DNA of 64,000 bases from Thauera aromatica K172 (GTDB taxonomy: Bacteria; Pseudomonadota; Gammaproteobacteria; Burkholderiales; Rhodocyclaceae). The notes under the pieces are model-generated. The model saw nothing but the letters and a program-made list of their open reading frames with translations, ran no database searches and had not been told where the DNA came from. The translations under genes and the position numbers were made by a program. The stretch covers positions 3,294,041-3,358,040 of the forward strand of contig NZ_CP028339.1 in the NCBI RefSeq assembly GCF_003030465.1, read 5' to 3'. This document shows, in pieces, positions 1 through 64,000 of this stretch. Numbering within the stretch: position 1 is the stretch's first letter; each line of letters opens with the position of its first letter.

Positions 1-470
1 CCGCCGAAACAGCCCTCGATCGAATTACCACCTTCGATCGTCTTGCAGCTGGTCGCATTCTTGAACGTGTTTGCGGCCACGTGCTCCGGCACCGTCGCCG
101 TGCGATGGGTCGGATAAACGTCGACACGGAACGTGTCCGGGTATTTCTTGAGCAGCGCCTGTGTGCCCTCGGAAAGCTTGTCCGCATGTTGGGCCATATT
201 GGACGCAGTGATTTGCAGGACCGGCTTTTCATTCGGGAAGAGGTTCACCGGAATGTCGCCCACTTTCGGCCCCGCGACCGGGCCGGTCTGGCCCCCGGTC
301 CACGCCGGAATCGTCCCGTCCTTGTTGCCGGCTTTTTCGCCGCCGAGCGGCGTCAGCCAGGTTTTGAGCTTGGCCGCTTCGTCCGCGCTCACCGCAGCCA
401 TCGTGCTCTGCATGCCGGCGCTCAGCGCCAGGATGGAGACGCACAGCAAGGTCTTTTTAAACGTGAACAT
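1..470 (-). CDS. DUF1329 family protein, N-terminal part (runs off window)
   Basis: Translation from the ATG at 470 gives a signal peptide (MFTFKKTLLCVSILALSAG, cleavage near MAA) followed by the start of a DUF1329 protein, with the family-typical sequence IPAWTGG near residue 60. A GGAG-type ribosome binding site lies just upstream (475-480). The 3' part is outside the window, so only about 156 residues are seen. The gene follows the DUF1302 gene by 28 bases on the same strand, the usual DUF1302-DUF1329 pairing. Such pairs are predicted cell-envelope proteins of unknown biochemical role, often found near genes for degrading hydrophobic compounds. Co-transcription with the upstream gene is inferred. 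Confidence 0.85.
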   Translation of the reverse strand, partial: MFTFKKTLLCVSILALSAGMQSTMAAVSADEAAKLKTWLTPLGGEKAGNKDGTIPAWTGGQTGPVAGPKVGDIPVNLFPNEKPVLQITASNMAQHADKLSEGTQALLKKYPDTFRVDVYPTHRTATVPEHVAANTFKNATSCKTIEGGNSIEGCFG

Positions 471-498
471 ATTGATCTCCTCGGTCGTTTTATAAGAA

Positions 499-2193
499 TC
501 AGAACGTGCGCTGGATCGTGAGCGATACGAAGTCGCGGTCGCCGTGGAAATTGTCATAGGACAGCTCGCCGGCCGGATTGACGATCGAACCCGAGGAGCC
601 GACGTAGTGGGTGTAGTTCAGCCCGCCCTGCCAGGTCTTGCGGTAGTCGGCCTTCACCCCGATGCTCAGGCTGCCGCCGTTCTCCGACGGGAACAGCACG
701 CCATTGACCGAGGAGCGTCCGGCCAGGCCGTAGTTGACGCCGATCGGCACCTGCAGATCGAGCCCGGGGACGACCTGGAAATATTCCGGCGTGAACACGA
801 ACTGGATCGCGCTGGCTTCGCGGGTGGCGTTCGGGTCGAGCGCGGCGCGGTTGTCGGTGACGCTGAGCACCCGGTTGTAGGCGAACTCGCCGACGAAAGA
901 GGCCCCTTCCCACAGCGCATTGGCCGGCAGGACGCTGATCGCCGACAGGCTCAGATGCATCGTTTTGCCTTTCGGGAAGGTCGCATCGTCATCGTTGTCC
1001 GCCCCGCCCAGGCCGAGGAGGACGTTGCCGGTACCCACCAGCGGCTGGTTTTCGCGGAACGACAGTTCGCCCGAGACGTTCGTCTCCCCCACCAGGGTGG
1101 CAAAGCTGGCGCCGATCGTGCGGATGTTCTCCGCATAGACGAGGACATAGTCGCCATCGACGCCGCGGCCCGGATCGGCGTTCACCCCGGGGCGGATGTA
1201 GAACTGCGGCAGCTTGTCGTGGAACTGGGCGGCGTACAGCCCGTACTCGGTGTCGCCGGCACGGAACTTGACCTGCACGCCGCCCTGGCCGGAGTCCTTG
1301 GCATCGAGGTCATCGCCCCGGCGCAGCGTGCCGTTGGGGCCGAACGGTCCGTACAGGAACTCGCCGCCGGCGCCGGGGAAGTCGGCGAAGGCGAAATAGC
1401 TGCCCGCTCCCGGCAGGCGTGAGTCGCGCCATTCGTACTGGTAGTAGGCGCCGATCGAGACGTCGGCGCTGAGTTGCAGCTGCGCCGAGACCTGGCCGAC
1501 CGGGCGCGCGACTTCCTTGAACTGCGAGTTCGGCACTGACAGCGCACGGGCCAGATCGAGCGGGGTCTGGGCGCCGGCGATGCCGTTGGCGCCGAAGAAC
1601 AGGGTCTCGCCGTAGAGCTGGGTGAAGCGCCCCGCCTTCAGGTTCAGGCCCTTGCCGGCGATCTCGGTGCGGCCATAGACGAAGGCGTCGAGGAACTCCG
1701 CCTTGCGCCCGTGGAGCTTTTCGGTGGCGGTGGTGAATTCGTCGAAATCGGCCGAGCGCTGGTTGAGCGACCAAGCGTAGCGTTGGCTGCGGTCGTTCGA
1801 TTCGTTGTACACCTGGTCGTACCAGGCGGCGCCGCTGACGCGGAAACCCATGTTGTTGCGGTAGCGCAGATCGAATTCGGAGAGCAGGTCGACCCGGTTC
1901 GAAATCAGGCCGCGGCTGAAATTGCGGTCGCCGTCGTTAGTGTTGATCTGCGCCCCCGCATCCGAGGCGGGGCCGTGGCCGTCCTGCTCCTCGACGCGCC
2001 AGCTGGCGTTGTACTTGAGCGTGTTGTCCCAGCGTACCGATAGGTCGGGGTTGCCCGTGTCGACCTTGAACGCATGGGCCTCGGGAATAAGCATGCCGCC
2101 CATGCCGAGGACGCCGACCACGAACGCTGCAAGCCCCTTTCCCGCCGCCCTGCTACCGCAATGGCGCCGCTCCAGCTTACTTCTTGCCTCCAT
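499..2193 (-). CDS. DUF1302 family outer-membrane protein
   Basis: A 564-residue protein beginning at the ATG preceded by AGGAGG seven bases upstream; an in-frame ATG eight codons earlier lacks such a site. Residues 1-41 form a long signal peptide ending in EAHA. The mature part has the DUF1302 start (FKVDTGNPDLSVRWDNTLKYN) and alternating aromatic/polar strands ending in a C-terminal Phe (SLTIQRTF), as in outer-membrane beta-barrels. It is divergent from tdiS, and a motif shared with the bss and bbs promoters lies in the intervening region in the orientation of this gene. A role in moving hydrophobic substrate or in envelope adaptation during toluene growth is an inference. Confidence 0.85.
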   Translation of the reverse strand: MEARSKLERRHCGSRAAGKGLAAFVVGVLGMGGMLIPEAHAFKVDTGNPDLSVRWDNTLKYNASWRVEEQDGHGPASDAGAQINTNDGDRNFSRGLISNRVDLLSEFDLRYRNNMGFRVSGAAWYDQVYNESNDRSQRYAWSLNQRSADFDEFTTATEKLHGRKAEFLDAFVYGRTEIAGKGLNLKAGRFTQLYGETLFFGANGIAGAQTPLDLARALSVPNSQFKEVARPVGQVSAQLQLSADVSIGAYYQYEWRDSRLPGAGSYFAFADFPGAGGEFLYGPFGPNGTLRRGDDLDAKDSGQGGVQVKFRAGDTEYGLYAAQFHDKLPQFYIRPGVNADPGRGVDGDYVLVYAENIRTIGASFATLVGETNVSGELSFRENQPLVGTGNVLLGLGGADNDDDATFPKGKTMHLSLSAISVLPANALWEGASFVGEFAYNRVLSVTDNRAALDPNATREASAIQFVFTPEYFQVVPGLDLQVPIGVNYGLAGRSSVNGVLFPSENGGSLSIGVKADYRKTWQGGLNYTHYVGSSGSIVNPAGELSYDNFHGDRDFVSLTIQRTF

Positions 2194-2353
2194 GCTTCCT
2201 CCTGGTGTTATCCTCACACTGAACGACCGTTCAGTTGAGATGTTCTGATTATGTTTGTCGCCCCGTGGATCACGCTCCAGCCATCCCGTGACGCTCCGAA
2301 GCGACTTCAGGCGATCATTTTCCGGGACCGCTCAGCCATGCGCCCATGGATGT

Positions 2354-2410
2354 AAGCTAAGGGCCTTGCAGGAAGCCGGCAATTGGTGCTAACACTCGAA
2401 CACTTAGGGG
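2354..2410 (-). promoter_or_regulatory. Candidate TdiR-type promoter for the DUF1302/DUF1329 genes
   Basis: Reading the minus strand, CCCCTAA (2410-2404) is followed after 8 nt by GTGTTAGCACCAATTG (2395-2380), a possible -35 TTGCCG (2382-2377), a 17-nt spacer and a weak -10 TAGCTT (2359-2354). The same arrangement precedes bssD and bbsA. AGTGTT also occurs twice here, two bases apart. The box ends 8 nt upstream of the tdiS start codon, so a bound regulator could also affect tdiSR. Assignment to TdiR is inferred from the shared motif only. Confidence 0.5.
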
Positions 2411-2417
2411 CAGCCCC

Positions 2418-4202
2418 ATGTCCATGCCCGATTCCGGACTCGGCCGCGGAAGAATGCAGGTTTTCGCAAAAATCCGGGCTGCCCGGGCGTCCGCAGCACA
2501 GCAGGGTCTGGTGATCATGAACAAACGCGGCACAGAGGCAGAGGAGACAGACTCCGTGAGTGGAAACGCAATTGCATCAACCGAAACGGAAATGGAAGCG
2601 GATCACGGGAACGATCCCGCCACCGGCTACGAAGTCATCTTCCGCAACACGCCACTAGCGATTTGCCATCTGCGCAATCGTGCGTTCGTTCGCTGCAATA
2701 CCCGGTTCGAGGAATTGTTCGGATACGCAAGAGGTGAGCTCGACAACAAATCGGTACGGCTGCTTTATCCAACCGACGAATCATTTCGGACCATCGGGGA
2801 AAACTATGGTCATTTCTTCGAGCGCCACGACACGTTCAAGGACGAGCGCCCGATCATCCGCAAAGACGGGTCGGTCATATGGTGCATCGTCACCGGCTCC
2901 CTGCTCGATTCATCCAACCCTCGTCTCGGTTCGATCTGGGTTGTTCAGGACATATCCGAACACAAGCGCACGGAAGACGACCTGAAGGCCAGCGTCGAGA
3001 AGCTGGAAATCCTGGTCCACCAGCGGACGCTCGAGCTACACAAGCATGTCAACAAACTCGAGCAGGAAGTCGCGACACGCAAGCTGGCCGAAGAAGTCGC
3101 CAATGAGCACAGGGAAAAATACGAGAAGCTGTTCCACATGCTTCCAATCGGAATATCGATTACCGACAACGAGGGCCGGATCCTCGAAGCCAACCGCCAG
3201 TTCACCGAACTGGTGGGGACACCCGAGAAGCCGCCCATCACCTGGCAACAACTGCCACAGCGCTTCTTCCTCAGCGACGGGACAAAAGTCGCAAGAAAAA
3301 GACTGCCCTGGCGGATTCACGACGTTCAAAAGGATTCGATCAAGAACATCGAAATCGGCATGCGTGAAGAAGAAAGTCGGAAGCAGCGCTGGCTGAGCGT
3401 CAGTTCATCTCTGCTTGAGCTGAAGGGGCAAAAAATGGTCGTGGCCGCCTTCACCGACATCACCTACCGTAAACGGATCGAGGAACTGGAAAGGCTGCGC
3501 CACGCGGAGCTCACCCGCCTCGGGCGCATCAATGCAATGGCCGGAATGGCTGCAGCGCTGGCACACCAGATGGGCCAGCCCCTCGTTTCCGCACTCAACT
3601 ACCTGCAAGGCTGCCGCCTCCGGCTCGAGCACATCAGAGGAGCCGCGGAGATATCTCAATCGCTCGGCCTGGCGATCACGCATCTCGATCAGGCCGGTGA
3701 AATCCTGCGGCGGGTCAAGGATTTCGTCTGCAAGCACACGCCGGAAAGGACGCCGGAGAATATCAACGAAGTCATTCAGGACACTCTCTCCTTTCTCAGC
3801 TTCGACGTCCACCGGCACAACGTTACCGTAAATCTGCAGCTGATACCCTCTCCCCCAGCCGTCCCCCTGTGCAAGATCGAGATTCAACAGGTCCTGTTCA
3901 ATCTGGTGAAAAATGGCATTGAGGCAATGTCTGAAATGGAGCCGGAGTCACGCATACTGACCATCGGAAATGAAATCTCCACAGACGGAAGATCGATGAA
4001 AATATTCGTCCAGGACCATGGGGTCGGAGTCGAGAAGCGAGCAGAAAAACGCGCTTTCGAACCTTACTTCACGACCAAACCGGACGGGCTCGGAATTGGT
4101 CTCACGATTTGCCGGTCGATCATCGAATCGCATGGCGGAGAGCTCTCTTTTTCGAAAACCGGAGAACGCGGATCGAAATTCCAGTTCACACTGCCGATAT
4201 GA
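2418..4202 (+). CDS. tdiS: Toluene-responsive sensor histidine kinase TdiS (TutC-type)
   Basis: A soluble histidine kinase of about 594 residues with no transmembrane segment. It has a first PAS domain (about 75-190), a heptad-rich linker (about 190-235), a second PAS domain (about 235-355), a dimerisation/phosphoacceptor region with ALAHQMGQPL (His about 383) and a C-terminal ATPase domain with an N-box (NLVKNGIEAM), G1 (DHGVG) and G2 (GLGIGLTI). It is followed after 57 nt by a FixJ-type regulator and then by the bss operon, the known tdiSR (tutCB) position in toluene-degrading denitrifiers. It presumably senses toluene or redox state through PAS and phosphorylates TdiR. The start is uncertain: the ATG at 2418 has only a weak ribosome binding site, and an ATG at 2517 is possible. 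Base composition is visibly less GC-rich than in the downstream accessory genes. Confidence 0.9.
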   Translation: MSMPDSGLGRGRMQVFAKIRAARASAAQQGLVIMNKRGTEAEETDSVSGNAIASTETEMEADHGNDPATGYEVIFRNTPLAICHLRNRAFVRCNTRFEELFGYARGELDNKSVRLLYPTDESFRTIGENYGHFFERHDTFKDERPIIRKDGSVIWCIVTGSLLDSSNPRLGSIWVVQDISEHKRTEDDLKASVEKLEILVHQRTLELHKHVNKLEQEVATRKLAEEVANEHREKYEKLFHMLPIGISITDNEGRILEANRQFTELVGTPEKPPITWQQLPQRFFLSDGTKVARKRLPWRIHDVQKDSIKNIEIGMREEESRKQRWLSVSSSLLELKGQKMVVAAFTDITYRKRIEELERLRHAELTRLGRINAMAGMAAALAHQMGQPLVSALNYLQGCRLRLEHIRGAAEISQSLGLAITHLDQAGEILRRVKDFVCKHTPERTPENINEVIQDTLSFLSFDVHRHNVTVNLQLIPSPPAVPLCKIEIQQVLFNLVKNGIEAMSEMEPESRILTIGNEISTDGRSMKIFVQDHGVGVEKRAEKRAFEPYFTTKPDGLGIGLTICRSIIESHGGELSFSKTGERGSKFQFTLPI

Positions 4203-4259
4203 GAGATATTCACAATATCCGAGAAATGGCGAAACCATCAGCACGAGAAGGAGGCACTC

Positions 4260-4943
4260 ATGCAAGCCACTAAAACCGGAAATGCATCGACTGTTTTTGT
4301 CGTGGACGACGAAGCGTCCGTCAGGGATTCGCTGACCTGGCTCCTCAATTCGATCTCACTGGATGTCCGGACATTCGAATCTGCGAAGGATTTTCTCGAT
4401 GCCGACATCTCATGCACCCATGGCTGCGTGGTCCTGGATGTCAGAATGCAGAACGTCAGCGGTCTGCAATTGCAGCAGGCGCTGTCGGAAAGAGGCTTCA
4501 AGCTGCCGATCATTTTCCTTTCGGCTTACGGCGACGCCCAGATGGGCGCCCAGGCGGTAAAGAAAGGTGCATTCGATTTTCTCCAGAAACCGTACCGGAA
4601 CCAGGACCTGCTCGACGCAGTAAACGCCGCCCTTGCCCTGAACCGGGAGATGGCGGACAAGCAGAATGAAAAACAGAAGCACCTCGACCTTCTTGCCACC
4701 CTGTCGCAACGGGAAATGGAAATTCTGGACAAGGTCGTTGCCGGAAGCAGCAGCAAGGAAATCGCCAAGCTGCTCGGAATCAGTTACAAGACCGTTGAAG
4801 CGCATCGCGGACGCATCATCAGCAAGCTCGGGCTCAAATCTACCGGCGATCTAATGCACTTCGTCATGCGCGGCAGCAGTCATTGCAGCGACTGTGGCCG
4901 GCAGCCCCTGCCGGGAAGTAGCCCCTGCCGGCCCGCCGCGTAG
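4260..4943 (+). CDS. tdiR: FixJ/NarL-type response regulator TdiR (TutB-type)
   Basis: A 227-residue regulator with a strong AAGGAGG site before its ATG. The receiver domain (about 12-125) has the acidic pair in VVDDE, the phosphoacceptor Asp about 60 (VVLDVRM) and the conserved Lys in LQKPY. A LuxR-type helix-turn-helix follows (about 140-205; SSKEIAKLLGISYKTVEAHR). After the last helix is a Cys/Pro-rich tail coded partly by a 14-nt direct repeat (4901-4914 and 4918-4931), so the C-terminus may be longer than usual. It is the presumed activator of the bss and bbs promoters. Its binding site is not proven here, but a box shared by three promoters is described separately. Confidence 0.9.
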   Translation: MQATKTGNASTVFVVDDEASVRDSLTWLLNSISLDVRTFESAKDFLDADISCTHGCVVLDVRMQNVSGLQLQQALSERGFKLPIIFLSAYGDAQMGAQAVKKGAFDFLQKPYRNQDLLDAVNAALALNREMADKQNEKQKHLDLLATLSQREMEILDKVVAGSSSKEIAKLLGISYKTVEAHRGRIISKLGLKSTGDLMHFVMRGSSHCSDCGRQPLPGSSPCRPAA

Positions 4944-5350
4944 CACGGAAAGTTACCAGGCGCGCAAGATTCATGGAGTGCGGTAATGACCACGCCCGTT
5001 TTCGTGCCAAGCTCGTCATCAGCGGTCGTGAGCGCTCGATCGCCTGAACGTTGAAATCTCGTTCGCTCAGGCTTCAGCCGTGCGATATCACCGTTTGAAC
5101 GACCATGCGCCGACCGCTGCAGACCGGATATGGCACTGACGGAGTGGATCATTCGCCGCCGCCGTCCCGCCAGCAACAAGCATGCGTTTCGCGGCCCGGC
5201 GGGACTCCCGTTCGGCAAGGAAATCGGGCCGCCCTCCCTGCGGCCGGCTCCGGCCCTGCCGCAGCTTTCCAACAGCCCGTCGCACCAGATAAACACTCCA
5301 TAAAATCATCCACTTAACTGTTATACCCGGCAGCGCTTGCGTGACGAGAT
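4944..5350 (+). other. Non-coding spacer between tdiR and the bss promoter
   Basis: No open frame with a ribosome binding site or recognisable product was found on either strand. The short frames present are probably random in GC-rich DNA. No clear terminator for tdiSR was seen. The stretch leads into the bss promoter region at 5351. Confidence 0.5.
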
Positions 5351-5419
5351 ACCCTAGGGACCGCCCCCTATGGTTAGGTGTTCACACCAATTGCTGCACG
5401 ATCCTGCACGGCCTAATTT
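5351..5419 (+). promoter_or_regulatory. bss operon promoter with inverted repeat and shared TdiR-type box
   Basis: An inverted repeat with 9-bp arms and a 6-bp spacer (ACCCTAGGG at 5351-5359, CCCTATGGT at 5366-5374; one mismatch between arms) overlaps a box CCCCTAT (5365-5371), 6 nt, GTGTTCACACCAATTG (5378-5393). A weak -35 (TTGCTG, 5391-5396), a 17-nt spacer and -10 (TAATTT, 5414-5419) follow, leaving an untranslated leader of about 80 nt before bssD. Poor hexamers with an adjacent operator suit an activator-dependent promoter. The box recurs before bbsA and upstream of the DUF1302 gene. Confidence 0.6.
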
Positions 5420-5504
5420 AGTCCCATGGGCATCGCTACGAAGCAGCGACTGCCGGCGATCGATCCGGCCGCCACCTCGACTCACATTCAATATTGAGGC
5501 CGCA

Positions 5505-6500
5505 GTGAAAATTCCTCTTATTACCGAAATACAGAGGTTCAGCCTTCAGGACGGCCCTGGGATCAGGACGACCATCTTCCTGAAAGGTTGCCCACTGCGC
5601 TGCCCCTGGTGTCACAACCCGGAGACCCAAGACGCACGGCAGGAATTCTATTTTTATCCGGATCGCTGTGTCGGCTGCGGTCGCTGTGTAGCCGTCTGTC
5701 CCGCCGAAACGTCCCGCCTCGTGCGCAATTCGGACGGCCGCACGATCGTCCAGATCGACCGCACGAACTGTCAGCGATGCATGCGTTGCGTCGCTGCCTG
5801 CCTGACCGAAGCCCGCGCCATCGTCGGCCAGCACATGAGCGTCGATGAAATCCTGCGCGAGGCGCTATCCGATTCGGCGTTCTACCGCAACAGCGGCGGC
5901 GGCGTCACGATCAGCGGCGGCGACCCCCTCTACTTTCCCGATTTCACACGGCAACTCGCCAGTGAATTGCACGCCCGCGGGGTTCACGTCGCGATCGAAA
6001 CCTCATGCTTTCCAAAGCAAGGAAAAGTCGTCGAATCGATGATCGGCATCGTCGACCTCTTCATCGTGGATCTGAAGACGCTCGACGCGCACAAGCATCT
6101 CGATGTCATCGGCTGGCCACTTGCCCCGATTCTCGCGAATCTCGAAACCCTGTTCGCCGCCGGGGCAAAGGTCCGCATTCATATCCCGGTGATTCCCGGC
6201 TTTAACGACTCGCACGCCGATATCGACGCTTACGCCGAGTATCTCGGCAAGCATGCAGCGGCGATCAGCGGAATCGATCTGCTCAATTTCCACTGCTACG
6301 GCGAGGGCAAATACACGTTTCTCGGCCGGGCCGGCAGTTATCAGTACAGCGGCGTGGACGAGACGCCTGCCGAAAAGATCGTGCCACTGGCGCAGGCACT
6401 GAAGGCCCGGGGGCTTGCCGTCACCATCGGCGGCATCGTGGGCATCGCCAATGGCAAGAACGAACTCACCGGGGATATCGCCCTGGAAGTGCACCACTGA
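5505..6500 (+). CDS. bssD: Benzylsuccinate synthase activating enzyme (radical SAM glycyl radical activase)
   Basis: A 331-residue protein from a GTG start with a GAGG site upstream; earlier in-frame ATGs would run into the promoter. The radical-SAM motif CPLRCPWC (Cys near residues 28-35) binds the [4Fe-4S] cluster that cleaves S-adenosylmethionine. A ferredoxin-like insert with two Cys clusters follows (CVGCGRCVAVCP and CQRCMRCVAACL), as in activases of the benzylsuccinate synthase branch, then the SAM-binding GGGVTISGGDPLY segment. It installs the glycyl radical on BssA. First gene of the operon, 22 nt before bssC. Confidence 0.96.
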   Translation: MKIPLITEIQRFSLQDGPGIRTTIFLKGCPLRCPWCHNPETQDARQEFYFYPDRCVGCGRCVAVCPAETSRLVRNSDGRTIVQIDRTNCQRCMRCVAACLTEARAIVGQHMSVDEILREALSDSAFYRNSGGGVTISGGDPLYFPDFTRQLASELHARGVHVAIETSCFPKQGKVVESMIGIVDLFIVDLKTLDAHKHLDVIGWPLAPILANLETLFAAGAKVRIHIPVIPGFNDSHADIDAYAEYLGKHAAAISGIDLLNFHCYGEGKYTFLGRAGSYQYSGVDETPAEKIVPLAQALKARGLAVTIGGIVGIANGKNELTGDIALEVHH

Positions 6501-6522
6501 CCCAGCATAAGGAGGAAATCAA

Positions 6523-6696
6523 ATGACGACCTGCAAGGACTGTGCTTTCTTTTTTTCAATTCCAGAGGACGCGGACGATTTCGAAAAATCGAAGGGGGAC
6601 TGCGTGACCCAGAAGGACGATGAAAAGGGCAGGTACTGGCTGTCCAAGCCCGTCTTCGAAAACGACCAGTGTTGCGGCGCGTTCCACAAGCGCTGA
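6523..6696 (+). CDS. bssC: Benzylsuccinate synthase gamma subunit
   Basis: A 57-residue protein with a perfect AAGGAGG site eight bases before its ATG. It carries CKDC near the N-terminus, GDC in the middle and QCCGAF near the C-terminus, the cysteine pattern of the small subunits of benzylsuccinate synthase, which hold a HiPIP-like [4Fe-4S] cluster. In characterised enzymes the gamma subunit binds the alpha subunit and is needed for activity. Position between the activase and alpha-subunit genes is the standard bssDCAB order. Confidence 0.93.
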   Translation: MTTCKDCAFFFSIPEDADDFEKSKGDCVTQKDDEKGRYWLSKPVFENDQCCGAFHKR

Positions 6697-6732
6697 ACAG
6701 AACCATACGACAGAACAAGGTAGGAGACAGCA

Positions 6733-9318
6733 ATGAGCGATGTACAGACGTTGGAATACAAGGGGAAAGTCGTTCAGTTCGCCCCCGAAAATCCGCGCGA
6801 AGCCGAGATCCCGGCCGATGAACTGCACGAACATCTGCAAAATCCGTCTACCGAGCGCACCCGCCGGCTGAAGGCGCGCTGCCGCTGGAAACATGCCGCG
6901 GCGGGCGAGTTCTGCGAGAAGGGCGTCACCGCCGGGATCGAGCGCATGCGCCTGCTCACGGAGTCGCACTGGGCCACGAGAGGAGAGCCGGAGCCGATCC
7001 GTCGCGCGCACGGATTGAAGAACATCCTCGACAAAAGCACGCTCGTTCTGCAGACCGACGAATTCATCGTCGGCTACCACGCCGAAGACCCGAACATGTT
7101 TCCGCTCTATCCGGAACTGTCCTACATGGCAGTGCAGGACTATCTGAAGAGCAAATATTCGCCGCAACCGGCCAAGGAAGCCCAGGAGATCGTCGATTAC
7201 TGGAAGCCGTTCAGCCTGCAGGCCCGCTGCGAGCCGTATTTCGACCCGGTCGACCTGCACCGCGGCTACCAGGTCAGTACGATCGAAGGGCCGGTTTTCG
7301 CAACCGGCTACAACAGCGTGATTCCGCCGTACGAGACGGTGCTCGAAGACGGTTTGCAGGCGCGGATCGCGCTGGCCGAAGAGAAAATCGAGCATGCCCG
7401 TGCGGAAATGGAAAAATTCCCCTGGCACGCTCCCAGCGGTCTCGAATGGATCGACAAGATCGACAACTGGAAAGCAATGGTGATCGCCTGCAAAGCGGTC
7501 ATCGCCTGGGCACGCCGTCACGCACGCCTGTGCAAGATCGTCGCCGAACACTTCGAAACCGACCCGAAACGCAAGGCCGAGCTGCTCGAAATCGCCGACA
7601 TCTGCCAGCGCATGCCCGCCGAGCCGGCACGCGGCCTGAAGGACGCGATGCAGTCGAAATGGTTCACCTTCCTGATCTGCCACGCGATCGAACGCTATGC
7701 GAGCGGCTTCGCGCAAAAGGAAGACTCGCTGCTGTGGCCGTACTACAAGGCGAGCGTGATCGACAAGACTTTCCAGCCGATGGAGCACAAGGATGCGGTC
7801 GAACTGATCGAGATGGAACGACTGAAGGTCTCCGAGCACGGCGCCGGCAAGTCGCGCGCCTACCGCGAGATCTTCCCCGGCTCAAACGACCTCTTCATCC
7901 TGACCCTGGGCGGCACCAACGGCGACGGCTCGGACGCCTGCAACGACATGACCGACGCCATCCTCGAGGCGACCAAGCGCATCCGCACGACGGAGCCATC
8001 GATCGTGTTCCGCTACTCGAAGAAGAATCGCGCCAAGACCTTGCGCTGGGTTTTCGAGTGCATCCGCGACGGGCTCGGCTATCCTTCGATCAAGCACAAC
8101 GAGCTCGGTGTGCAGCAGATGCTCGAGATGGCCAAATACAGCCGCAACGGCAACGGTGCAACACCGGAAGAAGCGCACTACTGGGTCAACGTGCTGTGCA
8201 TGGCGCCGGGGCTGGCCGGCCGGCGCAAGGCGCAGAAGACCCGATCCGAGGGCGGTAGCGCGATCTTCCCGGCGAAGCTTCTCGAAATCACCCTCAACAA
8301 CGGTTACGACTGGTCGTATGCCGACATGCAGATGGGGCCGGAAACCGGCTACGCGAAGGATTTCGCGACTTTCGACCAGCTCTGGGAAGCCTTCCGCAAG
8401 CAGTATCAGTACGCGATTGCGCTGGCGATCCGTTGCAAGGATGTCTCGCGAACCATGGAGTGCCGTTTCCTGCAGATGCCTTTCGTCTCCGCACTCGACG
8501 ACGGCTGCATGGAACTGGGCATGGACGCGAACGCCCTGTCGGAACAGCCCAATGGCTGGCATAACCCGATCACCTCCATCGTCGCAGGCAACTCGCTCGT
8601 CGCGATCAAGAAGCTCATCTACGACGAGAAGAAGTACACCATGGCCCAGCTCATGGACGCCCTCCAGGCGAACTGGGAAGGCTACGAGGAGATGCGCCGC
8701 GACTTCAAGAATGCGCCGAAGTGGGGCAATGACGACGACGACGCAGACGTGCTGATCAGCCGCTTCTACGAGGAAATCCTCGGCGGCGAGATGATGAAGA
8801 ACATCAACTACTCGGGCGGTCCGGTGAAGCCTACGGGGCAGGCGGTCGGCCTCTACATGGAAGTCGGCTCGCGCACCGGCCCCACTCCGGACGGGCGCTT
8901 CGGCGGCGAGGCGGCTGACGACGGCGGCATTTCTCCGTATTCGGGCACCGACAAGAAGGGGCCGACCGCCGTGCTGCGCTCGGTGTCCAAGGTGCAGAAG
9001 AACCAGAAGGCCAATCTGCTCAACCAGCGTCTGTCGGTGCCGATCATGCGCAGCAAGCACGGCTTCGACATCTGGCACGCCTACATGGACACCTGGCACG
9101 ACCTCAACATCGACCACGTGCAGTTCAACGTGGTCAGCACCGAGGAGATGAAGGCCGCGCAGCGCGAGCCGGAAAAGCACCAGGACCTGATCGTGCGCGT
9201 ATCCGGCTTCAGTGCCCGCTTCGTGGACATCCCGACCTACGGCCAGAACACGATCATTGCCCGCAACGAGCAGAATTTCAACGCACAGGATCTGGAGTTC
9301 CTGAACGTCGAACTCTGA
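6733..9318 (+). CDS. bssA: Benzylsuccinate synthase alpha subunit (glycyl radical enzyme)
   Basis: An 861-residue glycyl radical enzyme that adds the methyl group of toluene to fumarate, forming (R)-benzylsuccinate. The active-site cysteine is Cys489 (VNVLCMAPG) and the radical glycine is Gly825 in RVSGFSARF near the C-terminus, each four positions below the Cys493/Gly829 numbering I recall for related BssA. A GGAG-type site precedes the ATG. Length and motifs are intact and no frameshift is seen. The gene is followed by a strong hairpin before bssB. The enzyme is cytoplasmic and oxygen-sensitive; activation requires BssD. Confidence 0.97.
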   Translation: MSDVQTLEYKGKVVQFAPENPREAEIPADELHEHLQNPSTERTRRLKARCRWKHAAAGEFCEKGVTAGIERMRLLTESHWATRGEPEPIRRAHGLKNILDKSTLVLQTDEFIVGYHAEDPNMFPLYPELSYMAVQDYLKSKYSPQPAKEAQEIVDYWKPFSLQARCEPYFDPVDLHRGYQVSTIEGPVFATGYNSVIPPYETVLEDGLQARIALAEEKIEHARAEMEKFPWHAPSGLEWIDKIDNWKAMVIACKAVIAWARRHARLCKIVAEHFETDPKRKAELLEIADICQRMPAEPARGLKDAMQSKWFTFLICHAIERYASGFAQKEDSLLWPYYKASVIDKTFQPMEHKDAVELIEMERLKVSEHGAGKSRAYREIFPGSNDLFILTLGGTNGDGSDACNDMTDAILEATKRIRTTEPSIVFRYSKKNRAKTLRWVFECIRDGLGYPSIKHNELGVQQMLEMAKYSRNGNGATPEEAHYWVNVLCMAPGLAGRRKAQKTRSEGGSAIFPAKLLEITLNNGYDWSYADMQMGPETGYAKDFATFDQLWEAFRKQYQYAIALAIRCKDVSRTMECRFLQMPFVSALDDGCMELGMDANALSEQPNGWHNPITSIVAGNSLVAIKKLIYDEKKYTMAQLMDALQANWEGYEEMRRDFKNAPKWGNDDDDADVLISRFYEEILGGEMMKNINYSGGPVKPTGQAVGLYMEVGSRTGPTPDGRFGGEAADDGGISPYSGTDKKGPTAVLRSVSKVQKNQKANLLNQRLSVPIMRSKHGFDIWHAYMDTWHDLNIDHVQFNVVSTEEMKAAQREPEKHQDLIVRVSGFSARFVDIPTYGQNTIIARNEQNFNAQDLEFLNVEL

Positions 9319-9323
9319 CAACG

Positions 9324-9357
9324 TGAGCCGGGAGGAGGATATCTCTCTCCCGGCTCA
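9324..9357 (+). other. RNA hairpin between bssA and bssB
   Basis: An 11-bp perfect stem (TGAGCCGGGAG at 9324-9334 with CTCCCGGCTCA at 9347-9357) and a 12-nt loop, starting 6 nt after the bssA stop codon. No T-run follows, so it looks more like an mRNA-stabilising or processing element, or a partial terminator, than a full stop. Confidence 0.7.
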
Positions 9358-9405
9358 TCGGCGGCCTCCCGAGTTGATTGACATATTTAATTTTGGATAT
9401 CGATC

Positions 9406-9630
9406 ATGAGCGCAACACCGCATACCCAGGTGCACTGGGAAGAGAACACCGCCCGCCCCTGCCGCAAGTGCAAATGGCAAACGCCCGATCCGACCGATCC
9501 GCTGCGCGGCCAATGCACCGTTAACCGCCATGCGATGGGCGGCGTGTGGAAACGCTGGATCCGCGACGTCGAGCACATGACCTGCAGCCGTCACGAGGAA
9601 GGCGAACTGAGCTTCCGCGACCACGTGTGA
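9406..9630 (+). CDS. bssB: Benzylsuccinate synthase beta subunit
   Basis: A 74-residue protein with CRKCKW near residue 19, then single cysteines at about 37 and 60, the cysteine pattern of the HiPIP-like [4Fe-4S] beta subunit. In characterised enzymes BssB binds near the radical domain of BssA and controls access to the active site. The ATG is preceded by an AT-rich stretch without a clear Shine-Dalgarno sequence. The gene is bracketed by two strong hairpins (9324-9357 and 9652-9693), which could set its transcript level apart from that of bssA. Confidence 0.92.
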   Translation: MSATPHTQVHWEENTARPCRKCKWQTPDPTDPLRGQCTVNRHAMGGVWKRWIRDVEHMTCSRHEEGELSFRDHV

Positions 9631-9651
9631 TGCGAGCGGCACCACGGTAAC

Positions 9652-9693
9652 GGGATGGCCGGCGGGAGCCCCCGCCTCCCGCCGGCCATTCCC
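9652..9693 (+). other. Strong RNA hairpin between bssB and bssE
   Basis: A 14-bp perfect GC-rich stem (9655-9668 with 9676-9689) and a 7-nt C-rich loop, extendable by three more pairs across a bulge. It begins about 20 nt after the bssB stop. No T-tract follows. It may act as an attenuator or 3' stability element separating the structural genes from the accessory genes. Confidence 0.75.
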
Positions 9694-9749
9694 CCACACC
9701 GGCAAGCGACGTGTAGCGGACCTCTCCACCTCCCAGCAGCCAAGACACC

Positions 9750-10613
9750 ATGATGAAGAACAGCGGACTCCTAAACAGCGTGCACGTTCCCGCAGCCGAC
9801 CCCTATTACTACCTGAATACCGAAACCCTGAGCCTGCTCAACCGCATCCAGCGGATCTCGCAGAAGCACCCGGTCAATGTGCTGGTCATCGGCAAGCAAG
9901 GCTGCGGCAAATCGTCCCTGGTGCGGCAGTACGCCGCGGTGCATCACCTGCCGCTGGCGACCTTCCAGATCGGCCTGTTGTCCGAACCGGGGCAGCTCTT
10001 CGGCGAATACGCGCTCGAGAACGGCGAAACCCGCTACAAGCAGTTCCTGTTTCCGCAGGCGATCCAGACGCCGGGCTGCGTGATCCATCTCGAGGAGATC
10101 AACCGGCCCGAGCACCCGAAGGCGCTCAACATGCTGTTTTCGATCCTCTCGGACGATCGCCAGGTATGGATGGACGAGCTCGGCCTGCTGAAGGTCGCCG
10201 ACGGCGTGGTGTTCTTCGCCACCCTCAACGAGGGTGACGAATTCGTCGGTACCGAGCTGCTCGACCCGGCGCTGCGCGACCGCTTCTACGTCACCGCGAT
10301 GGATTTCCTGCCCAACGACGTGGAACGGGAGGTGCTGCAGAAAAAGACCGGCGTCACGATCGCGCAGGCCGAGGAGATCATCGGCGTCGTCAACAGCCTG
10401 CGCGCGAGCCCGGAGCTCGGCGTCGAGGTGTCCACACGCAAGACGTTGATGATCGGCGAGATGATCGCGGCCGGCGGCAGCCTGCGCGAGGCGATTGCGG
10501 CGAGCCTGCAGACGGACCGCGAGACCCTCGAATCCGTGCTGCTGTCGCTGCACGTGGAGCTCGGCAAGACCGAGCGTGGCACGACCGAGTACGTGCTGTT
10601 CACGCCGCGCTGA
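9750..10613 (+). CDS. bssE: MoxR-type AAA+ ATPase BssE, putative chaperone of benzylsuccinate synthase
   Basis: A 287-residue AAA+ protein with Walker A (GKQGCGKSS, about residues 50-58), Walker B (VIHLEEINRPEHP, about 110), sensor 1 (FFATLNEGD) and an arginine-finger region (DPALRDRFY), in the MoxR/NorQ style. MoxR ATPases typically pair with a VWA-domain partner to remodel or load metal cofactors in enzyme complexes, and such a partner follows 46 nt downstream. A role in assembling or repairing the synthase is inferred from this pairing and from the conserved place of bssE in bss operons. Two adjacent ATG codons (9750, 9753) are both possible starts. Confidence 0.92.
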   Translation: MMKNSGLLNSVHVPAADPYYYLNTETLSLLNRIQRISQKHPVNVLVIGKQGCGKSSLVRQYAAVHHLPLATFQIGLLSEPGQLFGEYALENGETRYKQFLFPQAIQTPGCVIHLEEINRPEHPKALNMLFSILSDDRQVWMDELGLLKVADGVVFFATLNEGDEFVGTELLDPALRDRFYVTAMDFLPNDVEREVLQKKTGVTIAQAEEIIGVVNSLRASPELGVEVSTRKTLMIGEMIAAGGSLREAIAASLQTDRETLESVLLSLHVELGKTERGTTEYVLFTPR

Positions 10614-10659
10614 CCGTCCCCCGACACCGCCCGCCCCTCCCGCGCACAGGACACCAGCG

Positions 10660-12363
10660 ATGCCCCCGGCTCCCGCCACGCCCGTCATCGAACGCTTCGT
10701 CATTCCCGACGCCGACGGTTATTCCGAGTTCTGGCGCCGCGACAAGTCGCCGGTCGAACCGCTCGAGCTCGCGAAGCTGCTGCACGCGCTGCGCAAGGTC
10801 GCCGCATTCGTCGGTCGCAATGCGGGCGAGGTCGTGTGGTCCGGCATGGCACAGGACGACGCCACGATCGCGATCGATCCGTCACCGATCCTCGGCTGCT
10901 ACCCGGTGCCGGCGGCGCGCACCGACCTGGTGGTCGGGCTGACCGTCCACCAGGCCTATCTGCGCACAGAATGGAGCGCGCGCGTGCGCGAGCTCGCCCT
11001 CGCCCGCCTCCAGCCTCCGCCGCAATACGCATACAAGTTCGGGCTGTTCCTCGACCTGTGCGAGAGCGTCTACGTCGACAACCTCGCGAACCGCAGCGTG
11101 CTCGGACACTACGCGGAAATCGCCCGGCGCTGGCGCGTCGAGAACAATGCGCGCCGGCTGCTGTCGCCGCCGACGCTGTCCGAGGTGCTGCACCTGTGGT
11201 GGGTCTTCGCCACCGACCGCGACCCGGATCGCTACCGGACGCGATGGCTCGATCCGTGGCTCGAGGACCTGCTCGATCGCGCCGCATTCGACAAGTTCTA
11301 TCAGGCGCCCTTCGAGCAGCTTGCGACTCTCGTCCCGGCGCTGCGCACGCAGTGCCCGGCGATCACCGGCATCGCCGAACGCGTCGAGTTCCGCGTCGAG
11401 CACTACCTGGCCCTGTGGAAGACCCTGCTGCCGCGCATACGCTTCTGGATCGGCGACAGCGGCGACCGCTTCATGATGCCTTCCGAATACGACGAAAACA
11501 TCGCCACCGAAGATGCCGAGCGCAAGGCGGTCAAGGCGACCATCGTCAGCTACGCGAAGCTGATCGAGCGCGCGCTGCCGACGAAGAACCGCGACCTCAC
11601 CGAGCAGGTGCTCGACAACGTCATGAATGCCGAAGGCGTCGTCCGCGTCGAAGGCAGCGACATCCTGATGCCGGCGAAGGACCTCGTCGACACGGCCCTG
11701 AGGCGCAAGCTCGAACACGTCGTGCGCCACGCCGCGCAGCGCACCAGCGCCTTCAACCGCGGGCTGACCTCGGGCAAGATCCACAGCCGGCGCCTCTACC
11801 GCGCGCACACGACGGGCACGGTGTTCCAGGAAAAGAAGAACGAATACGACCTGCGCAACGACGTCGTGCTGCTCGTCGACGCGACCGGATCGATGGCCGA
11901 TCCAGCGAGGTGGTCGCGCGCCGAGACGATGTTCCAGACCCTGTTCATGGCGATTCAGGCCTACGCGAAGAACGCGCGGCTGTTCGCCTACAACGAGGCC
12001 CGCGGCGCCTGCCGGATCTCGGAGCTGTTCCGCGGCGGTCGCATGCACACCGTGCTGCCGCAAGGCAAGACGGCCTCCGGCGAAGCGATCATCGCGACCG
12101 CGCTGTCGACGCGCAGCGCTGCACGCCGCCGCATCATCATCCACATCACCGACGGCGCCTCGAACTGGGGCTGCGGCGTCGCCGAGGCGATCGCCTTCTG
12201 CCGCCGGCGCAACATCGGCCTGCTGACCCTCGGCATCGGCTGCAGCCCGGCGGCGAAGCAGTCGCTGCGCGACGAGTACGGCAAGCTCGTGCAGTTCATC
12301 GATGACCTGCAGCAGCTGCCGCCGTTGCTCGGCAGCCTGCTCAATTACGACGCCCGTCACTGA
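10660..12363 (+). CDS. bssF: VWA-domain protein BssF, MoxR partner
   Basis: A 567-residue protein from the ATG at 10660; an upstream in-frame extension lies inside bssE and is not coding. The C-terminal third (about 395-565) is a von Willebrand factor A domain with a MIDAS-type DATGS motif (VVLLVDATGSMAD), as in NorD/CoxE-type partners of MoxR ATPases. The N-terminal part has no familiar domain. With BssE it probably forms a metal-dependent chaperone or activation complex acting on benzylsuccinate synthase. Cytoplasmic; no signal peptide or membrane segment is visible. Confidence 0.85.
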   Translation: MPPAPATPVIERFVIPDADGYSEFWRRDKSPVEPLELAKLLHALRKVAAFVGRNAGEVVWSGMAQDDATIAIDPSPILGCYPVPAARTDLVVGLTVHQAYLRTEWSARVRELALARLQPPPQYAYKFGLFLDLCESVYVDNLANRSVLGHYAEIARRWRVENNARRLLSPPTLSEVLHLWWVFATDRDPDRYRTRWLDPWLEDLLDRAAFDKFYQAPFEQLATLVPALRTQCPAITGIAERVEFRVEHYLALWKTLLPRIRFWIGDSGDRFMMPSEYDENIATEDAERKAVKATIVSYAKLIERALPTKNRDLTEQVLDNVMNAEGVVRVEGSDILMPAKDLVDTALRRKLEHVVRHAAQRTSAFNRGLTSGKIHSRRLYRAHTTGTVFQEKKNEYDLRNDVVLLVDATGSMADPARWSRAETMFQTLFMAIQAYAKNARLFAYNEARGACRISELFRGGRMHTVLPQGKTASGEAIIATALSTRSAARRRIIIHITDGASNWGCGVAEAIAFCRRRNIGLLTLGIGCSPAAKQSLRDEYGKLVQFIDDLQQLPPLLGSLLNYDARH

Positions 12364-12372
12364 GAACGCACT

Positions 12373-12945
12373 ATGACGGAGACGCTCGCCGCCCACGTGC
12401 TCGACCGCGAGTGGGAACTGTTCCAACGGGTGCATAGCACCCGCCCCGTGCGCTGCCAGAGCGCCCCGGACAGTTTCCGCACGATCCGCGGCAGCCTGTT
12501 CGAACTGTGGACCGGCGAAATGCTCGCCGCGTATCTCGAGGCCCTCGAACACGCCGTCGCGCAGGGCCGCAACCCGCTCGCGGAAAAGTACGCACGCATG
12601 GACGGGCTGATTCCGCCGATCTCCGAGAACCCGCTGATCGACGCGATCGTGGCGGTCGAGGAACGCTGGCAGGCCGAACTGCAGGCGCGCTACCCGGCGC
12701 TGTACCGGCGCTGCTGCCGCAGCCGGGCGCCGACCGGCGACGGGCGCAATTTTTCGGTCTATCTGCGTTGCGAGCTCGAGACCTACGGCGAGCGGACCGT
12801 GCACCTGTACCACGAGAACGTCGAACGCGCCGCCACCGCCGGGCGCAATCTCGCGATCGAAGCCCTCGACCGGCTCGTCGCACAAAGCGGTTACGCCAGT
12901 CTCGAACAGGCCGAACAGGTGCTGAGCGGACGGGCCGCGGAATGA
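12373..12945 (+). CDS. bssG: DUF4125 family protein BssG
   Basis: A 190-residue soluble protein 9 nt after bssF, overlapping the next gene by ATGA. It resembles the DUF4125 family (FELWTGEMLAAYLEAL, then AEKYARMDG and NPLIDAIVAVEERWQAEL). A CC pair near residue 116 and conserved aromatics are visible, but no catalytic motif is known to me. The position after the MoxR-VWA pair in bss operons suggests a role linked to synthase maturation. The function is unknown. Confidence 0.75.
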   Translation: MTETLAAHVLDREWELFQRVHSTRPVRCQSAPDSFRTIRGSLFELWTGEMLAAYLEALEHAVAQGRNPLAEKYARMDGLIPPISENPLIDAIVAVEERWQAELQARYPALYRRCCRSRAPTGDGRNFSVYLRCELETYGERTVHLYHENVERAATAGRNLAIEALDRLVAQSGYASLEQAEQVLSGRAAE

Positions 12946-14216
12946 ACGACGCACGCCCCCGCATCCCGCCCCCTGCACCGCCCCCCGTAGTCTTCGGCGC
13001 CGCCGCTGCGCTGCGGGGCACCGCCGCCCCCGCCCGCCTGCTGTGGCTGATCACCGGCTTCTGGATGCTGCAGCCGCTGTCGACGGACCTCTATCTGGCG
13101 TCGCTGCCGACACTCGCCGCATCCTTCCGCGTAGCGCCGGCGGCGGTGCAGCAGACCCTGTCGATGTTCGCCCTCGGCGTCGCCGTGTCGCAGCTCGTCA
13201 GCGGTCCGCTGGCCGACCGCTTCGGCCGCCGCCCGATCCTGCTCGCCGGGCTGCTGGTCTATGTCGCGGCAAGCCTCGCGTGCGCGCTCGCCACCCACAT
13301 CGACGCGCTGATCGCCGCCCGCTTCGCCCAGGCCGCGGGCAGCTGCACGGTCGCCGTGATCGCCCGCGCCGTTGTCCGCGACGCCTGGCCGGCCAGCGAG
13401 GGGGCGCAGGTGATCGCCCGCTCGACGAGCGTGCTCGCGGTCGCGTTGCTGCTCGCCCCCATCGTCGGCGCCCAATTGCAGGCGAGCTTCGGCTGGCGTG
13501 CGAACTTCACGTTGCTGACACTCGCCGGTGCCGCGCTCGCGCTCATCTCGGCCGTGCGCTTCGCCGAGACGATGACGCAGCGCCCCCCCGCGGCGATCCG
13601 GCCCGCCGCGCTGCTACACAATTACGGCGCGCTGCTGCGCAGCCGTGCGTTCTGGGCCTACGCGCTGCCGGGGGCGCTCTCTTTCGGCATGGTGTTCGTC
13701 TACATCTGCGGCGCGTCGTTCGCGCTCATCGACGTGCTCGGCGTGCCCACGCGCCACTTCGGTTACCTCTTCGCCCTCGGCGTGCTCGGCTACCTGGTCG
13801 GCACCCAGCTCTGCCGGCGGATGCTGCCGCACTACGGGCTGTCGCGCACCCTTCGCCTCGGCAGCACGCTGGGGCTGGCGGCGGGCACAACCTTCGCCAT
13901 CGGGCTCGCGCTCGGCCTGCAGCACTGGGCAACGGTCGTCCTCGCCCACTTTCTCGTCACCCTTGCACACGGCATCAACAGCCCGTGTGCGCAGAGCGGC
14001 GCGGTCGCCCCCTTTCCGGAAAAAGCCGGCACCGCCGCGGCCCTGCTCGGATCGCTGACGATGCTCTCGGCGTTCCTGGTCACCACCCTCGTCGGTGCGA
14101 GCTACGACGGCACGCTGCGGCCGCTCGCCACCATCTCCGCGCTGCTCGCGCTCGCGCTGTTCGTCGCCGAGCGGGTACTCGCCGCCGCTCACCCTGCAGA
14201 GGAGGCCGGCTCATGA
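12942..14216 (+). CDS. bssH: MFS transporter of the Bcr/CflA type (BssH)
   Basis: A 424-residue protein starting at the ATGA overlap with bssG. About twelve hydrophobic segments are visible, with the Bcr/CflA signature near the N-terminus (LSTDLYLASLPTLAASF) and the MFS loop 2-3 motif (GPLADRFGRRPILL). A Pro-rich N-terminal extension of about 25 residues precedes the first membrane helix. In the toluene operon it could export toluene-derived products or an inhibitory by-product; the substrate is unknown. It is translationally coupled on both sides (ATGA also at its 3' end). Confidence 0.8.
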   Translation: MNDARPRIPPPAPPPVVFGAAAALRGTAAPARLLWLITGFWMLQPLSTDLYLASLPTLAASFRVAPAAVQQTLSMFALGVAVSQLVSGPLADRFGRRPILLAGLLVYVAASLACALATHIDALIAARFAQAAGSCTVAVIARAVVRDAWPASEGAQVIARSTSVLAVALLLAPIVGAQLQASFGWRANFTLLTLAGAALALISAVRFAETMTQRPPAAIRPAALLHNYGALLRSRAFWAYALPGALSFGMVFVYICGASFALIDVLGVPTRHFGYLFALGVLGYLVGTQLCRRMLPHYGLSRTLRLGSTLGLAAGTTFAIGLALGLQHWATVVLAHFLVTLAHGINSPCAQSGAVAPFPEKAGTAAALLGSLTMLSAFLVTTLVGASYDGTLRPLATISALLALALFVAERVLAAAHPAEEAGS

Positions 14217-14797
14217 CCCTTCCCGTCGCCGGCGGCGAAGCCGCCTGGATTGCCGCGCGCACCGACGCATCGCGCTACGTCCTGTCCGAACACGTGATCC
14301 GCTCGCTGATGGCGGGGCGGATCGCGGTCGCGCAGATCGAGGCGGCGCTGCGCGGCGGCCGCATCATCGAGGAACACCGGCACCGTGAACGGGACCCGGC
14401 GTACCTGCTGTGCGCCGTCCACAACGGCAAGCCGGTTCATGCGGTCGCCGCACCACGTGCCGACGGCTGGCTCGTCGTCACCCACGCCTACGTGCCGGCG
14501 CCGCCCGTGTGGCGCACCGCATTGCACCGTTCCCCGGGAGAGCCGACGATGTCCGATTCGATCACCACCTGCTATTTCTGCGGCGGCGCCATCAAACAGG
14601 TGACCGTCGGCAATTTCGACTACCGCCTCGAAGGCCGGCTGTACGTCATCAAGAAGGTTCCCGCCGGCCTGTGCCAGCAGTGCGGCGAAAAATACGTCGA
14701 TGCCGAAGTCGGCCGGCGGCTGAATGCGCTGATCGCGCAGCAGGCCTTCACCGGCAGCGAGGCCGTCAACGTCATCGACTACGCGGCCGCGCCGTGA
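14213..14797 (+). CDS. DUF4258 / YgiT-type zinc-finger fusion protein
   Basis: A 194-residue protein in two parts. Residues about 15-105 match DUF4258 (YVLSEHVIRSLMAGRIAVAQIEAAL, then LLCAVHNGKPVHAV). Residues about 113-194 form a YgiT/MqsA-type zinc-finger protein (CYFCGG and CQQCGE, then a short helical tail). In other genomes these are usually two adjacent genes resembling a toxin-antitoxin pair; here they form one frame. An internal ATG at 14549, after GGGAGAG, could still produce the zinc-finger half alone. The start overlaps bssH by ATGA and the end overlaps the next gene by GTGA. I believe related strains call this position bssI. Confidence 0.75.
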   Translation: MTLPVAGGEAAWIAARTDASRYVLSEHVIRSLMAGRIAVAQIEAALRGGRIIEEHRHRERDPAYLLCAVHNGKPVHAVAAPRADGWLVVTHAYVPAPPVWRTALHRSPGEPTMSDSITTCYFCGGAIKQVTVGNFDYRLEGRLYVIKKVPAGLCQQCGEKYVDAEVGRRLNALIAQQAFTGSEAVNVIDYAAAP

Positions 14798-15717
14798 ACG
14801 GCCTGACGCTCGCCGAACGGTATTTCGAGCGCTACGGCGATGAACTGCTCGCCGGCGAATTCGCCGCCTGGCGCGAGCGCATCGCAGCCGGGCTCGCCGG
14901 CGACGGCTCGGACTGCCTGGGGTTCGACGACGAACAGTCGCGCGACCACGACTGGGGCCCCGGGTTCTGCCTGTGGCTGACCGAAGCCGATTACGTCGAC
15001 ATCGGCGCTGCGCTGCAGTGCGCCTACGAGCGGCTGCCGAAGTCGTTCGCCGGCTTCGAGCGCTCGACCACCGAATGGGGTGGCGATCGCGTCGGCGTGC
15101 TCGAGATCGGCGCCTGGTACAGGCAGTACCTCGGCCATCCGGACGGCCCACAGACGCTCTTCGACTGGCTGCGCATCCCGGAAATGCATCTTGCGGCGTG
15201 CACCTCCGGCCGCGTCTTCCACGATCCGCTCGACGAGTTCTCGCAGCGCCGGCGCCGCCTGCTCACCTTTTATCCCGACGACGTCAGGCTCGCGAAGATC
15301 GCCGCGCGCTGCATGTCGGTCGGCCAGTCGGGGCAGTACAACTTCACCCGCGCGCTCGCCCGCGGCGAGCTCTTCGCTGCGCGCTATGCGGAAACCAAGT
15401 TCTGCAGCGACCTGATGTCGCTCGTTTATCTGCTCAACCGTCGCTACGCGCCCTATTACAAATGGTTGCACCGCGGGCTGCCCGCGCTGCCGCGCCTGGG
15501 CCGTGTCGTCCATGCGCGGATCACGGCGCTGATCTCGGCAACCGATGCCGACGAGAAGCGCGCGCACATCGAAGCGCTGTGCGCGCTCTCGGTCGCCGAG
15601 CTGCAGGCCGAAGGGCTGACCGACTCCGACAGCCTCTTTCTCGTCGATCACGGCCCGCTGATCCACAGGCGCATCGACGATCCGGCATTGCGCCGCCTGA
15701 GCGTGCTGATCGGCTGA
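14794..15717 (+). CDS. DUF4037 nucleotidyltransferase-like protein
   Basis: A 307-residue protein from a GTG overlapping the upstream stop (GTGA). It resembles DUF4037 proteins, with SRDHDWGPGFCLWLTEADY (about residues 49-67) in place of the metal-binding loop of nucleotidyltransferases, then a helical C-terminal half. No signal peptide or membrane segment. What it might modify is unknown. Tight coupling to the bss accessory genes on both sides suggests a role in the toluene pathway or its control. I believe it corresponds to bssJ in related strains but cannot verify this. Confidence 0.75.
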   Translation: MNGLTLAERYFERYGDELLAGEFAAWRERIAAGLAGDGSDCLGFDDEQSRDHDWGPGFCLWLTEADYVDIGAALQCAYERLPKSFAGFERSTTEWGGDRVGVLEIGAWYRQYLGHPDGPQTLFDWLRIPEMHLAACTSGRVFHDPLDEFSQRRRRLLTFYPDDVRLAKIAARCMSVGQSGQYNFTRALARGELFAARYAETKFCSDLMSLVYLLNRRYAPYYKWLHRGLPALPRLGRVVHARITALISATDADEKRAHIEALCALSVAELQAEGLTDSDSLFLVDHGPLIHRRIDDPALRRLSVLIG

Positions 15718-15739
15718 ATCCGCAACGAAGGAGATCTTC

Positions 15740-16684
15740 ATGGCAAAACGGGTACTGGTCATCGGCGGCAGTTACTTTTCCGGCCGCGTCTTCGTCGAGG
15801 AAGCGCTGAAGATGCCGGACGTCGAGCTGCATGTGTTCAACCGTGGCAGGCTGCCCTTGCACATGGACGGCGTCACCGAGCACGTCGGCGACCGCGAGCG
15901 CCCCGAGCAGGTGCGCGACGCGATCCCGGCCGGGCAATGGGACGCCGTCATCGATTTCTGCGCCTACACCCCGGACCACGTCAAAGCCCTGCTCGCCAAC
16001 CTGCGCGGCAGCGTCGGCCAGTATCTGCTGATCAGCACCACGACCGTGTACCGCAAGACGACGCAGCAGCCGGTCGACGAGCGCGCGCCGCTGCTCGACG
16101 GGCCGCAGCCGGAGCTGGGCGAATACGCCGACTACGGTTACCACAAATGCCTCGCCGAAGAGGCCGCACGCGGCGAATGCGCGCGGCGCGGCATCGCCCT
16201 CACCGTACTGCGCCCGGCGATCATCTACGGCTATTACAACTACGCGCCGCGCGAGACGTATTTCTTCGACCGCCTGCGCGCACGCGAGCCGATCGTGATT
16301 CCCGAGCCGGGCGCGTCGCACTTCAACTTCATCTGGGTCGTCGACATGGCCCGCCTGCTGTGGGCGTGCATCGGCGAGCCGCGCGCCTTCGACGAAACCT
16401 TCAACCTCGCCTCGGCCGAGGCGGTGTCGTACGCGCGCATCGTCGACGCCCTCGGCGAAATCACCGGCAAGGCGGTCGATACGCTGCCCCTGCCCGCCGC
16501 GGAGATCGCGCGCCGCAAGCTGCCGCTGCCGTTCCCGATCGACGAGGATCTCGTCTACGACGGCACCAAGATCGACCGCCTGTTCGGCTTCGAGCACACG
16601 CCCTTCCACGTCGGCCTGCGCGAAGCGCTGAAGTACTACCTGATGGTCAAGCGGCGCGAAGCGGCCGCCGCCAACGCGCGATGA
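15740..16684 (+). CDS. NAD-dependent epimerase/dehydratase (extended SDR)
   Basis: A 314-residue extended short-chain dehydrogenase with a near-perfect AAGGAGAT site before its ATG. The N-terminal GGSYFSGR replaces the usual GGTGFIG nucleotide-binding loop, and YGYHK provides the catalytic Tyr and Lys (about residues 133-137). Such proteins act on nucleotide sugars or related substrates, or serve as atypical reductases. No sugar-pathway gene is nearby, so the substrate is unknown. The gene ends in an ATGA overlap with the amidohydrolase. Possibly the gene called bssK elsewhere. Confidence 0.8.
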   Translation: MAKRVLVIGGSYFSGRVFVEEALKMPDVELHVFNRGRLPLHMDGVTEHVGDRERPEQVRDAIPAGQWDAVIDFCAYTPDHVKALLANLRGSVGQYLLISTTTVYRKTTQQPVDERAPLLDGPQPELGEYADYGYHKCLAEEAARGECARRGIALTVLRPAIIYGYYNYAPRETYFFDRLRAREPIVIPEPGASHFNFIWVVDMARLLWACIGEPRAFDETFNLASAEAVSYARIVDALGEITGKAVDTLPLPAAEIARRKLPLPFPIDEDLVYDGTKIDRLFGFEHTPFHVGLREALKYYLMVKRREAAAANAR

Positions 16685-18252
16685 ATGCCGACCTGATCCT
16701 GTACAACCTCGTCGCATTCACGCCCGAACGCTTTTCCGGCGGGCGCGGTGCCAACCACGGGTCGATCATCGCGATCAAGGACGGGCGAATCCTCTACGTC
16801 GGCGACCGCGCCGCGCACGCCGCCCTCGCCGGGCCGCACACGAAGCTCGTCGACTGCCAGGGCGCGACGGTGATTCCGGGGTTCAACGACGCGCACTGCC
16901 ATCCGGTCGCGTTCGCGCTGACGACCCGCTACGTCGACTGCTCGCCGCCGCACGTGCGCAACATTGCCGATCTGGTCGATGCGCTGCGCTCCCGCGCCGT
17001 GGAGACGCACCCGGGCAACTGGCTGCGGGCGGCGAACTGCGATCCGGCGACCCTCGCCGAGCGCCGGCTGCCCACGCGCTGGGAGCTCGACCGCGCCTCG
17101 CCCGTGCATCCGGTGATCGTCATCGAGCGCAGCGGTCAGCATTGCGTGCTCAACAGCCGGGCGCTCGCGCAGTGCGGCATCGACGAGTCGGCAGGGCCGT
17201 CCGACGCCGGCGCGATCCACCGCGATCCTGCGAGCGGCCGCGTCAACGGCATCGTCTCCGGCAACCACGCGCAGGTGGCCGCGGCGCTGCCGCCGCTTTC
17301 AGCGGATGAGATCGAGGCCGGCCTGCGCGCCGCCGACCGCGCCTTCCTCGAATCCGGAATCACGACGCTGCAGGACACGAGCTGGTCGAACACGCCGGCG
17401 CACTGGCAGGCGATGGCCGCCTACAAGGAACGCGGCCTCCTCCGTCCGCGCGTGTCCCTGTGCGCCGGCGCCGACAGCATCGCCGAGTTCGCCGCGCAGG
17501 GACTGCGCACCGGAAGCGTCCATCCCGGCGGCGACCCCGATATGCTGCGCCTCGGTGCGGTGAAGATCGCCCTCGACGAGAGCACCGGCGATCCTGCCCC
17601 GCCGCAGGAACTCCTCGACGCCACCGCGCTCACCGCCCACCGCGCCGGCTTCCAGCTCGCCTTCCACGTCCCCGACCTCGCACTGCTGCACCGCTCGCTG
17701 AACACGCTCGCCTTGCTCGACGGCGCCGGTCTCCGCCCCCGCCTGCGCCCGCGCTTCGAGCACTGCCCGGCCTGCCCGCCCGAGTGGCTGGACCGCCTCG
17801 CCGCGAGCGGCGCACTCGTCGTCGCCCAGCCCGCGCTGCTGCCGCTCGCCGCGCCGGCCCTGCACGCACGCCCGCCCGACCCGACGCAGCCCGCGCTGTT
17901 TCCGTTCCGCTCGTTCCTGCGTCATGGCATCCCGCTCGCATTCGGCTCCGACGCACCGCTCGTGCCCTGCGCACCGCTCGAAGGCCTGAAGGCGGCCGTG
18001 ACACGCAGCGACGACGACGGCCGGCAGGTCGCGGCCGACGAAGCGATCCCGCTCGTCGACGCACTCGGTCTCTACACCTGGGGCGGCGCATCCGCAGCCG
18101 GCGACGAGGACGCGACCGGGACGATCGAAGCCGGCCGCCGCGCCGATCTCGTCGTCATCGAAGGCGGCGGCGACTGGGCGACCGTCGAAGATCTCGGGCG
18201 CGCGCGAGTCGTGATGACGTTGATCGACGGAAAAATCGTCTGGGCGCGATAG
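16681..18252 (+). CDS. Metal-dependent amidohydrolase (YtcJ-like)
   Basis: A 523-residue amidohydrolase-superfamily protein. The metal-binding motif HCH is seen in GFNDAHCHPVAF (about residues 62-72). Later landmarks are FHVPD, FEHCPACPP and the catalytic Asp region FGSDAPLVP, followed by the C-terminal beta-sandwich typical of the superfamily. Length and motifs match the YtcJ/imidazolonepropionase-like group. Its substrate in toluene metabolism is unknown; it may hydrolyse an amide or a dead-end adduct. Last gene of the bss transcription unit as far as can be seen; no clear terminator follows. Possibly bssL of related strains. Confidence 0.8.
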   Translation: MNADLILYNLVAFTPERFSGGRGANHGSIIAIKDGRILYVGDRAAHAALAGPHTKLVDCQGATVIPGFNDAHCHPVAFALTTRYVDCSPPHVRNIADLVDALRSRAVETHPGNWLRAANCDPATLAERRLPTRWELDRASPVHPVIVIERSGQHCVLNSRALAQCGIDESAGPSDAGAIHRDPASGRVNGIVSGNHAQVAAALPPLSADEIEAGLRAADRAFLESGITTLQDTSWSNTPAHWQAMAAYKERGLLRPRVSLCAGADSIAEFAAQGLRTGSVHPGGDPDMLRLGAVKIALDESTGDPAPPQELLDATALTAHRAGFQLAFHVPDLALLHRSLNTLALLDGAGLRPRLRPRFEHCPACPPEWLDRLAASGALVVAQPALLPLAAPALHARPPDPTQPALFPFRSFLRHGIPLAFGSDAPLVPCAPLEGLKAAVTRSDDDGRQVAADEAIPLVDALGLYTWGGASAAGDEDATGTIEAGRRADLVVIEGGGDWATVEDLGRARVVMTLIDGKIVWAR

Positions 18253-18333
18253 CGCAACAGACTTCACCGAAGCGGGAGCCGGCGCAGCGCCAAGGGATGT
18301 TGCACACGACGCTGGACAAGACCATTGCCGTAA

Positions 18334-18363
18334 CGTACATTTACCCGTACATGTACGGGTAAA
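18334..18363 (+). promoter_or_regulatory. Operator of the YefM/YoeB module
   Basis: A perfect 24-bp palindrome occupies 18340-18363 (half-site TTTACCCGTACA) and ends 4 nt before the yefM ATG. An extra half-site CGTACAT lies at 18334-18340, a direct repeat of 18347-18353. A long palindrome plus a neighbouring short repeat matches the operator arrangement known for yefM-yoeB autorepression, though the exact TGTACA core of the E. coli operator is not present. Confidence 0.75.
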
Positions 18364-18367
18364 TTCC

Positions 18368-18619
18368 ATGGACGCCATTTCCTACACCGCAGCCCGGGCC
18401 AATCTGGCCAGTACGATGGACCGCGTCTGCAACAACCACGAGCCGCTGATCATTACCCGTAGCGGGCAAGCCTCGGTCGTCATGGTTTCCCTCGACGACT
18501 TCCAGGCCCTCGAGGAAACCGCCTACCTGTTGCGTAGCCCCAAGAATGCGACCCGCCTGCTCGACGCCATAGCCGAACTCAATGCCGGCGGAGGCAACGA
18601 GCGGGAACTCGACGAATGA
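18368..18619 (+). CDS. yefM: Antitoxin of the YefM/Phd family
   Basis: An 83-residue protein with the Phd/YefM fold signature: MDAISYTAARANLASTMDRVC, then PLIITRSGQASVVMVSLDDFQALEETAYLLRS, then an acidic C-terminal tail that binds the toxin. It overlaps the toxin gene by ATGA, giving the usual coupling. It represses its own operon through the palindrome just upstream (family knowledge) and neutralises YoeB. It lies between the convergent bss and bbs operons and has a composition unlike the surrounding genes, so it may be an insertion that stabilises the catabolic region. Confidence 0.9.
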   Translation: MDAISYTAARANLASTMDRVCNNHEPLIITRSGQASVVMVSLDDFQALEETAYLLRSPKNATRLLDAIAELNAGGGNERELDE

Positions 18620-18870
18620 AGTTGATCTTCGCCGAGGCCGCTTGGGAAGATTACCTTCATTGGCAGCAACAAGACCGACGCATGGTGGAGCGGATCAACA
18701 AGCTCATTCGCGAAACGCAGCGTGAACCTTTTTCCGGTATCGGCAAACCTGAACCGCTCAAACACGCCCTGGCGGGATTTTGGTCCAGGCGGATTACCGA
18801 CGAGCATCGGATGGTGTACAGAATCGCCGGCGACGCGTTGCTGATCGCTCAGTTGCGCTACCATTACTGA
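18616..18870 (+). CDS. yoeB: YoeB-type mRNA interferase toxin
   Basis: An 84-residue Txe/YoeB toxin. The family hallmarks are present: EAAWEDYLHWQQQDRRMVERIN at the start, KPEPLKHALAGFWSRRITDEHRMVYR in the middle and a terminal HY pair (LRYHY). The catalytic Glu, Arg and C-terminal His-Tyr are therefore intact, and the toxin is probably active. YoeB cleaves mRNA at the ribosomal A site when free of YefM. Confidence 0.92.
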   Translation: MKLIFAEAAWEDYLHWQQQDRRMVERINKLIRETQREPFSGIGKPEPLKHALAGFWSRRITDEHRMVYRIAGDALLIAQLRYHY

Positions 18871-19017
18871 GCGATTTCCGGGAATCAGGATTCCTCGCTG
18901 AACGAAGGGTCACGTAGGCATAGCTACCTCGCGACCGGGTAACCCAACGCCGCCCCCGAAATCGATTACGGCGCGCCGAGTTGCGGCCCTCGGGCCACGA
19001 TCGTGGTGGGCGCTGCC

Positions 19018-19647
19018 TCAGCCGGCATTGCACCGCGGATTGAGCGTATACCGCCCCGTCAGCGACGTTTTGCCGAGCACATGCCCCTCGATCGCGCGCA
19101 GCACGTCGGGGCCGGTGAATTTCCCCTCCACCGGGCAGCGCTCGAGATCGACGGCGTAGAGCGTGAACACGTAGCGGTGCACGCGCTCGTCGTTCCACGG
19201 CGGGCACGGGCCGTCGTAGCCGAAGTAGTCGCCGGCCATCTGCGGGTCCTGGGCGAAGCCGCGGGTGAAATCGTTGACGCCGTGGCGCGCGCCATGGCGG
19301 GTTGCGGGACCCGGTTTTCCGCGCGCCACGACACCGTCGGAGAATTCGCCTTCATTGACGCCACGACAGGTGGCGGGAAGATCGACGAGCACCCAGTGAA
19401 AGAAATCGACCCGCGGCATCGACTCCGGAATCACGACGTCGTCGCGGTTGATATGGTCGAAACGGCTCGGCACGTCCGGGTCGTGGCACACGAGGACGAA
19501 CGAGCGCGTGCCCGCAGGCGGCGCGTCCCAGGTAAAGCCGGGGCTGCGGTTGGCGCCGAGGCGGAAGTGCGTCTCCGGATCGGCCACCGCCAAGGCGTGG
19601 ATTTCCGGCAGTGGCCGGTTGTCGTCGAAACTGCTCGTCAGACGCAT
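19018..19647 (-). CDS. YbhB/YbcL family (PEBP-like) protein
   Basis: A 209-residue phosphatidylethanolamine-binding-protein homologue with the two ligand-site motifs: CHDPDVPSR (about residue 50) with FFHWVLVDLP, and GYDGPCPPWNDERVHRYVFTLYAVD. The ATG at 19647 follows GGAGACAG; the frame continues upstream without a better start. No signal peptide, so probably cytoplasmic. It is the last gene of the bbs unit, 67 nt after bbsH. Some bbs operons carry late genes of unknown role (bbsI, bbsJ); I cannot say with certainty which symbol applies. A ligand-binding or regulatory role for an aromatic acid or CoA ester is a guess. Confidence 0.8.
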   Translation of the reverse strand: MRLTSSFDDNRPLPEIHALAVADPETHFRLGANRSPGFTWDAPPAGTRSFVLVCHDPDVPSRFDHINRDDVVIPESMPRVDFFHWVLVDLPATCRGVNEGEFSDGVVARGKPGPATRHGARHGVNDFTRGFAQDPQMAGDYFGYDGPCPPWNDERVHRYVFTLYAVDLERCPVEGKFTGPDVLRAIEGHVLGKTSLTGRYTLNPRCNAG

Positions 19648-19714
19648 CGTTCCTGTCTCCTGTGCGCGGGGCGGGCGGTCGATTGCCGCCCCGTCATCGG
19701 TCTTCCCGCCGCCC

Positions 19715-20485
19715 TCAGGCGCCGCGGAATGCCGGCGCGCGCCGTTCGCCGAAGGCCTTGAAGCCTTCCTTGCGGTCTTCGGTGTCACGCAGCACGCCCC
19801 ACAGCAGGTGCGAGTACAGGATGCCGTGCTCGAGCGGCATGTCCTTGCCGAGCACCGCGGCCTGCTTGGTCGCCTGCACGCTCAAGGGCGCCGCGCTGGC
19901 GATCTTCTCCGCATAGCTGCGGGCGAGATCGGCGAGTGCCGACGGCTCGACGACGTCGCTGACCAGCCCATAGCGCAGCGCCTCTTCGGCGCTGATCATC
20001 TCGCCGGTGAGCAACATCTTCATCGCCACCGCCTGCGGAATGGCGCGCGGCAGCGCCTGCGTGCCGTTGAGGCCGGCGAGGCTCGCGACCTTGACTTCGG
20101 TGAGGCCGAATTTGGCGTTCGTGGAAGCGATGCGCAGGTCGCAGGCAAGCGCGATCTCGAGCCCGCCGCCGACCGCGTAGCCGTTGATCGCGGCAATGAT
20201 CGGCTTCCACATCTTCATGTGCGGCAGGATCGGCTGGCCGTCGCGCAGATAGGTCGCGGCCATGCACTCGGTGGGCGGTGGCGATTTTTTCATGTCGGTG
20301 CCGGTGCAAAACGATTTCTCGCCGGCGCCGGTCAGCACCGCGACACGGATGTCCGGATCGGTGCGCACACGCGCCCAGATTTCAGTGAGGTCGGCGGTCG
20401 ATTCCGGGTCGAGCGAATTCATCGCTTCCGGACGGTTCAAGGTCACGTAGGCGACGTGGTTCGATACTTCCAGCGTTACCGGCAT
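19715..20485 (-). CDS. bbsH: (E)-Phenylitaconyl-CoA hydratase (enoyl-CoA hydratase family)
   Basis: A 256-residue crotonase-fold protein from the ATG at 20485 (GGAG upstream). The oxyanion-hole segments are KSFCTGTDMKK (about 62-72) and AINGYAVGGGLEIALACDLRIAS. It hydrates phenylitaconyl-CoA to 2-(alpha-hydroxybenzyl)succinyl-CoA, the third step of benzylsuccinate beta-oxidation. The gene lies between bbsG and the PEBP-like gene in the usual bbs order. Length is normal for the family. Confidence 0.93.
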   Translation of the reverse strand: MPVTLEVSNHVAYVTLNRPEAMNSLDPESTADLTEIWARVRTDPDIRVAVLTGAGEKSFCTGTDMKKSPPPTECMAATYLRDGQPILPHMKMWKPIIAAINGYAVGGGLEIALACDLRIASTNAKFGLTEVKVASLAGLNGTQALPRAIPQAVAMKMLLTGEMISAEEALRYGLVSDVVEPSALADLARSYAEKIASAAPLSVQATKQAAVLGKDMPLEHGILYSHLLWGVLRDTEDRKEGFKAFGERRAPAFRGA

Positions 20486-20523
20486 TGCGCTTCTCCTGTC
20501 TATTTGTGGTGTTCCGATCCGCT

Positions 20524-21744
20524 TCAGGCGGCAACGAACGGGCTGTAGGTCCTGCCGTCGGTCAGCAGCTTCTTCGCGATCGACATGCGGTGGATTTCCG
20601 AGGCGCCTTCGACGACGCGCCAGATGCGAACCATGCGCGCGACGTATTCGATGCCCATCTCGCGCGACAGACCCAGCCCGCCGTGGAGCTGGATCGCGCG
20701 GTCGGCGACGCGGGTGAGCATTTCGGTCGCGGCGATCTTCAGCGACGCCGCTTCGAGCCGCAGGTCCTTGTGCCCCTGATCCGACTTCCACGCAGTGAAA
20801 TAAAGCTGCAGCCGCACCTGCTCGAGCTCGATGGTCGAATCGGCGATCCAGTTCTGCACTGTCTGGCGGTCGGCGAGGGCCACACCGAAGGTTTTCCGCA
20901 GGTTGGCCTGGTCGATCATCATCTGGATCAGCCGCTCGGCCATGCCGGTGCAATGCGCTGCGAGTTCGATCCGGCGCACGCCGAAGCGGTTCTGCAGCGG
21001 AATGAAGGCGTCGCCGACCTCGCCGAGCACGGCTTCATCGCCGACCCGGACATTGTCGAGATACACCGACCAGGTCGGCATCGCGCCGATCACCGGAATC
21101 TCGGCGCCGATACGCAGCCCCGGCGTGTCCTTGTCGAGGATGAACGCGGTGAAGCGGCGCTTGGTCGGGGCCTCCTTGTCGGTGACCGCGATGCAGATGA
21201 AGAACAGTTCGTCCTTGTCGCACTTGCTGATGAAGATCTTCGAGCCGTTGATCACCCACTGGCCGTTCTCGCGCACCGCGGTCGTCGTCAGGCCGCTGAT
21301 GTCGGAGCCCGCGCCCGGTTCGGTGGCCATCATCGCGGAGTCGATCTCGCCGCGGCAGTAGCGGCGCACGTACTTGTCGCGCTGCGCCGGGGAGCCGCAT
21401 TCTTCGAGGTAATAGAGATTGGGAGCGTCGGGCGGCAGCGTGAAGCCGTGATGCGAGAAGCCGATCAAGGACTTCGACATTTCCTCGACGACCAAGGTCT
21501 TAGCGAACATGCCGAGCCCCTGGCCGCCGAGCTTCTCGTCGACCTCGATGCCCCAGAAGCCCATCTCCTGGGTGATCTTCATCAGCCGCGCATGATCGGC
21601 CTCCGGCAGCAGCGTGTAGCCGTCGGTCCACATCCGCATTTCCCGCTCGAGCAGGACCTTTTCCAGCGGCATCAGCTCGTTGGCGGTGAACCGGCGGGCC
21701 ACCTCCTTGAGCATCGTCTGTTCTTCGGATAAGGAAAAATCCAT
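20524..21744 (-). CDS. bbsG: (R)-Benzylsuccinyl-CoA dehydrogenase (acyl-CoA dehydrogenase family)
   Basis: A 406-residue FAD-dependent acyl-CoA dehydrogenase. Typical motifs are MMATEPGAGSDISGL (flavin/substrate loop), GLGLSREMGIEY and the C-terminal VVEGASEIHRMSIAKKLL, where the Glu before GASEIHR is in the position of the catalytic base. It oxidises (R)-benzylsuccinyl-CoA to (E)-phenylitaconyl-CoA and presumably passes electrons to ETF. It lies 38 nt upstream of bbsH and 118 nt downstream of bbsF in one operon. Confidence 0.95.
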   Translation of the reverse strand: MDFSLSEEQTMLKEVARRFTANELMPLEKVLLEREMRMWTDGYTLLPEADHARLMKITQEMGFWGIEVDEKLGGQGLGMFAKTLVVEEMSKSLIGFSHHGFTLPPDAPNLYYLEECGSPAQRDKYVRRYCRGEIDSAMMATEPGAGSDISGLTTTAVRENGQWVINGSKIFISKCDKDELFFICIAVTDKEAPTKRRFTAFILDKDTPGLRIGAEIPVIGAMPTWSVYLDNVRVGDEAVLGEVGDAFIPLQNRFGVRRIELAAHCTGMAERLIQMMIDQANLRKTFGVALADRQTVQNWIADSTIELEQVRLQLYFTAWKSDQGHKDLRLEAASLKIAATEMLTRVADRAIQLHGGLGLSREMGIEYVARMVRIWRVVEGASEIHRMSIAKKLLTDGRTYSPFVAA

Positions 21745-21862
21745 TTTTCGTCTCTTGTCTTATGTTTGTCGGGCCCGATCCGCCGATCCACGCCTTCGAT
21801 CGGCATCCGGGCGCATCAGCGACTCGATCTTGTCCGCGATCGATACGCTGCCGTTGCGGCGC

Positions 21863-24308
<2,446 letters not shown>

Positions 24309-24350
24309 GTCACCTTTCTCCTGCTCGCCGAGGACTGTTACGCGCTGTTT

Positions 24351-25097
24351 TCAGCCCGCGAACAGGCTCCGTCCGCCGCACACATAGAGCACCTGGCCGG
24401 TGACGAAACCGCTGTCGTCGTCGGCGAGGAAGAGGAGCGTGTTAGCGATGTCGTCGGGCTCGCCGAGCTTGCCGGTGGGCTGGCGCGAGAGCAGGAACTG
24501 CTGATCCTTCTCCGGCAGCTCGTCCCACATCGGGGTGTGGATCAAGCCCGGCGCGACACAATTCACCGTGATCCCGGCGCGGCCGAGCTCGATCGCCAGT
24601 GCGCGCGTCATGCCGACGACGCCCGCCTTGGCGGACGAGTACGGCGTCTGGCCGGCGCCGCCGAGCCAGGCACGGGAGGCGATGTTGACGATGCGCCCGT
24701 GCTTGTTCTCGACCATGTGCCCATGCACCGCCTGCGTGCACAGAAAGGTGCCCTTCAGGTTGACGTTGATCGTGACGTCCCAGTCCGCCTCGCTGAGCTT
24801 GCGCAACGCGCCCGCACGCTCCATGCCAGCGTTATTGACCAGAATATCGATGCGGCCGAATGCGTCGATCGTCTGCTTCACCATGCCGTCGACCGCCGCC
24901 TTGTTGCCGATGTCGGCAACCGCGCCCAGCACGCGATGCCCCCGCGCGCTGAACTCATCGACCGTCGCCCGCACCTTCTCGGCGTCGATGTCGTTGATCA
25001 CCACCGCCGCGCCCTGCTCGGCGAAGCGCAGCGCCGTCTGCTTGCCCATGCCGCTGGCCGAACCGGTGATCAGTGCGACCCTGTTCTGAATTCCCAT
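24351..25097 (-). CDS. bbsD: 2-(alpha-Hydroxybenzyl)succinyl-CoA dehydrogenase, catalytic SDR subunit BbsD
   Basis: A 248-residue short-chain dehydrogenase from the ATG at 25097, preceded by GGAGGCGGCA; an ATG six codons upstream lacks a site. It has the full SDR set: TGSASGMG for NAD binding, NNAG, a Ser in IVNIASRAW and the catalytic YSSAK. It oxidises the hydroxy intermediate to benzoylsuccinyl-CoA together with BbsC. The known enzyme of this step is a BbsCD heteromer, and the sequence shows that BbsD must carry the activity. Confidence 0.94.
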   Translation of the reverse strand: MGIQNRVALITGSASGMGKQTALRFAEQGAAVVINDIDAEKVRATVDEFSARGHRVLGAVADIGNKAAVDGMVKQTIDAFGRIDILVNNAGMERAGALRKLSEADWDVTINVNLKGTFLCTQAVHGHMVENKHGRIVNIASRAWLGGAGQTPYSSAKAGVVGMTRALAIELGRAGITVNCVAPGLIHTPMWDELPEKDQQFLLSRQPTGKLGEPDDIANTLLFLADDDSGFVTGQVLYVCGGRSLFAG

Positions 25098-25111
25098 TGC
25101 CGCCTCCGTGA

Positions 25112-25864
25112 TCAAATCGACATCGAAAAGTACGCGCTCTTGCCACCGCAGACGAACAGCGTCTGCCCGGTGACGTACTTCGAGCTGTCGGCCGCAAGAA
25201 AGCCGACGGCGTTGGCGATATCGGCGGGCGTGCCCAGCCGTTTCACCGGAATGCCGCCGGCAAGCTTTTCGCGCTCGGCCGCCGGCGTCGTCTCGCTGTC
25301 GACATCGCCCATGACGACGGTGTTGACCGTGACCCCGTCACGCGCCGATTCGAGCGCGAGCGCCCGCGTCAGCCCGAACAGGCCGGAACGCGCGGCGGCG
25401 ACGCTGGAGGTATTGGCGAGCCCGAGGTAGCGGAGGTCGCTGATATTGACCACGCGCCCGAAGCCAGCCTCGCGCATGCCCGGAACGACCGCACGCAGGT
25501 AGTGGAACGGCGCCGCCAGACCGGTGTCGAGCGCGGCACCGACATCGGCGTCGGAAATCTCCGGCAGCGGCTTCGCCGCGAGCGCACTTTCGTTATGCAC
25601 CAGGACGTCGATCCGCCCGTAGCGCGCCTTCACCTGCGCCACGCTGTCGCGGATCGCGCCCGCCTCGACCGCAGCCGTGGCCACGGCCATCACCGTCGCC
25701 CCTTTTCCGGCCAGCTGCGACGCGAGCTTGTCGAGCCGGCCTGCGTCCGCGCCGGCGAGCGCGAGCTGCACGCCGGACCCGGCGAGCCGCAGCGCGACCG
25801 CCTCGCCGACCGCATCGTCGGCATTGACGATCAGCGCCACTTTTCCATTGCTGTTGGATTTCAT
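25112..25864 (-). CDS. bbsC: 2-(alpha-Hydroxybenzyl)succinyl-CoA dehydrogenase, non-catalytic SDR-like subunit BbsC
   Basis: A 250-residue SDR-fold protein lacking the catalytic features. The nucleotide loop is NADDAVGEA instead of TGxxxGxG, NNAG is HNES, and the YxxxK position reads VAAAR. The C-terminal half (DIANAVGFLAADSSKYVTGQTLFVCGG) still looks like its partner BbsD, so the two are likely paralogues. It is 14 nt upstream of bbsD and 16 nt downstream of bbsB. Published work on this enzyme also assigns a non-catalytic structural role to BbsC. Confidence 0.93.
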   Translation of the reverse strand: MKSNSNGKVALIVNADDAVGEAVALRLAGSGVQLALAGADAGRLDKLASQLAGKGATVMAVATAAVEAGAIRDSVAQVKARYGRIDVLVHNESALAAKPLPEISDADVGAALDTGLAAPFHYLRAVVPGMREAGFGRVVNISDLRYLGLANTSSVAAARSGLFGLTRALALESARDGVTVNTVVMGDVDSETTPAAEREKLAGGIPVKRLGTPADIANAVGFLAADSSKYVTGQTLFVCGGKSAYFSMSI

Positions 25865-25880
25865 CGCCCTGTCTCCCCGC

Positions 25881-27050
25881 TTACCAGTCGCTTACCAGCA
25901 TGTGCATCGTGCATGCCGCGTGTTCCGTGCCCGACAAGCCGCCGCCGGTCACGTGCGTCATCGCCACCCGCGGCACCGGCTCGACCTGGTAGCCGGGGCA
26001 CTGGTTGCGCATCTGCTTGACGCTGGCGGCAATCTGCGCCGCGCCCGAAGCGCCGATCGGATGGCCGTACGACAGCATGCCGCCGCGCGGGCTGACGACG
26101 CATTTGCCGCCGTGGGTCGCGTTGCCGTCGCGCAGGAACTTGAGCCCCTCGCCTTTCGGACACAGGCCGAGGCATTCGTAGTACAGCAGTTCGGCGATCG
26201 TGAAGGCATCGTGCAGTTCGACGATATTCACGTCCTCGGGGCCGATGCCCGACTCCTCGTAGAGCTGATGCGCGGTCTCCTCGGTGATGTCGTCGCCGGT
26301 GATGTCACGCGGACGGTTGTGGTACGGCCCCGAGCGCACGACCGAGCCGGCGACCCGGATCGGCTTCTTGATGCCGAGCTTCTTCACCATCTCTTCCGAG
26401 CACACCACGACCGCGCCGGCACCGTCGGCGATGCCGCAGCACTGCTGCAGCGTCAGCGGCGAGGCGACGACGCGCGAATTCACCACCTCCTCGATCGAGA
26501 TCTCGCCCTTGAACCAGGCATAGGGGTTGTTGGTGGCGTGGCGGCGGTTCTTCACCGTGATCATCGCCAGATCCTCGGCGGTAGCGCCGGTCTCGTACAT
26601 GTAACGCTGGGCGCGCATCGCGTACTTGCCGGTCATCACCGCGCCATGCACCGTCTCGATATCCGACATCGCGGTCGCGAACGCGGTGCCCTGCGCCATG
26701 TGCAGCGTATGGTTCTCGCAGCCGATGCCGATCGCCACGTCGGCGAGCCCCAGCGCCACATCGCGCACCGCCAGATGGATCGCCATGCCGCCCGCCGAGC
26801 AGGCGCTCTCGACGTTGATGATCGGCAGGTGGCCGCACATGCCCAGATCCTTGAGCACGGTCTGCCCGGTGACCATGCCGTTGGTGCCGTTGCCGACATA
26901 GGCGCTCTGCACCATCGTCGGACGGTCGATGTTCGACGCCTTCAACGCCTCCAGTGCCGCCGCCCGACCCAGCACGTCGAAATCGACTTCATGCCGACCG
27001 AATTTCGTCTCGCCGACCCCGGCGATATAGACCTTGCGCTCCAGTTTCAT
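25881..27050 (-). CDS. bbsB: Benzoylsuccinyl-CoA thiolase, thiolase subunit BbsB
   Basis: A 389-residue thiolase-family protein with the nucleophilic cysteine in [13 protein letters not shown] (about residue 85), the HDAF segment and [14 protein letters not shown] near the C-terminus. It carries out CoA-dependent cleavage of benzoylsuccinyl-CoA to benzoyl-CoA and succinyl-CoA, the last step of the bbs pathway. It works with the small zinc-binding protein BbsA encoded 20 nt upstream. Succinyl-CoA is then reused by BbsEF. Confidence 0.94.
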
Positions 27051-27070
27051 TTGTCGTCACTCACCGAGGA

Positions 27071-27505
27071 TTAGATCTTGCGGAACTTGTAGCTGATCAG
27101 CGGCACACCGTCGCGGTTGTCGCGCACCGGCCCGACCGTCAACTCGACCTCGTCGTCGCAGCGGAAGCTGCCCGGCGCGCCTTCGAGCTGGGCGAAGATC
27201 CGCAGATTCTCGGGCAGGTCGATATAGCCGAAGGAATAGGGAGTCTTCATTCCCGCCTGGCCGATGAAGTTGTCGCTGAAGCTGTAGAGCTTGCCGCGGC
27301 GGCTGAGCGGCACGACCTCGAACTCCTCGCCCCAGCAGCTCGGGCACGGGCTCAGTTTGGGGAAATCCAGCTGCCCGCATTTCTTGCAGCGGTAGCCCTT
27401 GAGATAGGGCGCGCGGCCGTCGGCGGGCGCCTCGAGAAGATCCGGGTGGAAGAACGTGATATCCGGCTTCTTTTCCGGCTTCTTGTTCGGTTTTTGCTCT
27501 GACAT
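27071..27505 (-). CDS. bbsA: Benzoylsuccinyl-CoA thiolase, Zn-finger/OB-fold subunit BbsA
   Basis: A 144-residue DUF35/OB-fold protein from the ATG at 27505 with GGAGG upstream. A rubredoxin-like zinc finger (CKKCG, then CPSCW; about residues 41-57) is followed by an OB-fold. A Lys-rich N-terminus (NKKPEKKPD) precedes it. In the characterised thiolase the BbsA subunit is required for activity with BbsB. First gene of the bbs operon; the shared promoter box ends about 67 nt upstream. Confidence 0.93.
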   Translation of the reverse strand: MSEQKPNKKPEKKPDITFFHPDLLEAPADGRAPYLKGYRCKKCGQLDFPKLSPCPSCWGEEFEVVPLSRRGKLYSFSDNFIGQAGMKTPYSFGYIDLPENLRIFAQLEGAPGSFRCDDEVELTVGPVRDNRDGVPLISYKFRKI

Positions 27506-27545
27506 GGCACCTCCGCAGGAATTGTTTCGTGTTCGACCTGGGGCC

Positions 27546-27602
27546 ATTAAATCCCGCAGGCCGGAACGCAACAATCGGTCCGAACACCTAGGCGCTAAGG
27601 GG
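27546..27602 (-). promoter_or_regulatory. bbs operon promoter with shared TdiR-type box
   Basis: On the minus strand CCCCTTA (27602-27596) is followed after 8 nt by GTGTTCGGACCGATTG (27587-27572), then -35 TTGTTG (27574-27569), a 17-nt spacer and a good -10 TTTAAT (27551-27546). The leader to bbsA would be about 35 nt. Over 24 positions from the TAGG before GTGTT to TTGC, 19 are identical to the bss promoter. The rest of the 340-nt gap up to the bestrophin gene (27603-27845) holds nothing recognised. Confidence 0.6.
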
Positions 27603-27845
27603 CAACCCCACAGCCCGGCGCGGGGCAAAGATCCAGCGCGCGCCATCGATCGCGGGACGGACCAGCGCGCGGCGGGCGCGCACGGCAAGCCCCGCCAATG
27701 CCTCTGCGCAGGGCGCATCGGCGGTCGACGTGGTCGCAGTGCCGGCCCGATGGCGGCAGGGCGCTATTCAGCCCTCATCCCAGACGGGGAAAGGGCTGGC
27801 GGAGGGAAGACAGTCGGAGGGAACGGCCGGAGTCCTCACGGCCCC

Positions 27846-28763
27846 TCAGGTCAGGATGAACTCGGCATCCGGTCGCGGCGGCGGCGGCGGGATTTCGCCG
27901 AGCATCTCGCGCAGGCTGGCGTCGACGCCGGCGACGATCGCGTCGAGGGCGAGGTCGTTGGCCATGGTGCCGAACGGCTCCTCGATTTCGTCGCTCAAGG
28001 CTTCGAGAGCGAAGAAGGTGTAGGACACGAAGGCCACCACCAGCGGCGTCATCCAGCCGATCGAATCGACCAGGCCGAACGGCAGCAGCATGCAGTACAG
28101 GTAGCAGCTGCGGTGCAGGATCACCGAGTAGGTGAACGGCAGCGGCGTGTTGGCGATGCGCTCGCAGCCGCCGAGCGTCTCCGCCAGGCGGTCGAGCGAA
28201 GCTTCCATGTGCTGCGCCAGCATCGGCGTCAGCTCGCCGGCCTCGCGGCGCGCGCGCAGCCAGGCGCCGAGCCACAGCAGGATGAGGTTGGGCGCCGAGC
28301 GCGCGGCGGGCATGCGCGCGAGCACTTCGGCCGGCAGCAGGTTTCCCAGCCCGTCGGCCGCGGGGCGGCCGCGCAATTCGTTGCGCATCGTGGCGGCGAA
28401 GGCGATCAGGCCGAGGACGAAAGGACGCGCGTGCACGCTGCTGCCGTCTCCGCTCAGGGTCAGCGCCTGCCGGGCCAGGTTGCGCGCCCCGACCAGCACG
28501 TGGCCCCACAGCTTGCGCGCTTCCCAGTAACGGTCGTAGCTGGTGTTGATGCGAAAACCGAGGAAGATCGCCAGCGCCACCCCCATCAGCGAGAACGGCG
28601 CCGAAGTCAGCGTGACTTTCCAGTCGAACAGCTCGCCGTGCGCGAGCACGACCGCACAGGCGAGAAAGAACACGAACAGCTGCTGCGACAGGATGCGCCG
28701 CAGCAGCGAGCCGCGGCGCACGAACAACAGGCGCACCCAGTGCGGGCGGGAACGAACGATCAC
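27846..28763 (-). CDS. Bestrophin family (YneE-type) membrane protein
   Basis: A 305-residue protein with a GTG start after GGGGGAG. It matches the bacterial bestrophin family: an N-terminal membrane pair (RILSQQLFVFFLACAVVLAH and PFSLMGVALAIFLGFRINTSYDRYWEARKLWG), the family motif SYDRYWEAR, a central helical domain and a second membrane pair (LPFGLVDSIGWMTPLVVAFVSYTFFALEALS). Such proteins are anion or cation channels; the transported ion here is not known. It lies 13 nt downstream of metH, possibly co-transcribed, though no functional link is obvious. Confidence 0.85.
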   Translation of the reverse strand: MIVRSRPHWVRLLFVRRGSLLRRILSQQLFVFFLACAVVLAHGELFDWKVTLTSAPFSLMGVALAIFLGFRINTSYDRYWEARKLWGHVLVGARNLARQALTLSGDGSSVHARPFVLGLIAFAATMRNELRGRPAADGLGNLLPAEVLARMPAARSAPNLILLWLGAWLRARREAGELTPMLAQHMEASLDRLAETLGGCERIANTPLPFTYSVILHRSCYLYCMLLPFGLVDSIGWMTPLVVAFVSYTFFALEALSDEIEEPFGTMANDLALDAIVAGVDASLREMLGEIPPPPPRPDAEFILT

Positions 28764-28776
28764 GCAACTCCCCCCG

Positions 28777-32550
<3,774 letters not shown>

Positions 32551-32630
32551 GGGGTGTCCTCGGTCGTTCGACGGTCGCCGGGCAACGCCACGCACAAAAG
32601 CGGACGGCGCCACAAACCGGCTGAAGGTTT

Positions 32631-32696
32631 GTGAGCGCCGTTGGTCGGTTGCCGAGCCTGGCCCCGGGTCGGTCACGGGGTCGCAGCGCTCCTCGG
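32631..32696 (-). promoter_or_regulatory. S-adenosylhomocysteine (SAH) riboswitch
   Basis: The minus strand from 32696 reads CCGAGGAGCGCTGCGACC, then GCCAGGCTCGG and AACGGCGCTCAC after a variable loop, the conserved elements of the SAH riboswitch aptamer. CCGAG pairs with CTCGG and GAGCGC with GCGCTC to give the pseudoknotted fold. It lies about 80 nt upstream of the metH start. Members of this class turn on SAH-recycling genes (ahcY, metH) when SAH accumulates. Confidence 0.92.
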
Positions 32697-32822
32697 CAGA
32701 GGCAGGATTCTATCGGCAGCAGCACCCCCCTGCCAAGGGCAGGGCAAGCACATGCAGGGGGCACGAGGCAAGCGTTGCCGCGCCGGAAACTGGGCAGCGA
32801 AGCCGCACTCGAGCCGCTACCG

Positions 32823-33470
32823 CTACCAGAAGAACGGATGCCCGAACGGATAGGGGTGGAAAGGCCGCGGATAGCCCCAGCCGACCCCCCAGCCCCAGGG
32901 GTAGCCGTAATATCCGCCCCAGGCGCCATGCACCGCCCCTTCGCGCGGGAAGACGTAGGTCTGGCTGGTGCGCACTACTTTGCCGTCGATGAAATGGACG
33001 TTGAACAGGGTGGCGATACCGGGGCCGTCATTGCGGATGTTCCAGTCCCACACTTCCTCGCCCGAGTTGCGGAAGCGCTGCTCGGAACGGTGGCTGCCGA
33101 GCAGGCGCGAGACCTGTTCCTTGTCCAGGCCGCGCTCGACACGGGCGAGATTCTCGGGGGCAAGCGCATCCCACTGGCGCAGCACGATGCCGCCCTGATC
33201 GACCTGCACCATCAGGCAGGTGTCGCCGTTAGGCTGGGTGGGATATTCCAGCGTGGTCGTGCCGTCGTCGTTGGCCCAGCGCCGGGCGGGCTCGCCGCGC
33301 GCGGCCCGGGCTTCGGCCTCGGTGGTGTAGGGCCGGGGCGGCGCAAGCGTCGTGCAGGCGCCGAGCTGGAACAGCGCCGCAGCCATGCACAAGCTGCACA
33401 GCAGCCGCAGGAAAGCGCTGCGACCGCCACTGCAGCCCCGTTCTCCAGCCCGGGAAATGGCGTCCATCAT
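32823..33470 (-). CDS. BamE/SmpA-like lipoprotein with Gly/Pro/Trp-rich tail
   Basis: A 215-residue protein with an N-terminal hydrophobic segment and lipobox LGAC (Cys about 39), so a predicted lipoprotein. The middle region (YTTEAEARAARGEPARRWANDDGTTTLEY, and VERGLDKEQVSRLLGSHRSEQRF) repeats the small BamE-like fold of the upstream gene. The last 35 residues are rich in Gly, Tyr, Trp, Pro and Phe (WGGYYGYPWGWGVGWGYPRP), unusual for this family. Start codons at 33470 and 33467 are both possible. It lies 13 nt downstream of the paralogue. Confidence 0.75.
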   Translation of the reverse strand: MMDAISRAGERGCSGGRSAFLRLLCSLCMAAALFQLGACTTLAPPRPYTTEAEARAARGEPARRWANDDGTTTLEYPTQPNGDTCLMVQVDQGGIVLRQWDALAPENLARVERGLDKEQVSRLLGSHRSEQRFRNSGEEVWDWNIRNDGPGIATLFNVHFIDGKVVRTSQTYVFPREGAVHGAWGGYYGYPWGWGVGWGYPRPFHPYPFGHPFFW

Positions 33471-33483
33471 GATAGTGCTCCGG

Positions 33484-33975
33484 TCAGCGTCCGCGATACC
33501 GGGTGTAGCGCCCGGTGCCCGTCACCCGGCCGTCGTTGTTGAAGGATACGGTGAAATAGACCGGCTCGCCGCCGGCCTGGCCGTCGTCGATCTTCCATTC
33601 CCACACCGTTCCCCGCTTGAGCTGGAAGAACTGGCTGGAGGCCGGCTTGCCCAGCAGGCGGCGCACCTGGTCGCCGTTCATGCCTTTTTCGACCCGGGCG
33701 AAGATCTCCTCGTTCAATACCTGCTCGATTTCGCGCAGGATGCCGTCGCCGCCGACGGTGATCATGAAGCACTCCACCCCTTCGGGCTGGCGGCTGTATT
33801 CCCAGGTGGTGGAGCCGTCCTCGTTGCGCCACTCCATGTGCGGCGGGCCGAAGCGCTCGCGCACTTCGGCCGCGGTGGACACCCCGGGCTGCAGCTGGCG
33901 GACATTGAGGTAGTCGCAGGCGGTGATGCCGATCGCCGACAGCAGGGCACACAAGCAGCCGAGCAGGCGTTTCAT
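33484..33975 (-). CDS. BamE/SmpA-like outer-membrane lipoprotein
   Basis: A 163-residue lipoprotein with a short signal peptide ending in ITAC (Cys 20). It carries two BamE-like modules: residues about 28-70 (LQPGVSTAAEVRERFGPPHMEW, then STTWEYSRQP) and about 88-160 (KGMNGDQVRRLLGKPASSQFF, then WEWKID). Paralogous to the downstream gene. BamE assists outer-membrane protein assembly, but this protein is probably a relative rather than BamE itself. The function is unknown. Confidence 0.78.
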   Translation of the reverse strand: MKRLLGCLCALLSAIGITACDYLNVRQLQPGVSTAAEVRERFGPPHMEWRNEDGSTTWEYSRQPEGVECFMITVGGDGILREIEQVLNEEIFARVEKGMNGDQVRRLLGKPASSQFFQLKRGTVWEWKIDDGQAGGEPVYFTVSFNNDGRVTGTGRYTRYRGR

Positions 33976-34154
33976 GGTGCGTTCTCCAGGACGGGGGGCG
34001 CTGGCCGCGATCGCGCTCGCCGCGGCACGCCCCTGGGTCAAGCATCGACGATGAGCGCCGGATTTTCAATGCCAGAACGGTGACGCGATGCAAACGGCGG
34101 GCGCCGGGCCGGCCGGGCTCCCGCTACGTGCCGGGCCAGCGCCGGGCGCCGCGC

Positions 34155-35360
34155 CTACTTCATCTCGGCGATGGCCTCGTAGGTACCGCCACTGACCTTG
34201 AAGAAGGCGTAGCGCCCGGGGACGTCGCCGGCCGGGTCGAACTCGTGGTCGCCGGCCGCCCCCTTGTAGTCGATGTCCTTGCCTGCGGCGATCAGCTTCT
34301 TCGCCTTCGCCCACTCGCCGGCGAGGATCGGCTCGCCCGGTGCCGAAGCCACCGCGCGCAGGGCGGCGGACAGCTTGCTCCGCTCGCCGCCGGCCTGCTC
34401 GATCGCGAGCGCGACGAGGAAGGCGGCGTCGTAGGAGGTGGTGACGAAGATCGCTTCCGGATCGCCACCACCGGCGCGGAACGCGGTGCGGAAGGCGTCG
34501 AGCGAGGCCGAAGCCTCGCCCACCGGCGAGGAGCTGAAGAAGGTGCTCAGGTTCTGCTCGCCGAGGGCGCGGATCACCGCTTCGGACTTCATCCCGTCGG
34601 CACCGATGAAGGTCTTGAAAAAGTTGTTCTCCAGCGCCTGGCGCAAAATGGTGAGGCCGGTGCCGTCGCCGTAGTCGAAGATCACCAGGGTGTCGGCACC
34701 GCCGCGGGCGAGCTGGGCGAGATCGGAGCGGTAGGAAGCCTTGCCGTCCTCGTGCCCGGAGTAGCCGGCGAGGGTGCCACCGCCGGCCTCGAACTCGGCC
34801 TTGAAGGCTTCGGCCAGGCCCTTGCCGTAGTCGTTGTTGAGATAGGCCACCGCCACCTTGGTGATGCCGCGTGCCTTGAGCGTGCGCGCCAGGGCGCGGC
34901 CCTGGTAGTCGTCGGAGGGCACGGTGCGGAACACCAGGTCCTTGTCGGCAATGCGGCTGACTTCGGGCGAAGTGGCCGAAGGCGTCACCATCAGCACCCC
35001 GGCCGGCACGGTCACCGAGTTGGCCGCGGCCAGCACCGCGCCCGAGCAGTGGGGGCCGACAGAGGCGAGGATGCGATCGATGTTGACCGCCTTGGTGGCG
35101 GCGTCGGTGGCATTCTGCGGGTTGCAGGCGCTGTCGCCGACCACCAACTCGAGCCTGCCGCCCTTGAGGATGCCGCCCTGTTCATTGATCTGCGCAGCCG
35201 CCAGCTGCGAAGCCTGGATCATCGGCGGGGCCATCGCCGCGATCGGCCCCGAAATTCCGCCGAGGAGGCCGATCCTGACGTTCTGCGCATGGGCAGGCGC
35301 GACCGCCACGGCGGCACCGAGCGCCACACCGACGAAGCTTGCGATGGACTTTTTATTCAC
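34155..35360 (-). CDS. Branched-chain amino acid-type ABC transporter substrate-binding protein
   Basis: A 401-residue periplasmic binding protein with a GTG start after AGGAGG and a signal peptide ending in AHA-Q (about residue 25). It has the Leu/Ile/Val-binding-protein fold (RIGLLGGISGPIAAMAPPMIQASQLAAAQINEQGG, then VGPHCSGAVLAAANSV). Downstream on the minus strand of the permease and ATPase genes, so the cluster order is ATPase-ATPase-permease-permease-binding protein. The ligand is not predictable; in this organism type such systems also import aromatic acids. Confidence 0.88.
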   Translation of the reverse strand: MNKKSIASFVGVALGAAVAVAPAHAQNVRIGLLGGISGPIAAMAPPMIQASQLAAAQINEQGGILKGGRLELVVGDSACNPQNATDAATKAVNIDRILASVGPHCSGAVLAAANSVTVPAGVLMVTPSATSPEVSRIADKDLVFRTVPSDDYQGRALARTLKARGITKVAVAYLNNDYGKGLAEAFKAEFEAGGGTLAGYSGHEDGKASYRSDLAQLARGGADTLVIFDYGDGTGLTILRQALENNFFKTFIGADGMKSEAVIRALGEQNLSTFFSSSPVGEASASLDAFRTAFRAGGGDPEAIFVTTSYDAAFLVALAIEQAGGERSKLSAALRAVASAPGEPILAGEWAKAKKLIAAGKDIDYKGAAGDHEFDPAGDVPGRYAFFKVSGGTYEAIAEMK

Positions 35361-35417
35361 TTTGTCACCTCCTGGATGTGCCGGGGCACGGGATGGATGG
35401 AAAAACCGCGCGCAGCC

Positions 35418-36365
35418 TTACCCGGGCGGGGGTGCGCCGGTGGCCCGGCGCTCGGGCAGCAGGCCTGCGGGGCGGAAGCGCAGCACCAGCTGCAGGGTGA
35501 GGCCGATGATGAACACGCGTGCATATTTGGCCTGGATCGCCAGCGCGGTCGGCAGACGGTCGGTGAGCAGCTCCGACACCGACCAGATGATCCAGATCAG
35601 GGCCGCGCCGAGAATGGCGCCGCGGTTGTTGCCCGCCCCGCCGAGGATCAGCATGATCCAGACCAGGAAGGTGGCGATCATCGGATCGATCGCCTCGGGC
35701 GTGATCGAGCGGTTGAAATGGACAAACAGCGCCCCTGCCAGCCCCATCAGCGCGGAGCCGAAGACGAAGGCCTGCAGGCGGCGCGCGGCGACGTCCTTGC
35801 CCATCGCCGCGGCGGCGTGCTCGTTGTCGCGGATCGCGCGCATCATCCGCCCCCAGGGCGCTTTCAGCTGGCGCTCGACGAGCAGGTAGGCGACCAGCAC
35901 CAGCACCGCGACGATCGCCAGGTAGGCGAGCTGCGACGGCATGTAATCGAGATCGCCGAACGGGCGCGGCACCCCGGTGACGCCGCGCACGCCACCGGTG
36001 AGCCAGCCTTCGGTGCGGATCACGAGGCGGATGATCTCGGCGACGCCGATGGTGGCGACGGCGAGGTAGTCGGAGCGGAAGCGCAGGCAGACCTTGCCGA
36101 TCGGCCACGCGATCAGCGCCGCGGCCGCCATCGCCGCTGCCCAGCCGGCAAGCAGCGGCCACGCGAAGCCGCCCACCCGCCCTGCCGCGGGCAGGCCGGT
36201 GAGGATCGCCGAGGTGTACGCGCCGATCGCGAAGAAGCCGGCGATGCCGGCGTTGAACAGGCCGCTCAAGCCCCACTGGATGTTCAGCCCAAGCGCGAGC
36301 AGGCCATAGATGCCGATCAGGATGGCGATGAAGACCGCGTAGTTGGCGAGGCCGAGGAGATCCAT
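35418..36365 (-). CDS. ABC transporter permease, LivM type
   Basis: A 315-residue membrane protein with about eight to ten hydrophobic segments. LivM-type features are NIQWGLSGLFNAGIAGFFAIGAYTSA near the N-terminus and LGGAGNNRGAILGAALIWII near the C-terminus. It forms the membrane channel with the LivH-type permease encoded upstream. An 83-nt gap with a GC-rich hairpin repeat separates the two permease genes. Confidence 0.88.
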   Translation of the reverse strand: MDLLGLANYAVFIAILIGIYGLLALGLNIQWGLSGLFNAGIAGFFAIGAYTSAILTGLPAAGRVGGFAWPLLAGWAAAMAAAALIAWPIGKVCLRFRSDYLAVATIGVAEIIRLVIRTEGWLTGGVRGVTGVPRPFGDLDYMPSQLAYLAIVAVLVLVAYLLVERQLKAPWGRMMRAIRDNEHAAAAMGKDVAARRLQAFVFGSALMGLAGALFVHFNRSITPEAIDPMIATFLVWIMLILGGAGNNRGAILGAALIWIIWSVSELLTDRLPTALAIQAKYARVFIIGLTLQLVLRFRPAGLLPERRATGAPPPG

Positions 36366-36400
36366 GTCAGTATGCGCCGAGCCGCCTCAAGCGTACTGAC

Positions 36401-36437
36401 GCCCCCTCGGGGGGCAGCGAACGCAGTGAGCGTGGGG
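36401..36437 (-). repeat. GC-rich hairpin repeat between the permease genes
   Basis: GCCCCCTCGGGGGGC (36401-36415) folds into a 6-bp stem and is followed by a CAGCGAACGCAGTGAGCGTGGGGG element. I recall this combination as a dispersed intergenic repeat in many beta-proteobacteria. It may affect transcript stability between the two genes. Confidence 0.5.
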
Positions 36438-36448
36438 GTTGTTTCATT

Positions 36449-37318
36449 TCAGAACACCTTGCCGTTGAGCAGGCCGCGCGGGCGGACGAGCAGGATCAGC
36501 AGCAGCAGCGCGAAGGCGGTCGCCGCCTTGTACTGCGCCGGCAGGATGAAGACCGACAGTTCCTCGGCGATGCCGACCACCAGGCCGCCGAGCACCGCGC
36601 CCCCGACCCGGCCGACGCCACCGAGGATCGCGGCGGCGAACATCGGCAGCAGCAGATGCCAGCCCATCATCGAATGGAGCTCGGTGTTGATGCCGAGCAG
36701 GAAGCCGGCGGCCGCGCACAGCGCGCCGACGATCGCCCAGGTGAGCATCGTCACCTTGCGGGTGTCGACGCCGGACAGGCGGGCGAGGTCGGGGTTGTCG
36801 GACATCGCCCGCATCGCCTTGCCCCACTTCGTCCGCCCCAGGAAGAGCGCGAGGCCGACCACGACCAGCGCCACCGCCGCCAGCGTGTACAGCTCGCGCG
36901 GGCGCAGCAGGAGGCCGAAATAGTCGTCCGCGCGGACGATGCCGGTGGCGTAGGCCTTGGGGTCCGCGCCCCACAGCATCTGCACCACCGCGCGCAACAT
37001 CAGCGCCACCCCGAGCGAAGCCATCACGGTGACGATCTTCGGCCGCGCCTTCAGGTAGTCGTAGAAGGCCTTGTCCACCCCGACCGCGACCCCTGCGGTC
37101 GCCGCCATCGCCAGCGGCAGCGCGGCCCACGGGTCCATGCCGGCGGCCACCAGGGCGAACGCGGCGAACGCGCCGGAGGTGGCCATGTCACCGTGGGCGA
37201 AGTGGGCGAAGCGCAGGATGCCGAACACCAGGGTGATGCCGATCGCGCCGACCGCGTAGATGGCGCCGAGGACGATGCCCGGCACCAGGTAGAAGTTGAG
37301 GAAGTCGAGCAGGGGCAT
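36449..37318 (-). CDS. ABC transporter permease, LivH type
   Basis: A 289-residue membrane protein with about eight hydrophobic segments. Characteristic are FYLVPGIVLGAIYAVGAIGITLVFGILRFAHFAHGDM at the N-terminus and the conserved EAA-like loop LGGVGRVGGAVLGGLVVGIAEEL. It dimerises with the LivM-type permease. It lies 14 nt downstream of the LivF-type ATPase gene. Confidence 0.9.
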   Translation of the reverse strand: MPLLDFLNFYLVPGIVLGAIYAVGAIGITLVFGILRFAHFAHGDMATSGAFAAFALVAAGMDPWAALPLAMAATAGVAVGVDKAFYDYLKARPKIVTVMASLGVALMLRAVVQMLWGADPKAYATGIVRADDYFGLLLRPRELYTLAAVALVVVGLALFLGRTKWGKAMRAMSDNPDLARLSGVDTRKVTMLTWAIVGALCAAAGFLLGINTELHSMMGWHLLLPMFAAAILGGVGRVGGAVLGGLVVGIAEELSVFILPAQYKAATAFALLLLILLVRPRGLLNGKVF

Positions 37319-37332
37319 GGACCAGGGCTCCG

Positions 37333-38037
37333 TCAGCCGCCGAGAAACATCTCGGCCACTTCACGATCGGCGAGCAGGGCGCGGCCCGTGCCCTCGTGGC
37401 GATTGGCGCCGGTGGCGAGAACGTAGCCGCGGTCGCAGAAGGCGAGCGCCTGCCTGGCGTGCTGCTCGACGAGCAGGATCGACACCCCGGCGTCGCGCAC
37501 GTCGCGGGCGATGCGGAAGATCTGCTCCATGTATTTCGGCGACAGCCCGGCAGTGGGCTCGTCGAGCAGCAGCAGCTTCGGCGAAAGCATCAGCGCGCGC
37601 CCCATCGCCACCATCTGGCGCTGGCCGCCGGAGAGGTCGCCGGCGAGACTCCTCCGTTTGGCCTTGAGATCGGGAAAGAGGCCGTAGACACGGTCGAAGG
37701 CGGCGGCGAGCTCGCCGCGGCGCAGGAAGGCGCCCATCTCGAAGTTCTCGTGCACCGTCATCTCGCGGAACACGTTGTCCACCTGCGGCACGTAGCAGAT
37801 GCCGCGCTGGACGATGCGGTGGGGGGCCCAGCCGGTGATGTCCTCGCCATCGAAGACGACGCTGCCGCCACGGACGCTGAGCAGGCCGAACACCGCCTTC
37901 ATCGCGGTGGACTTGCCCGCACCGTTGGGGCCGACGATGACCACGATCTCGCGCTCGCCGACCGCGATCGACACCCCCTGCAGGATGTCGGCGTCACCGT
38001 AACCGCCGCGCACGTCCTTCATCTCGAGCAGCGCCAT
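37333..38037 (-). CDS. ABC transporter ATPase, LivF type
   Basis: A 234-residue ATPase with Walker A GPNGAGKST (about residue 37), signature LSGGQRQMVAMGRAL and Walker B LLLLDEP. Its start overlaps the end of the LivG-type gene by ATGA. A longer in-frame extension lies inside the neighbour and is not used. It is half of the heterodimeric ATPase of the transporter. Confidence 0.92.
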   Translation of the reverse strand: MALLEMKDVRGGYGDADILQGVSIAVGEREIVVIVGPNGAGKSTAMKAVFGLLSVRGGSVVFDGEDITGWAPHRIVQRGICYVPQVDNVFREMTVHENFEMGAFLRRGELAAAFDRVYGLFPDLKAKRRSLAGDLSGGQRQMVAMGRALMLSPKLLLLDEPTAGLSPKYMEQIFRIARDVRDAGVSILLVEQHARQALAFCDRGYVLATGANRHEGTGRALLADREVAEMFLGG

Positions 38038-38876
38038 CACAGCTCCTCCCGCGGCAGGGCCTGCGCGCGCAGGGTCTCCACCACCGGATCGTGCCCGGCC
38101 GCATCGCGCGCGACCCCGCCCGGCGTCTCGCCGAGGTAGGCCTCGAGGACGCGCGGGTCCGAGCGCACGGCATGGAAATCGCCTTCGACCAGCACCTTGC
38201 CTTCGGCCATGCACACCACCGGCCGGCACAGCTTCTCGATCATCTCCATGTCGTGCTCGATGAGGATGAAGGTGTAGCCGCGCTCGCGGTTGAGGGTCAG
38301 GATCTTGTCCTCAAGCTTGCGCAGCAGGGTGCGATTGACCCCCGCAGCGGGCTCGTCGAGCAGCACCAGCCGGGCCTCGGTCATCATCGTGCGCCCGAGT
38401 TCGAGCAGCTTCTTCTGGCCGCCGGAGAGGTTGCCGGCGCGCTCGTCGGCGACGTGGGTCAATTCGAGGAAGGCGAGCGTCTCGTCGGCCCGCTTGCGCA
38501 CCACCGCTTCGGCGCGCTGCACCCGGCCCCAGGCCAGCCAGTTGGCGAACAGGCGCTCGCCCGGCTGCTGCTGCGGCACCATCATCAGGTTCTCGCGCAC
38601 GCTCAGGTGGTGGAATTCGTGCGGGATCTGGAAGGTGCGCACCAGCCCCTTATGGAACCGGGCGGCGGTGGTCAGGCCGGTGACGTCCTCGCCGCGAAAG
38701 CGGATCGTCCCCGCGGTGGGCGGCAATGCGCCGGCGACGAGGTTGAACAGCGTCGTCTTGCCCGCGCCGTTGGGGCCGATCAGACCGAGAATCTCGCCCT
38801 CATTGACCCGCAGCGTGCACCCATCGACCGCACGAAAGCCGCCGAAGGCCTTCACCAGGCCGTCCACTTCGAGCAT
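38037..38876 (-). CDS. ABC transporter ATPase, LivG type
   Basis: A 279-residue ATPase starting MLEVDGLVKAFGGFRAVDG; the ATG follows AAGGAAAACACCAC. Walker A is GPNGAGKTTLFN, the signature is LSGGQKKLLELGRTMM and Walker B is LVLLDEP, followed by the LivG-type segment AAGVNRTLLRKLEDKI. First gene of the transporter cluster. The gap of about 145 nt upstream holds no recognised site. Confidence 0.92.
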   Translation of the reverse strand: MLEVDGLVKAFGGFRAVDGCTLRVNEGEILGLIGPNGAGKTTLFNLVAGALPPTAGTIRFRGEDVTGLTTAARFHKGLVRTFQIPHEFHHLSVRENLMMVPQQQPGERLFANWLAWGRVQRAEAVVRKRADETLAFLELTHVADERAGNLSGGQKKLLELGRTMMTEARLVLLDEPAAGVNRTLLRKLEDKILTLNRERGYTFILIEHDMEMIEKLCRPVVCMAEGKVLVEGDFHAVRSDPRVLEAYLGETPGGVARDAAGHDPVVETLRAQALPREEL

Positions 38877-39021
38877 GTGTGGTGTTTTCCTTGTATGCAC
38901 CGGCCCGTCTCCACGGCCGTCGCGCTTCTGCAAGGACGCGCAGGAGCGCCGCTGAAGTCTTGTTGGAGGAATTACCGGGCAGAGTAGCGCAGGCCCGAAC
39001 CGGGCGTAAAGCCGGGAGCCC

Positions 39022-40221
39022 TCAGCGCCTGACCGGAAAGCCGCCTCTCAGCCACAGCGCGAACGCGAGCAGCCCGAAGGCGACGAACAACCCCATGCCC
39101 ACCGCCAGCGACACCGTGCTGCCCCACAGCAGCGGCGCCAGCACGCCAGCGGTGAACGCGTTCAGCCCGAGCTGGAGGAAGGCCTGGCAGCTCGAAGCCA
39201 GGCCGCGCCGGGCCGGAAAGAGATCGAGCGCGAGCAGGCTCAGGCTCGGGCTCACCAGCGCCAGCCCGAGGGTGAACAGCCCCACCGGCAGCACCGACTG
39301 CGGCACCCCGGCCGGCAGCAGCACGGCCACGCCGAAGTTGAGCGCGGCGGCACCGACCATCACCGCAAAGCCGGCGCCGATCGTGCGCCGCGGCGACCAG
39401 CGCCCGGCCATGCGCTCGGACAGCATCGAACCGATCATCATCCCCCCGACGCTGGGCACGAACAGCCACGCGAAGCCCGTTTCCGACAGCTGCAGATGCT
39501 CCAGGACGAAGACCGGCGCCGACATCAGGTAGATGAAGAAGCCGTTGAAGTTGACCGCCGCGACCACCGCCAGCAGCAGGAACGCGGGGTGGCCGAGGAC
39601 GCTCGCATAGCCGCGCAGCAGCGACGCCGGGTGCAGCGCCTGGCGCGCGCCAGGGTCGAGCGTTTCGGGCAGGTAGCGCCAGGTCAGCCAGGCGAGGCCG
39701 GCACCGAACGCGGCGAGGAACAGGAAGATCGCACGCCATCCGGCCAGCGCCAGCAGGGCCGCGCCGAGCAGCGGCGCCACCGCCGGGGCGAGGCCGAAAA
39801 TCATCATCACCCGCGCCATCAGGCGCTGCGCCTGGGCGCCGTCGTGGAGGTCGCGGATCACCGCGCGCCCGACCACCATCCCGGCACCGCCGCTCATGCC
39901 CTGCAGGGCGCGCCCCGCCCACAGCCACTCGATCGTCGGCGCCAGCGCGCACGCCAGCGAGGCCAGGGCGAACACCGCGGTCGCGGCGAGCAGCACCCGG
40001 CGCCGGCCGAAACGGTCGGCCAGCGCCCCGTGCCACAACACCATCAGCGCCAGCATCGCCATGAACACGGTCAGGGTCTGCTGCACCTCGATCTGGCTGG
40101 CGCCCAGCTCGGCGCGGATATGGGGGAAGGCCGGCAGGTAGGTGTCGACCGCGAACGGGCCGATCGCGGCCAGCGCCGCGAGCAAGGCGGCCAGCCGCAC
40201 GGGAATCGGGCTTGGAGTCAC
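39022..40221 (-). CDS. Bcr/CflA family MFS drug-resistance transporter
   Basis: A 399-residue transporter from a GTG start, with about twelve membrane segments. The Bcr/CflA pattern DTYLPAFPHIRAELG and the MFS motif GALADRFGRRRVLL are present. It is a second member of the family carried by the bss operon (12942-14216), sharing only general features. Likely a multidrug or metabolite/H+ antiporter. Confidence 0.88.
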   Translation of the reverse strand: MTPSPIPVRLAALLAALAAIGPFAVDTYLPAFPHIRAELGASQIEVQQTLTVFMAMLALMVLWHGALADRFGRRRVLLAATAVFALASLACALAPTIEWLWAGRALQGMSGGAGMVVGRAVIRDLHDGAQAQRLMARVMMIFGLAPAVAPLLGAALLALAGWRAIFLFLAAFGAGLAWLTWRYLPETLDPGARQALHPASLLRGYASVLGHPAFLLLAVVAAVNFNGFFIYLMSAPVFVLEHLQLSETGFAWLFVPSVGGMMIGSMLSERMAGRWSPRRTIGAGFAVMVGAAALNFGVAVLLPAGVPQSVLPVGLFTLGLALVSPSLSLLALDLFPARRGLASSCQAFLQLGLNAFTAGVLAPLLWGSTVSLAVGMGLFVAFGLLAFALWLRGGFPVRR

Positions 40222-40346
40222 GGCAATGGCATCAGGGAGTCGGAGTCAGGGAGCTGAAATCAGGGAGTTGGAGTCGGCGCGGCCGGCGCGGAGTCGCTGC
40301 GGTCGGCCCGCAACGGGCGGGCGGCAGTGGGTATCCGTGGCGGGGA

Positions 40347-41849
40347 TCAGCGGGCATCGAGGCTGCGCCGGTACTGGACCGCCTCGGCGACCTGGGCCGC
40401 GCCGGGGCGCTCGCACCCGGACAGATCGGCCAGCGTGCGCGCCACCCGAAGGACGCGATGATACGCCCTCGCCGACAGCGCGAGCTGTTTCATCGCCTGG
40501 CGCAGCAGGGCCTCGCCGCGGTCATCGGGGGTGCAGTGGCGCACCACCTCGGCCGGCCCCAGGTGCGCGTTCGGCCCGCCCTGGCGGGCAAGCTGGCGCT
40601 CCCGCGCCGCCTGCACCCGCGCCCGCACCACCGCCGAGCGTTCCCCCGCCGGACTGCCGAGCAGGGCCTCGGTGTCGATCGCCGGCACTTCGACGGTGAG
40701 ATCGATGCGGTCGAGCAAGGGCCCGGACAATCGCCCCCGGTAGCGCGCGACCTGATCGGGCGTGCACCGGCAGGCCCGGCGCGGGTCGCCGGCATGGCCG
40801 CAGGGGCAGGGATTCATCGCCGCGACGAGCTGGAAGCGGGCCGGGAACTCGGCCCGCCGGCGCGCCCGCGACACGGTGACCGTGCCGCTTTCGAGCGGCT
40901 CGCGCAGCGCCTCGAGGACGCGGCGGTCGAACTCGGGCAGCTCGTCGAGGAACAGCACGCCGTGATGGGCGAGCGAGATTTCTCCGGGGCGGGGAATCGC
41001 CCCGCCACCGACCAGCGCCGCCGCTGAAGCCGAGTGGTGGGGGGCGCGAAACGGCCGCCGCCCCCAGTCGCGGGGGTCGAAACCGCCCTCGATGGAAGCA
41101 AGCGCTGCCGCCTCCAGGGCCTCGTCCTCGCCCATCGGCGGCAGCACCCCGGCCAGGCGCTGGGCGAGCATCGACTTGCCGGTGCCGGGGGGGCCGAACA
41201 GCAGCAGCGAATGCGCCCCGGCCGCCGCCACTTCGAGCGCGCGCCGCGCCTGCAGCTGGCCGCGCACCTCGGCGAGATCGGGCACCGCGCGGCCGCCCTC
41301 GGCCGCGGGTGCGGCGGGTGGCTGCGGTTCGAGCGCGGTGTGAGCATTCAGGTGGGCGCATACGGCGAGTAGGCTCGCCGCCGGCAGCACCGTCGTGCGC
41401 CGCGCGAGCACGGCCTCGGCCGCATTGCCGGCCGGCAGCACCAGCGCGCGCTGCTCCCGCCCGGCCGCGAGCGCCGCCGCCAGTACGCCGCGCACCGGGC
41501 GCAGCGCGCCGTTGAGCGACAGCTCGCCGCAGAACTCGAGCGCCTCGAGCCGCTCCGCCGCAACCTGGCCGGAGGCGACGAGAATCCCCACCGCAATCGC
41601 CAGATCGAAGCGTCCGCCTTCCTTGGGCAGGTCGGCCGGCGCCAGGTTGACGGTGATGCGGCGCTGGGGAAATTCGAACTGGGAGGACAGGATCGCCGCC
41701 CGCACCCGGTCACGCGCTTCGCGCACCTCGGTGTCGGGCAGGCCGACCAGGCTGAACGCGGGCAGGCCGTTGGCGAGATGGACTTCGACCGCGACCTCGG
41801 GCGCATCGAGGCCATCGAGGGCGCGGGCGCGCACGAGCGCAAGCGACAT
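40347..41849 (-). CDS. comM: YifB/ComM-type Mg-chelatase-like AAA+ ATPase
   Basis: A 500-residue protein with an N-terminal Lon-protease-like domain (about 1-165), Walker A FGPPGTGKSM (about 218), Walker B GVLFLDELPEF, a Cys-rich segment (CPCGHAGDPRRACRC) and the Mg-chelatase C-terminal domain. ComM is a helicase that helps branch migration during natural transformation; the family is widespread in Proteobacteria. Located upstream of the MFS gene with no clear link. Confidence 0.92.
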   Translation of the reverse strand: MSLALVRARALDGLDAPEVAVEVHLANGLPAFSLVGLPDTEVREARDRVRAAILSSQFEFPQRRITVNLAPADLPKEGGRFDLAIAVGILVASGQVAAERLEALEFCGELSLNGALRPVRGVLAAALAAGREQRALVLPAGNAAEAVLARRTTVLPAASLLAVCAHLNAHTALEPQPPAAPAAEGGRAVPDLAEVRGQLQARRALEVAAAGAHSLLLFGPPGTGKSMLAQRLAGVLPPMGEDEALEAAALASIEGGFDPRDWGRRPFRAPHHSASAAALVGGGAIPRPGEISLAHHGVLFLDELPEFDRRVLEALREPLESGTVTVSRARRRAEFPARFQLVAAMNPCPCGHAGDPRRACRCTPDQVARYRGRLSGPLLDRIDLTVEVPAIDTEALLGSPAGERSAVVRARVQAARERQLARQGGPNAHLGPAEVVRHCTPDDRGEALLRQAMKQLALSARAYHRVLRVARTLADLSGCERPGAAQVAEAVQYRRSLDAR

Positions 41850-41950
41850 CGGCTTCTCCGGACTGGACGGACGCCCAGTCTAGCGAACACGCCGACAATG
41901 ACAAAAGATTATTCCGGAAAAGTTCCCGGGGAAGTCGACAGGACGCGACT

Positions 41951-42208
41951 TCAGCCCTTGTCGCGGCCGCCGGCGGCGAGCCGGGCTTCGAGTTCGGCGA
42001 CGCGCGCCTCCAGTTCGGCGAGCTTGACCCGCGCCTGGGCGAGGACTTCGCGCTGCACCTCGAACTCCTCGCGCGTCACCAGATCGAGCTTGCCGAAGGC
42101 GCTGCCGAGCAAGGCCCTGGCGTTCTTCTCGATGTCGCGCACCGGGCTGTTGGCGGCGAGCTCGGAAAGCTTGGCGCCGAGTTCGTCGAGGATGCGGGGA
42201 GTGCTCAT
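41951..42208 (-). CDS. ubiK: UbiK (YqiC/BMFP) ubiquinone biosynthesis accessory factor
   Basis: An 85-residue protein ending in a long coiled coil (FEVQREVLAQARVKLAELEARVAELEARLA). The N-terminal half (LDELGAKLSELAANSPVRDIEKNARALLGSAFGKLDLVTREEF) matches the BMFP/UbiK family. UbiK binds UbiJ and supports aerobic ubiquinone synthesis. Single gene, convergent with nothing close; divergent from the TorF operon. Confidence 0.9.
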   Translation of the reverse strand: MSTPRILDELGAKLSELAANSPVRDIEKNARALLGSAFGKLDLVTREEFEVQREVLAQARVKLAELEARVAELEARLAAGGRDKG

Positions 42209-42298
42209 GATGGCGTGCGATGAAGGGTTAGCGATGCGGCGAAGTCTAGCACGACCGCTACCTCCCGCCGGAAGCGGGCACGGCAGGCAGAAACGTAC

Positions 42299-42313
42299 GC
42301 ACCACATTGGTGC
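42299..42313 (+). promoter_or_regulatory. NtrC binding site
   Basis: The palindrome GCACCACATTGGTGC matches the NtrC consensus GCACC-N5-GGTGC exactly. Its centre lies about 120 bp upstream of the sigma-54 promoter at 42422-42437, a normal enhancer distance. Confidence 0.85.
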
Positions 42314-42421
42314 AAAACGGGCCGAATCCGTGCATTCCGCCCCTCCATCCCATAACCGCGCCCCGCTCCGGCGCCCCTCCGGCAACCCTGGACCCTTGAC
42401 GGGGAAAGGTTTTTGAAACCC

Positions 42422-42437
42422 TGGCACGCGATCTGCT
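42422..42437 (+). promoter_or_regulatory. Sigma-54 promoter of the TorF-glnK-amtB operon
   Basis: TGGCACGCGATCTGCT matches the -24/-12 consensus TGGCACG-N4-TTGC with GG and GC separated by ten bases; one deviation in the -12 element. It lies 43 nt upstream of the porin start codon and, with the NtrC site, points to control by nitrogen limitation. Confidence 0.88.
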
Positions 42438-42480
42438 TAGGGACGGGTGTGAAAACCCGCACCCTTCTCAGGAGACCACC

Positions 42481-43191
42481 ATGCGCTTACCTCTTGCCGC
42501 TGCCGCCCTCGCCGCCGCCCTTCCCGTCGCCGGCTCCGCTTACGCCGAAGACGGTCCGTTCAGCGCCAACATCGCGCTGGTCTCCGACTACGCCTTCCGC
42601 GGCATCAGCCAGACCGACGAGCGCCCGGCGCTGCAGGGCGGCGTCGACTACGCCCATGCCAGCGGCCTCTATGCCGGAGTGTGGGGGTCGAACGTGTCCT
42701 GGCTGGCCGATGCCGCCGACGACGTCAGCAACAGCCTGGAAGTGGACCTCTACGCCGGCTATGCGGGCGAGGCCGGCGCCATCGGCTACGACGTCGGCCT
42801 GCTGCAGTACTACTACCCGGGCAGCTACGGCGCGAGCTACCGCGCCGGCGCGGAAAAGCCGCACACCCTGGAAGCCTACCTCGGGCTGTCGTGGGAGTTC
42901 CTGAGCTTCAAGTATTCCCACAGCCTCACCGACCTGTTCGGCTACACCGACTCCGACGGCTCGAAGTACTACGAGCTTGGCGCCGAACACGACCTGGACA
43001 ACGGCTTCACCCTCAGCGCCCACGCCGGCTACAGCGACATCCGTGGCCAGGACAACTATACCGACTGGAAGGTCGGGGTAAACAAGGAGTACGGCGGCTT
43101 CGACTTCGGCCTGCACTACGTCGACACCGACATCAACGGCGTGGACGAGGCCGAGGAGCGCGTCGTTCTCTCGATCGCCAAGTCCTTCTGA
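42481..43191 (+). CDS. TorF family putative porin
   Basis: A 236-residue outer-membrane protein with a signal peptide ending in AYA (about residue 22) and the family start FSANIALVSDYAFRGISQTDERPALQGGVDY. Repeated amphipathic strands end in a C-terminal Phe (VLSIAKSF). It is the first gene of a unit with glnK and amtB, under an NtrC/sigma-54 promoter. A role as an outer-membrane route for nitrogen compounds during ammonium limitation is inferred from this position. Confidence 0.88.
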   Translation: MRLPLAAAALAAALPVAGSAYAEDGPFSANIALVSDYAFRGISQTDERPALQGGVDYAHASGLYAGVWGSNVSWLADAADDVSNSLEVDLYAGYAGEAGAIGYDVGLLQYYYPGSYGASYRAGAEKPHTLEAYLGLSWEFLSFKYSHSLTDLFGYTDSDGSKYYELGAEHDLDNGFTLSAHAGYSDIRGQDNYTDWKVGVNKEYGGFDFGLHYVDTDINGVDEAEERVVLSIAKSF

Positions 43192-43557
<366 letters not shown>

Positions 43558-43570
43558 GGGAGGCCCCACC

Positions 43571-44911
43571 ATGAAGAAGAAACTGTTCACGCTGCTGCCG
43601 GCCGCGCTCGCCGCCGGCCTCGCCGGCAGCGCCTTCGCCCAGGAGGCGGCGACCGTCGCCGCCGAAGCGGCCACCGTCGCTGCGGTGCACAAGGGCGACG
43701 TCGCCTGGATCATGACCGCCACCCTGCTCGTGCTGATGATGGCCCTGCCCGGCCTGGCGCTGTTCTACGGCGGCATGGTGCGCTCGAAGAACATGTTGTC
43801 GGTGCTGATGCAGGTCACCGTAGTGTTTTCGCTGAACGCGGTGCTGTGGCTGTTCTACGGCTACAGCCTGGCATTCACCGAGGGCAACGCACTGATCGGC
43901 TCATTCGACAAGCTGTTCCTGTCCGGGGTCGGCATCGATTCGCTGGCCGACACCTTCACCGATGGGGTGAAGCTGCCCGAGTTCGCCTTCATCGCCTTCC
44001 AGGCCACCTTCGCCGGCATCACCGGGGCGCTGATCGTCGGCGCCTTCGCCGAGCGGATGAAGTTCTCCGCGGTGCTGATCTTCTCGGTGATCTGGTTCAC
44101 CCTGTGCTACCTGCCGATCTGCCACATGGTGTGGGGCCCCGGCGGCTACCTGCTCGAAGACGGCGCGCTCGACTTCGCCGGCGGCACCGTGGTGCACATC
44201 AACGCCGGCATCGCCGGCCTGGTGGGGGCCTACATGGTGGGCAGGCGGATCGGCTTCGGCCGTGAATCGATGGCGCCGCACAGCCTGACCCTGACCATGG
44301 TCGGCGCCTCGCTGCTGTGGGTGGGCTGGTTCGGCTTCAACGCCGGCTCCAACCTCGAAGCCACCGCGGGTGCCGCACTGGCCTTCATCAACACCCTGGC
44401 CGCCACCGCCGCCGCGGTGCTGGCGTGGTCGATCGGCGAGGCCCTGTTCAAGGGCAAGCCCTCGATGCTGGGCGCGGCCTCGGGCGCGGTTGCCGGCCTG
44501 GTGGCGATCACCCCGGCCTGCGGCTCGGTCGGCCCGATCGGCGCCGTCGTCATCGGCCTGTTGTCGGGCTTCGTCTGCCTGTGGGGCGTCAATGGTCTCA
44601 AGCGCATGCTCGGCGCCGACGACGCCCTCGACGTGTTCGGCGTGCATGGCGTGGGCGGCATCCTCGGTGCGGTCCTCACCGGGGTATTCACCGCCCCTGG
44701 CCTGGGCGGCACCGGCGGCGAGGACTTCTCGATCGCCGGCCAGGTGTGGATCCAGACCTGGAGCGTGATCGTCACCGTCGTGTGGTCGGCGGTGGTCGCC
44801 TTCGTCGCCTACAAGATCGCGGACCTCCTCGTCGGCCTGCGCGTGCCGGAAGATGAAGAACGCGAAGGGCTCGACATCACCGCCCACGGCGAATCGGCCT
44901 ACCGTCCCTGA
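43571..44911 (+). CDS. amtB: Ammonium channel AmtB
   Basis: A 446-residue protein from the ATG at 43571 with AGGCC upstream. A signal peptide (residues 1-23, ending AFA) is followed by eleven membrane segments. Conserved features are GLALFYGGMVRSKN, WGPGGYL and the pore histidine segments VVHINAGIAGL and DVFGVHGVGGILG. It conducts ammonium into the cell and is blocked by GlnK. A short Ala/Val-rich segment (QEAATVAAEAATVAAVHKGD) precedes the first channel helix. Confidence 0.96.
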   Translation: MKKKLFTLLPAALAAGLAGSAFAQEAATVAAEAATVAAVHKGDVAWIMTATLLVLMMALPGLALFYGGMVRSKNMLSVLMQVTVVFSLNAVLWLFYGYSLAFTEGNALIGSFDKLFLSGVGIDSLADTFTDGVKLPEFAFIAFQATFAGITGALIVGAFAERMKFSAVLIFSVIWFTLCYLPICHMVWGPGGYLLEDGALDFAGGTVVHINAGIAGLVGAYMVGRRIGFGRESMAPHSLTLTMVGASLLWVGWFGFNAGSNLEATAGAALAFINTLAATAAAVLAWSIGEALFKGKPSMLGAASGAVAGLVAITPACGSVGPIGAVVIGLLSGFVCLWGVNGLKRMLGADDALDVFGVHGVGGILGAVLTGVFTAPGLGGTGGEDFSIAGQVWIQTWSVIVTVVWSAVVAFVAYKIADLLVGLRVPEDEEREGLDITAHGESAYRP

Positions 44912-44919
44912 GCCTGTAC

Positions 44920-44958
44920 CGGTAGCGCACGCCGCCCGTGGCAAAGCGTGCGCTACCG
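44920..44958 (+). terminator. Terminator hairpin after amtB
   Basis: A 13-bp perfect stem (44920-44932 with 44946-44958; arm CGGTAGCGCACGC) and a 13-nt loop, beginning 8 nt after the amtB stop. No T-run follows. It could serve transcripts from both strands, since a gene remnant on the minus strand ends nearby. Confidence 0.75.
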
Positions 44959-44993
44959 TCCCGGCGCCTGCGCCGAAACCTCGGCGCGGACCC

Positions 44994-45290
44994 TCAGCGC
45001 CAGCGGTAGCGCACCGATACGCCGACGAAAGTGACGTTCTGGCGCTCGTCCTGCTCGCGCGTCGTGCCGTCCGCATATTGAAAGACCACCCACAGCCAGT
45101 CGTTGGTGCGCCAGCGGTCATGCACCGCGTCGATGCGCAGCGCCAGGTCGCGTTTCATCTCGTACTCGGCGAACAGCTTGAACGTCTTCAGCGACTCGCG
45201 ACCGTTGCCCTGCAGCGTGACGGCAGCGGCAAATGGGAAGTCGACGACATCAAGGCCCGCGCAAATGCTGTTGGCGTCGATCAATGCACG
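44994..45290 (-). pseudogene. 3' remnant of an MtrB/PioB-type outer-membrane barrel gene
   Basis: About 95 codons survive, read on the minus strand without an ATG (only a TTG at 45284). The product ends in strands resembling the C-terminus of MtrB/PioB-family proteins (LALRIDAVHDRWRTNDWLWVVFQYADG, then NVTFVGVSVRYRWR). Full-length members have several hundred residues, so the 5' part is missing. The break falls directly next to the toxin gene at 45327. MtrB proteins embed a decahaem cytochrome in the outer membrane for extracellular electron transfer. Confidence 0.65.
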
Positions 45291-45326
45291 AGAACTTCGC
45301 AGGGAGGGATCACAGCCACGCTCTAG

Positions 45327-45668
45327 TCAGGCACCGAGCAGGCGCCGAGCCAGCACCGATTGCAGATCCCGGCGGCCGTCAGAAATCAGGTAGATGATGA
45401 CTCGGCTGCCGGTGATGCGGTAAATCACACGGTACGGCTTGAAGAAGGCCTGGCGGTATTCCTTGATGCCGAGACTGACTAGTTCCTTTGGGTAGCTGCC
45501 GCGTTCAGGAAAATTCGACAAGCTCTCCACGACGTCCATCAACTCATCCAACACGTAGTTGGCGTTGGCCACACAGTCGAACTCGGAAATGTAGTCGTGG
45601 ATGGACTCCAGGTCCTGCTCTGCCCCTTCGGTAAGCAGTACCTCGAATGTGGCCGGTACGTCAGCCAT
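45327..45668 (-). CDS. RelE/ParE-type toxin
   Basis: A 113-residue protein of the RelE/ParE superfamily (VLLTEGAEQDLESIHDYISEF, then FKPYRVIYRITGSRVIIYLISDGRRDLQSVLARRLL). The start ATG overlaps the end of the antitoxin gene by 8 nt. Target unknown (ribosome-dependent mRNA cleavage or gyrase). With its antitoxin it forms the second toxin-antitoxin module in the window. Confidence 0.85.
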   Translation of the reverse strand: MADVPATFEVLLTEGAEQDLESIHDYISEFDCVANANYVLDELMDVVESLSNFPERGSYPKELVSLGIKEYRQAFFKPYRVIYRITGSRVIIYLISDGRRDLQSVLARRLLGA

Positions 45669-45942
45669 CAGCAGGGGTTCGCTTGGCGCGAAGACGGGTA
45701 GCGACGTCGACGACGGTCTTAACCTTGCCGGCCGCCACCTCCTGGTTGCCCAGTGCAAGGATTTTCAGCAAGGCCAGTGTTTCTTGCGTCTCTTCGAACG
45801 AGACTACGTCCTGCAGAACAGCCTTGGCCTCACCGTTTTGGGTGATGACCAGAGGCTCGCGCCGTTCCGCAAGTTGCGCCAAGACCTCGGCAGCGTTGGC
45901 CTTGATGTAGCTGATCGGCTTTACTTGGGATGAGTAGCGCAT
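45661..45942 (-). CDS. Phd/YefM-type antitoxin
   Basis: A 93-residue protein from the ATG at 45942, preceded by AGGAG. The N-terminal half has the Phd/YefM pattern (PISYIKANAAEVLAQLAERREPLVITQNGEAKAVLQDV); the C-terminal part presumably binds the toxin. It is upstream of the toxin gene with overlapping reading frames, the usual order. Confidence 0.87.
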   Translation of the reverse strand: MRYSSQVKPISYIKANAAEVLAQLAERREPLVITQNGEAKAVLQDVVSFEETQETLALLKILALGNQEVAAGKVKTVVDVATRLRAKRTPADG

Positions 45943-46005
45943 GGCCGGGCTCCTGATCAATCAGGACTTAATATAGTCTTTTTATGATCCCGCAGCAAAT
46001 TGAGG

Positions 46006-46356
46006 TCAGGGTTTTCCACCCCCTGCGCAGCAATGCACCGCCAGCCAGACGGCATCGGCGGAGACGGATTCGACGCGGTGGCGGCAGTGCGCCGGCAGGC
46101 TCACCCAGTCGCCCGCCTGCAAGGCCAGGGTGCGCCCGTCGGCGAACGCGAGTTCGGCGCGGCCGGCCATCAGGATCACCCACTCGTCATCATCCTGGTC
46201 GTACCAGAAGCCCGCCGGGCTGGGGTGGCCGTGCGAGACGATGCGCTCGATGCGGAGCGCGGGGTTGGCGAACAGGGTTTCGAAGTGCTCGCCTTCGCCA
46301 GTTCCGGGACACCCGTCGAAGAGGTTGCCGCCGGCGGGTGGAGCCGGGGCGGTCAT
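46006..46356 (-). CDS. Small cupin-domain protein
   Basis: A 116-residue single-cupin protein after GGGAGGAGGG. The cupin motifs are WYDQDDDEWVILMAGRAELAF and AGDWVSLPAHCRHRVESV; one metal-ligand His of the second motif is present. Substrate unknown. It lies 39 nt downstream of purU and may be co-transcribed. Confidence 0.8.
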   Translation of the reverse strand: MTAPAPPAGGNLFDGCPGTGEGEHFETLFANPALRIERIVSHGHPSPAGFWYDQDDDEWVILMAGRAELAFADGRTLALQAGDWVSLPAHCRHRVESVSADAVWLAVHCCAGGGKP

Positions 46357-46395
46357 CGGGCCCTCCTCCCGCCCGATGCGCCGCCCCGGCCGTGC

Positions 46396-47289
46396 TCAGC
46401 GGAACACGATGGTCTTGTTGCCATGCACCAGCACACGGTCTTCGAGGTGGTAGCGCAGGCCGCGGGCGAGGACGGTCTTTTCGATGTCCTTGCCGTAGCG
46501 GACCATGTCTTCGACCGCGTCCGAGTGGTCGATGCGGATCACGTCCTGCTCGATGATCGGCCCCTGGTCGAGCTCGGCAGTGACGTAGTGGCAGGTGGCG
46601 CCGATCAGCTTGACGCCCTTCGCCCAGGCCTGGTGGTAGGGTTTGGCGCCGACGAAGCTGGGCAGGAAGCTGTGGTGGATGTTGAGGATGCGCCCCGGAT
46701 AGGCGGCGCACAGCGCGGGCGACAGGACCTGCATGTAGCGCGCCAGCACCATGGTGTCGCCGCGCACTTCCTCGAAGATGCGCTGCACTTCGGCGTAGGC
46801 CGCGGCCTTGTTGTCGGCGCCGACCGGCACGTGGTGGAAGGGGATGCCGTGCCACTCGACGAAGCCGCGCAAGGCATCGTGGTTGGAGATCACGCACGGG
46901 ATCTCGATGTCGAGCTCCTTCGACTGCCAGCGCGCGAGCAGGTCGTAGAGGCAGTGCTCCTGCTTGCTGACGAGGAGGACGACGCGCTTCTTGACCGCCG
47001 AATCCGTGATCTTCCATTCCATTTCCAGCTCGTCGGCGAGCGGGCGGAAGCGCTCGCGGAACTCGGCGAGGTGGAAGGGCAGCGAGTCGGCGCGGATCTC
47101 GATGCGCATGAAGTAGCGCCCGACGGCTTCGCCGCCCTCCGCCGCACCGTCCGCGCGCGCCGGTTCGGCATGAAGCGCGGTCTCGAGAATCCAGCCGCCG
47201 TGCCCGGCGATAAAGCCGGAGACGCGGGCGACGATGCCGACGCGGTCGGGGCAGGAGGCGGACAGGGTGTAGAAGCGGGTGCGGTGCAT
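46396..47289 (-). CDS. purU: Formyltetrahydrofolate deformylase
   Basis: A 297-residue PurU with an N-terminal ACT domain (FYTLSASCPDRVGIVARVSGFIAGHGGWI) and the formyl-transferase-like catalytic domain (about 95-297) containing HHSFLPSFVGAKPYHQAWAKGVKLIGATCHYV and the catalytic Asp in LDQGPIIEQDV. It hydrolyses 10-formyl-tetrahydrofolate to formate and tetrahydrofolate, balancing one-carbon units. The ACT domain suggests control by Met/Gly. Confidence 0.95.
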   Translation of the reverse strand: MHRTRFYTLSASCPDRVGIVARVSGFIAGHGGWILETALHAEPARADGAAEGGEAVGRYFMRIEIRADSLPFHLAEFRERFRPLADELEMEWKITDSAVKKRVVLLVSKQEHCLYDLLARWQSKELDIEIPCVISNHDALRGFVEWHGIPFHHVPVGADNKAAAYAEVQRIFEEVRGDTMVLARYMQVLSPALCAAYPGRILNIHHSFLPSFVGAKPYHQAWAKGVKLIGATCHYVTAELDQGPIIEQDVIRIDHSDAVEDMVRYGKDIEKTVLARGLRYHLEDRVLVHGNKTIVFR

Positions 47290-47387
47290 GGTTACGTATG
47301 CCGGCAGTGGTTGGAGAAGCCGAACCCCCCGCGGGGGCGGGCACAGCGAGCTGGCGCCGCACCCTCGCCGGAAGGCTTTTGCCGAAG

Positions 47388-47999
47388 TCAGGCGGCTTTG
47401 GCGAACGCCTTGTCGATCTCGGCGCGCAGCGCGTCGTAGTCGCGCACCACCGGAAACTGCGGGAACTCGCGCACGACGTTTTCCGGCGGATGGAACAGGA
47501 TGCCGCCGTGGGCCTCGCCGAGCATCGCAGTGTCGTTGTAGGAATCGCCGGCGGCCACCACCTTGAAGTTGAGCTCCTTGAAGCGCTTCACCGCCTCGCG
47601 CTTCTGGTCGGCCATGCGCAGGTGGTAATTCACCAGGATGCCGTCGGCGCCGGCTTCGAGGCTGTGGCAGAACAGCGTCGGCCAGCCGAGCTGGCGCATC
47701 AGCGGATGGGCGAACTCGTAGAAAGTGTCGGACAGGATCACCACCTGATAGGCCTCGCGCAGGCGGTCGAGAAAGGCGCGCGCGCCGGCCATCGGCCCCA
47801 TGCTCGCGATCACGTCCTGGATGTCGGGCAGGCCGAGCTTTTTCTGCGCCAGGATGTCGAGGCGGTACTTCATCAGGGTGTCGTAGTCGGGCTCGTCGCG
47901 GGTGGTGCGGCGCAGCTCCGGAATGCCGGTACGCTCGGCGAATTCGATCCAGATTTCGGGGACGAGCACGCCTTCGAGGTCGAGACAGACGATCTGCAC
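47388..47999 (-). CDS. thrH: Bifunctional phosphoserine phosphatase / homoserine phosphotransferase ThrH
   Basis: A 203-residue HAD-family protein starting with GTG (VQIVCLDLEGVLVPEIW). The usual DxD is DLEG here, as in ThrH; the Ser and Lys/Asp motifs are VVILSDTFYEF and AAGDSYNDTAML. Length matches ThrH (about 205) and is shorter than SerB. The extra upstream frame (to 48278) lacks a ribosome binding site and family similarity. It would dephosphorylate phosphoserine or transfer its phosphate to homoserine. Confidence 0.88.
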   Translation of the reverse strand: MQIVCLDLEGVLVPEIWIEFAERTGIPELRRTTRDEPDYDTLMKYRLDILAQKKLGLPDIQDVIASMGPMAGARAFLDRLREAYQVVILSDTFYEFAHPLMRQLGWPTLFCHSLEAGADGILVNYHLRMADQKREAVKRFKELNFKVVAAGDSYNDTAMLGEAHGGILFHPPENVVREFPQFPVVRDYDALRAEIDKAFAKAA

Positions 48000-48349
48000 G
48001 GTAGGGCCTTTGCGGTGAGTGGCGGAAACAGCCGGCGATTCTACCACCGCCGACGAATGCGCTCGCCGGCGCGCCCTTCGGGCGGCAAACGATCCGGGCT
48101 CCGCGCCGGGCATCGACCCTGCCGTCCGGATAGGCCGGCTGGTGGGCGATCGATTCCCCCGCAGCCGAGATCGTGAAGGCGGACGAGCTTGCCGCCCTGG
48201 GTGCCGCAGACGAGGCTGCGGCCCACCCCTGGGAGTAGGCGCGTCAGAGTAGTGCGGCGTCAGGCCGAAGCTTTGCACATCGGGCGGGCGCTCGGAAGCA
48301 GGGGTGCGCCGGCTATACTCGACGCATAGTTGAATTCAATAGGTGATGC
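48000..48349. other. Intergenic region between thrH and the NYN-domain gene
   Basis: No gene is supported. TATACT at 48314-48319, 30 nt before the NYN-domain ATG, may be a -10 element for that gene, but no good -35 was seen. An imperfect GC-rich hairpin lies around 48200-48235. Otherwise nothing recognised. Confidence 0.45.
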
Positions 48350-49165
48350 ATGCAGCCGAAAACTGTCGTTCGCGTCGAGGCCGAAGAACCCGCCAAGCGC
48401 CTCGCCGTCCTCATCGACGCCGACAACGCCCAGGCCGGCGTCATCGAGGGCCTGCTCGAAGAGGTCGCCCGCTTCGGCGAAGCCACGGTGCGGCGGATCT
48501 ACGGCGATTTCACCTCGCCCAACAGCGCATCGTGGAAGAAGGTGCTGAATCGGTACTCGATCAAGCCCGTCCAGCAGTTCGCTTACACGACGGGCAAGAA
48601 CGCGACCGACAGCACCATGATCATCGACGCGATGGATCTACTCTACACGCGCCGCTTCGACGGCTACTGCCTGGTCACCAGCGACAGCGACTTCACCGGC
48701 CTGGCCGTGCGCCTGCGGGAAGAGGGCTTGCTTGTCTATGGATTCGGCGAGCAGAAAACCCCCGAGGCCTTCCGCAACGCCTGCCACAAGTTCATCTTCA
48801 CCGAAGTGCTGCGCAAGCCGGTTGCTGTGCCTGAAGCGGCGGCGCCAGCAAACGGGTCATCGCCTGCCGCCGAGGCGTCCGAGTCCGCGGTCGTGCCCGC
48901 AGCCACGATGGCGCGCCCGGCGTTTCCGACCGACTTTCTGATGGAGGCGCTCGAGAAATCGGCCGACGATTCCGGATGGGCTCACCTCGGCACGTTCGGC
49001 AGCTACCTGCAGAAGATCCAGCCGGATTTCGATTCGCGGCTTCACGGTTTCAAGAAGCTGTCCGATCTGGTGCGGGGGCGGGATGACCTGTTTTTGACCG
49101 AGGAGCGGATCGCGCCGGCTGGGACGAGCAAGGTGCTTTACATTCGGGCGAGGAAGAATCGGTAG
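48350..49165 (+). CDS. NYN-domain (LabA/DUF88) protein with OST-HTH domain
   Basis: A 271-residue protein. Residues about 17-160 form a NYN/PIN-like nuclease domain with the acidic residues of IDADNAQ, NATDSTMIIDAMDLL and LVTSDSDFTGL. After a Pro/Ala-rich linker, residues about 195-270 form an OST-HTH/LOTUS-type domain (DFLMEALEKSADDSGWAHLGTFGSYLQKIQPDF, then KLSDLVRG). Likely an RNA-binding or RNA-cleaving protein; the target is unknown. Confidence 0.88.
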   Translation: MQPKTVVRVEAEEPAKRLAVLIDADNAQAGVIEGLLEEVARFGEATVRRIYGDFTSPNSASWKKVLNRYSIKPVQQFAYTTGKNATDSTMIIDAMDLLYTRRFDGYCLVTSDSDFTGLAVRLREEGLLVYGFGEQKTPEAFRNACHKFIFTEVLRKPVAVPEAAAPANGSSPAAEASESAVVPAATMARPAFPTDFLMEALEKSADDSGWAHLGTFGSYLQKIQPDFDSRLHGFKKLSDLVRGRDDLFLTEERIAPAGTSKVLYIRARKNR

Positions 49166-49408
49166 GGGCGGGGGGCGTTCAGTGCGGACTCACACATTCG
49201 GCCAGGAGCGGCCTGTCGATTTTTCTGACTGAGCGTCGGGAACAAGCTGTCAACGGACGTTCGGGTTTCATGGCCCACCGACTCCTGGTCAGCCAATCTT
49301 GTCGGCCGGCCGTTCTCCCAGCTCAGCCTGGAGAACGCGCCGCTATCGGCGGGGTTCGGCGCTTCCTGCCGGAAGACTGGAGCCGGCCTTTGCATGGACG
49401 CTTTCCCA

Positions 49409-49449
49409 AGTCCTCCGTGCCGCGCATCGCGTGCGCGGCACGGAGGACT
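49409..49449. terminator. Strong bidirectional terminator hairpin
   Basis: A 17-bp perfect inverted repeat (49409-49425 with 49433-49449) and a 7-nt loop, between the convergent NYN-domain and cytochrome genes. It begins 7 nt after the cytochrome stop codon on the minus strand. No T-run is seen on either side, but position and stem strength fit a shared terminator. Confidence 0.8.
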
Positions 49450-49455
49450 CAAGTA

Positions 49456-51438
49456 TCAGCCGGTGAAGAACCCGACTCCAACCAACAGAAGCAGTCCGAG
49501 CCCGATACCGATCAGGGCCAGCCCGAGCACCACGGACCCGATGTGGAAGGGACGTGAGGGCTGGTCGATCAGGTATTTCTGAATCTCGCCACTGGCTACC
49601 ATGCGTTTGAAGTGCGCGGGGTGATCGTGGCGGAACTCGTCCAGCGACTGCGTGCCGGTGAACATCACCACGTCCGGCGGCGGCAGCTTGTCGGGCCTGA
49701 AGTGGTTGTTGAAGAAGTGCACCGTGAAGAGGAAGACCGCGGCGAGGAAGGCTTCTTCACCGTGCACCAGCGTCGCCACGTTGAACACCCAGCCCGGCAG
49801 GTAGGTGGCGGTCACGTGCGGGAAGGCCAGCATCAGGCCGCTCCAGCCGATCACGTTCACACCCCAGAACACCGCCCAGTAGTCGAACTTCTCGTAATAG
49901 GCCCAGCGCTCGAACTCGGGGCGCGGTCCCTTCCCGACGAACCACTTGAACATGCCCCAGCAGTCGGCGAAGTCCTTCCAGTTGGGCAGCAGCGAGTCCG
50001 GCCCGAACCAGCGGAAGCTGCGGTCGCGCAGCAGTTTCTGCATCACATAGATGAAGTGGATCAGGAAGATGGTGATGAAGAGCGATGCGGCAACACGGTG
50101 AACCAGTGCGAGCATCTTCGGCCCGCCCACCATGTCCGCCACCTTGGGCGCCCACGGGCTCTCGGCGAACAGCGCAGTCGAGCCGGTAAGCACGAGCGTC
50201 ATCGTGGCGAGCGCAAACAGCAGGTGCGCAACGCGCCAGCCCCACGTGAAGCGGCGGAAGTGCTTGCCCGGGTCGATTCCCAGCGCGGCAAGATCGATAT
50301 GCGGAATGGTCTTGCCCTGTTTCCGGTCCTTCCACTCACGGTAGTACCACAGGCCGGAATGGGCCCAGAAGAAGGCGAACACGAATATCAGCAGGCCGAT
50401 CATGAACTTGGACGCGACGTACATCTGCGGGTACTTGGCGAAGTCGTTCGTGGTGGCGTGCGGGGCAAACGATGCAAACCCGGGTGTCGCGTCGCGCATG
50501 CCGGGCTTCTTGTCGCTATGGCACTGCATGCAGGTCTTCATCCGGTTGTTCGGATGAACCGTCGATTTCAGGTGGTCCACGCCGAGGATGCGGTGGCTGC
50601 CGTGGCAGTCGGCGCACTTTGCCGTGTAGGCGTAGCCGAGGCGATTGACCTGGCCGTGATAGGTGTCCGCGTAGCTCGCGAGCTTGTCGTCGTGACAGCC
50701 GCCGCAGGTGTTGACGGCCGCGAGCTTGAACTTTTCGGACGACGTGTTCAGGACTGAATGCGCGCTGTGACAGTCGGTGCACACGGCGCCCTTCGTGTCG
50801 CCCTCGTCGAGGACCTTCTGGCCATGTGCGGATTCGGCGTAGGACTCGAGCTGGTCCTCGTGGCAGGCGCCGCCGCAGGTCTCGGGAACCGTCGCATGCC
50901 AGTCGCTGCGCCGCTGCGACACGTCGGCCGGCACGTTGAAGTCATGACTGGTGTGGCAGTCCTCGCAGACCGCCATCGGCCGCCCTGGCTCGTCCTCGCT
51001 GGGGCGGGCATGGAACGAGTTCTTGTAGGCTTCGATGTTCTGAACGACGACGCCGAGACGGGGCTTCTGTGCCGTTGCCCCGCCGGCTTGCGCGTCCTTC
51101 CACAGTGTTTCGTGGCAGCCGATGCAGGTCGGGCGCTCGGCGCCCGCTTTCTTCTGGTGCCTGGCCTGGCTGTCGGTGATCTCGGTGTGACAGGCAACGC
51201 ACTGCAGCCCGGCATGTACGCCCGCGTCAAAGCGATGCGGGTCGACGGGGCGCAGCGTCCGCGCCTCGCCATCCGCGTCGGCGAGTTCGATCGGCAGCCT
51301 GGATTTTTCGTGACACCCGAGACAACTCGCGTTGTCGAGCGAGTTGGTGTCTGCAGCAAGCGCCTCCCCGCCAAGCGCACCGAAAAAAAGGCAGGCCAAG
51401 CCTGCCAGCAACTGCCATCGGAGTCCCGGGCTAAGCAT
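49456..51438 (-). CDS. Multihaem cytochrome c fused to a membrane cytochrome b-type domain
   Basis: A 660-residue protein with a signal peptide (about 1-29, ending LAA). The periplasmic part (30-335) carries eight CxxCH motifs (C39, C80, C105, C158, C220, C245, C275, C303) and one CGGACH motif (C188; CxxxCH), so up to nine c-haems. The C-terminal part (340-660) has about six membrane segments with paired histidines (WRVAHLLF, HRVAASLFITIFLIHF, LVHGEE, FTVHFFNNHF), resembling dihaem b561/formate-dehydrogenase-gamma domains. It probably passes electrons between the quinone pool and periplasmic carriers. It is the last gene of the operon; the exact family is unknown to me. Confidence 0.85.
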   Translation of the reverse strand: MLSPGLRWQLLAGLACLFFGALGGEALAADTNSLDNASCLGCHEKSRLPIELADADGEARTLRPVDPHRFDAGVHAGLQCVACHTEITDSQARHQKKAGAERPTCIGCHETLWKDAQAGGATAQKPRLGVVVQNIEAYKNSFHARPSEDEPGRPMAVCEDCHTSHDFNVPADVSQRRSDWHATVPETCGGACHEDQLESYAESAHGQKVLDEGDTKGAVCTDCHSAHSVLNTSSEKFKLAAVNTCGGCHDDKLASYADTYHGQVNRLGYAYTAKCADCHGSHRILGVDHLKSTVHPNNRMKTCMQCHSDKKPGMRDATPGFASFAPHATTNDFAKYPQMYVASKFMIGLLIFVFAFFWAHSGLWYYREWKDRKQGKTIPHIDLAALGIDPGKHFRRFTWGWRVAHLLFALATMTLVLTGSTALFAESPWAPKVADMVGGPKMLALVHRVAASLFITIFLIHFIYVMQKLLRDRSFRWFGPDSLLPNWKDFADCWGMFKWFVGKGPRPEFERWAYYEKFDYWAVFWGVNVIGWSGLMLAFPHVTATYLPGWVFNVATLVHGEEAFLAAVFLFTVHFFNNHFRPDKLPPPDVVMFTGTQSLDEFRHDHPAHFKRMVASGEIQKYLIDQPSRPFHIGSVVLGLALIGIGLGLLLLVGVGFFTG

Positions 51439-51464
51439 GATGTGTTTTGGCTCTTTTCAGGTGA

Positions 51465-51794
51465 TCAGCGATCCAGCATCCACTTGGCGACGGCGTTCAG
51501 GACCGTGGGGTCCTTGGAGTCGATGATCTTGTGGTCTTCCTCGGTGCCGTCCGTCAGCCTGACCTTGCCGCCACTCGTCATGTGCTTGATGGCTTCGTCG
51601 GTGCCGAGGTTCTCGGTCTTGAAGCGCGCTGCGATCTTCTCGAGCGAAGGGCCCTTTTTCGCTTTTGTGGCGTGGTGGCACTTGTGGCAGTCGTTGTCCT
51701 TGAAGACCTCTTCTGCATCCACCTGGGCGAAGGCGGGTGCGGAGAGACACAGGCTGCCGATGGCGGCGGACACGATAAGGGTTCGGATATTCAT
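51465..51794 (-). CDS. Small periplasmic class I cytochrome c
   Basis: A 109-residue protein with a signal peptide ending AFA (about residue 23) and one haem site CHKCH (about 36-40). The axial methionine is probably the one in HMTSGGKVRL (about 70). It resembles cytochrome c551/552. It lies 26 nt upstream of the multihaem gene and probably shuttles electrons between it and the lipoprotein encoded upstream. Confidence 0.87.
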   Translation of the reverse strand: MNIRTLIVSAAIGSLCLSAPAFAQVDAEEVFKDNDCHKCHHATKAKKGPSLEKIAARFKTENLGTDEAIKHMTSGGKVRLTDGTEEDHKIIDSKDPTVLNAVAKWMLDR

Positions 51795-51819
51795 TTTTTG
51801 CCCCTGATGCGGTAAGGAA

Positions 51820-51841
51820 CCGGCCGTCTGCGGACGGCCGG
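51820..51841 (-). other. RNA hairpin between two cytochrome genes
   Basis: A 9-bp perfect stem (CCGGCCGTC / GACGGCCGG) with a TGCG loop, 11 nt after the stop of the haem lipoprotein gene. It may attenuate or stabilise the transcript before the cytochrome c gene. Confidence 0.6.
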
Positions 51842-51852
51842 CGGCGTGGGAA

Positions 51853-53172
51853 TCAGTTCAGTTTGACGGCCGTGATGTCGGCCTTGGTGCCGATGCCCAG
51901 CGTCTTGGCGTAAGACACGTGATGACCGCGTCCGGTCATGTTGTCGTCGTGGATGGCAAACCCGACGTTGTAGACGCCGCCCGGCTTGAGCGCCTTGTCA
52001 TCCGCGTTGGTCAGGCCGAGCGGACGGATGAACACCACCGTCTGCACGCCATCCTTCCATTCGGAAATGGCTTTGTTGTCGGCGGCCGAGCCCGTCGCAC
52101 CCGCGGCGCTCAGGACGTACTGCGGCAGAATGTCGCCTTCCTTCCAGCCTGCGTTCGGATCGAAGGGCACGGCATTGACGCCCTGGATCAGGATCAGCTC
52201 CTTCTTGCCACCGTAGTCGCTCGCGGCGAACGCCTTGTCACCAAACTTGGCCGGATCGAACATGAACTTCGGCAGCTTGGTCTTGCCGTCCATGTTCGAG
52301 CTGAAGTGATTCTTGCCCGCATCGAAGTTGCGGTACTCAAGCACGAAGCCATCATCCGCGCCGCCGACCTTGTCGCTGCGATGGGAACGCCACTGCATCA
52401 GTTCGAGGAACTCGCCATTGGCCTTCATCTTCGCTATCTCTTCGAGCGACTTGCCCGTCGACCAGTCCATCGGATTGGTGCGGGTGCCTGGAATGAACTT
52501 GCGCACGTCGGATTTCTTGATCGCCTGCATCAGGGCATTCGCCTCGACCTCCGCCTTTGTCGGCTCCTTCTGCATGTCGCGCTCGCCGTTGTGGCAGGTC
52601 AGCCAGCAGCCCTGCTGGGCGAAACCGGGCACCTTGCCATCGTCGAGCATGATGTTCACGCGGTTCTCATAGACGATCCCGGTCTTGCCGGCCAGCACGT
52701 TCTTGTTGAGGCGCATGCCGCCGTAGGCTTTCCATTCCTTGCCGTCGAAGCGGTAGCCCGGATAGTCGTTGCCCGGGTGGTTCGGGTTATTCGTCTTGTA
52801 CTGGAAGCGCAGGTAGGCGTTCTTGTCGTCGTAGGCCGCCTGCACCGTCATGTCGATGTGGCCGTTCTTGCCCTTCAGGACTGCGGCATGCGGTTCGAGC
52901 GGATGATCGCCGCGCAGGATCTTGGCGCCCTGACGCTGCTCTTCCTTGGGATCGTCGTGGCAGGAGGTGCAGGCATCGCCGCGCGCGGTCTCCTTGGCTG
53001 CACCCGCATGGGCCTCGCTGCGCAACCACTGGTAGGAAGACTGGCCGGGATAGAACAGCGCGACCTTGGTCGCGGGAATCTTGTTCCAGTCGATGGCTTG
53101 CGGGCCAGTCGCCATGGAGGCACAGCCGGCGACGATCACGGAAACGCCCAGAAACACTGCTGTCTTTTTCAT
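51853..53172 (-). CDS. Lipoprotein with ethylbenzene-dehydrogenase-like haem domain and c-haem motifs
   Basis: A 439-residue predicted lipoprotein (lipobox VAGC, Cys 17). It has a haem c site CTSCH (about 68-72) and a second Cys/His site CWLTCH (about 190; CxxxCH). The main body (about 95-435) resembles the haem b-binding gamma subunit of DMSO-reductase type II enzymes such as ethylbenzene dehydrogenase (VNIMLDDG, then the C-terminal GVYNVGFAIHDDNMTGRGHHVSYAKTLGIG with candidate haem ligands). No molybdenum catalytic subunit is encoded nearby. It is the first gene after the sigma-54 promoter. The electron partner is unknown. Confidence 0.8.
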   Translation of the reverse strand: MKKTAVFLGVSVIVAGCASMATGPQAIDWNKIPATKVALFYPGQSSYQWLRSEAHAGAAKETARGDACTSCHDDPKEEQRQGAKILRGDHPLEPHAAVLKGKNGHIDMTVQAAYDDKNAYLRFQYKTNNPNHPGNDYPGYRFDGKEWKAYGGMRLNKNVLAGKTGIVYENRVNIMLDDGKVPGFAQQGCWLTCHNGERDMQKEPTKAEVEANALMQAIKKSDVRKFIPGTRTNPMDWSTGKSLEEIAKMKANGEFLELMQWRSHRSDKVGGADDGFVLEYRNFDAGKNHFSSNMDGKTKLPKFMFDPAKFGDKAFAASDYGGKKELILIQGVNAVPFDPNAGWKEGDILPQYVLSAAGATGSAADNKAISEWKDGVQTVVFIRPLGLTNADDKALKPGGVYNVGFAIHDDNMTGRGHHVSYAKTLGIGTKADITAVKLN

Positions 53173-53213
53173 AACAATGGCCCCTACGTGGTTGTTGTCA
53201 GGTGATTCGCGTC

Positions 53214-53230
53214 ATGCAAAATTCATGCCG
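53214..53230 (-). promoter_or_regulatory. Sigma-54 promoter of the cytochrome operon
   Basis: The minus strand reads CGGCATGAATTTTGCAT: GG and GC separated by ten bases, with a TTGCAT -12 element as in TGGCACG-N4-TTGCW. It lies about 42 nt upstream of the lipoprotein start codon and about 60 nt from two inverted repeats that may bind the neighbouring NtrC-type regulator. Confidence 0.8.
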
Positions 53231-53281
53231 CTGTTTCGGGCCGTGCCTACGGCGGTTTGGGGCGATCGATCGGCCTGGAGG

Positions 53282-53319
53282 TGTCATTTTTCAGTGACAG
53301 CCGTCACCGTTCGGTGACA
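53282..53319 (-). promoter_or_regulatory. Paired inverted repeats, candidate enhancer sites
   Basis: Two dyads lie 20 bp apart centre to centre: TGTCA-N8-TGACA (53282-53299) and CGTCA-N8-TGACA (53302-53319). The spacing of two helical turns puts both on the same DNA face. They overlap the 3' end of the regulator gene and precede the sigma-54 promoter by about 50-90 bp, a typical enhancer place. The second one could also fold as a terminator stem. Confidence 0.65.
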
Positions 53320-54692
53320 ATCCCCCAGCGCTTCATGCGTACGTAGAGATTCTGTCGGGGGATGCCGGACAGGCGGGCCGCTTCCGAAACGTTGCCGTGT
53401 GCCGCTTCGAGCAGGCGGACCATGTAGTCGCGCTCGAACGACGCCCGTGCGTCCTGATAGCCCAGCGCAGCCTGGGAGGACTCCGCCTGCCCGGGGCCGA
53501 GCTCGAGGCCGGCCCTCGGGGCGTCGAAACCTTCTGGAAACAGATGAATGTCGTCGATCGGGCCATCGCCATGCAGTGCGACGGTCCGCTCGATGCAATG
53601 CTGCAACTGGCGGACGTTGCCTTCCCACGGGTGGTGTTCGAGCGCCTCGACTGCCGCCGGGGTGAAGGGCCCGCAGTGGCGTCCGAACTTGGCGTTGAAG
53701 GCCTCGAGAAAGTGCATCGCCAGCGGCAGGATGTCCCCGGTACGTTCGCGCAGGGGCGGCATCACGATGGTCACCACTGCGATGCGGTAGTACAGGTCCT
53801 CGCGGAAGCGGCCCGCTTTGATCTCTGCCTGCAGCGGGCGGTTCGTGGCGCAGACCAGGCGAAAGTCCGCCTTTCGCGTCTGAGCACTGCCGATCCGCGT
53901 GTAGGAGTTGTCCTGCAGCACGCGCAGCAGGCTGCTCTGCAGTTTGGGGCTCATATCGGCGATTTCGTCGAGGAAGAGTGTGCCGCCGTGCGCCTTTTCA
54001 AAGTAGCCGGCGGTGGCCTGCCCGGCGCCGGTGAAGGCGCCTTTCTCGAAGCCGAACAGCAGGCTCTCGAGGAGCGTCTCGGGCAGGCCGCCGCAGTTGA
54101 CCTCGAGGTAGGGCTGTCCCGAACGCGCGCTGAGACCATGGATCAATTTCGCCGCGAGGTCCTTGCCGGTGCCGCTCTCGCCTTCGAGCAGCACCGTGAT
54201 GTCGATGCCGGCGACGCGCTGCAGCTGAGCTTGAGCGTAGGCCATCGCCGGTGACTGGCCGACGATGACCGGCAGGTGAGTTCCGGTGTTGAGCTGCGCA
54301 CGCAAGGTGTCGATGTCCCTGTAGGCCTGATCGAGCTCCAGTGCCTTGCCGATGACCGCCTCGAGGGCGTCTATGTCCTCGAAGGGCTTGGTCTGATAGT
54401 CGAAGACGCCCTCACGAACCGCGGCGACCGCGTCGCGTACGTCGGCAAAGCCGGTCATCAGGATCGCGACCAGGCGCGGGCGCTGCCGGCGCAGCTCGCG
54501 CAGCAGGTCGATGCCGTTGGCGTCGGGCAGGCACTGATCCATCAACACCAGGTTGAAATCCGTCGCCGCGAATCGCTGTCGGGCCTCGCGCGCGTCGACG
54601 GCGAGACTCAATTCGGCGGTTTTGGCGAGGAGCCGTTCGAGAAAGACCCGGGTGTGCCGGTCGTCATCGACGATAAGTATCTTGGGGGGCAT
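53304..54692 (-). CDS. NtrC-family sigma-54-dependent response regulator
   Basis: A 462-residue regulator from the ATG at 54692. It has a receiver domain (1-125; phosphoacceptor Asp52 in LVLMDQCLPD), an AAA+ domain (about 140-380; Walker A GESGTGKD, GAFTGA loop for sigma-54 contact, Walker B GGTLFLDEIADM) and a Fis-type helix-turn-helix (ASFERDYMVRLLEAAHGNVSEAARLSGIPRQNLYVRMKRWG). It is coded one base after the sensor kinase stop. It probably controls the cytochrome operon lying next to it through the dyads at 53282-53319. Confidence 0.93.
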   Translation of the reverse strand: MPPKILIVDDDRHTRVFLERLLAKTAELSLAVDAREARQRFAATDFNLVLMDQCLPDANGIDLLRELRRQRPRLVAILMTGFADVRDAVAAVREGVFDYQTKPFEDIDALEAVIGKALELDQAYRDIDTLRAQLNTGTHLPVIVGQSPAMAYAQAQLQRVAGIDITVLLEGESGTGKDLAAKLIHGLSARSGQPYLEVNCGGLPETLLESLLFGFEKGAFTGAGQATAGYFEKAHGGTLFLDEIADMSPKLQSSLLRVLQDNSYTRIGSAQTRKADFRLVCATNRPLQAEIKAGRFREDLYYRIAVVTIVMPPLRERTGDILPLAMHFLEAFNAKFGRHCGPFTPAAVEALEHHPWEGNVRQLQHCIERTVALHGDGPIDDIHLFPEGFDAPRAGLELGPGQAESSQAALGYQDARASFERDYMVRLLEAAHGNVSEAARLSGIPRQNLYVRMKRWGIVTER

Positions 54693-54693
54693 G

Positions 54694-56472
54694 TCAGCCT
54701 GCTGAGGCAGCGTTCGAAGGCGAGTCAGGCAACCACAACGCAATTCGCGTGCCACTGCCGGGCTTGCTGCTGGCGGTGACCTGGCCATCGTGCAGCAGGG
54801 CGACGTGCTGCACGACCGGCAGTCCAAGGCCGGTTCCATCGGTGCGCGTGGTGAAGAAGGGTGCGAATATCTGTGCCAGGACCTCGGGCGTCATGCCCCG
54901 GCCGTGGTCGGTGACGGTGAGCGACCAACCCGGCACGCCGCGCGTGGCGTCGGTATGCGGTGTCAGCGAGATCGTGATCGGGGGGCCGTCCGCGCTCGAG
55001 TGCTGGCTGGCGTTCATGAACAGGTTGAAGAGCGCATGCCGGATCAGTACCGGATCGACCGAAAGGTTGACCGGGGTCGTGGGCAGGTCCATCTCCACCG
55101 CTGGATGCTCTTTAACGGCCTGGCGAAACAGGAGCACCGTGTCCTCGATCAGGCTCGCCATGTCGGTCGGCTTGCGCTCGAAGCCGGATACCCGCGAGAA
55201 GGCCAGCATCCGCTTGACGAAGTCGCGGCAGTCTTCGCCCGCGACGCGGATGTCGTGAAGCAGTTCGCGCAGATGTGCCGGCGCGTCCACGTCACGCTCG
55301 GCGAGTTGGGCCAGATTGACGACGCCGACGAGCGGATTGTTCAGCTGATGGGAAATGCTGCCGACCATCGTGCCCAGTGCCGACAGTTTCTCAAGCTGCA
55401 GGATGCGCTGGTGCTCGGTGTCCAGGCGCAGCAGCTGATGTTCGAGCTCGTGCTGTCGGCGGTAGTCGCGTTCGACGCGGTCGAGCGCGGCGTACAGCAC
55501 GGCGAGGAGGCCCAGCCCCACGAGCAGGCTGACGCCGATGGCGACGCCAATCGAGAGCTGGAACATCTCCTCCAGCGCGGTGATGTCGCGCAGCACCACC
55601 AGCTCACCCAGCTCGTGCCCCTCGGTGTCCCTGAACGGAACCGGTGCAAGGTGCAGCGTGCGGCCTTGATCCTGGATCTCCGTCGTATCACCCGCCAGCA
55701 AGGCGGCGAGCTTGGTGTGGTCGAGCGTTGGGGGGATGTGCGCACTCGTCTTCGCAATGATCACGCGGGTGTCGAAGCGCTCCCAGTCGCCGGTGCGCTT
55801 CATCAGCGCCTGCCCCTGTTCCCACTGGCTGCGCGAGAGTTGTGCCTTGTCGACGAGCACGAGCAGGTCGACGCCCAGGCTCTGGCTGATTTCGTCGATC
55901 AGGTGCTCGATCTCCTTGCCGATCTCGACGTAGCCAACCACCACGCCGTCACGCTTCCAGGGCAGCACCAGGCGCAGGGTCAGTGTTCCCATCACGCCGA
56001 GGTCGAGGCCGCGCACCGGCCCCTGGCTGTCGTGCGCCTTCAGCATCGTGGCCCGCTCGATCCTGTCGCCCGACTGCCCGGGGCTGTGGAAGCGGTAGAG
56101 GGTCGCCAGGTCGGGGCGTACGAGATAGAGATGGGTGATGCGGTGCTCGGCCTGCAGGGTCGAGAACAGGCCATCGCCCAGGCGGGCGACCTCCTCACGG
56201 TCTCCGCGCTCGAAGGCCGACTCCATCGCAGCGTTGGTCATCAGGGCGCGCGTAGTCGCCATCATCAGGTTGGTGTCCTTGGCGAGCTTCTGTTCGAAAA
56301 GTTGCGACACCGCCGCGGAGCGCTCGCTCAGGTCGCGGTCGCGCACGCGCATCTCGACCGCGTAGAAGGCAGCCACGAAGACATGGAGGACGATCAGGAG
56401 CACCAGTGCGTAGGGTGCGATGAACTTGGTTTTGATGCGTTTCGGGTATTCAAGGGGTGAGACGGTCGTCAT
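54694..56472 (-). CDS. Membrane sensor histidine kinase of the cytochrome cluster
   Basis: A 592-residue kinase. A first membrane helix (about 18-40) is followed by a periplasmic sensor region (about 41-310, double-Cache-like, with LGVDLLVLVDKAQLSRSQWEQG) and a second helix (about 311-335; FQLSIGVAIGVSLLVGLGLLAVLY). The phosphoacceptor region is GSISHQLNNPLVGVVNLAQL and the ATPase domain has NLFMNASQHS, DHGRGM and GTGLGLPVV. No cytosolic PAS domain is obvious. The signal, probably a periplasmic small molecule, is unknown. Confidence 0.9.
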   Translation of the reverse strand: MTTVSPLEYPKRIKTKFIAPYALVLLIVLHVFVAAFYAVEMRVRDRDLSERSAAVSQLFEQKLAKDTNLMMATTRALMTNAAMESAFERGDREEVARLGDGLFSTLQAEHRITHLYLVRPDLATLYRFHSPGQSGDRIERATMLKAHDSQGPVRGLDLGVMGTLTLRLVLPWKRDGVVVGYVEIGKEIEHLIDEISQSLGVDLLVLVDKAQLSRSQWEQGQALMKRTGDWERFDTRVIIAKTSAHIPPTLDHTKLAALLAGDTTEIQDQGRTLHLAPVPFRDTEGHELGELVVLRDITALEEMFQLSIGVAIGVSLLVGLGLLAVLYAALDRVERDYRRQHELEHQLLRLDTEHQRILQLEKLSALGTMVGSISHQLNNPLVGVVNLAQLAERDVDAPAHLRELLHDIRVAGEDCRDFVKRMLAFSRVSGFERKPTDMASLIEDTVLLFRQAVKEHPAVEMDLPTTPVNLSVDPVLIRHALFNLFMNASQHSSADGPPITISLTPHTDATRGVPGWSLTVTDHGRGMTPEVLAQIFAPFFTTRTDGTGLGLPVVQHVALLHDGQVTASSKPGSGTRIALWLPDSPSNAASAG

Positions 56473-56596
56473 GCCTGTCCTTGTGCAAGGTGTCGTTCAA
56501 GGCGTTCCGGGCAGTGCTTACCAACAGACGGACCGAGGTCGTGATCTGAAATGAGAAAGGCTGTCCTTCGAGAAACGCTCGACGTTAGCCCATGGC

Positions 56597-56860
56597 CTAT
56601 CGATGGTACAGGGGTGACTCTCGCCCGATCCGCTCAGGCTCGCTCACCGCCCTTCGTCCCGGCATGCCCTGTGCCGCCACCAGGCCCGCGCTGCGGGCCT
56701 GCCGCCACAGCGCACGCTGCAGCGCGAAGCGCGCCCGGCTCAGGCGCGAACGCACCGTGCCCACCGGCACGCAGAGCAGTGCCGCGGCTTCGGCATAGGA
56801 ATACCCTTCCACGTCGATCAGCATCTCGACGGTCCGGTAGCAGTCGGGCGGGCGCTCGAA
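56597..56860 (-). pseudogene. ECF sigma factor remnant (region 4 only)
   Basis: A short frame encodes PPDCYRTVEMLIDVEGYSYAEAAALLCVPVGTVRSRLSRARFALQ, a typical sigma-70 region 4 helix-turn-helix. The region 2 part needed for -10 recognition is absent upstream; the preceding residues (MPASNCPEYWSHASSFAAFFLF) are unrelated, and no second frame restores it. The frame ends in an unrelated tail. Best read as a truncated, non-functional ECF sigma gene. Confidence 0.7.
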
Positions 56861-57095
56861 CAGGAAAAAGGCCGCGAAAGAGCTCGCATGAGACCAGTAC
56901 TCAGGGCAGTTGCTGGCTGGCATGCGCGAGGCCCTCGATGGGCGCGCTGGCTGGCTGGAAATGAGGAAGCGGGAAGCGGGTCGAGAAGCAGCGTTCAGGC
57001 ACTTATTTGCGACAGATTCTCATCATCGATCTCAATGCCGTCCTGCGTAAAGCCACTCTCCGGAGAAAACCGTTTCCCGTCACCCGCTGCCGCCC

Positions 57096-59027
<1,932 letters not shown>

Positions 59028-59290
59028 GAACGTAAACGCGGCCGGGCGGCCGCGGAGTCATGTAAAGGCGCTATTCTACGCCCCAGTCACTCTACGCCCC
59101 AGCCACTACGCTCCAGCCGTATCGCCCCCGGAAACCGCGCGCATGTCCAGCTCTCACACGCCGACTCCAACCCGCCCCGCCCCTTCCGCCCGCTTGCCTC
59201 CCTGTCGGCGGCCGCCCAGCGTCCGCCCGCCGCACGGAACAGGCCGGCGCGGCCCGCTGTTCACCGCCCCTGCCGGGCAAGGCCCGGGGG

Positions 59291-59986
59291 ATGATGCTCG
59301 CCCTCCTGATCGTGCTGGCGGGCGTCGCCGCCCTGCCGGACGCCGCCCGCGCCCAGCCGACGACAGCACGTCCGCCGGGTGACGACAGCGCCCGCATCGC
59401 CGAACTCGAAGCCGAAGGCAAGGCCTTGCGCGCCCAGGCCGAAGCCACCTATCGCGCCGCGGAGGCGGCCTGCCACGAGCGCTTCCTGGTCAATCGCTGC
59501 ATCGACCTGGCCAAAAAGGAACGCCTCGACACCATCACCCGCGCGCGCGGACTGGAAGCCGAAGCGCGCCGCCTCGATCTGGCCGAACGCCAGCGCGCCG
59601 CCGACGCCGCCCGCGCACGCGCGATCGACGCGCCGCCAGCCGAGCTCCCGCCGGCACAGGTCCTGCCCGTAGCCCCGGACCTGCCACAGCTACCAGCAAC
59701 ACCGGAAACCCCGGCAGCGGAAGCCCCCGCGCCCTCCGCTTCCGACTCCGCCCCCCCGGAGACCGCCCCCGACGCTGCGCGCATCCGCGCCGAACGCGAA
59801 GCCGCCAGCCGCGCCGCGCAGGACGAAACGGAGCGCGCGCGCGCCGCGCGTGACGCCGAACGCGCCGCCGAACGGCGACAGGCGGAGGACGCTGCCGCCG
59901 AGCGCGCCGCCCAGGCCGAGCGCGACCGCGCGCGCTACGACGAGCGTCTGCGCAAGTACGAGGAAGAGCAGGCCGGCAGGAAGTAA
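59291..59986 (+). CDS. Secreted Ala/Glu-rich coiled-coil protein, unknown function
   Basis: A 231-residue protein with a signal peptide ending ARA-Q (about residue 22). The N-terminal half (35-110) is helical with two cysteines (ACHERFLVNRCIDLAKK) that may form a disulphide. A Pro-rich segment (115-165) follows, then a charged helix rich in Ala, Arg and Glu (165-231), likely a coiled coil. I do not recognise the family. The two-cysteine helical segment looks conserved in spirit with other beta-proteobacterial periplasmic proteins. Confidence 0.6.
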   Translation: MMLALLIVLAGVAALPDAARAQPTTARPPGDDSARIAELEAEGKALRAQAEATYRAAEAACHERFLVNRCIDLAKKERLDTITRARGLEAEARRLDLAERQRAADAARARAIDAPPAELPPAQVLPVAPDLPQLPATPETPAAEAPAPSASDSAPPETAPDAARIRAEREAASRAAQDETERARAARDAERAAERRQAEDAAAERAAQAERDRARYDERLRKYEEEQAGRK

Positions 59987-60043
59987 GGCCGGCCCCGTAA
60001 GCGCGGCGTGCCCACCCCGGCCGCCGGACCCAGGCCGCGGACG

Positions 60044-60658
60044 TCAGGTGCGCGCCACGCCCCCCTGCCGCGCCCACGCCAGCGCATCCTCGAGCCGGTC
60101 GTTGCCCCAGAACAACTCGTCGCCGACCCGAAAGCTGGGCGCCCCGAACAGGCCAAGCTCGGCGGCGCGCTCGGTCTGGCAGCGCAGGGCGAGCTTATTG
60201 GCGTCGCTCTGCGCGCGCGCGAGCAGCTCGGCGGCCGGCAGGCCGAGGCCGTCGAGGATCGCCCCGATCACCGCTGGCTCGCCGATCTCGCGGTCTTCGG
60301 CGAAGTTGGCGCTCATCACCGCGCGCGCGAACGGCCCCACCCAGCCTTCATGGGCGCCGAGCAGCGCCACCCGCGCGGCGAGCAGGCCGTTGCGCGGAAA
60401 GCGGCTGGGGTGGTGGAAAGGCAGCCCCTGCTTTGCGGCGAGGCGCTCGAGATCGCGCCACATGTAGCGTCCCTTGGGCGGATAGATGTTGAACGGCGAG
60501 TCGTTCCAGCCCAGCGCCATGAACACCGGGCCGAGCAGAAAGGGGCGCCACTCGATGTCCACCCCGGCGGCCTGCGCCGCCGCTTCGATGCGCATCACGG
60601 ACAGGTAGGAATAGGTGCTGGCGAACTCGAACCAGAACTCGACGACCGGACGGGACAT
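60044..60658 (-). CDS. 2-Hydroxychromene-2-carboxylate isomerase family (DsbA fold)
   Basis: A 204-residue thioredoxin-fold protein starting MSRPVVEFWFEFASTYSYLSVMRIE, with the GST-kappa/HCCA-isomerase motif (FEFASTYSYL; Ser in place of the DsbA cysteine) and GLFGAPSFRVGDELFWGNDRLEDAL at the C-terminus. Family members isomerise 2-hydroxychromene-2-carboxylate in naphthalene degradation, using glutathione. gshB lies 3 kb away. The true substrate is unknown. Confidence 0.85.
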   Translation of the reverse strand: MSRPVVEFWFEFASTYSYLSVMRIEAAAQAAGVDIEWRPFLLGPVFMALGWNDSPFNIYPPKGRYMWRDLERLAAKQGLPFHHPSRFPRNGLLAARVALLGAHEGWVGPFARAVMSANFAEDREIGEPAVIGAILDGLGLPAAELLARAQSDANKLALRCQTERAAELGLFGAPSFRVGDELFWGNDRLEDALAWARQGGVART

Positions 60659-60738
60659 GGGCACGGCTCCACAACAGGAACGCCGCCACTATAGAGCATC
60701 GGCCCCGGGCGCGCGCCGCCCGGGAACAGCGGCGCGGC

Positions 60739-61632
60739 TCAGGCCGGCCGGTTCGCCACCCAGATCCCGGTGCCGACCAATGCCAGGGCAGCGAACACCG
60801 CCGGAGTGAGCGGCTCGCCGAGGAACACGCCGCCGGCCAGCACCCCCATCACCGGGGTCAGGAAGGAAAACGACGACAGGCGCGTCGCCGGGTACTCCCG
60901 CACCAGCCAGAACCAGGCGAGGTAGGACGCCCCGGCGACGATCACGGTCTGGAACAGCAGGCCCGCCCACACCAGCGGGGTCGGCGCGAACACGCCGGGT
61001 TCGCCGAGGGCGTACGACAGCGGCGGCAGGGCCAGCGCCGAGACGCCGAGCTGGTAAAGCAAGGTCTTCTCCACCGAGGCCCGCGCCAGCGCGCTGGCCT
61101 TCACCGTCAGCGTCGTCGCCGCCCACAGCAGCGCGGCGACGACGATCATCAGGTCGCCCATCCAGGCATCGCCCGCCGGCACGAACAGGTGCTCAGCGAA
61201 CAGCACGACGACCCCGGAAAACGCCATCGCCATTCCCGCCCACTGGGCGCGGCGCATGTGCTCGTGCGGCAGCAGCCAGACCGCGCCGAGAGCGACGAAG
61301 AAGGGCGCGGTGTACAGGAAGATCACCCCGCGCGAAGCCGAGGTGAGCTGCAGGCCGAGAAAGATCAGTGCAAATTCGGCCGCGAACAGCAGCCCGGCGA
61401 ACAGCCCCGGCAGCAGCGTGCGGTCGCGCCCGAACAGCCTGACACCGCGCAGCGCCGCCCAGCCGAACACGATCGCCGTGGCGCCGAGCGAGCGCACGCC
61501 GGCCTGCCACACCGGCGAAATGCCGACGCTGGTGAGCTTGATCGCCACCTGCTGCAGCCCCCAGATCGTGCACAGCAACGCCATCAGGCCGATCGCCAGG
61601 CGGTCGAGTTCGTGCTTGGGCATCGGGCTCAC
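60739..61632 (-). CDS. EamA/DMT family transporter
   Basis: A 297-residue membrane protein with ten hydrophobic segments in two EamA repeats (LMALLCTIWGLQQVAIKLT at the start of the first, GDLMIVVAALLWAATTLTVK at the start of the second). The GTG start overlaps the stop of yhcB; an ATG three codons later is an alternative. Probably exports a metabolite or amino acid; substrate unknown. Confidence 0.85.
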   Translation of the reverse strand: MSPMPKHELDRLAIGLMALLCTIWGLQQVAIKLTSVGISPVWQAGVRSLGATAIVFGWAALRGVRLFGRDRTLLPGLFAGLLFAAEFALIFLGLQLTSASRGVIFLYTAPFFVALGAVWLLPHEHMRRAQWAGMAMAFSGVVVLFAEHLFVPAGDAWMGDLMIVVAALLWAATTLTVKASALARASVEKTLLYQLGVSALALPPLSYALGEPGVFAPTPLVWAGLLFQTVIVAGASYLAWFWLVREYPATRLSSFSFLTPVMGVLAGGVFLGEPLTPAVFAALALVGTGIWVANRPA

Positions 61633-62303
61633 TTCGCCTCTTCGCCACGCCCGGCGCGTTCGCCGGAGACTTCTTCCGCGATCGGATCGAGGGCGACGCC
61701 GGCGGCGTCCTCCTCCCGGCGCTCCTCGTCGATCCCGGCATCGCCGGCCACGGTCCGGGCGGGCGCGGCTCCGCCTTCCTCACGTTCGCCGCCTTCGTCG
61801 CCTTCGCCGTCTTCCTCGTATCCGCCGTCTTCGCCCTCGGCACCGATCCCGCCGCCCATCGCCGCGCCGGCGGCGATCGTGGCGGCCCCTGCGGCAGCGG
61901 CCGCCGCCCGCGATGCGGCCGCGCCCTCCCGCCGCTCATCGGCGCCGGGCCTGCCATCGGGCTCGGAAGCGGAGCCTTCGCCCACCACCTGCAAGGCCTC
62001 GATGCGCTGCGGGAAAGGCGCGTGCGACGGCGCCGAAGACAGCTTTTCGTAGCCGGCGGAGAGGTGTTCGGAGAGCGCCCTGTAGGAGTCCGCCATCGAC
62101 ACGAACAGGGTCGCGGTCTGGTCGAAATGCGCCGCGACCTCCGCGCGGTAGCGGTCGACTTCGTCCTGCTGCCGGCCCAGCTCGGCTTCCAGCTCGTCGA
62201 TACGCGCCTTCCCGGCGCCGAAGCGGCGGCCGACAAAAAAGCCGATCAGGGCCGCGACGATGACGGCGGAAATGGCGAGCAGCCAGGCGGTCTGTGGGGT
62301 CAT
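61629..62303 (-). CDS. YhcB/ZapG (DUF1043) family protein
   Basis: A 224-residue protein with one N-terminal membrane helix (WLLAISAVIVAALIGFFVGRRFG) and a coiled coil (ARIDELEAELGRQQDEVDRYRAEVAAHFDQTATLFVSMADSYRALSEHLSAGYEKL), the YhcB/DUF1043 signature. The C-terminal 110 residues are low-complexity, rich in Ala, Gly and Glu, and longer than in E. coli YhcB. Family members link cell division and envelope growth. Overlaps the EamA gene by 4 nt. Confidence 0.85.
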   Translation of the reverse strand: MTPQTAWLLAISAVIVAALIGFFVGRRFGAGKARIDELEAELGRQQDEVDRYRAEVAAHFDQTATLFVSMADSYRALSEHLSAGYEKLSSAPSHAPFPQRIEALQVVGEGSASEPDGRPGADERREGAAASRAAAAAAGAATIAAGAAMGGGIGAEGEDGGYEEDGEGDEGGEREEGGAAPARTVAGDAGIDEERREEDAAGVALDPIAEEVSGERAGRGEEAK

Positions 62304-62322
62304 GGTCTGGTCCTCCTTGCGT

Positions 62323-63378
62323 TCAATCGATCACCGTCACCTCGAGCGGTGCGGGAAACTGCAGCCGCGCGCGCAGCGCGCGGGTCACTTCGATGCGGCC
62401 GTCCTCGCCCACCCGCAGGCCGTGCTCGATGCCGTAGCGGCGCAGGTAGTCGCGCCAGGCGCCGCCGGCGAGGTAGGCGGGCTTGCTCGGCGCGTCCGAC
62501 AGCGTACCCGCGCCGGGACGCGGCGTGACCAGGATGGTCAACGACTGGGTGCCGTGCGCCGGCTGGCCGCTGCGCGGATCGAGGAGGTGGGCGTAGCGTT
62601 CGCCGTCGAGCTCGAAATAGCGCTGATAGTCGCCCGACGTGCCGACCGCTTCGCCGTCGTACAGCGGCAGGGTGGCGAGCGGCGCCGGCGCGCGCGGGTG
62701 CTGGATGCCGATCCGCCACGGCTGGCCGCCCTTGTCGCCGAGCGCCATGACGTTGCCGCCGATGTTGATCAGCGCATTGTTCACCCCTCGTTCGCGCAGG
62801 ATCGCCGCGGCGCGGTCGAGCGCGTAGCCCTTGGCGTAGCCGCCGAGGTCGAGCTGCACCGCGCGGTTGCGGCTTGCCACCCGGTTGCCGTCGATGACCA
62901 GGTCGGCCATCTGCGGGCGGGCCGCGAGCAGCGCCTGCAGCGCCGCCGGATCGGGCCGCCGGGGCACGAAGGTGTCGGTGTGAAACCCCCACAACGCGAC
63001 CAGGGCGCCGAGCGCGGGGTTGAACAGCTCGTCGCCGGTGGCGGCGATGCGCTGGGCATCGCCGAGCATCGCGGCGAGTTCATCGGACACGGTGGCCGGC
63101 TCGCCGCGCGCGATCGCCTCGTTGAGCGCGGTCAGCCCGGACGGCTCCCAGGCGTGATAGGCGCGGTGGAGGCGGTCGAACTCGCGCAGCACCACTGCGG
63201 CCGCGGCGTCGGCCTGGGCCTGGTCGGCGCCGTAGACGGCAACATCGACGCGGGTGCCGAAAACGAAGGCTTCATGGTGGAACACCTGCGGCCGCGAACA
63301 GGCGCCGAGCGCGAGCGCGGCCACGAGCAGTGCCAGCAGCCGGAACAGGGCGCCGCCGGAACGGCGGGAAACCCTCAC
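62323..63378 (-). CDS. apbE: FAD:protein FMN transferase
   Basis: A 351-residue lipoprotein with lipobox LGAC (Cys about 26) and the ApbE signatures VDLGGYAKGYALDRAA-like (LDLGGYAKGYALD), ALINIGGNVMALG and a C-terminal SLTILVTPRPGAGTLSDA. It attaches FMN to threonine of flavoproteins such as NqrC, RnfG or NosR-type proteins in the periplasm. Start is GTG. Located 43 nt after gshB. Confidence 0.92.
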   Translation of the reverse strand: MRVSRRSGGALFRLLALLVAALALGACSRPQVFHHEAFVFGTRVDVAVYGADQAQADAAAAVVLREFDRLHRAYHAWEPSGLTALNEAIARGEPATVSDELAAMLGDAQRIAATGDELFNPALGALVALWGFHTDTFVPRRPDPAALQALLAARPQMADLVIDGNRVASRNRAVQLDLGGYAKGYALDRAAAILRERGVNNALINIGGNVMALGDKGGQPWRIGIQHPRAPAPLATLPLYDGEAVGTSGDYQRYFELDGERYAHLLDPRSGQPAHGTQSLTILVTPRPGAGTLSDAPSKPAYLAGGAWRDYLRRYGIEHGLRVGEDGRIEVTRALRARLQFPAPLEVTVID

Positions 63379-63421
63379 CGTCCCGCCTCCGCAAGCTCCC
63401 GCCGCGCCCTCGCCACCGTGC

Positions 63422-64000
63422 TCAGCCGCATGCCTGCTCCAGCACGTCGATAACCCGCGCGGCGACGTCGAAGCCCTGCTGCGCGGCGATCTCGACCATG
63501 CAGGTGGGGCTGGTGACGTTGATCTCGGTGAGGTGGCCGCCGATCACGTCGAGGCCGACGATCAGCAGGCCGCGCGCCCACAGGATCGGGGCGAGGAATT
63601 CGGCGATCTCGCGCTCGCGTGCGGTCAGCGCCATTGCCACGCCGCGCCCGCCGGCGGCGAGGTTGCCGCGCGTCTCGCCCGCCTTCGGGATGCGCGCGAG
63701 CGCATAGGGCACGACTTCGCCGCCGATGATCAGCACGCGCTTGTCGCCGTCGACGATCTGCGCCAGGTAGCGCTGCGCCATGATCGTGCGCGTGCCGTCG
63801 TGGGCGAGCGTCTCGACGATGACGTTGCGGTTGGGGTCGTCGGCGCGCACGCGGAAGATCTGGCTGCCGCCCATGCCGTCGAGCGGCTTCAGGATGACGT
63901 CGCCGAGCTCGTCGATGAAGGCGTGGATGTCGGCCGGGTCGCGCGCCACCAGGGTGGTCGCGGTGAACTGGGGGAATTCGGTGATCGCGATCTTTTCGGA
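63422..64000 (-). CDS. gshB: Glutathione synthase, C-terminal part (5' end outside window)
   Basis: The C-terminal 192 residues of GshB are present: FIDELGDVILKPLDGMGGSQIFRV (ATP-grasp), AQRYLAQIVDGDKRVLIIGGEVVPYALARIP and the C-terminal FLAPILWARGLLIVGLDVIGGHLTEINVTSPT with metal ligands. The enzyme joins gamma-glutamylcysteine and glycine. The 5' part lies beyond base 64000. Confidence 0.95.
   Translation of the reverse strand, partial: SEKIAITEFPQFTATTLVARDPADIHAFIDELGDVILKPLDGMGGSQIFRVRADDPNRNVIVETLAHDGTRTIMAQRYLAQIVDGDKRVLIIGGEVVPYALARIPKAGETRGNLAAGGRGVAMALTAREREIAEFLAPILWARGLLIVGLDVIGGHLTEINVTSPTCMVEIAAQQGFDVAARVIDVLEQACG

Follow-up and report, generated by a model that had tools for sequence, protein, structure and literature searches.

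In Azoarcus sp. CIB, the response regulator TdiR activates the promoters PbssD, PbbsA and PtdiS, according to PMC5874301. The same paper credits Kube 2004 with proposing the palindrome GGTGTTCGCACC, located upstream of the -35 of PbssD and PbbsA, as the TdiR site, gives ATAAAC-N4-GTTTAT as the tod box read by TodT/StyR-type regulators, and notes that orfB-E, which neighbour bbs in strain CIB, have EbN1 orthologues of unknown function. In Magnetospirillum 15-1, ARGTGTYCGCACC stands before both bssD and bbsA (PMC7285207).

A second group of described systems concerns tolerance rather than catabolism. Deletion of AmeABCD lowers monoterpene tolerance in Castellaniella defragrans (PMC6394551). For the same four protein families, control by AphS, AphR and AphT has been predicted, and PMC6449761 connects them with the handling of toxic aromatics. 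In A. aromaticum EbN1, EtpR controls a putative solvent efflux cluster together with p-ethylphenol catabolism (PMC4630880).

We analysed a stretch of 64,000 nucleotides from Thauera aromatica K172 (the window), for which an earlier note had described one promoter box common to bss, bbs and the divergent DUF1302 region. The sharing of one box by bss, bbs and the DUF1302/tdiS region is supported by the analysis below. The note's further claim, that the site model came from reading the sequence alone, does not stand, since the core GGTGTTCGCACC had already been proposed (Kube 2004 in PMC5874301) and ARGTGTYCGCACC appears in PMC7285207. The bss/bbs half of the finding is thus already published, and the new part is the third copy. 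The accessible parts of PMC5874301 and PMC7285207 make no mention of this third site, and we met neither the site nor a link between TdiR and the cassette behind it in the passages of open-licence PubMed Central papers that we consulted; older papers could mention either.

Three TdiR-type boxes in the window

The genes and control regions that concern us are the following, with L083 coordinates for genes lying to the left of the window.

L083:7031-about 9683, (-) strand: MMPL/RND gene (Pfam MMPL), left of the window
L083:9649-10815, (-) strand: YCF48-like gene (Pfam), left of the window
1-557, (-) strand: start of the DUF1329 gene (Pfam), which continues left of the window (L083:11100-12557)
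499-2193, (-) strand: DUF1302 protein, first gene of the cassette, predicted from its family to lie in the outer membrane (Pfam PF06980, E 1.4e-124)
2218-2235, no strand: perfect palindrome ACTGAACG-AC-CGTTCAGT, immediately preceding the ribosome-binding site of DUF1302
2354-2417, (-) strand: third TdiR-type promoter, facing DUF1302
2556-4202, (+) strand: tdiS, sensor kinase, for which the 548-aa homologue in G213 suggests GTG 2556 as the likely start (the longest ORF begins at 2418)
4260-4943, (+) strand: tdiR, FixJ/StyR-type response regulator (Pfam Response_reg and GerE)
5357-5419, (+) strand: bss promoter box
5505-6500, (+) strand: bssD (radical SAM activase), which comes first behind the bss box
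6733-9318, (+) strand: bssA, glycyl-radical benzylsuccinate synthase subunit
25881-27505, (-) strand: bbsA (about 27057-27505, no Pfam match) and bbsB, a thiolase (25881-27050), first behind the bbs box
27546-27609, (-) strand: bbs promoter box

The best solved relative of TdiR is 1yio, which we take to be StyR. DUF1302 likely starts at the ATG at 2193, which follows AGGAGG (the longest ORF extends to 2217).

Direct reading of the window sequence confirmed the three boxes at the places given in the earlier note, with the following parts.

2417-2407, (-) strand: third box, distal dyad GGGGCTGCCCC
2396-2385, (-) strand: third box, proximal dyad AGTG-TTAG-CACC
2395-2380, (-) strand: third box, GTGTTAGCACCAATTG, preceded at 8 nt by the upstream element CCCCTAA
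2382-2354, (-) strand: third box, -35-like TTGCCG (2382-2377), 17 nt, weak -10-like TAGCTT (2359-2354)
5357-5368, (+) strand: bss box, distal dyad GGG-ACCG-CCCCC
5377-5388, (+) strand: bss box, proximal dyad GGTG-TTCA-CACC
5378-5393, (+) strand: bss box, GTGTTCACACCAATTG, preceded at 6 nt by the upstream element CCCC(C)TAT
5391-5419, (+) strand: bss box, -35-like TTGCTG (5391-5396), 17 nt, -10-like TAATTT (5414-5419)
27609-27599, (-) strand: bbs box, distal dyad GGGGTTGCCCC
27588-27577, (-) strand: bbs box, proximal dyad GGTG-TTCG-GACC
27587-27572, (-) strand: bbs box, GTGTTCGGACCGATTG, preceded at 8 nt by the upstream element CCCCTTA
27574-27546, (-) strand: bbs box, -35-like TTGTTG (27574-27569), 17 nt, -10-like TTTAAT (27551-27546)

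All three boxes carry a GGTG-N4-CACC dyad abutting the -35, as GGTGTTCACACC in bss and with one arm base off in bbs (GGTGTTCGGACC) and in the third box (AGTGTTAGCACC). The agreement of bss and bbs at 19 of 24 positions holds for TTAGGTG...CTGC by our own count. The CCCCTWW upstream element of the earlier note is present, but is better seen as a single arm of a second inverted repeat, GGGG-N3/4-CCCC, so that the window boxes have two dyads with centres about 22 bp apart. Over 26 sites the best conserved columns read TTA(G/A)GTGT....ACC(A)ATTG, with GGG and CC upstream and TT following; most of them show a clear T..A.T hexamer at 17 nt from the -35-like TTG, but it is unclear in, for example, the Telmatospirillum cassette site, and the spacing of the distal dyad varies in Aromatoleum-type cassettes. 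The third site has TTCGA in place of the TTAGG left flank and a poor -10, TAGCTT. A scan of the third-site region (2150-2620) found no consensus pair resembling the sigma-70 TTGACA/TATAAT; weak -35 and -10 elements are as expected for an activator-dependent promoter.

Specificity of the box across genomes

Searched across the 3.71-Mb genome, the pattern GTGTTNNNACCRATTG matches exactly at three places, and these all lie inside the window; no further site differs from it by one base, and 46 differ by two. When up to three mismatches are allowed, the window holds 20 matches against a shuffle mean of 14.15, and 8 of 100 shuffles reach 20, so only near-exact matches are informative. Because the pattern was derived from the same three sites, we made a held-out test using a 45-column matrix. 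It was built on 14 sites, bss and bbs, taken from eight other genomes; two pairs of them are identical, which leaves 12 distinct sequences. These genomes were six Aromatoleum, Herminiimonas and a Telmatospirillum metagenome-assembled genome (MAG), and the set contained no Thauera or cassette sites; the A. tolulyticum bbs site, cut by a contig end, was omitted. The held-out matrix scored bbs at 43.6, bss at 36.8 and the third site at 29.3. The next best score in the 76 kb around the window was 3.8, and no more than 10.6 was reached in 3.04 million positions of first-order Markov sequence. The corresponding profile gave three matches in the window's own genome at E<=10 (150 of 680 first-look candidates scored): bss at 2.2e-6, bbs at 2.7e-6 and the third site, the weakest of the three, at 0.0033.

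Across 395 genomes of the family, BssA was found in 14 (E<=1e-150) and a profile box in 12 (E<=0.001, stricter filters). All 12 fall within the 14 BssA genomes (one-sided Fisher 3.6e-21, uncorrected for relatedness), and none of the 381 BssA-negative genomes has a match at this threshold under the same filters. The two BssA genomes lacking a box at E<=0.001, G017 and G116, have TdiR-like proteins that are only about 61% and 53% identical, respectively. There was no profile match in the sulfate-reducer-type bss genomes G208, G210 and G211 (G209 was left out), nor in G203, which we counted as the same genome as G017. The single-mismatch pattern gave many background matches in 13 other bss genomes, including the four sulfate-reducer-type genomes G208-G211, and its matches outside the clusters were disregarded. 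An exact match at G206:C37:10861 overlaps an ORF and is absent from the profile matches; we took it as chance. A BssA scan of 398 genomes of the phylum returned the window's own genome only, and a TdiR search of plasmids at E<=1e-50 returned no match.

Boxes and cassettes in relatives

The box is kept before bss and bbs in relatives, whose sites were used to build the matrix and profile that we scanned across genomes. The third copy also stands, with the relatives showing an association with a DUF1302-type cassette. Of the 16 denitrifier-type bss genomes, 15 have a cassette box with the same facing, though a weak one in G213 (E 0.148), G206 (E 0.0396) and G116 (E 0.25); this count takes each genome once, with six pairs of handles merged on identical coordinates. 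G017 has bss, bbs and TdiR and gave no profile match genome-wide at E<=10, and no cassette box was found; the pieces of this genome that we read hold degenerate boxes only (matrix 17.2 at bss, 10.3 at bbs). The sole match in G116 at E<=10 precedes the start of the cassette, where the matrix finds a degenerate box (19.0).

Seven Aromatoleum and Herminiimonas genomes have profile matches at bss, bbs and cassette in each. Their results contain just two further matches, one to half of a bbs box that is split at a contig end (G201), the other at E 1.24 (G205). The Telmatospirillum MAG (G207) has four matches, at bss, bbs, the cassette and a contig without an obvious gene (C215). The final list comprises 45 sites over 67 columns, of which 36 are distinct, with bss, bbs and cassette contributing 15 apiece; it counts both G679 clusters separately and leaves out G017, G116 and the C215 match.

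Some individual sites deserve separate mention. G679 carries two bss-bbs-cassette clusters with six boxes in total (L193/L200 and L194/L201). A strong TdiR-type box of the Telmatospirillum MAG (L195 3912, (-) strand, matrix 39.8, E 2.0e-6) lies near a contig end with no clear gene behind it, and the adjoining ORFs run the opposite way and read as ABC-transporter-like. In A. anaerobium (G206), the cassette box at L107 7188, (+) strand, is degenerate (GTGTTCGTCCCAGTTG, matrix 37.8) and the bssA match runs only to residue 641, which may point to decay of the toluene cluster. In G213, the bss and third boxes (L105 5442 and 9878) carry the same T-to-C change in the spacer (GTGCT), which the bbs box is without.

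Adjacent DUF1302, DUF1329, YCF48/COG4447 and RND genes were all found by Pfam. The window-type RND protein matched Pfam MMPL and had no NCBIfam match; its Aromatoleum-type counterpart matched HAE3 (TIGR00921) at 1.5e-43, under the curated cut-off. A solved-structure search with the MMPL and DUF1329 proteins returned nothing at E<=1. The cassette resembles the AmeABCD solvent-tolerance system, and its most likely role is to clear toluene or other hydrophobes from the envelope by export.

The arrangement of the cassette differs among the relatives. In both Thauera genomes (the window genome, G000, and G213), DUF1302-DUF1329-YCF48-MMPL runs divergent from tdiS. In Aromatoleum and Herminiimonas, the cassette box faces YCF48-MMPL-DUF1302-DUF1329; where one contig holds both boxes, it shares the strand of the bbs box and is 7.1-7.7 kb upstream of it. 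The partly sequenced Telmatospirillum cassette starts divergent from bbs, with one box each, and is distant from both other types (YCF48 32%, MMPL 30%). G100 has a window-type four-gene cassette upstream of bbs and away from tdiS (84%, 93%, 79% and 77% identity to the window for DUF1302, DUF1329, YCF48 and MMPL), with a near-perfect box (matrix 56.5) 11.5 kb from the bbs box.

Between window-type and Aromatoleum-type cassettes, DUF1302 and MMPL gave no BLASTP match at E<=1, and DUF1329 and YCF48 were 26% and 30% identical. At E<=1e-3, the two types had no DUF1302 ORF of the set as a common match. On these two DUF1302 results we rejected the window DUF1302 as an orthologue of the Aromatoleum bbs-side DUF1302. 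With the proteins of the two types so far apart, the operator precedes strongly diverged cassettes. DUF1302 genes are numerous (66 across nine bss genomes), and by profile just one cassette per genome stands behind a box.

A proposed TdiR regulon and its alternatives

From these sequence comparisons, we consider it very probable that the box is the TdiR operator and that TdiR~P activates three operons: bss, bbs and a hydrophobe-efflux cassette. TdiR~P, as a FixJ/StyR-type activator, would bind the GGTG-N4-CACC dyad abutting the -35, whose centre would lie near -43 if transcription starts about 7 nt behind the -10. It may also bind the second dyad, GGGG-N3/4-CCCC, about two helical turns upstream, which would make two dimers in all, and the bound regulator would bring RNA polymerase to a promoter that has poor -35 and -10 elements of its own. 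The arms of the regulon would then be toluene activation (bss), beta-oxidation (bbs) and, through the third copy, an export cassette, with induction of the cassette by toluene and its export function being predicted. These bacteria would thus probably switch on toluene breakdown and self-protection together. What counts against this reading is the low score of the third site and of its G213 counterpart, its altered left flank and poor -10, the lack of a sigma-70 consensus pair in its region, the unique palindrome before DUF1302, the poor matrix match before the second cassette described below, and the G017 genome with bss, bbs and TdiR but no profile match.

The third site could alternatively serve mainly tdiS autoregulation, its orientation toward DUF1302 being incidental, which we regard as unlikely. 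TdiR does activate PtdiS in strain CIB (PMC5874301), and a box points away from a divergent tdiS at about 160-234 bp in the window, in G213, in all 11 Aromatoleum-type bss-side loci read and in G017 (to the start of the tblastn match), distances that leave out the extra tdiSR pairs beside some Aromatoleum-type cassettes. This holds whichever operon is opposite tdiS: the cassette in both Thauera, bss in the Aromatoleum type and bbs in G017. Against this alternative, G100 retains the same-facing, near-perfect box before the same type of cassette far from tdiS, which gives the cassette its own claim to the box, and Aromatoleum-type cassettes own a box although tdiS sits divergent from bss. The -35/-10 arrangement of the third site also faces DUF1302, and in Herminiimonas, an exception to the spacing, tdiS lies about 890 bp from the nearest box. 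No box was found near tdiS in G116, and tdiS was not located in Telmatospirillum. With tdiS beginning on the opposite strand about 160 bp behind it, the third site may also autoactivate tdiSR, and a double role for cassette and tdiS is likely.

As a separate observation on the two-component genes, four Aromatoleum-type loci (L040, L044, L199 and L200) have tdiS divergent from bss with no tdiR found nearby at E<=1e-15, and three of those four genomes have a tdiS-tdiR pair upstream of the cassette (L084, L087 and L193). These three genomes would have two sensors and possibly one regulator.

It is also possible that the palindrome at 2218-2235 is the operator of another, TetR-type regulator. That the cassette is mainly under such a regulator at ACTGAACG-N2-CGTTCAGT, with the TdiR-like box a decaying remnant, seems improbable to us. 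The palindrome occurs just once in exact form in the genome and its conservation extends to G213; of the three sites, the third is the weakest, and its -10 is poor. Yet the G100 cassette has a strong box and no palindrome was found upstream of it, and both Thauera genomes keep the core AGTG-N4-CACCAATTG and nearly keep the distal dyad (GGGG to AGGG), though the sequence around them has many differences. No TetR-type gene was among the few flanking ORFs scanned, a small sample.

A coincidental match is scarcely credible and was rejected as the origin of the third copy, since the chance-level count of window matches at three mismatches is outweighed by the held-out score far above the Markov maximum, by the place of the site as third of only three genome-wide profile matches, and by the boxes at relatives' cassettes of the same and other types.

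A second cassette behind another promoter

The window genome holds a second complete window-type cassette at C1, about 3,097.7-3,104.7 kb (L211, G000:C1:3090000-3108000). It is 96% (DUF1302), 91% (DUF1329), 100% (YCF48) and 97% (MMPL) identical to the tdiS-side cassette, and 3,535 bp with 100% identity between the copies suggest recent copying or gene conversion. The second cassette adjoins a p-cresol methylhydroxylase flavoprotein (PDB 1dii, E 6.9e-218) and sigma-54-type regulators. BLASTN homology of the two copies begins within DUF1302, with none between the promoters at E<=1e-3.

The promoter of the second cassette gave no profile match. About 300 nt ahead of the second DUF1302, and facing it, is one poor matrix match (10.0, close to the 10.6 reached in Markov sequence), which we take to be chance. 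A sigma-54-like element, TGGCATGATCCATGCT, lies near the second cassette, with 0.10 expected in 18 kb under a consensus that was loosened after viewing the sequence. Near-identical proteins behind two different promoters in one genome amount to a natural promoter-swap experiment.

Compared by eye, the DUF1302 leader and first codons of the box-bearing G100 cassette are closer to the box-free second copy than to the tdiS-side copy (L190, L211), which hints at a past exchange of DUF1302 5' ends.

We see a broader reading as evenly balanced between true and false: that the cassette is a third, near-obligatory regulon arm in TdiSR-type denitrifiers, that the two-dyad operator captured strongly diverged, probably non-orthologous cassettes, and that the duplicated cassette of this genome was rewired, one copy to TdiR and the other to the promoter on the p-cresol-methylhydroxylase side. 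If this is true, the control of the pathway would have export built in, either of the substrate or of benzylsuccinate, the inducer. Apart from this broader reading, the analysis gives TdiSR a defined, genome-specific operator and a putative third target, and it predicts that bss-type denitrifiers induce a hydrophobe-efflux cassette along with toluene catabolism. The profile is usable for recognising denitrifier-type toluene clusters in genomes.

Comparison with known systems

The boxes share with the published TdiR operator of PbssD and PbbsA the core dyad, its position abutting the -35 and the two operons. Beyond that operator, we add a third conserved site at an efflux-type cassette, a second upstream dyad and a genome-wide test of specificity. 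The tod box is, like the proximal dyad, an inverted repeat with a 4-nt spacing, but its half-site is ATAAAC and that of TdiR GGTG (PMC5874301).

The remaining likenesses concern the cassette. AmeABCD combines DUF1302, DUF1329, YCF48/COG4447 and RND proteins in the gene order A-B-C-D, as in the window cassette, a likeness of families rather than one drawn from sequence comparison. AmeABCD is tied to monoterpene metabolism, whereas the window cassette faces a TdiR-type box beside toluene genes. The cassettes predicted under AphS, AphR and AphT place the same four families under a local regulator of aromatic catabolism (PMC6449761), and the EtpR cluster of EbN1 likewise has putative solvent efflux controlled together with a catabolic cluster (PMC4630880). 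The regulators in these cases are of other kinds (EtpR is sigma-54-dependent) and serve phenol or p-ethylphenol, in contrast to the two-component TdiSR and toluene of the window. Together, the Ame, Aph and EtpR examples make a plug-in efflux cassette wired to the local regulator a known pattern, in which TdiR is new.
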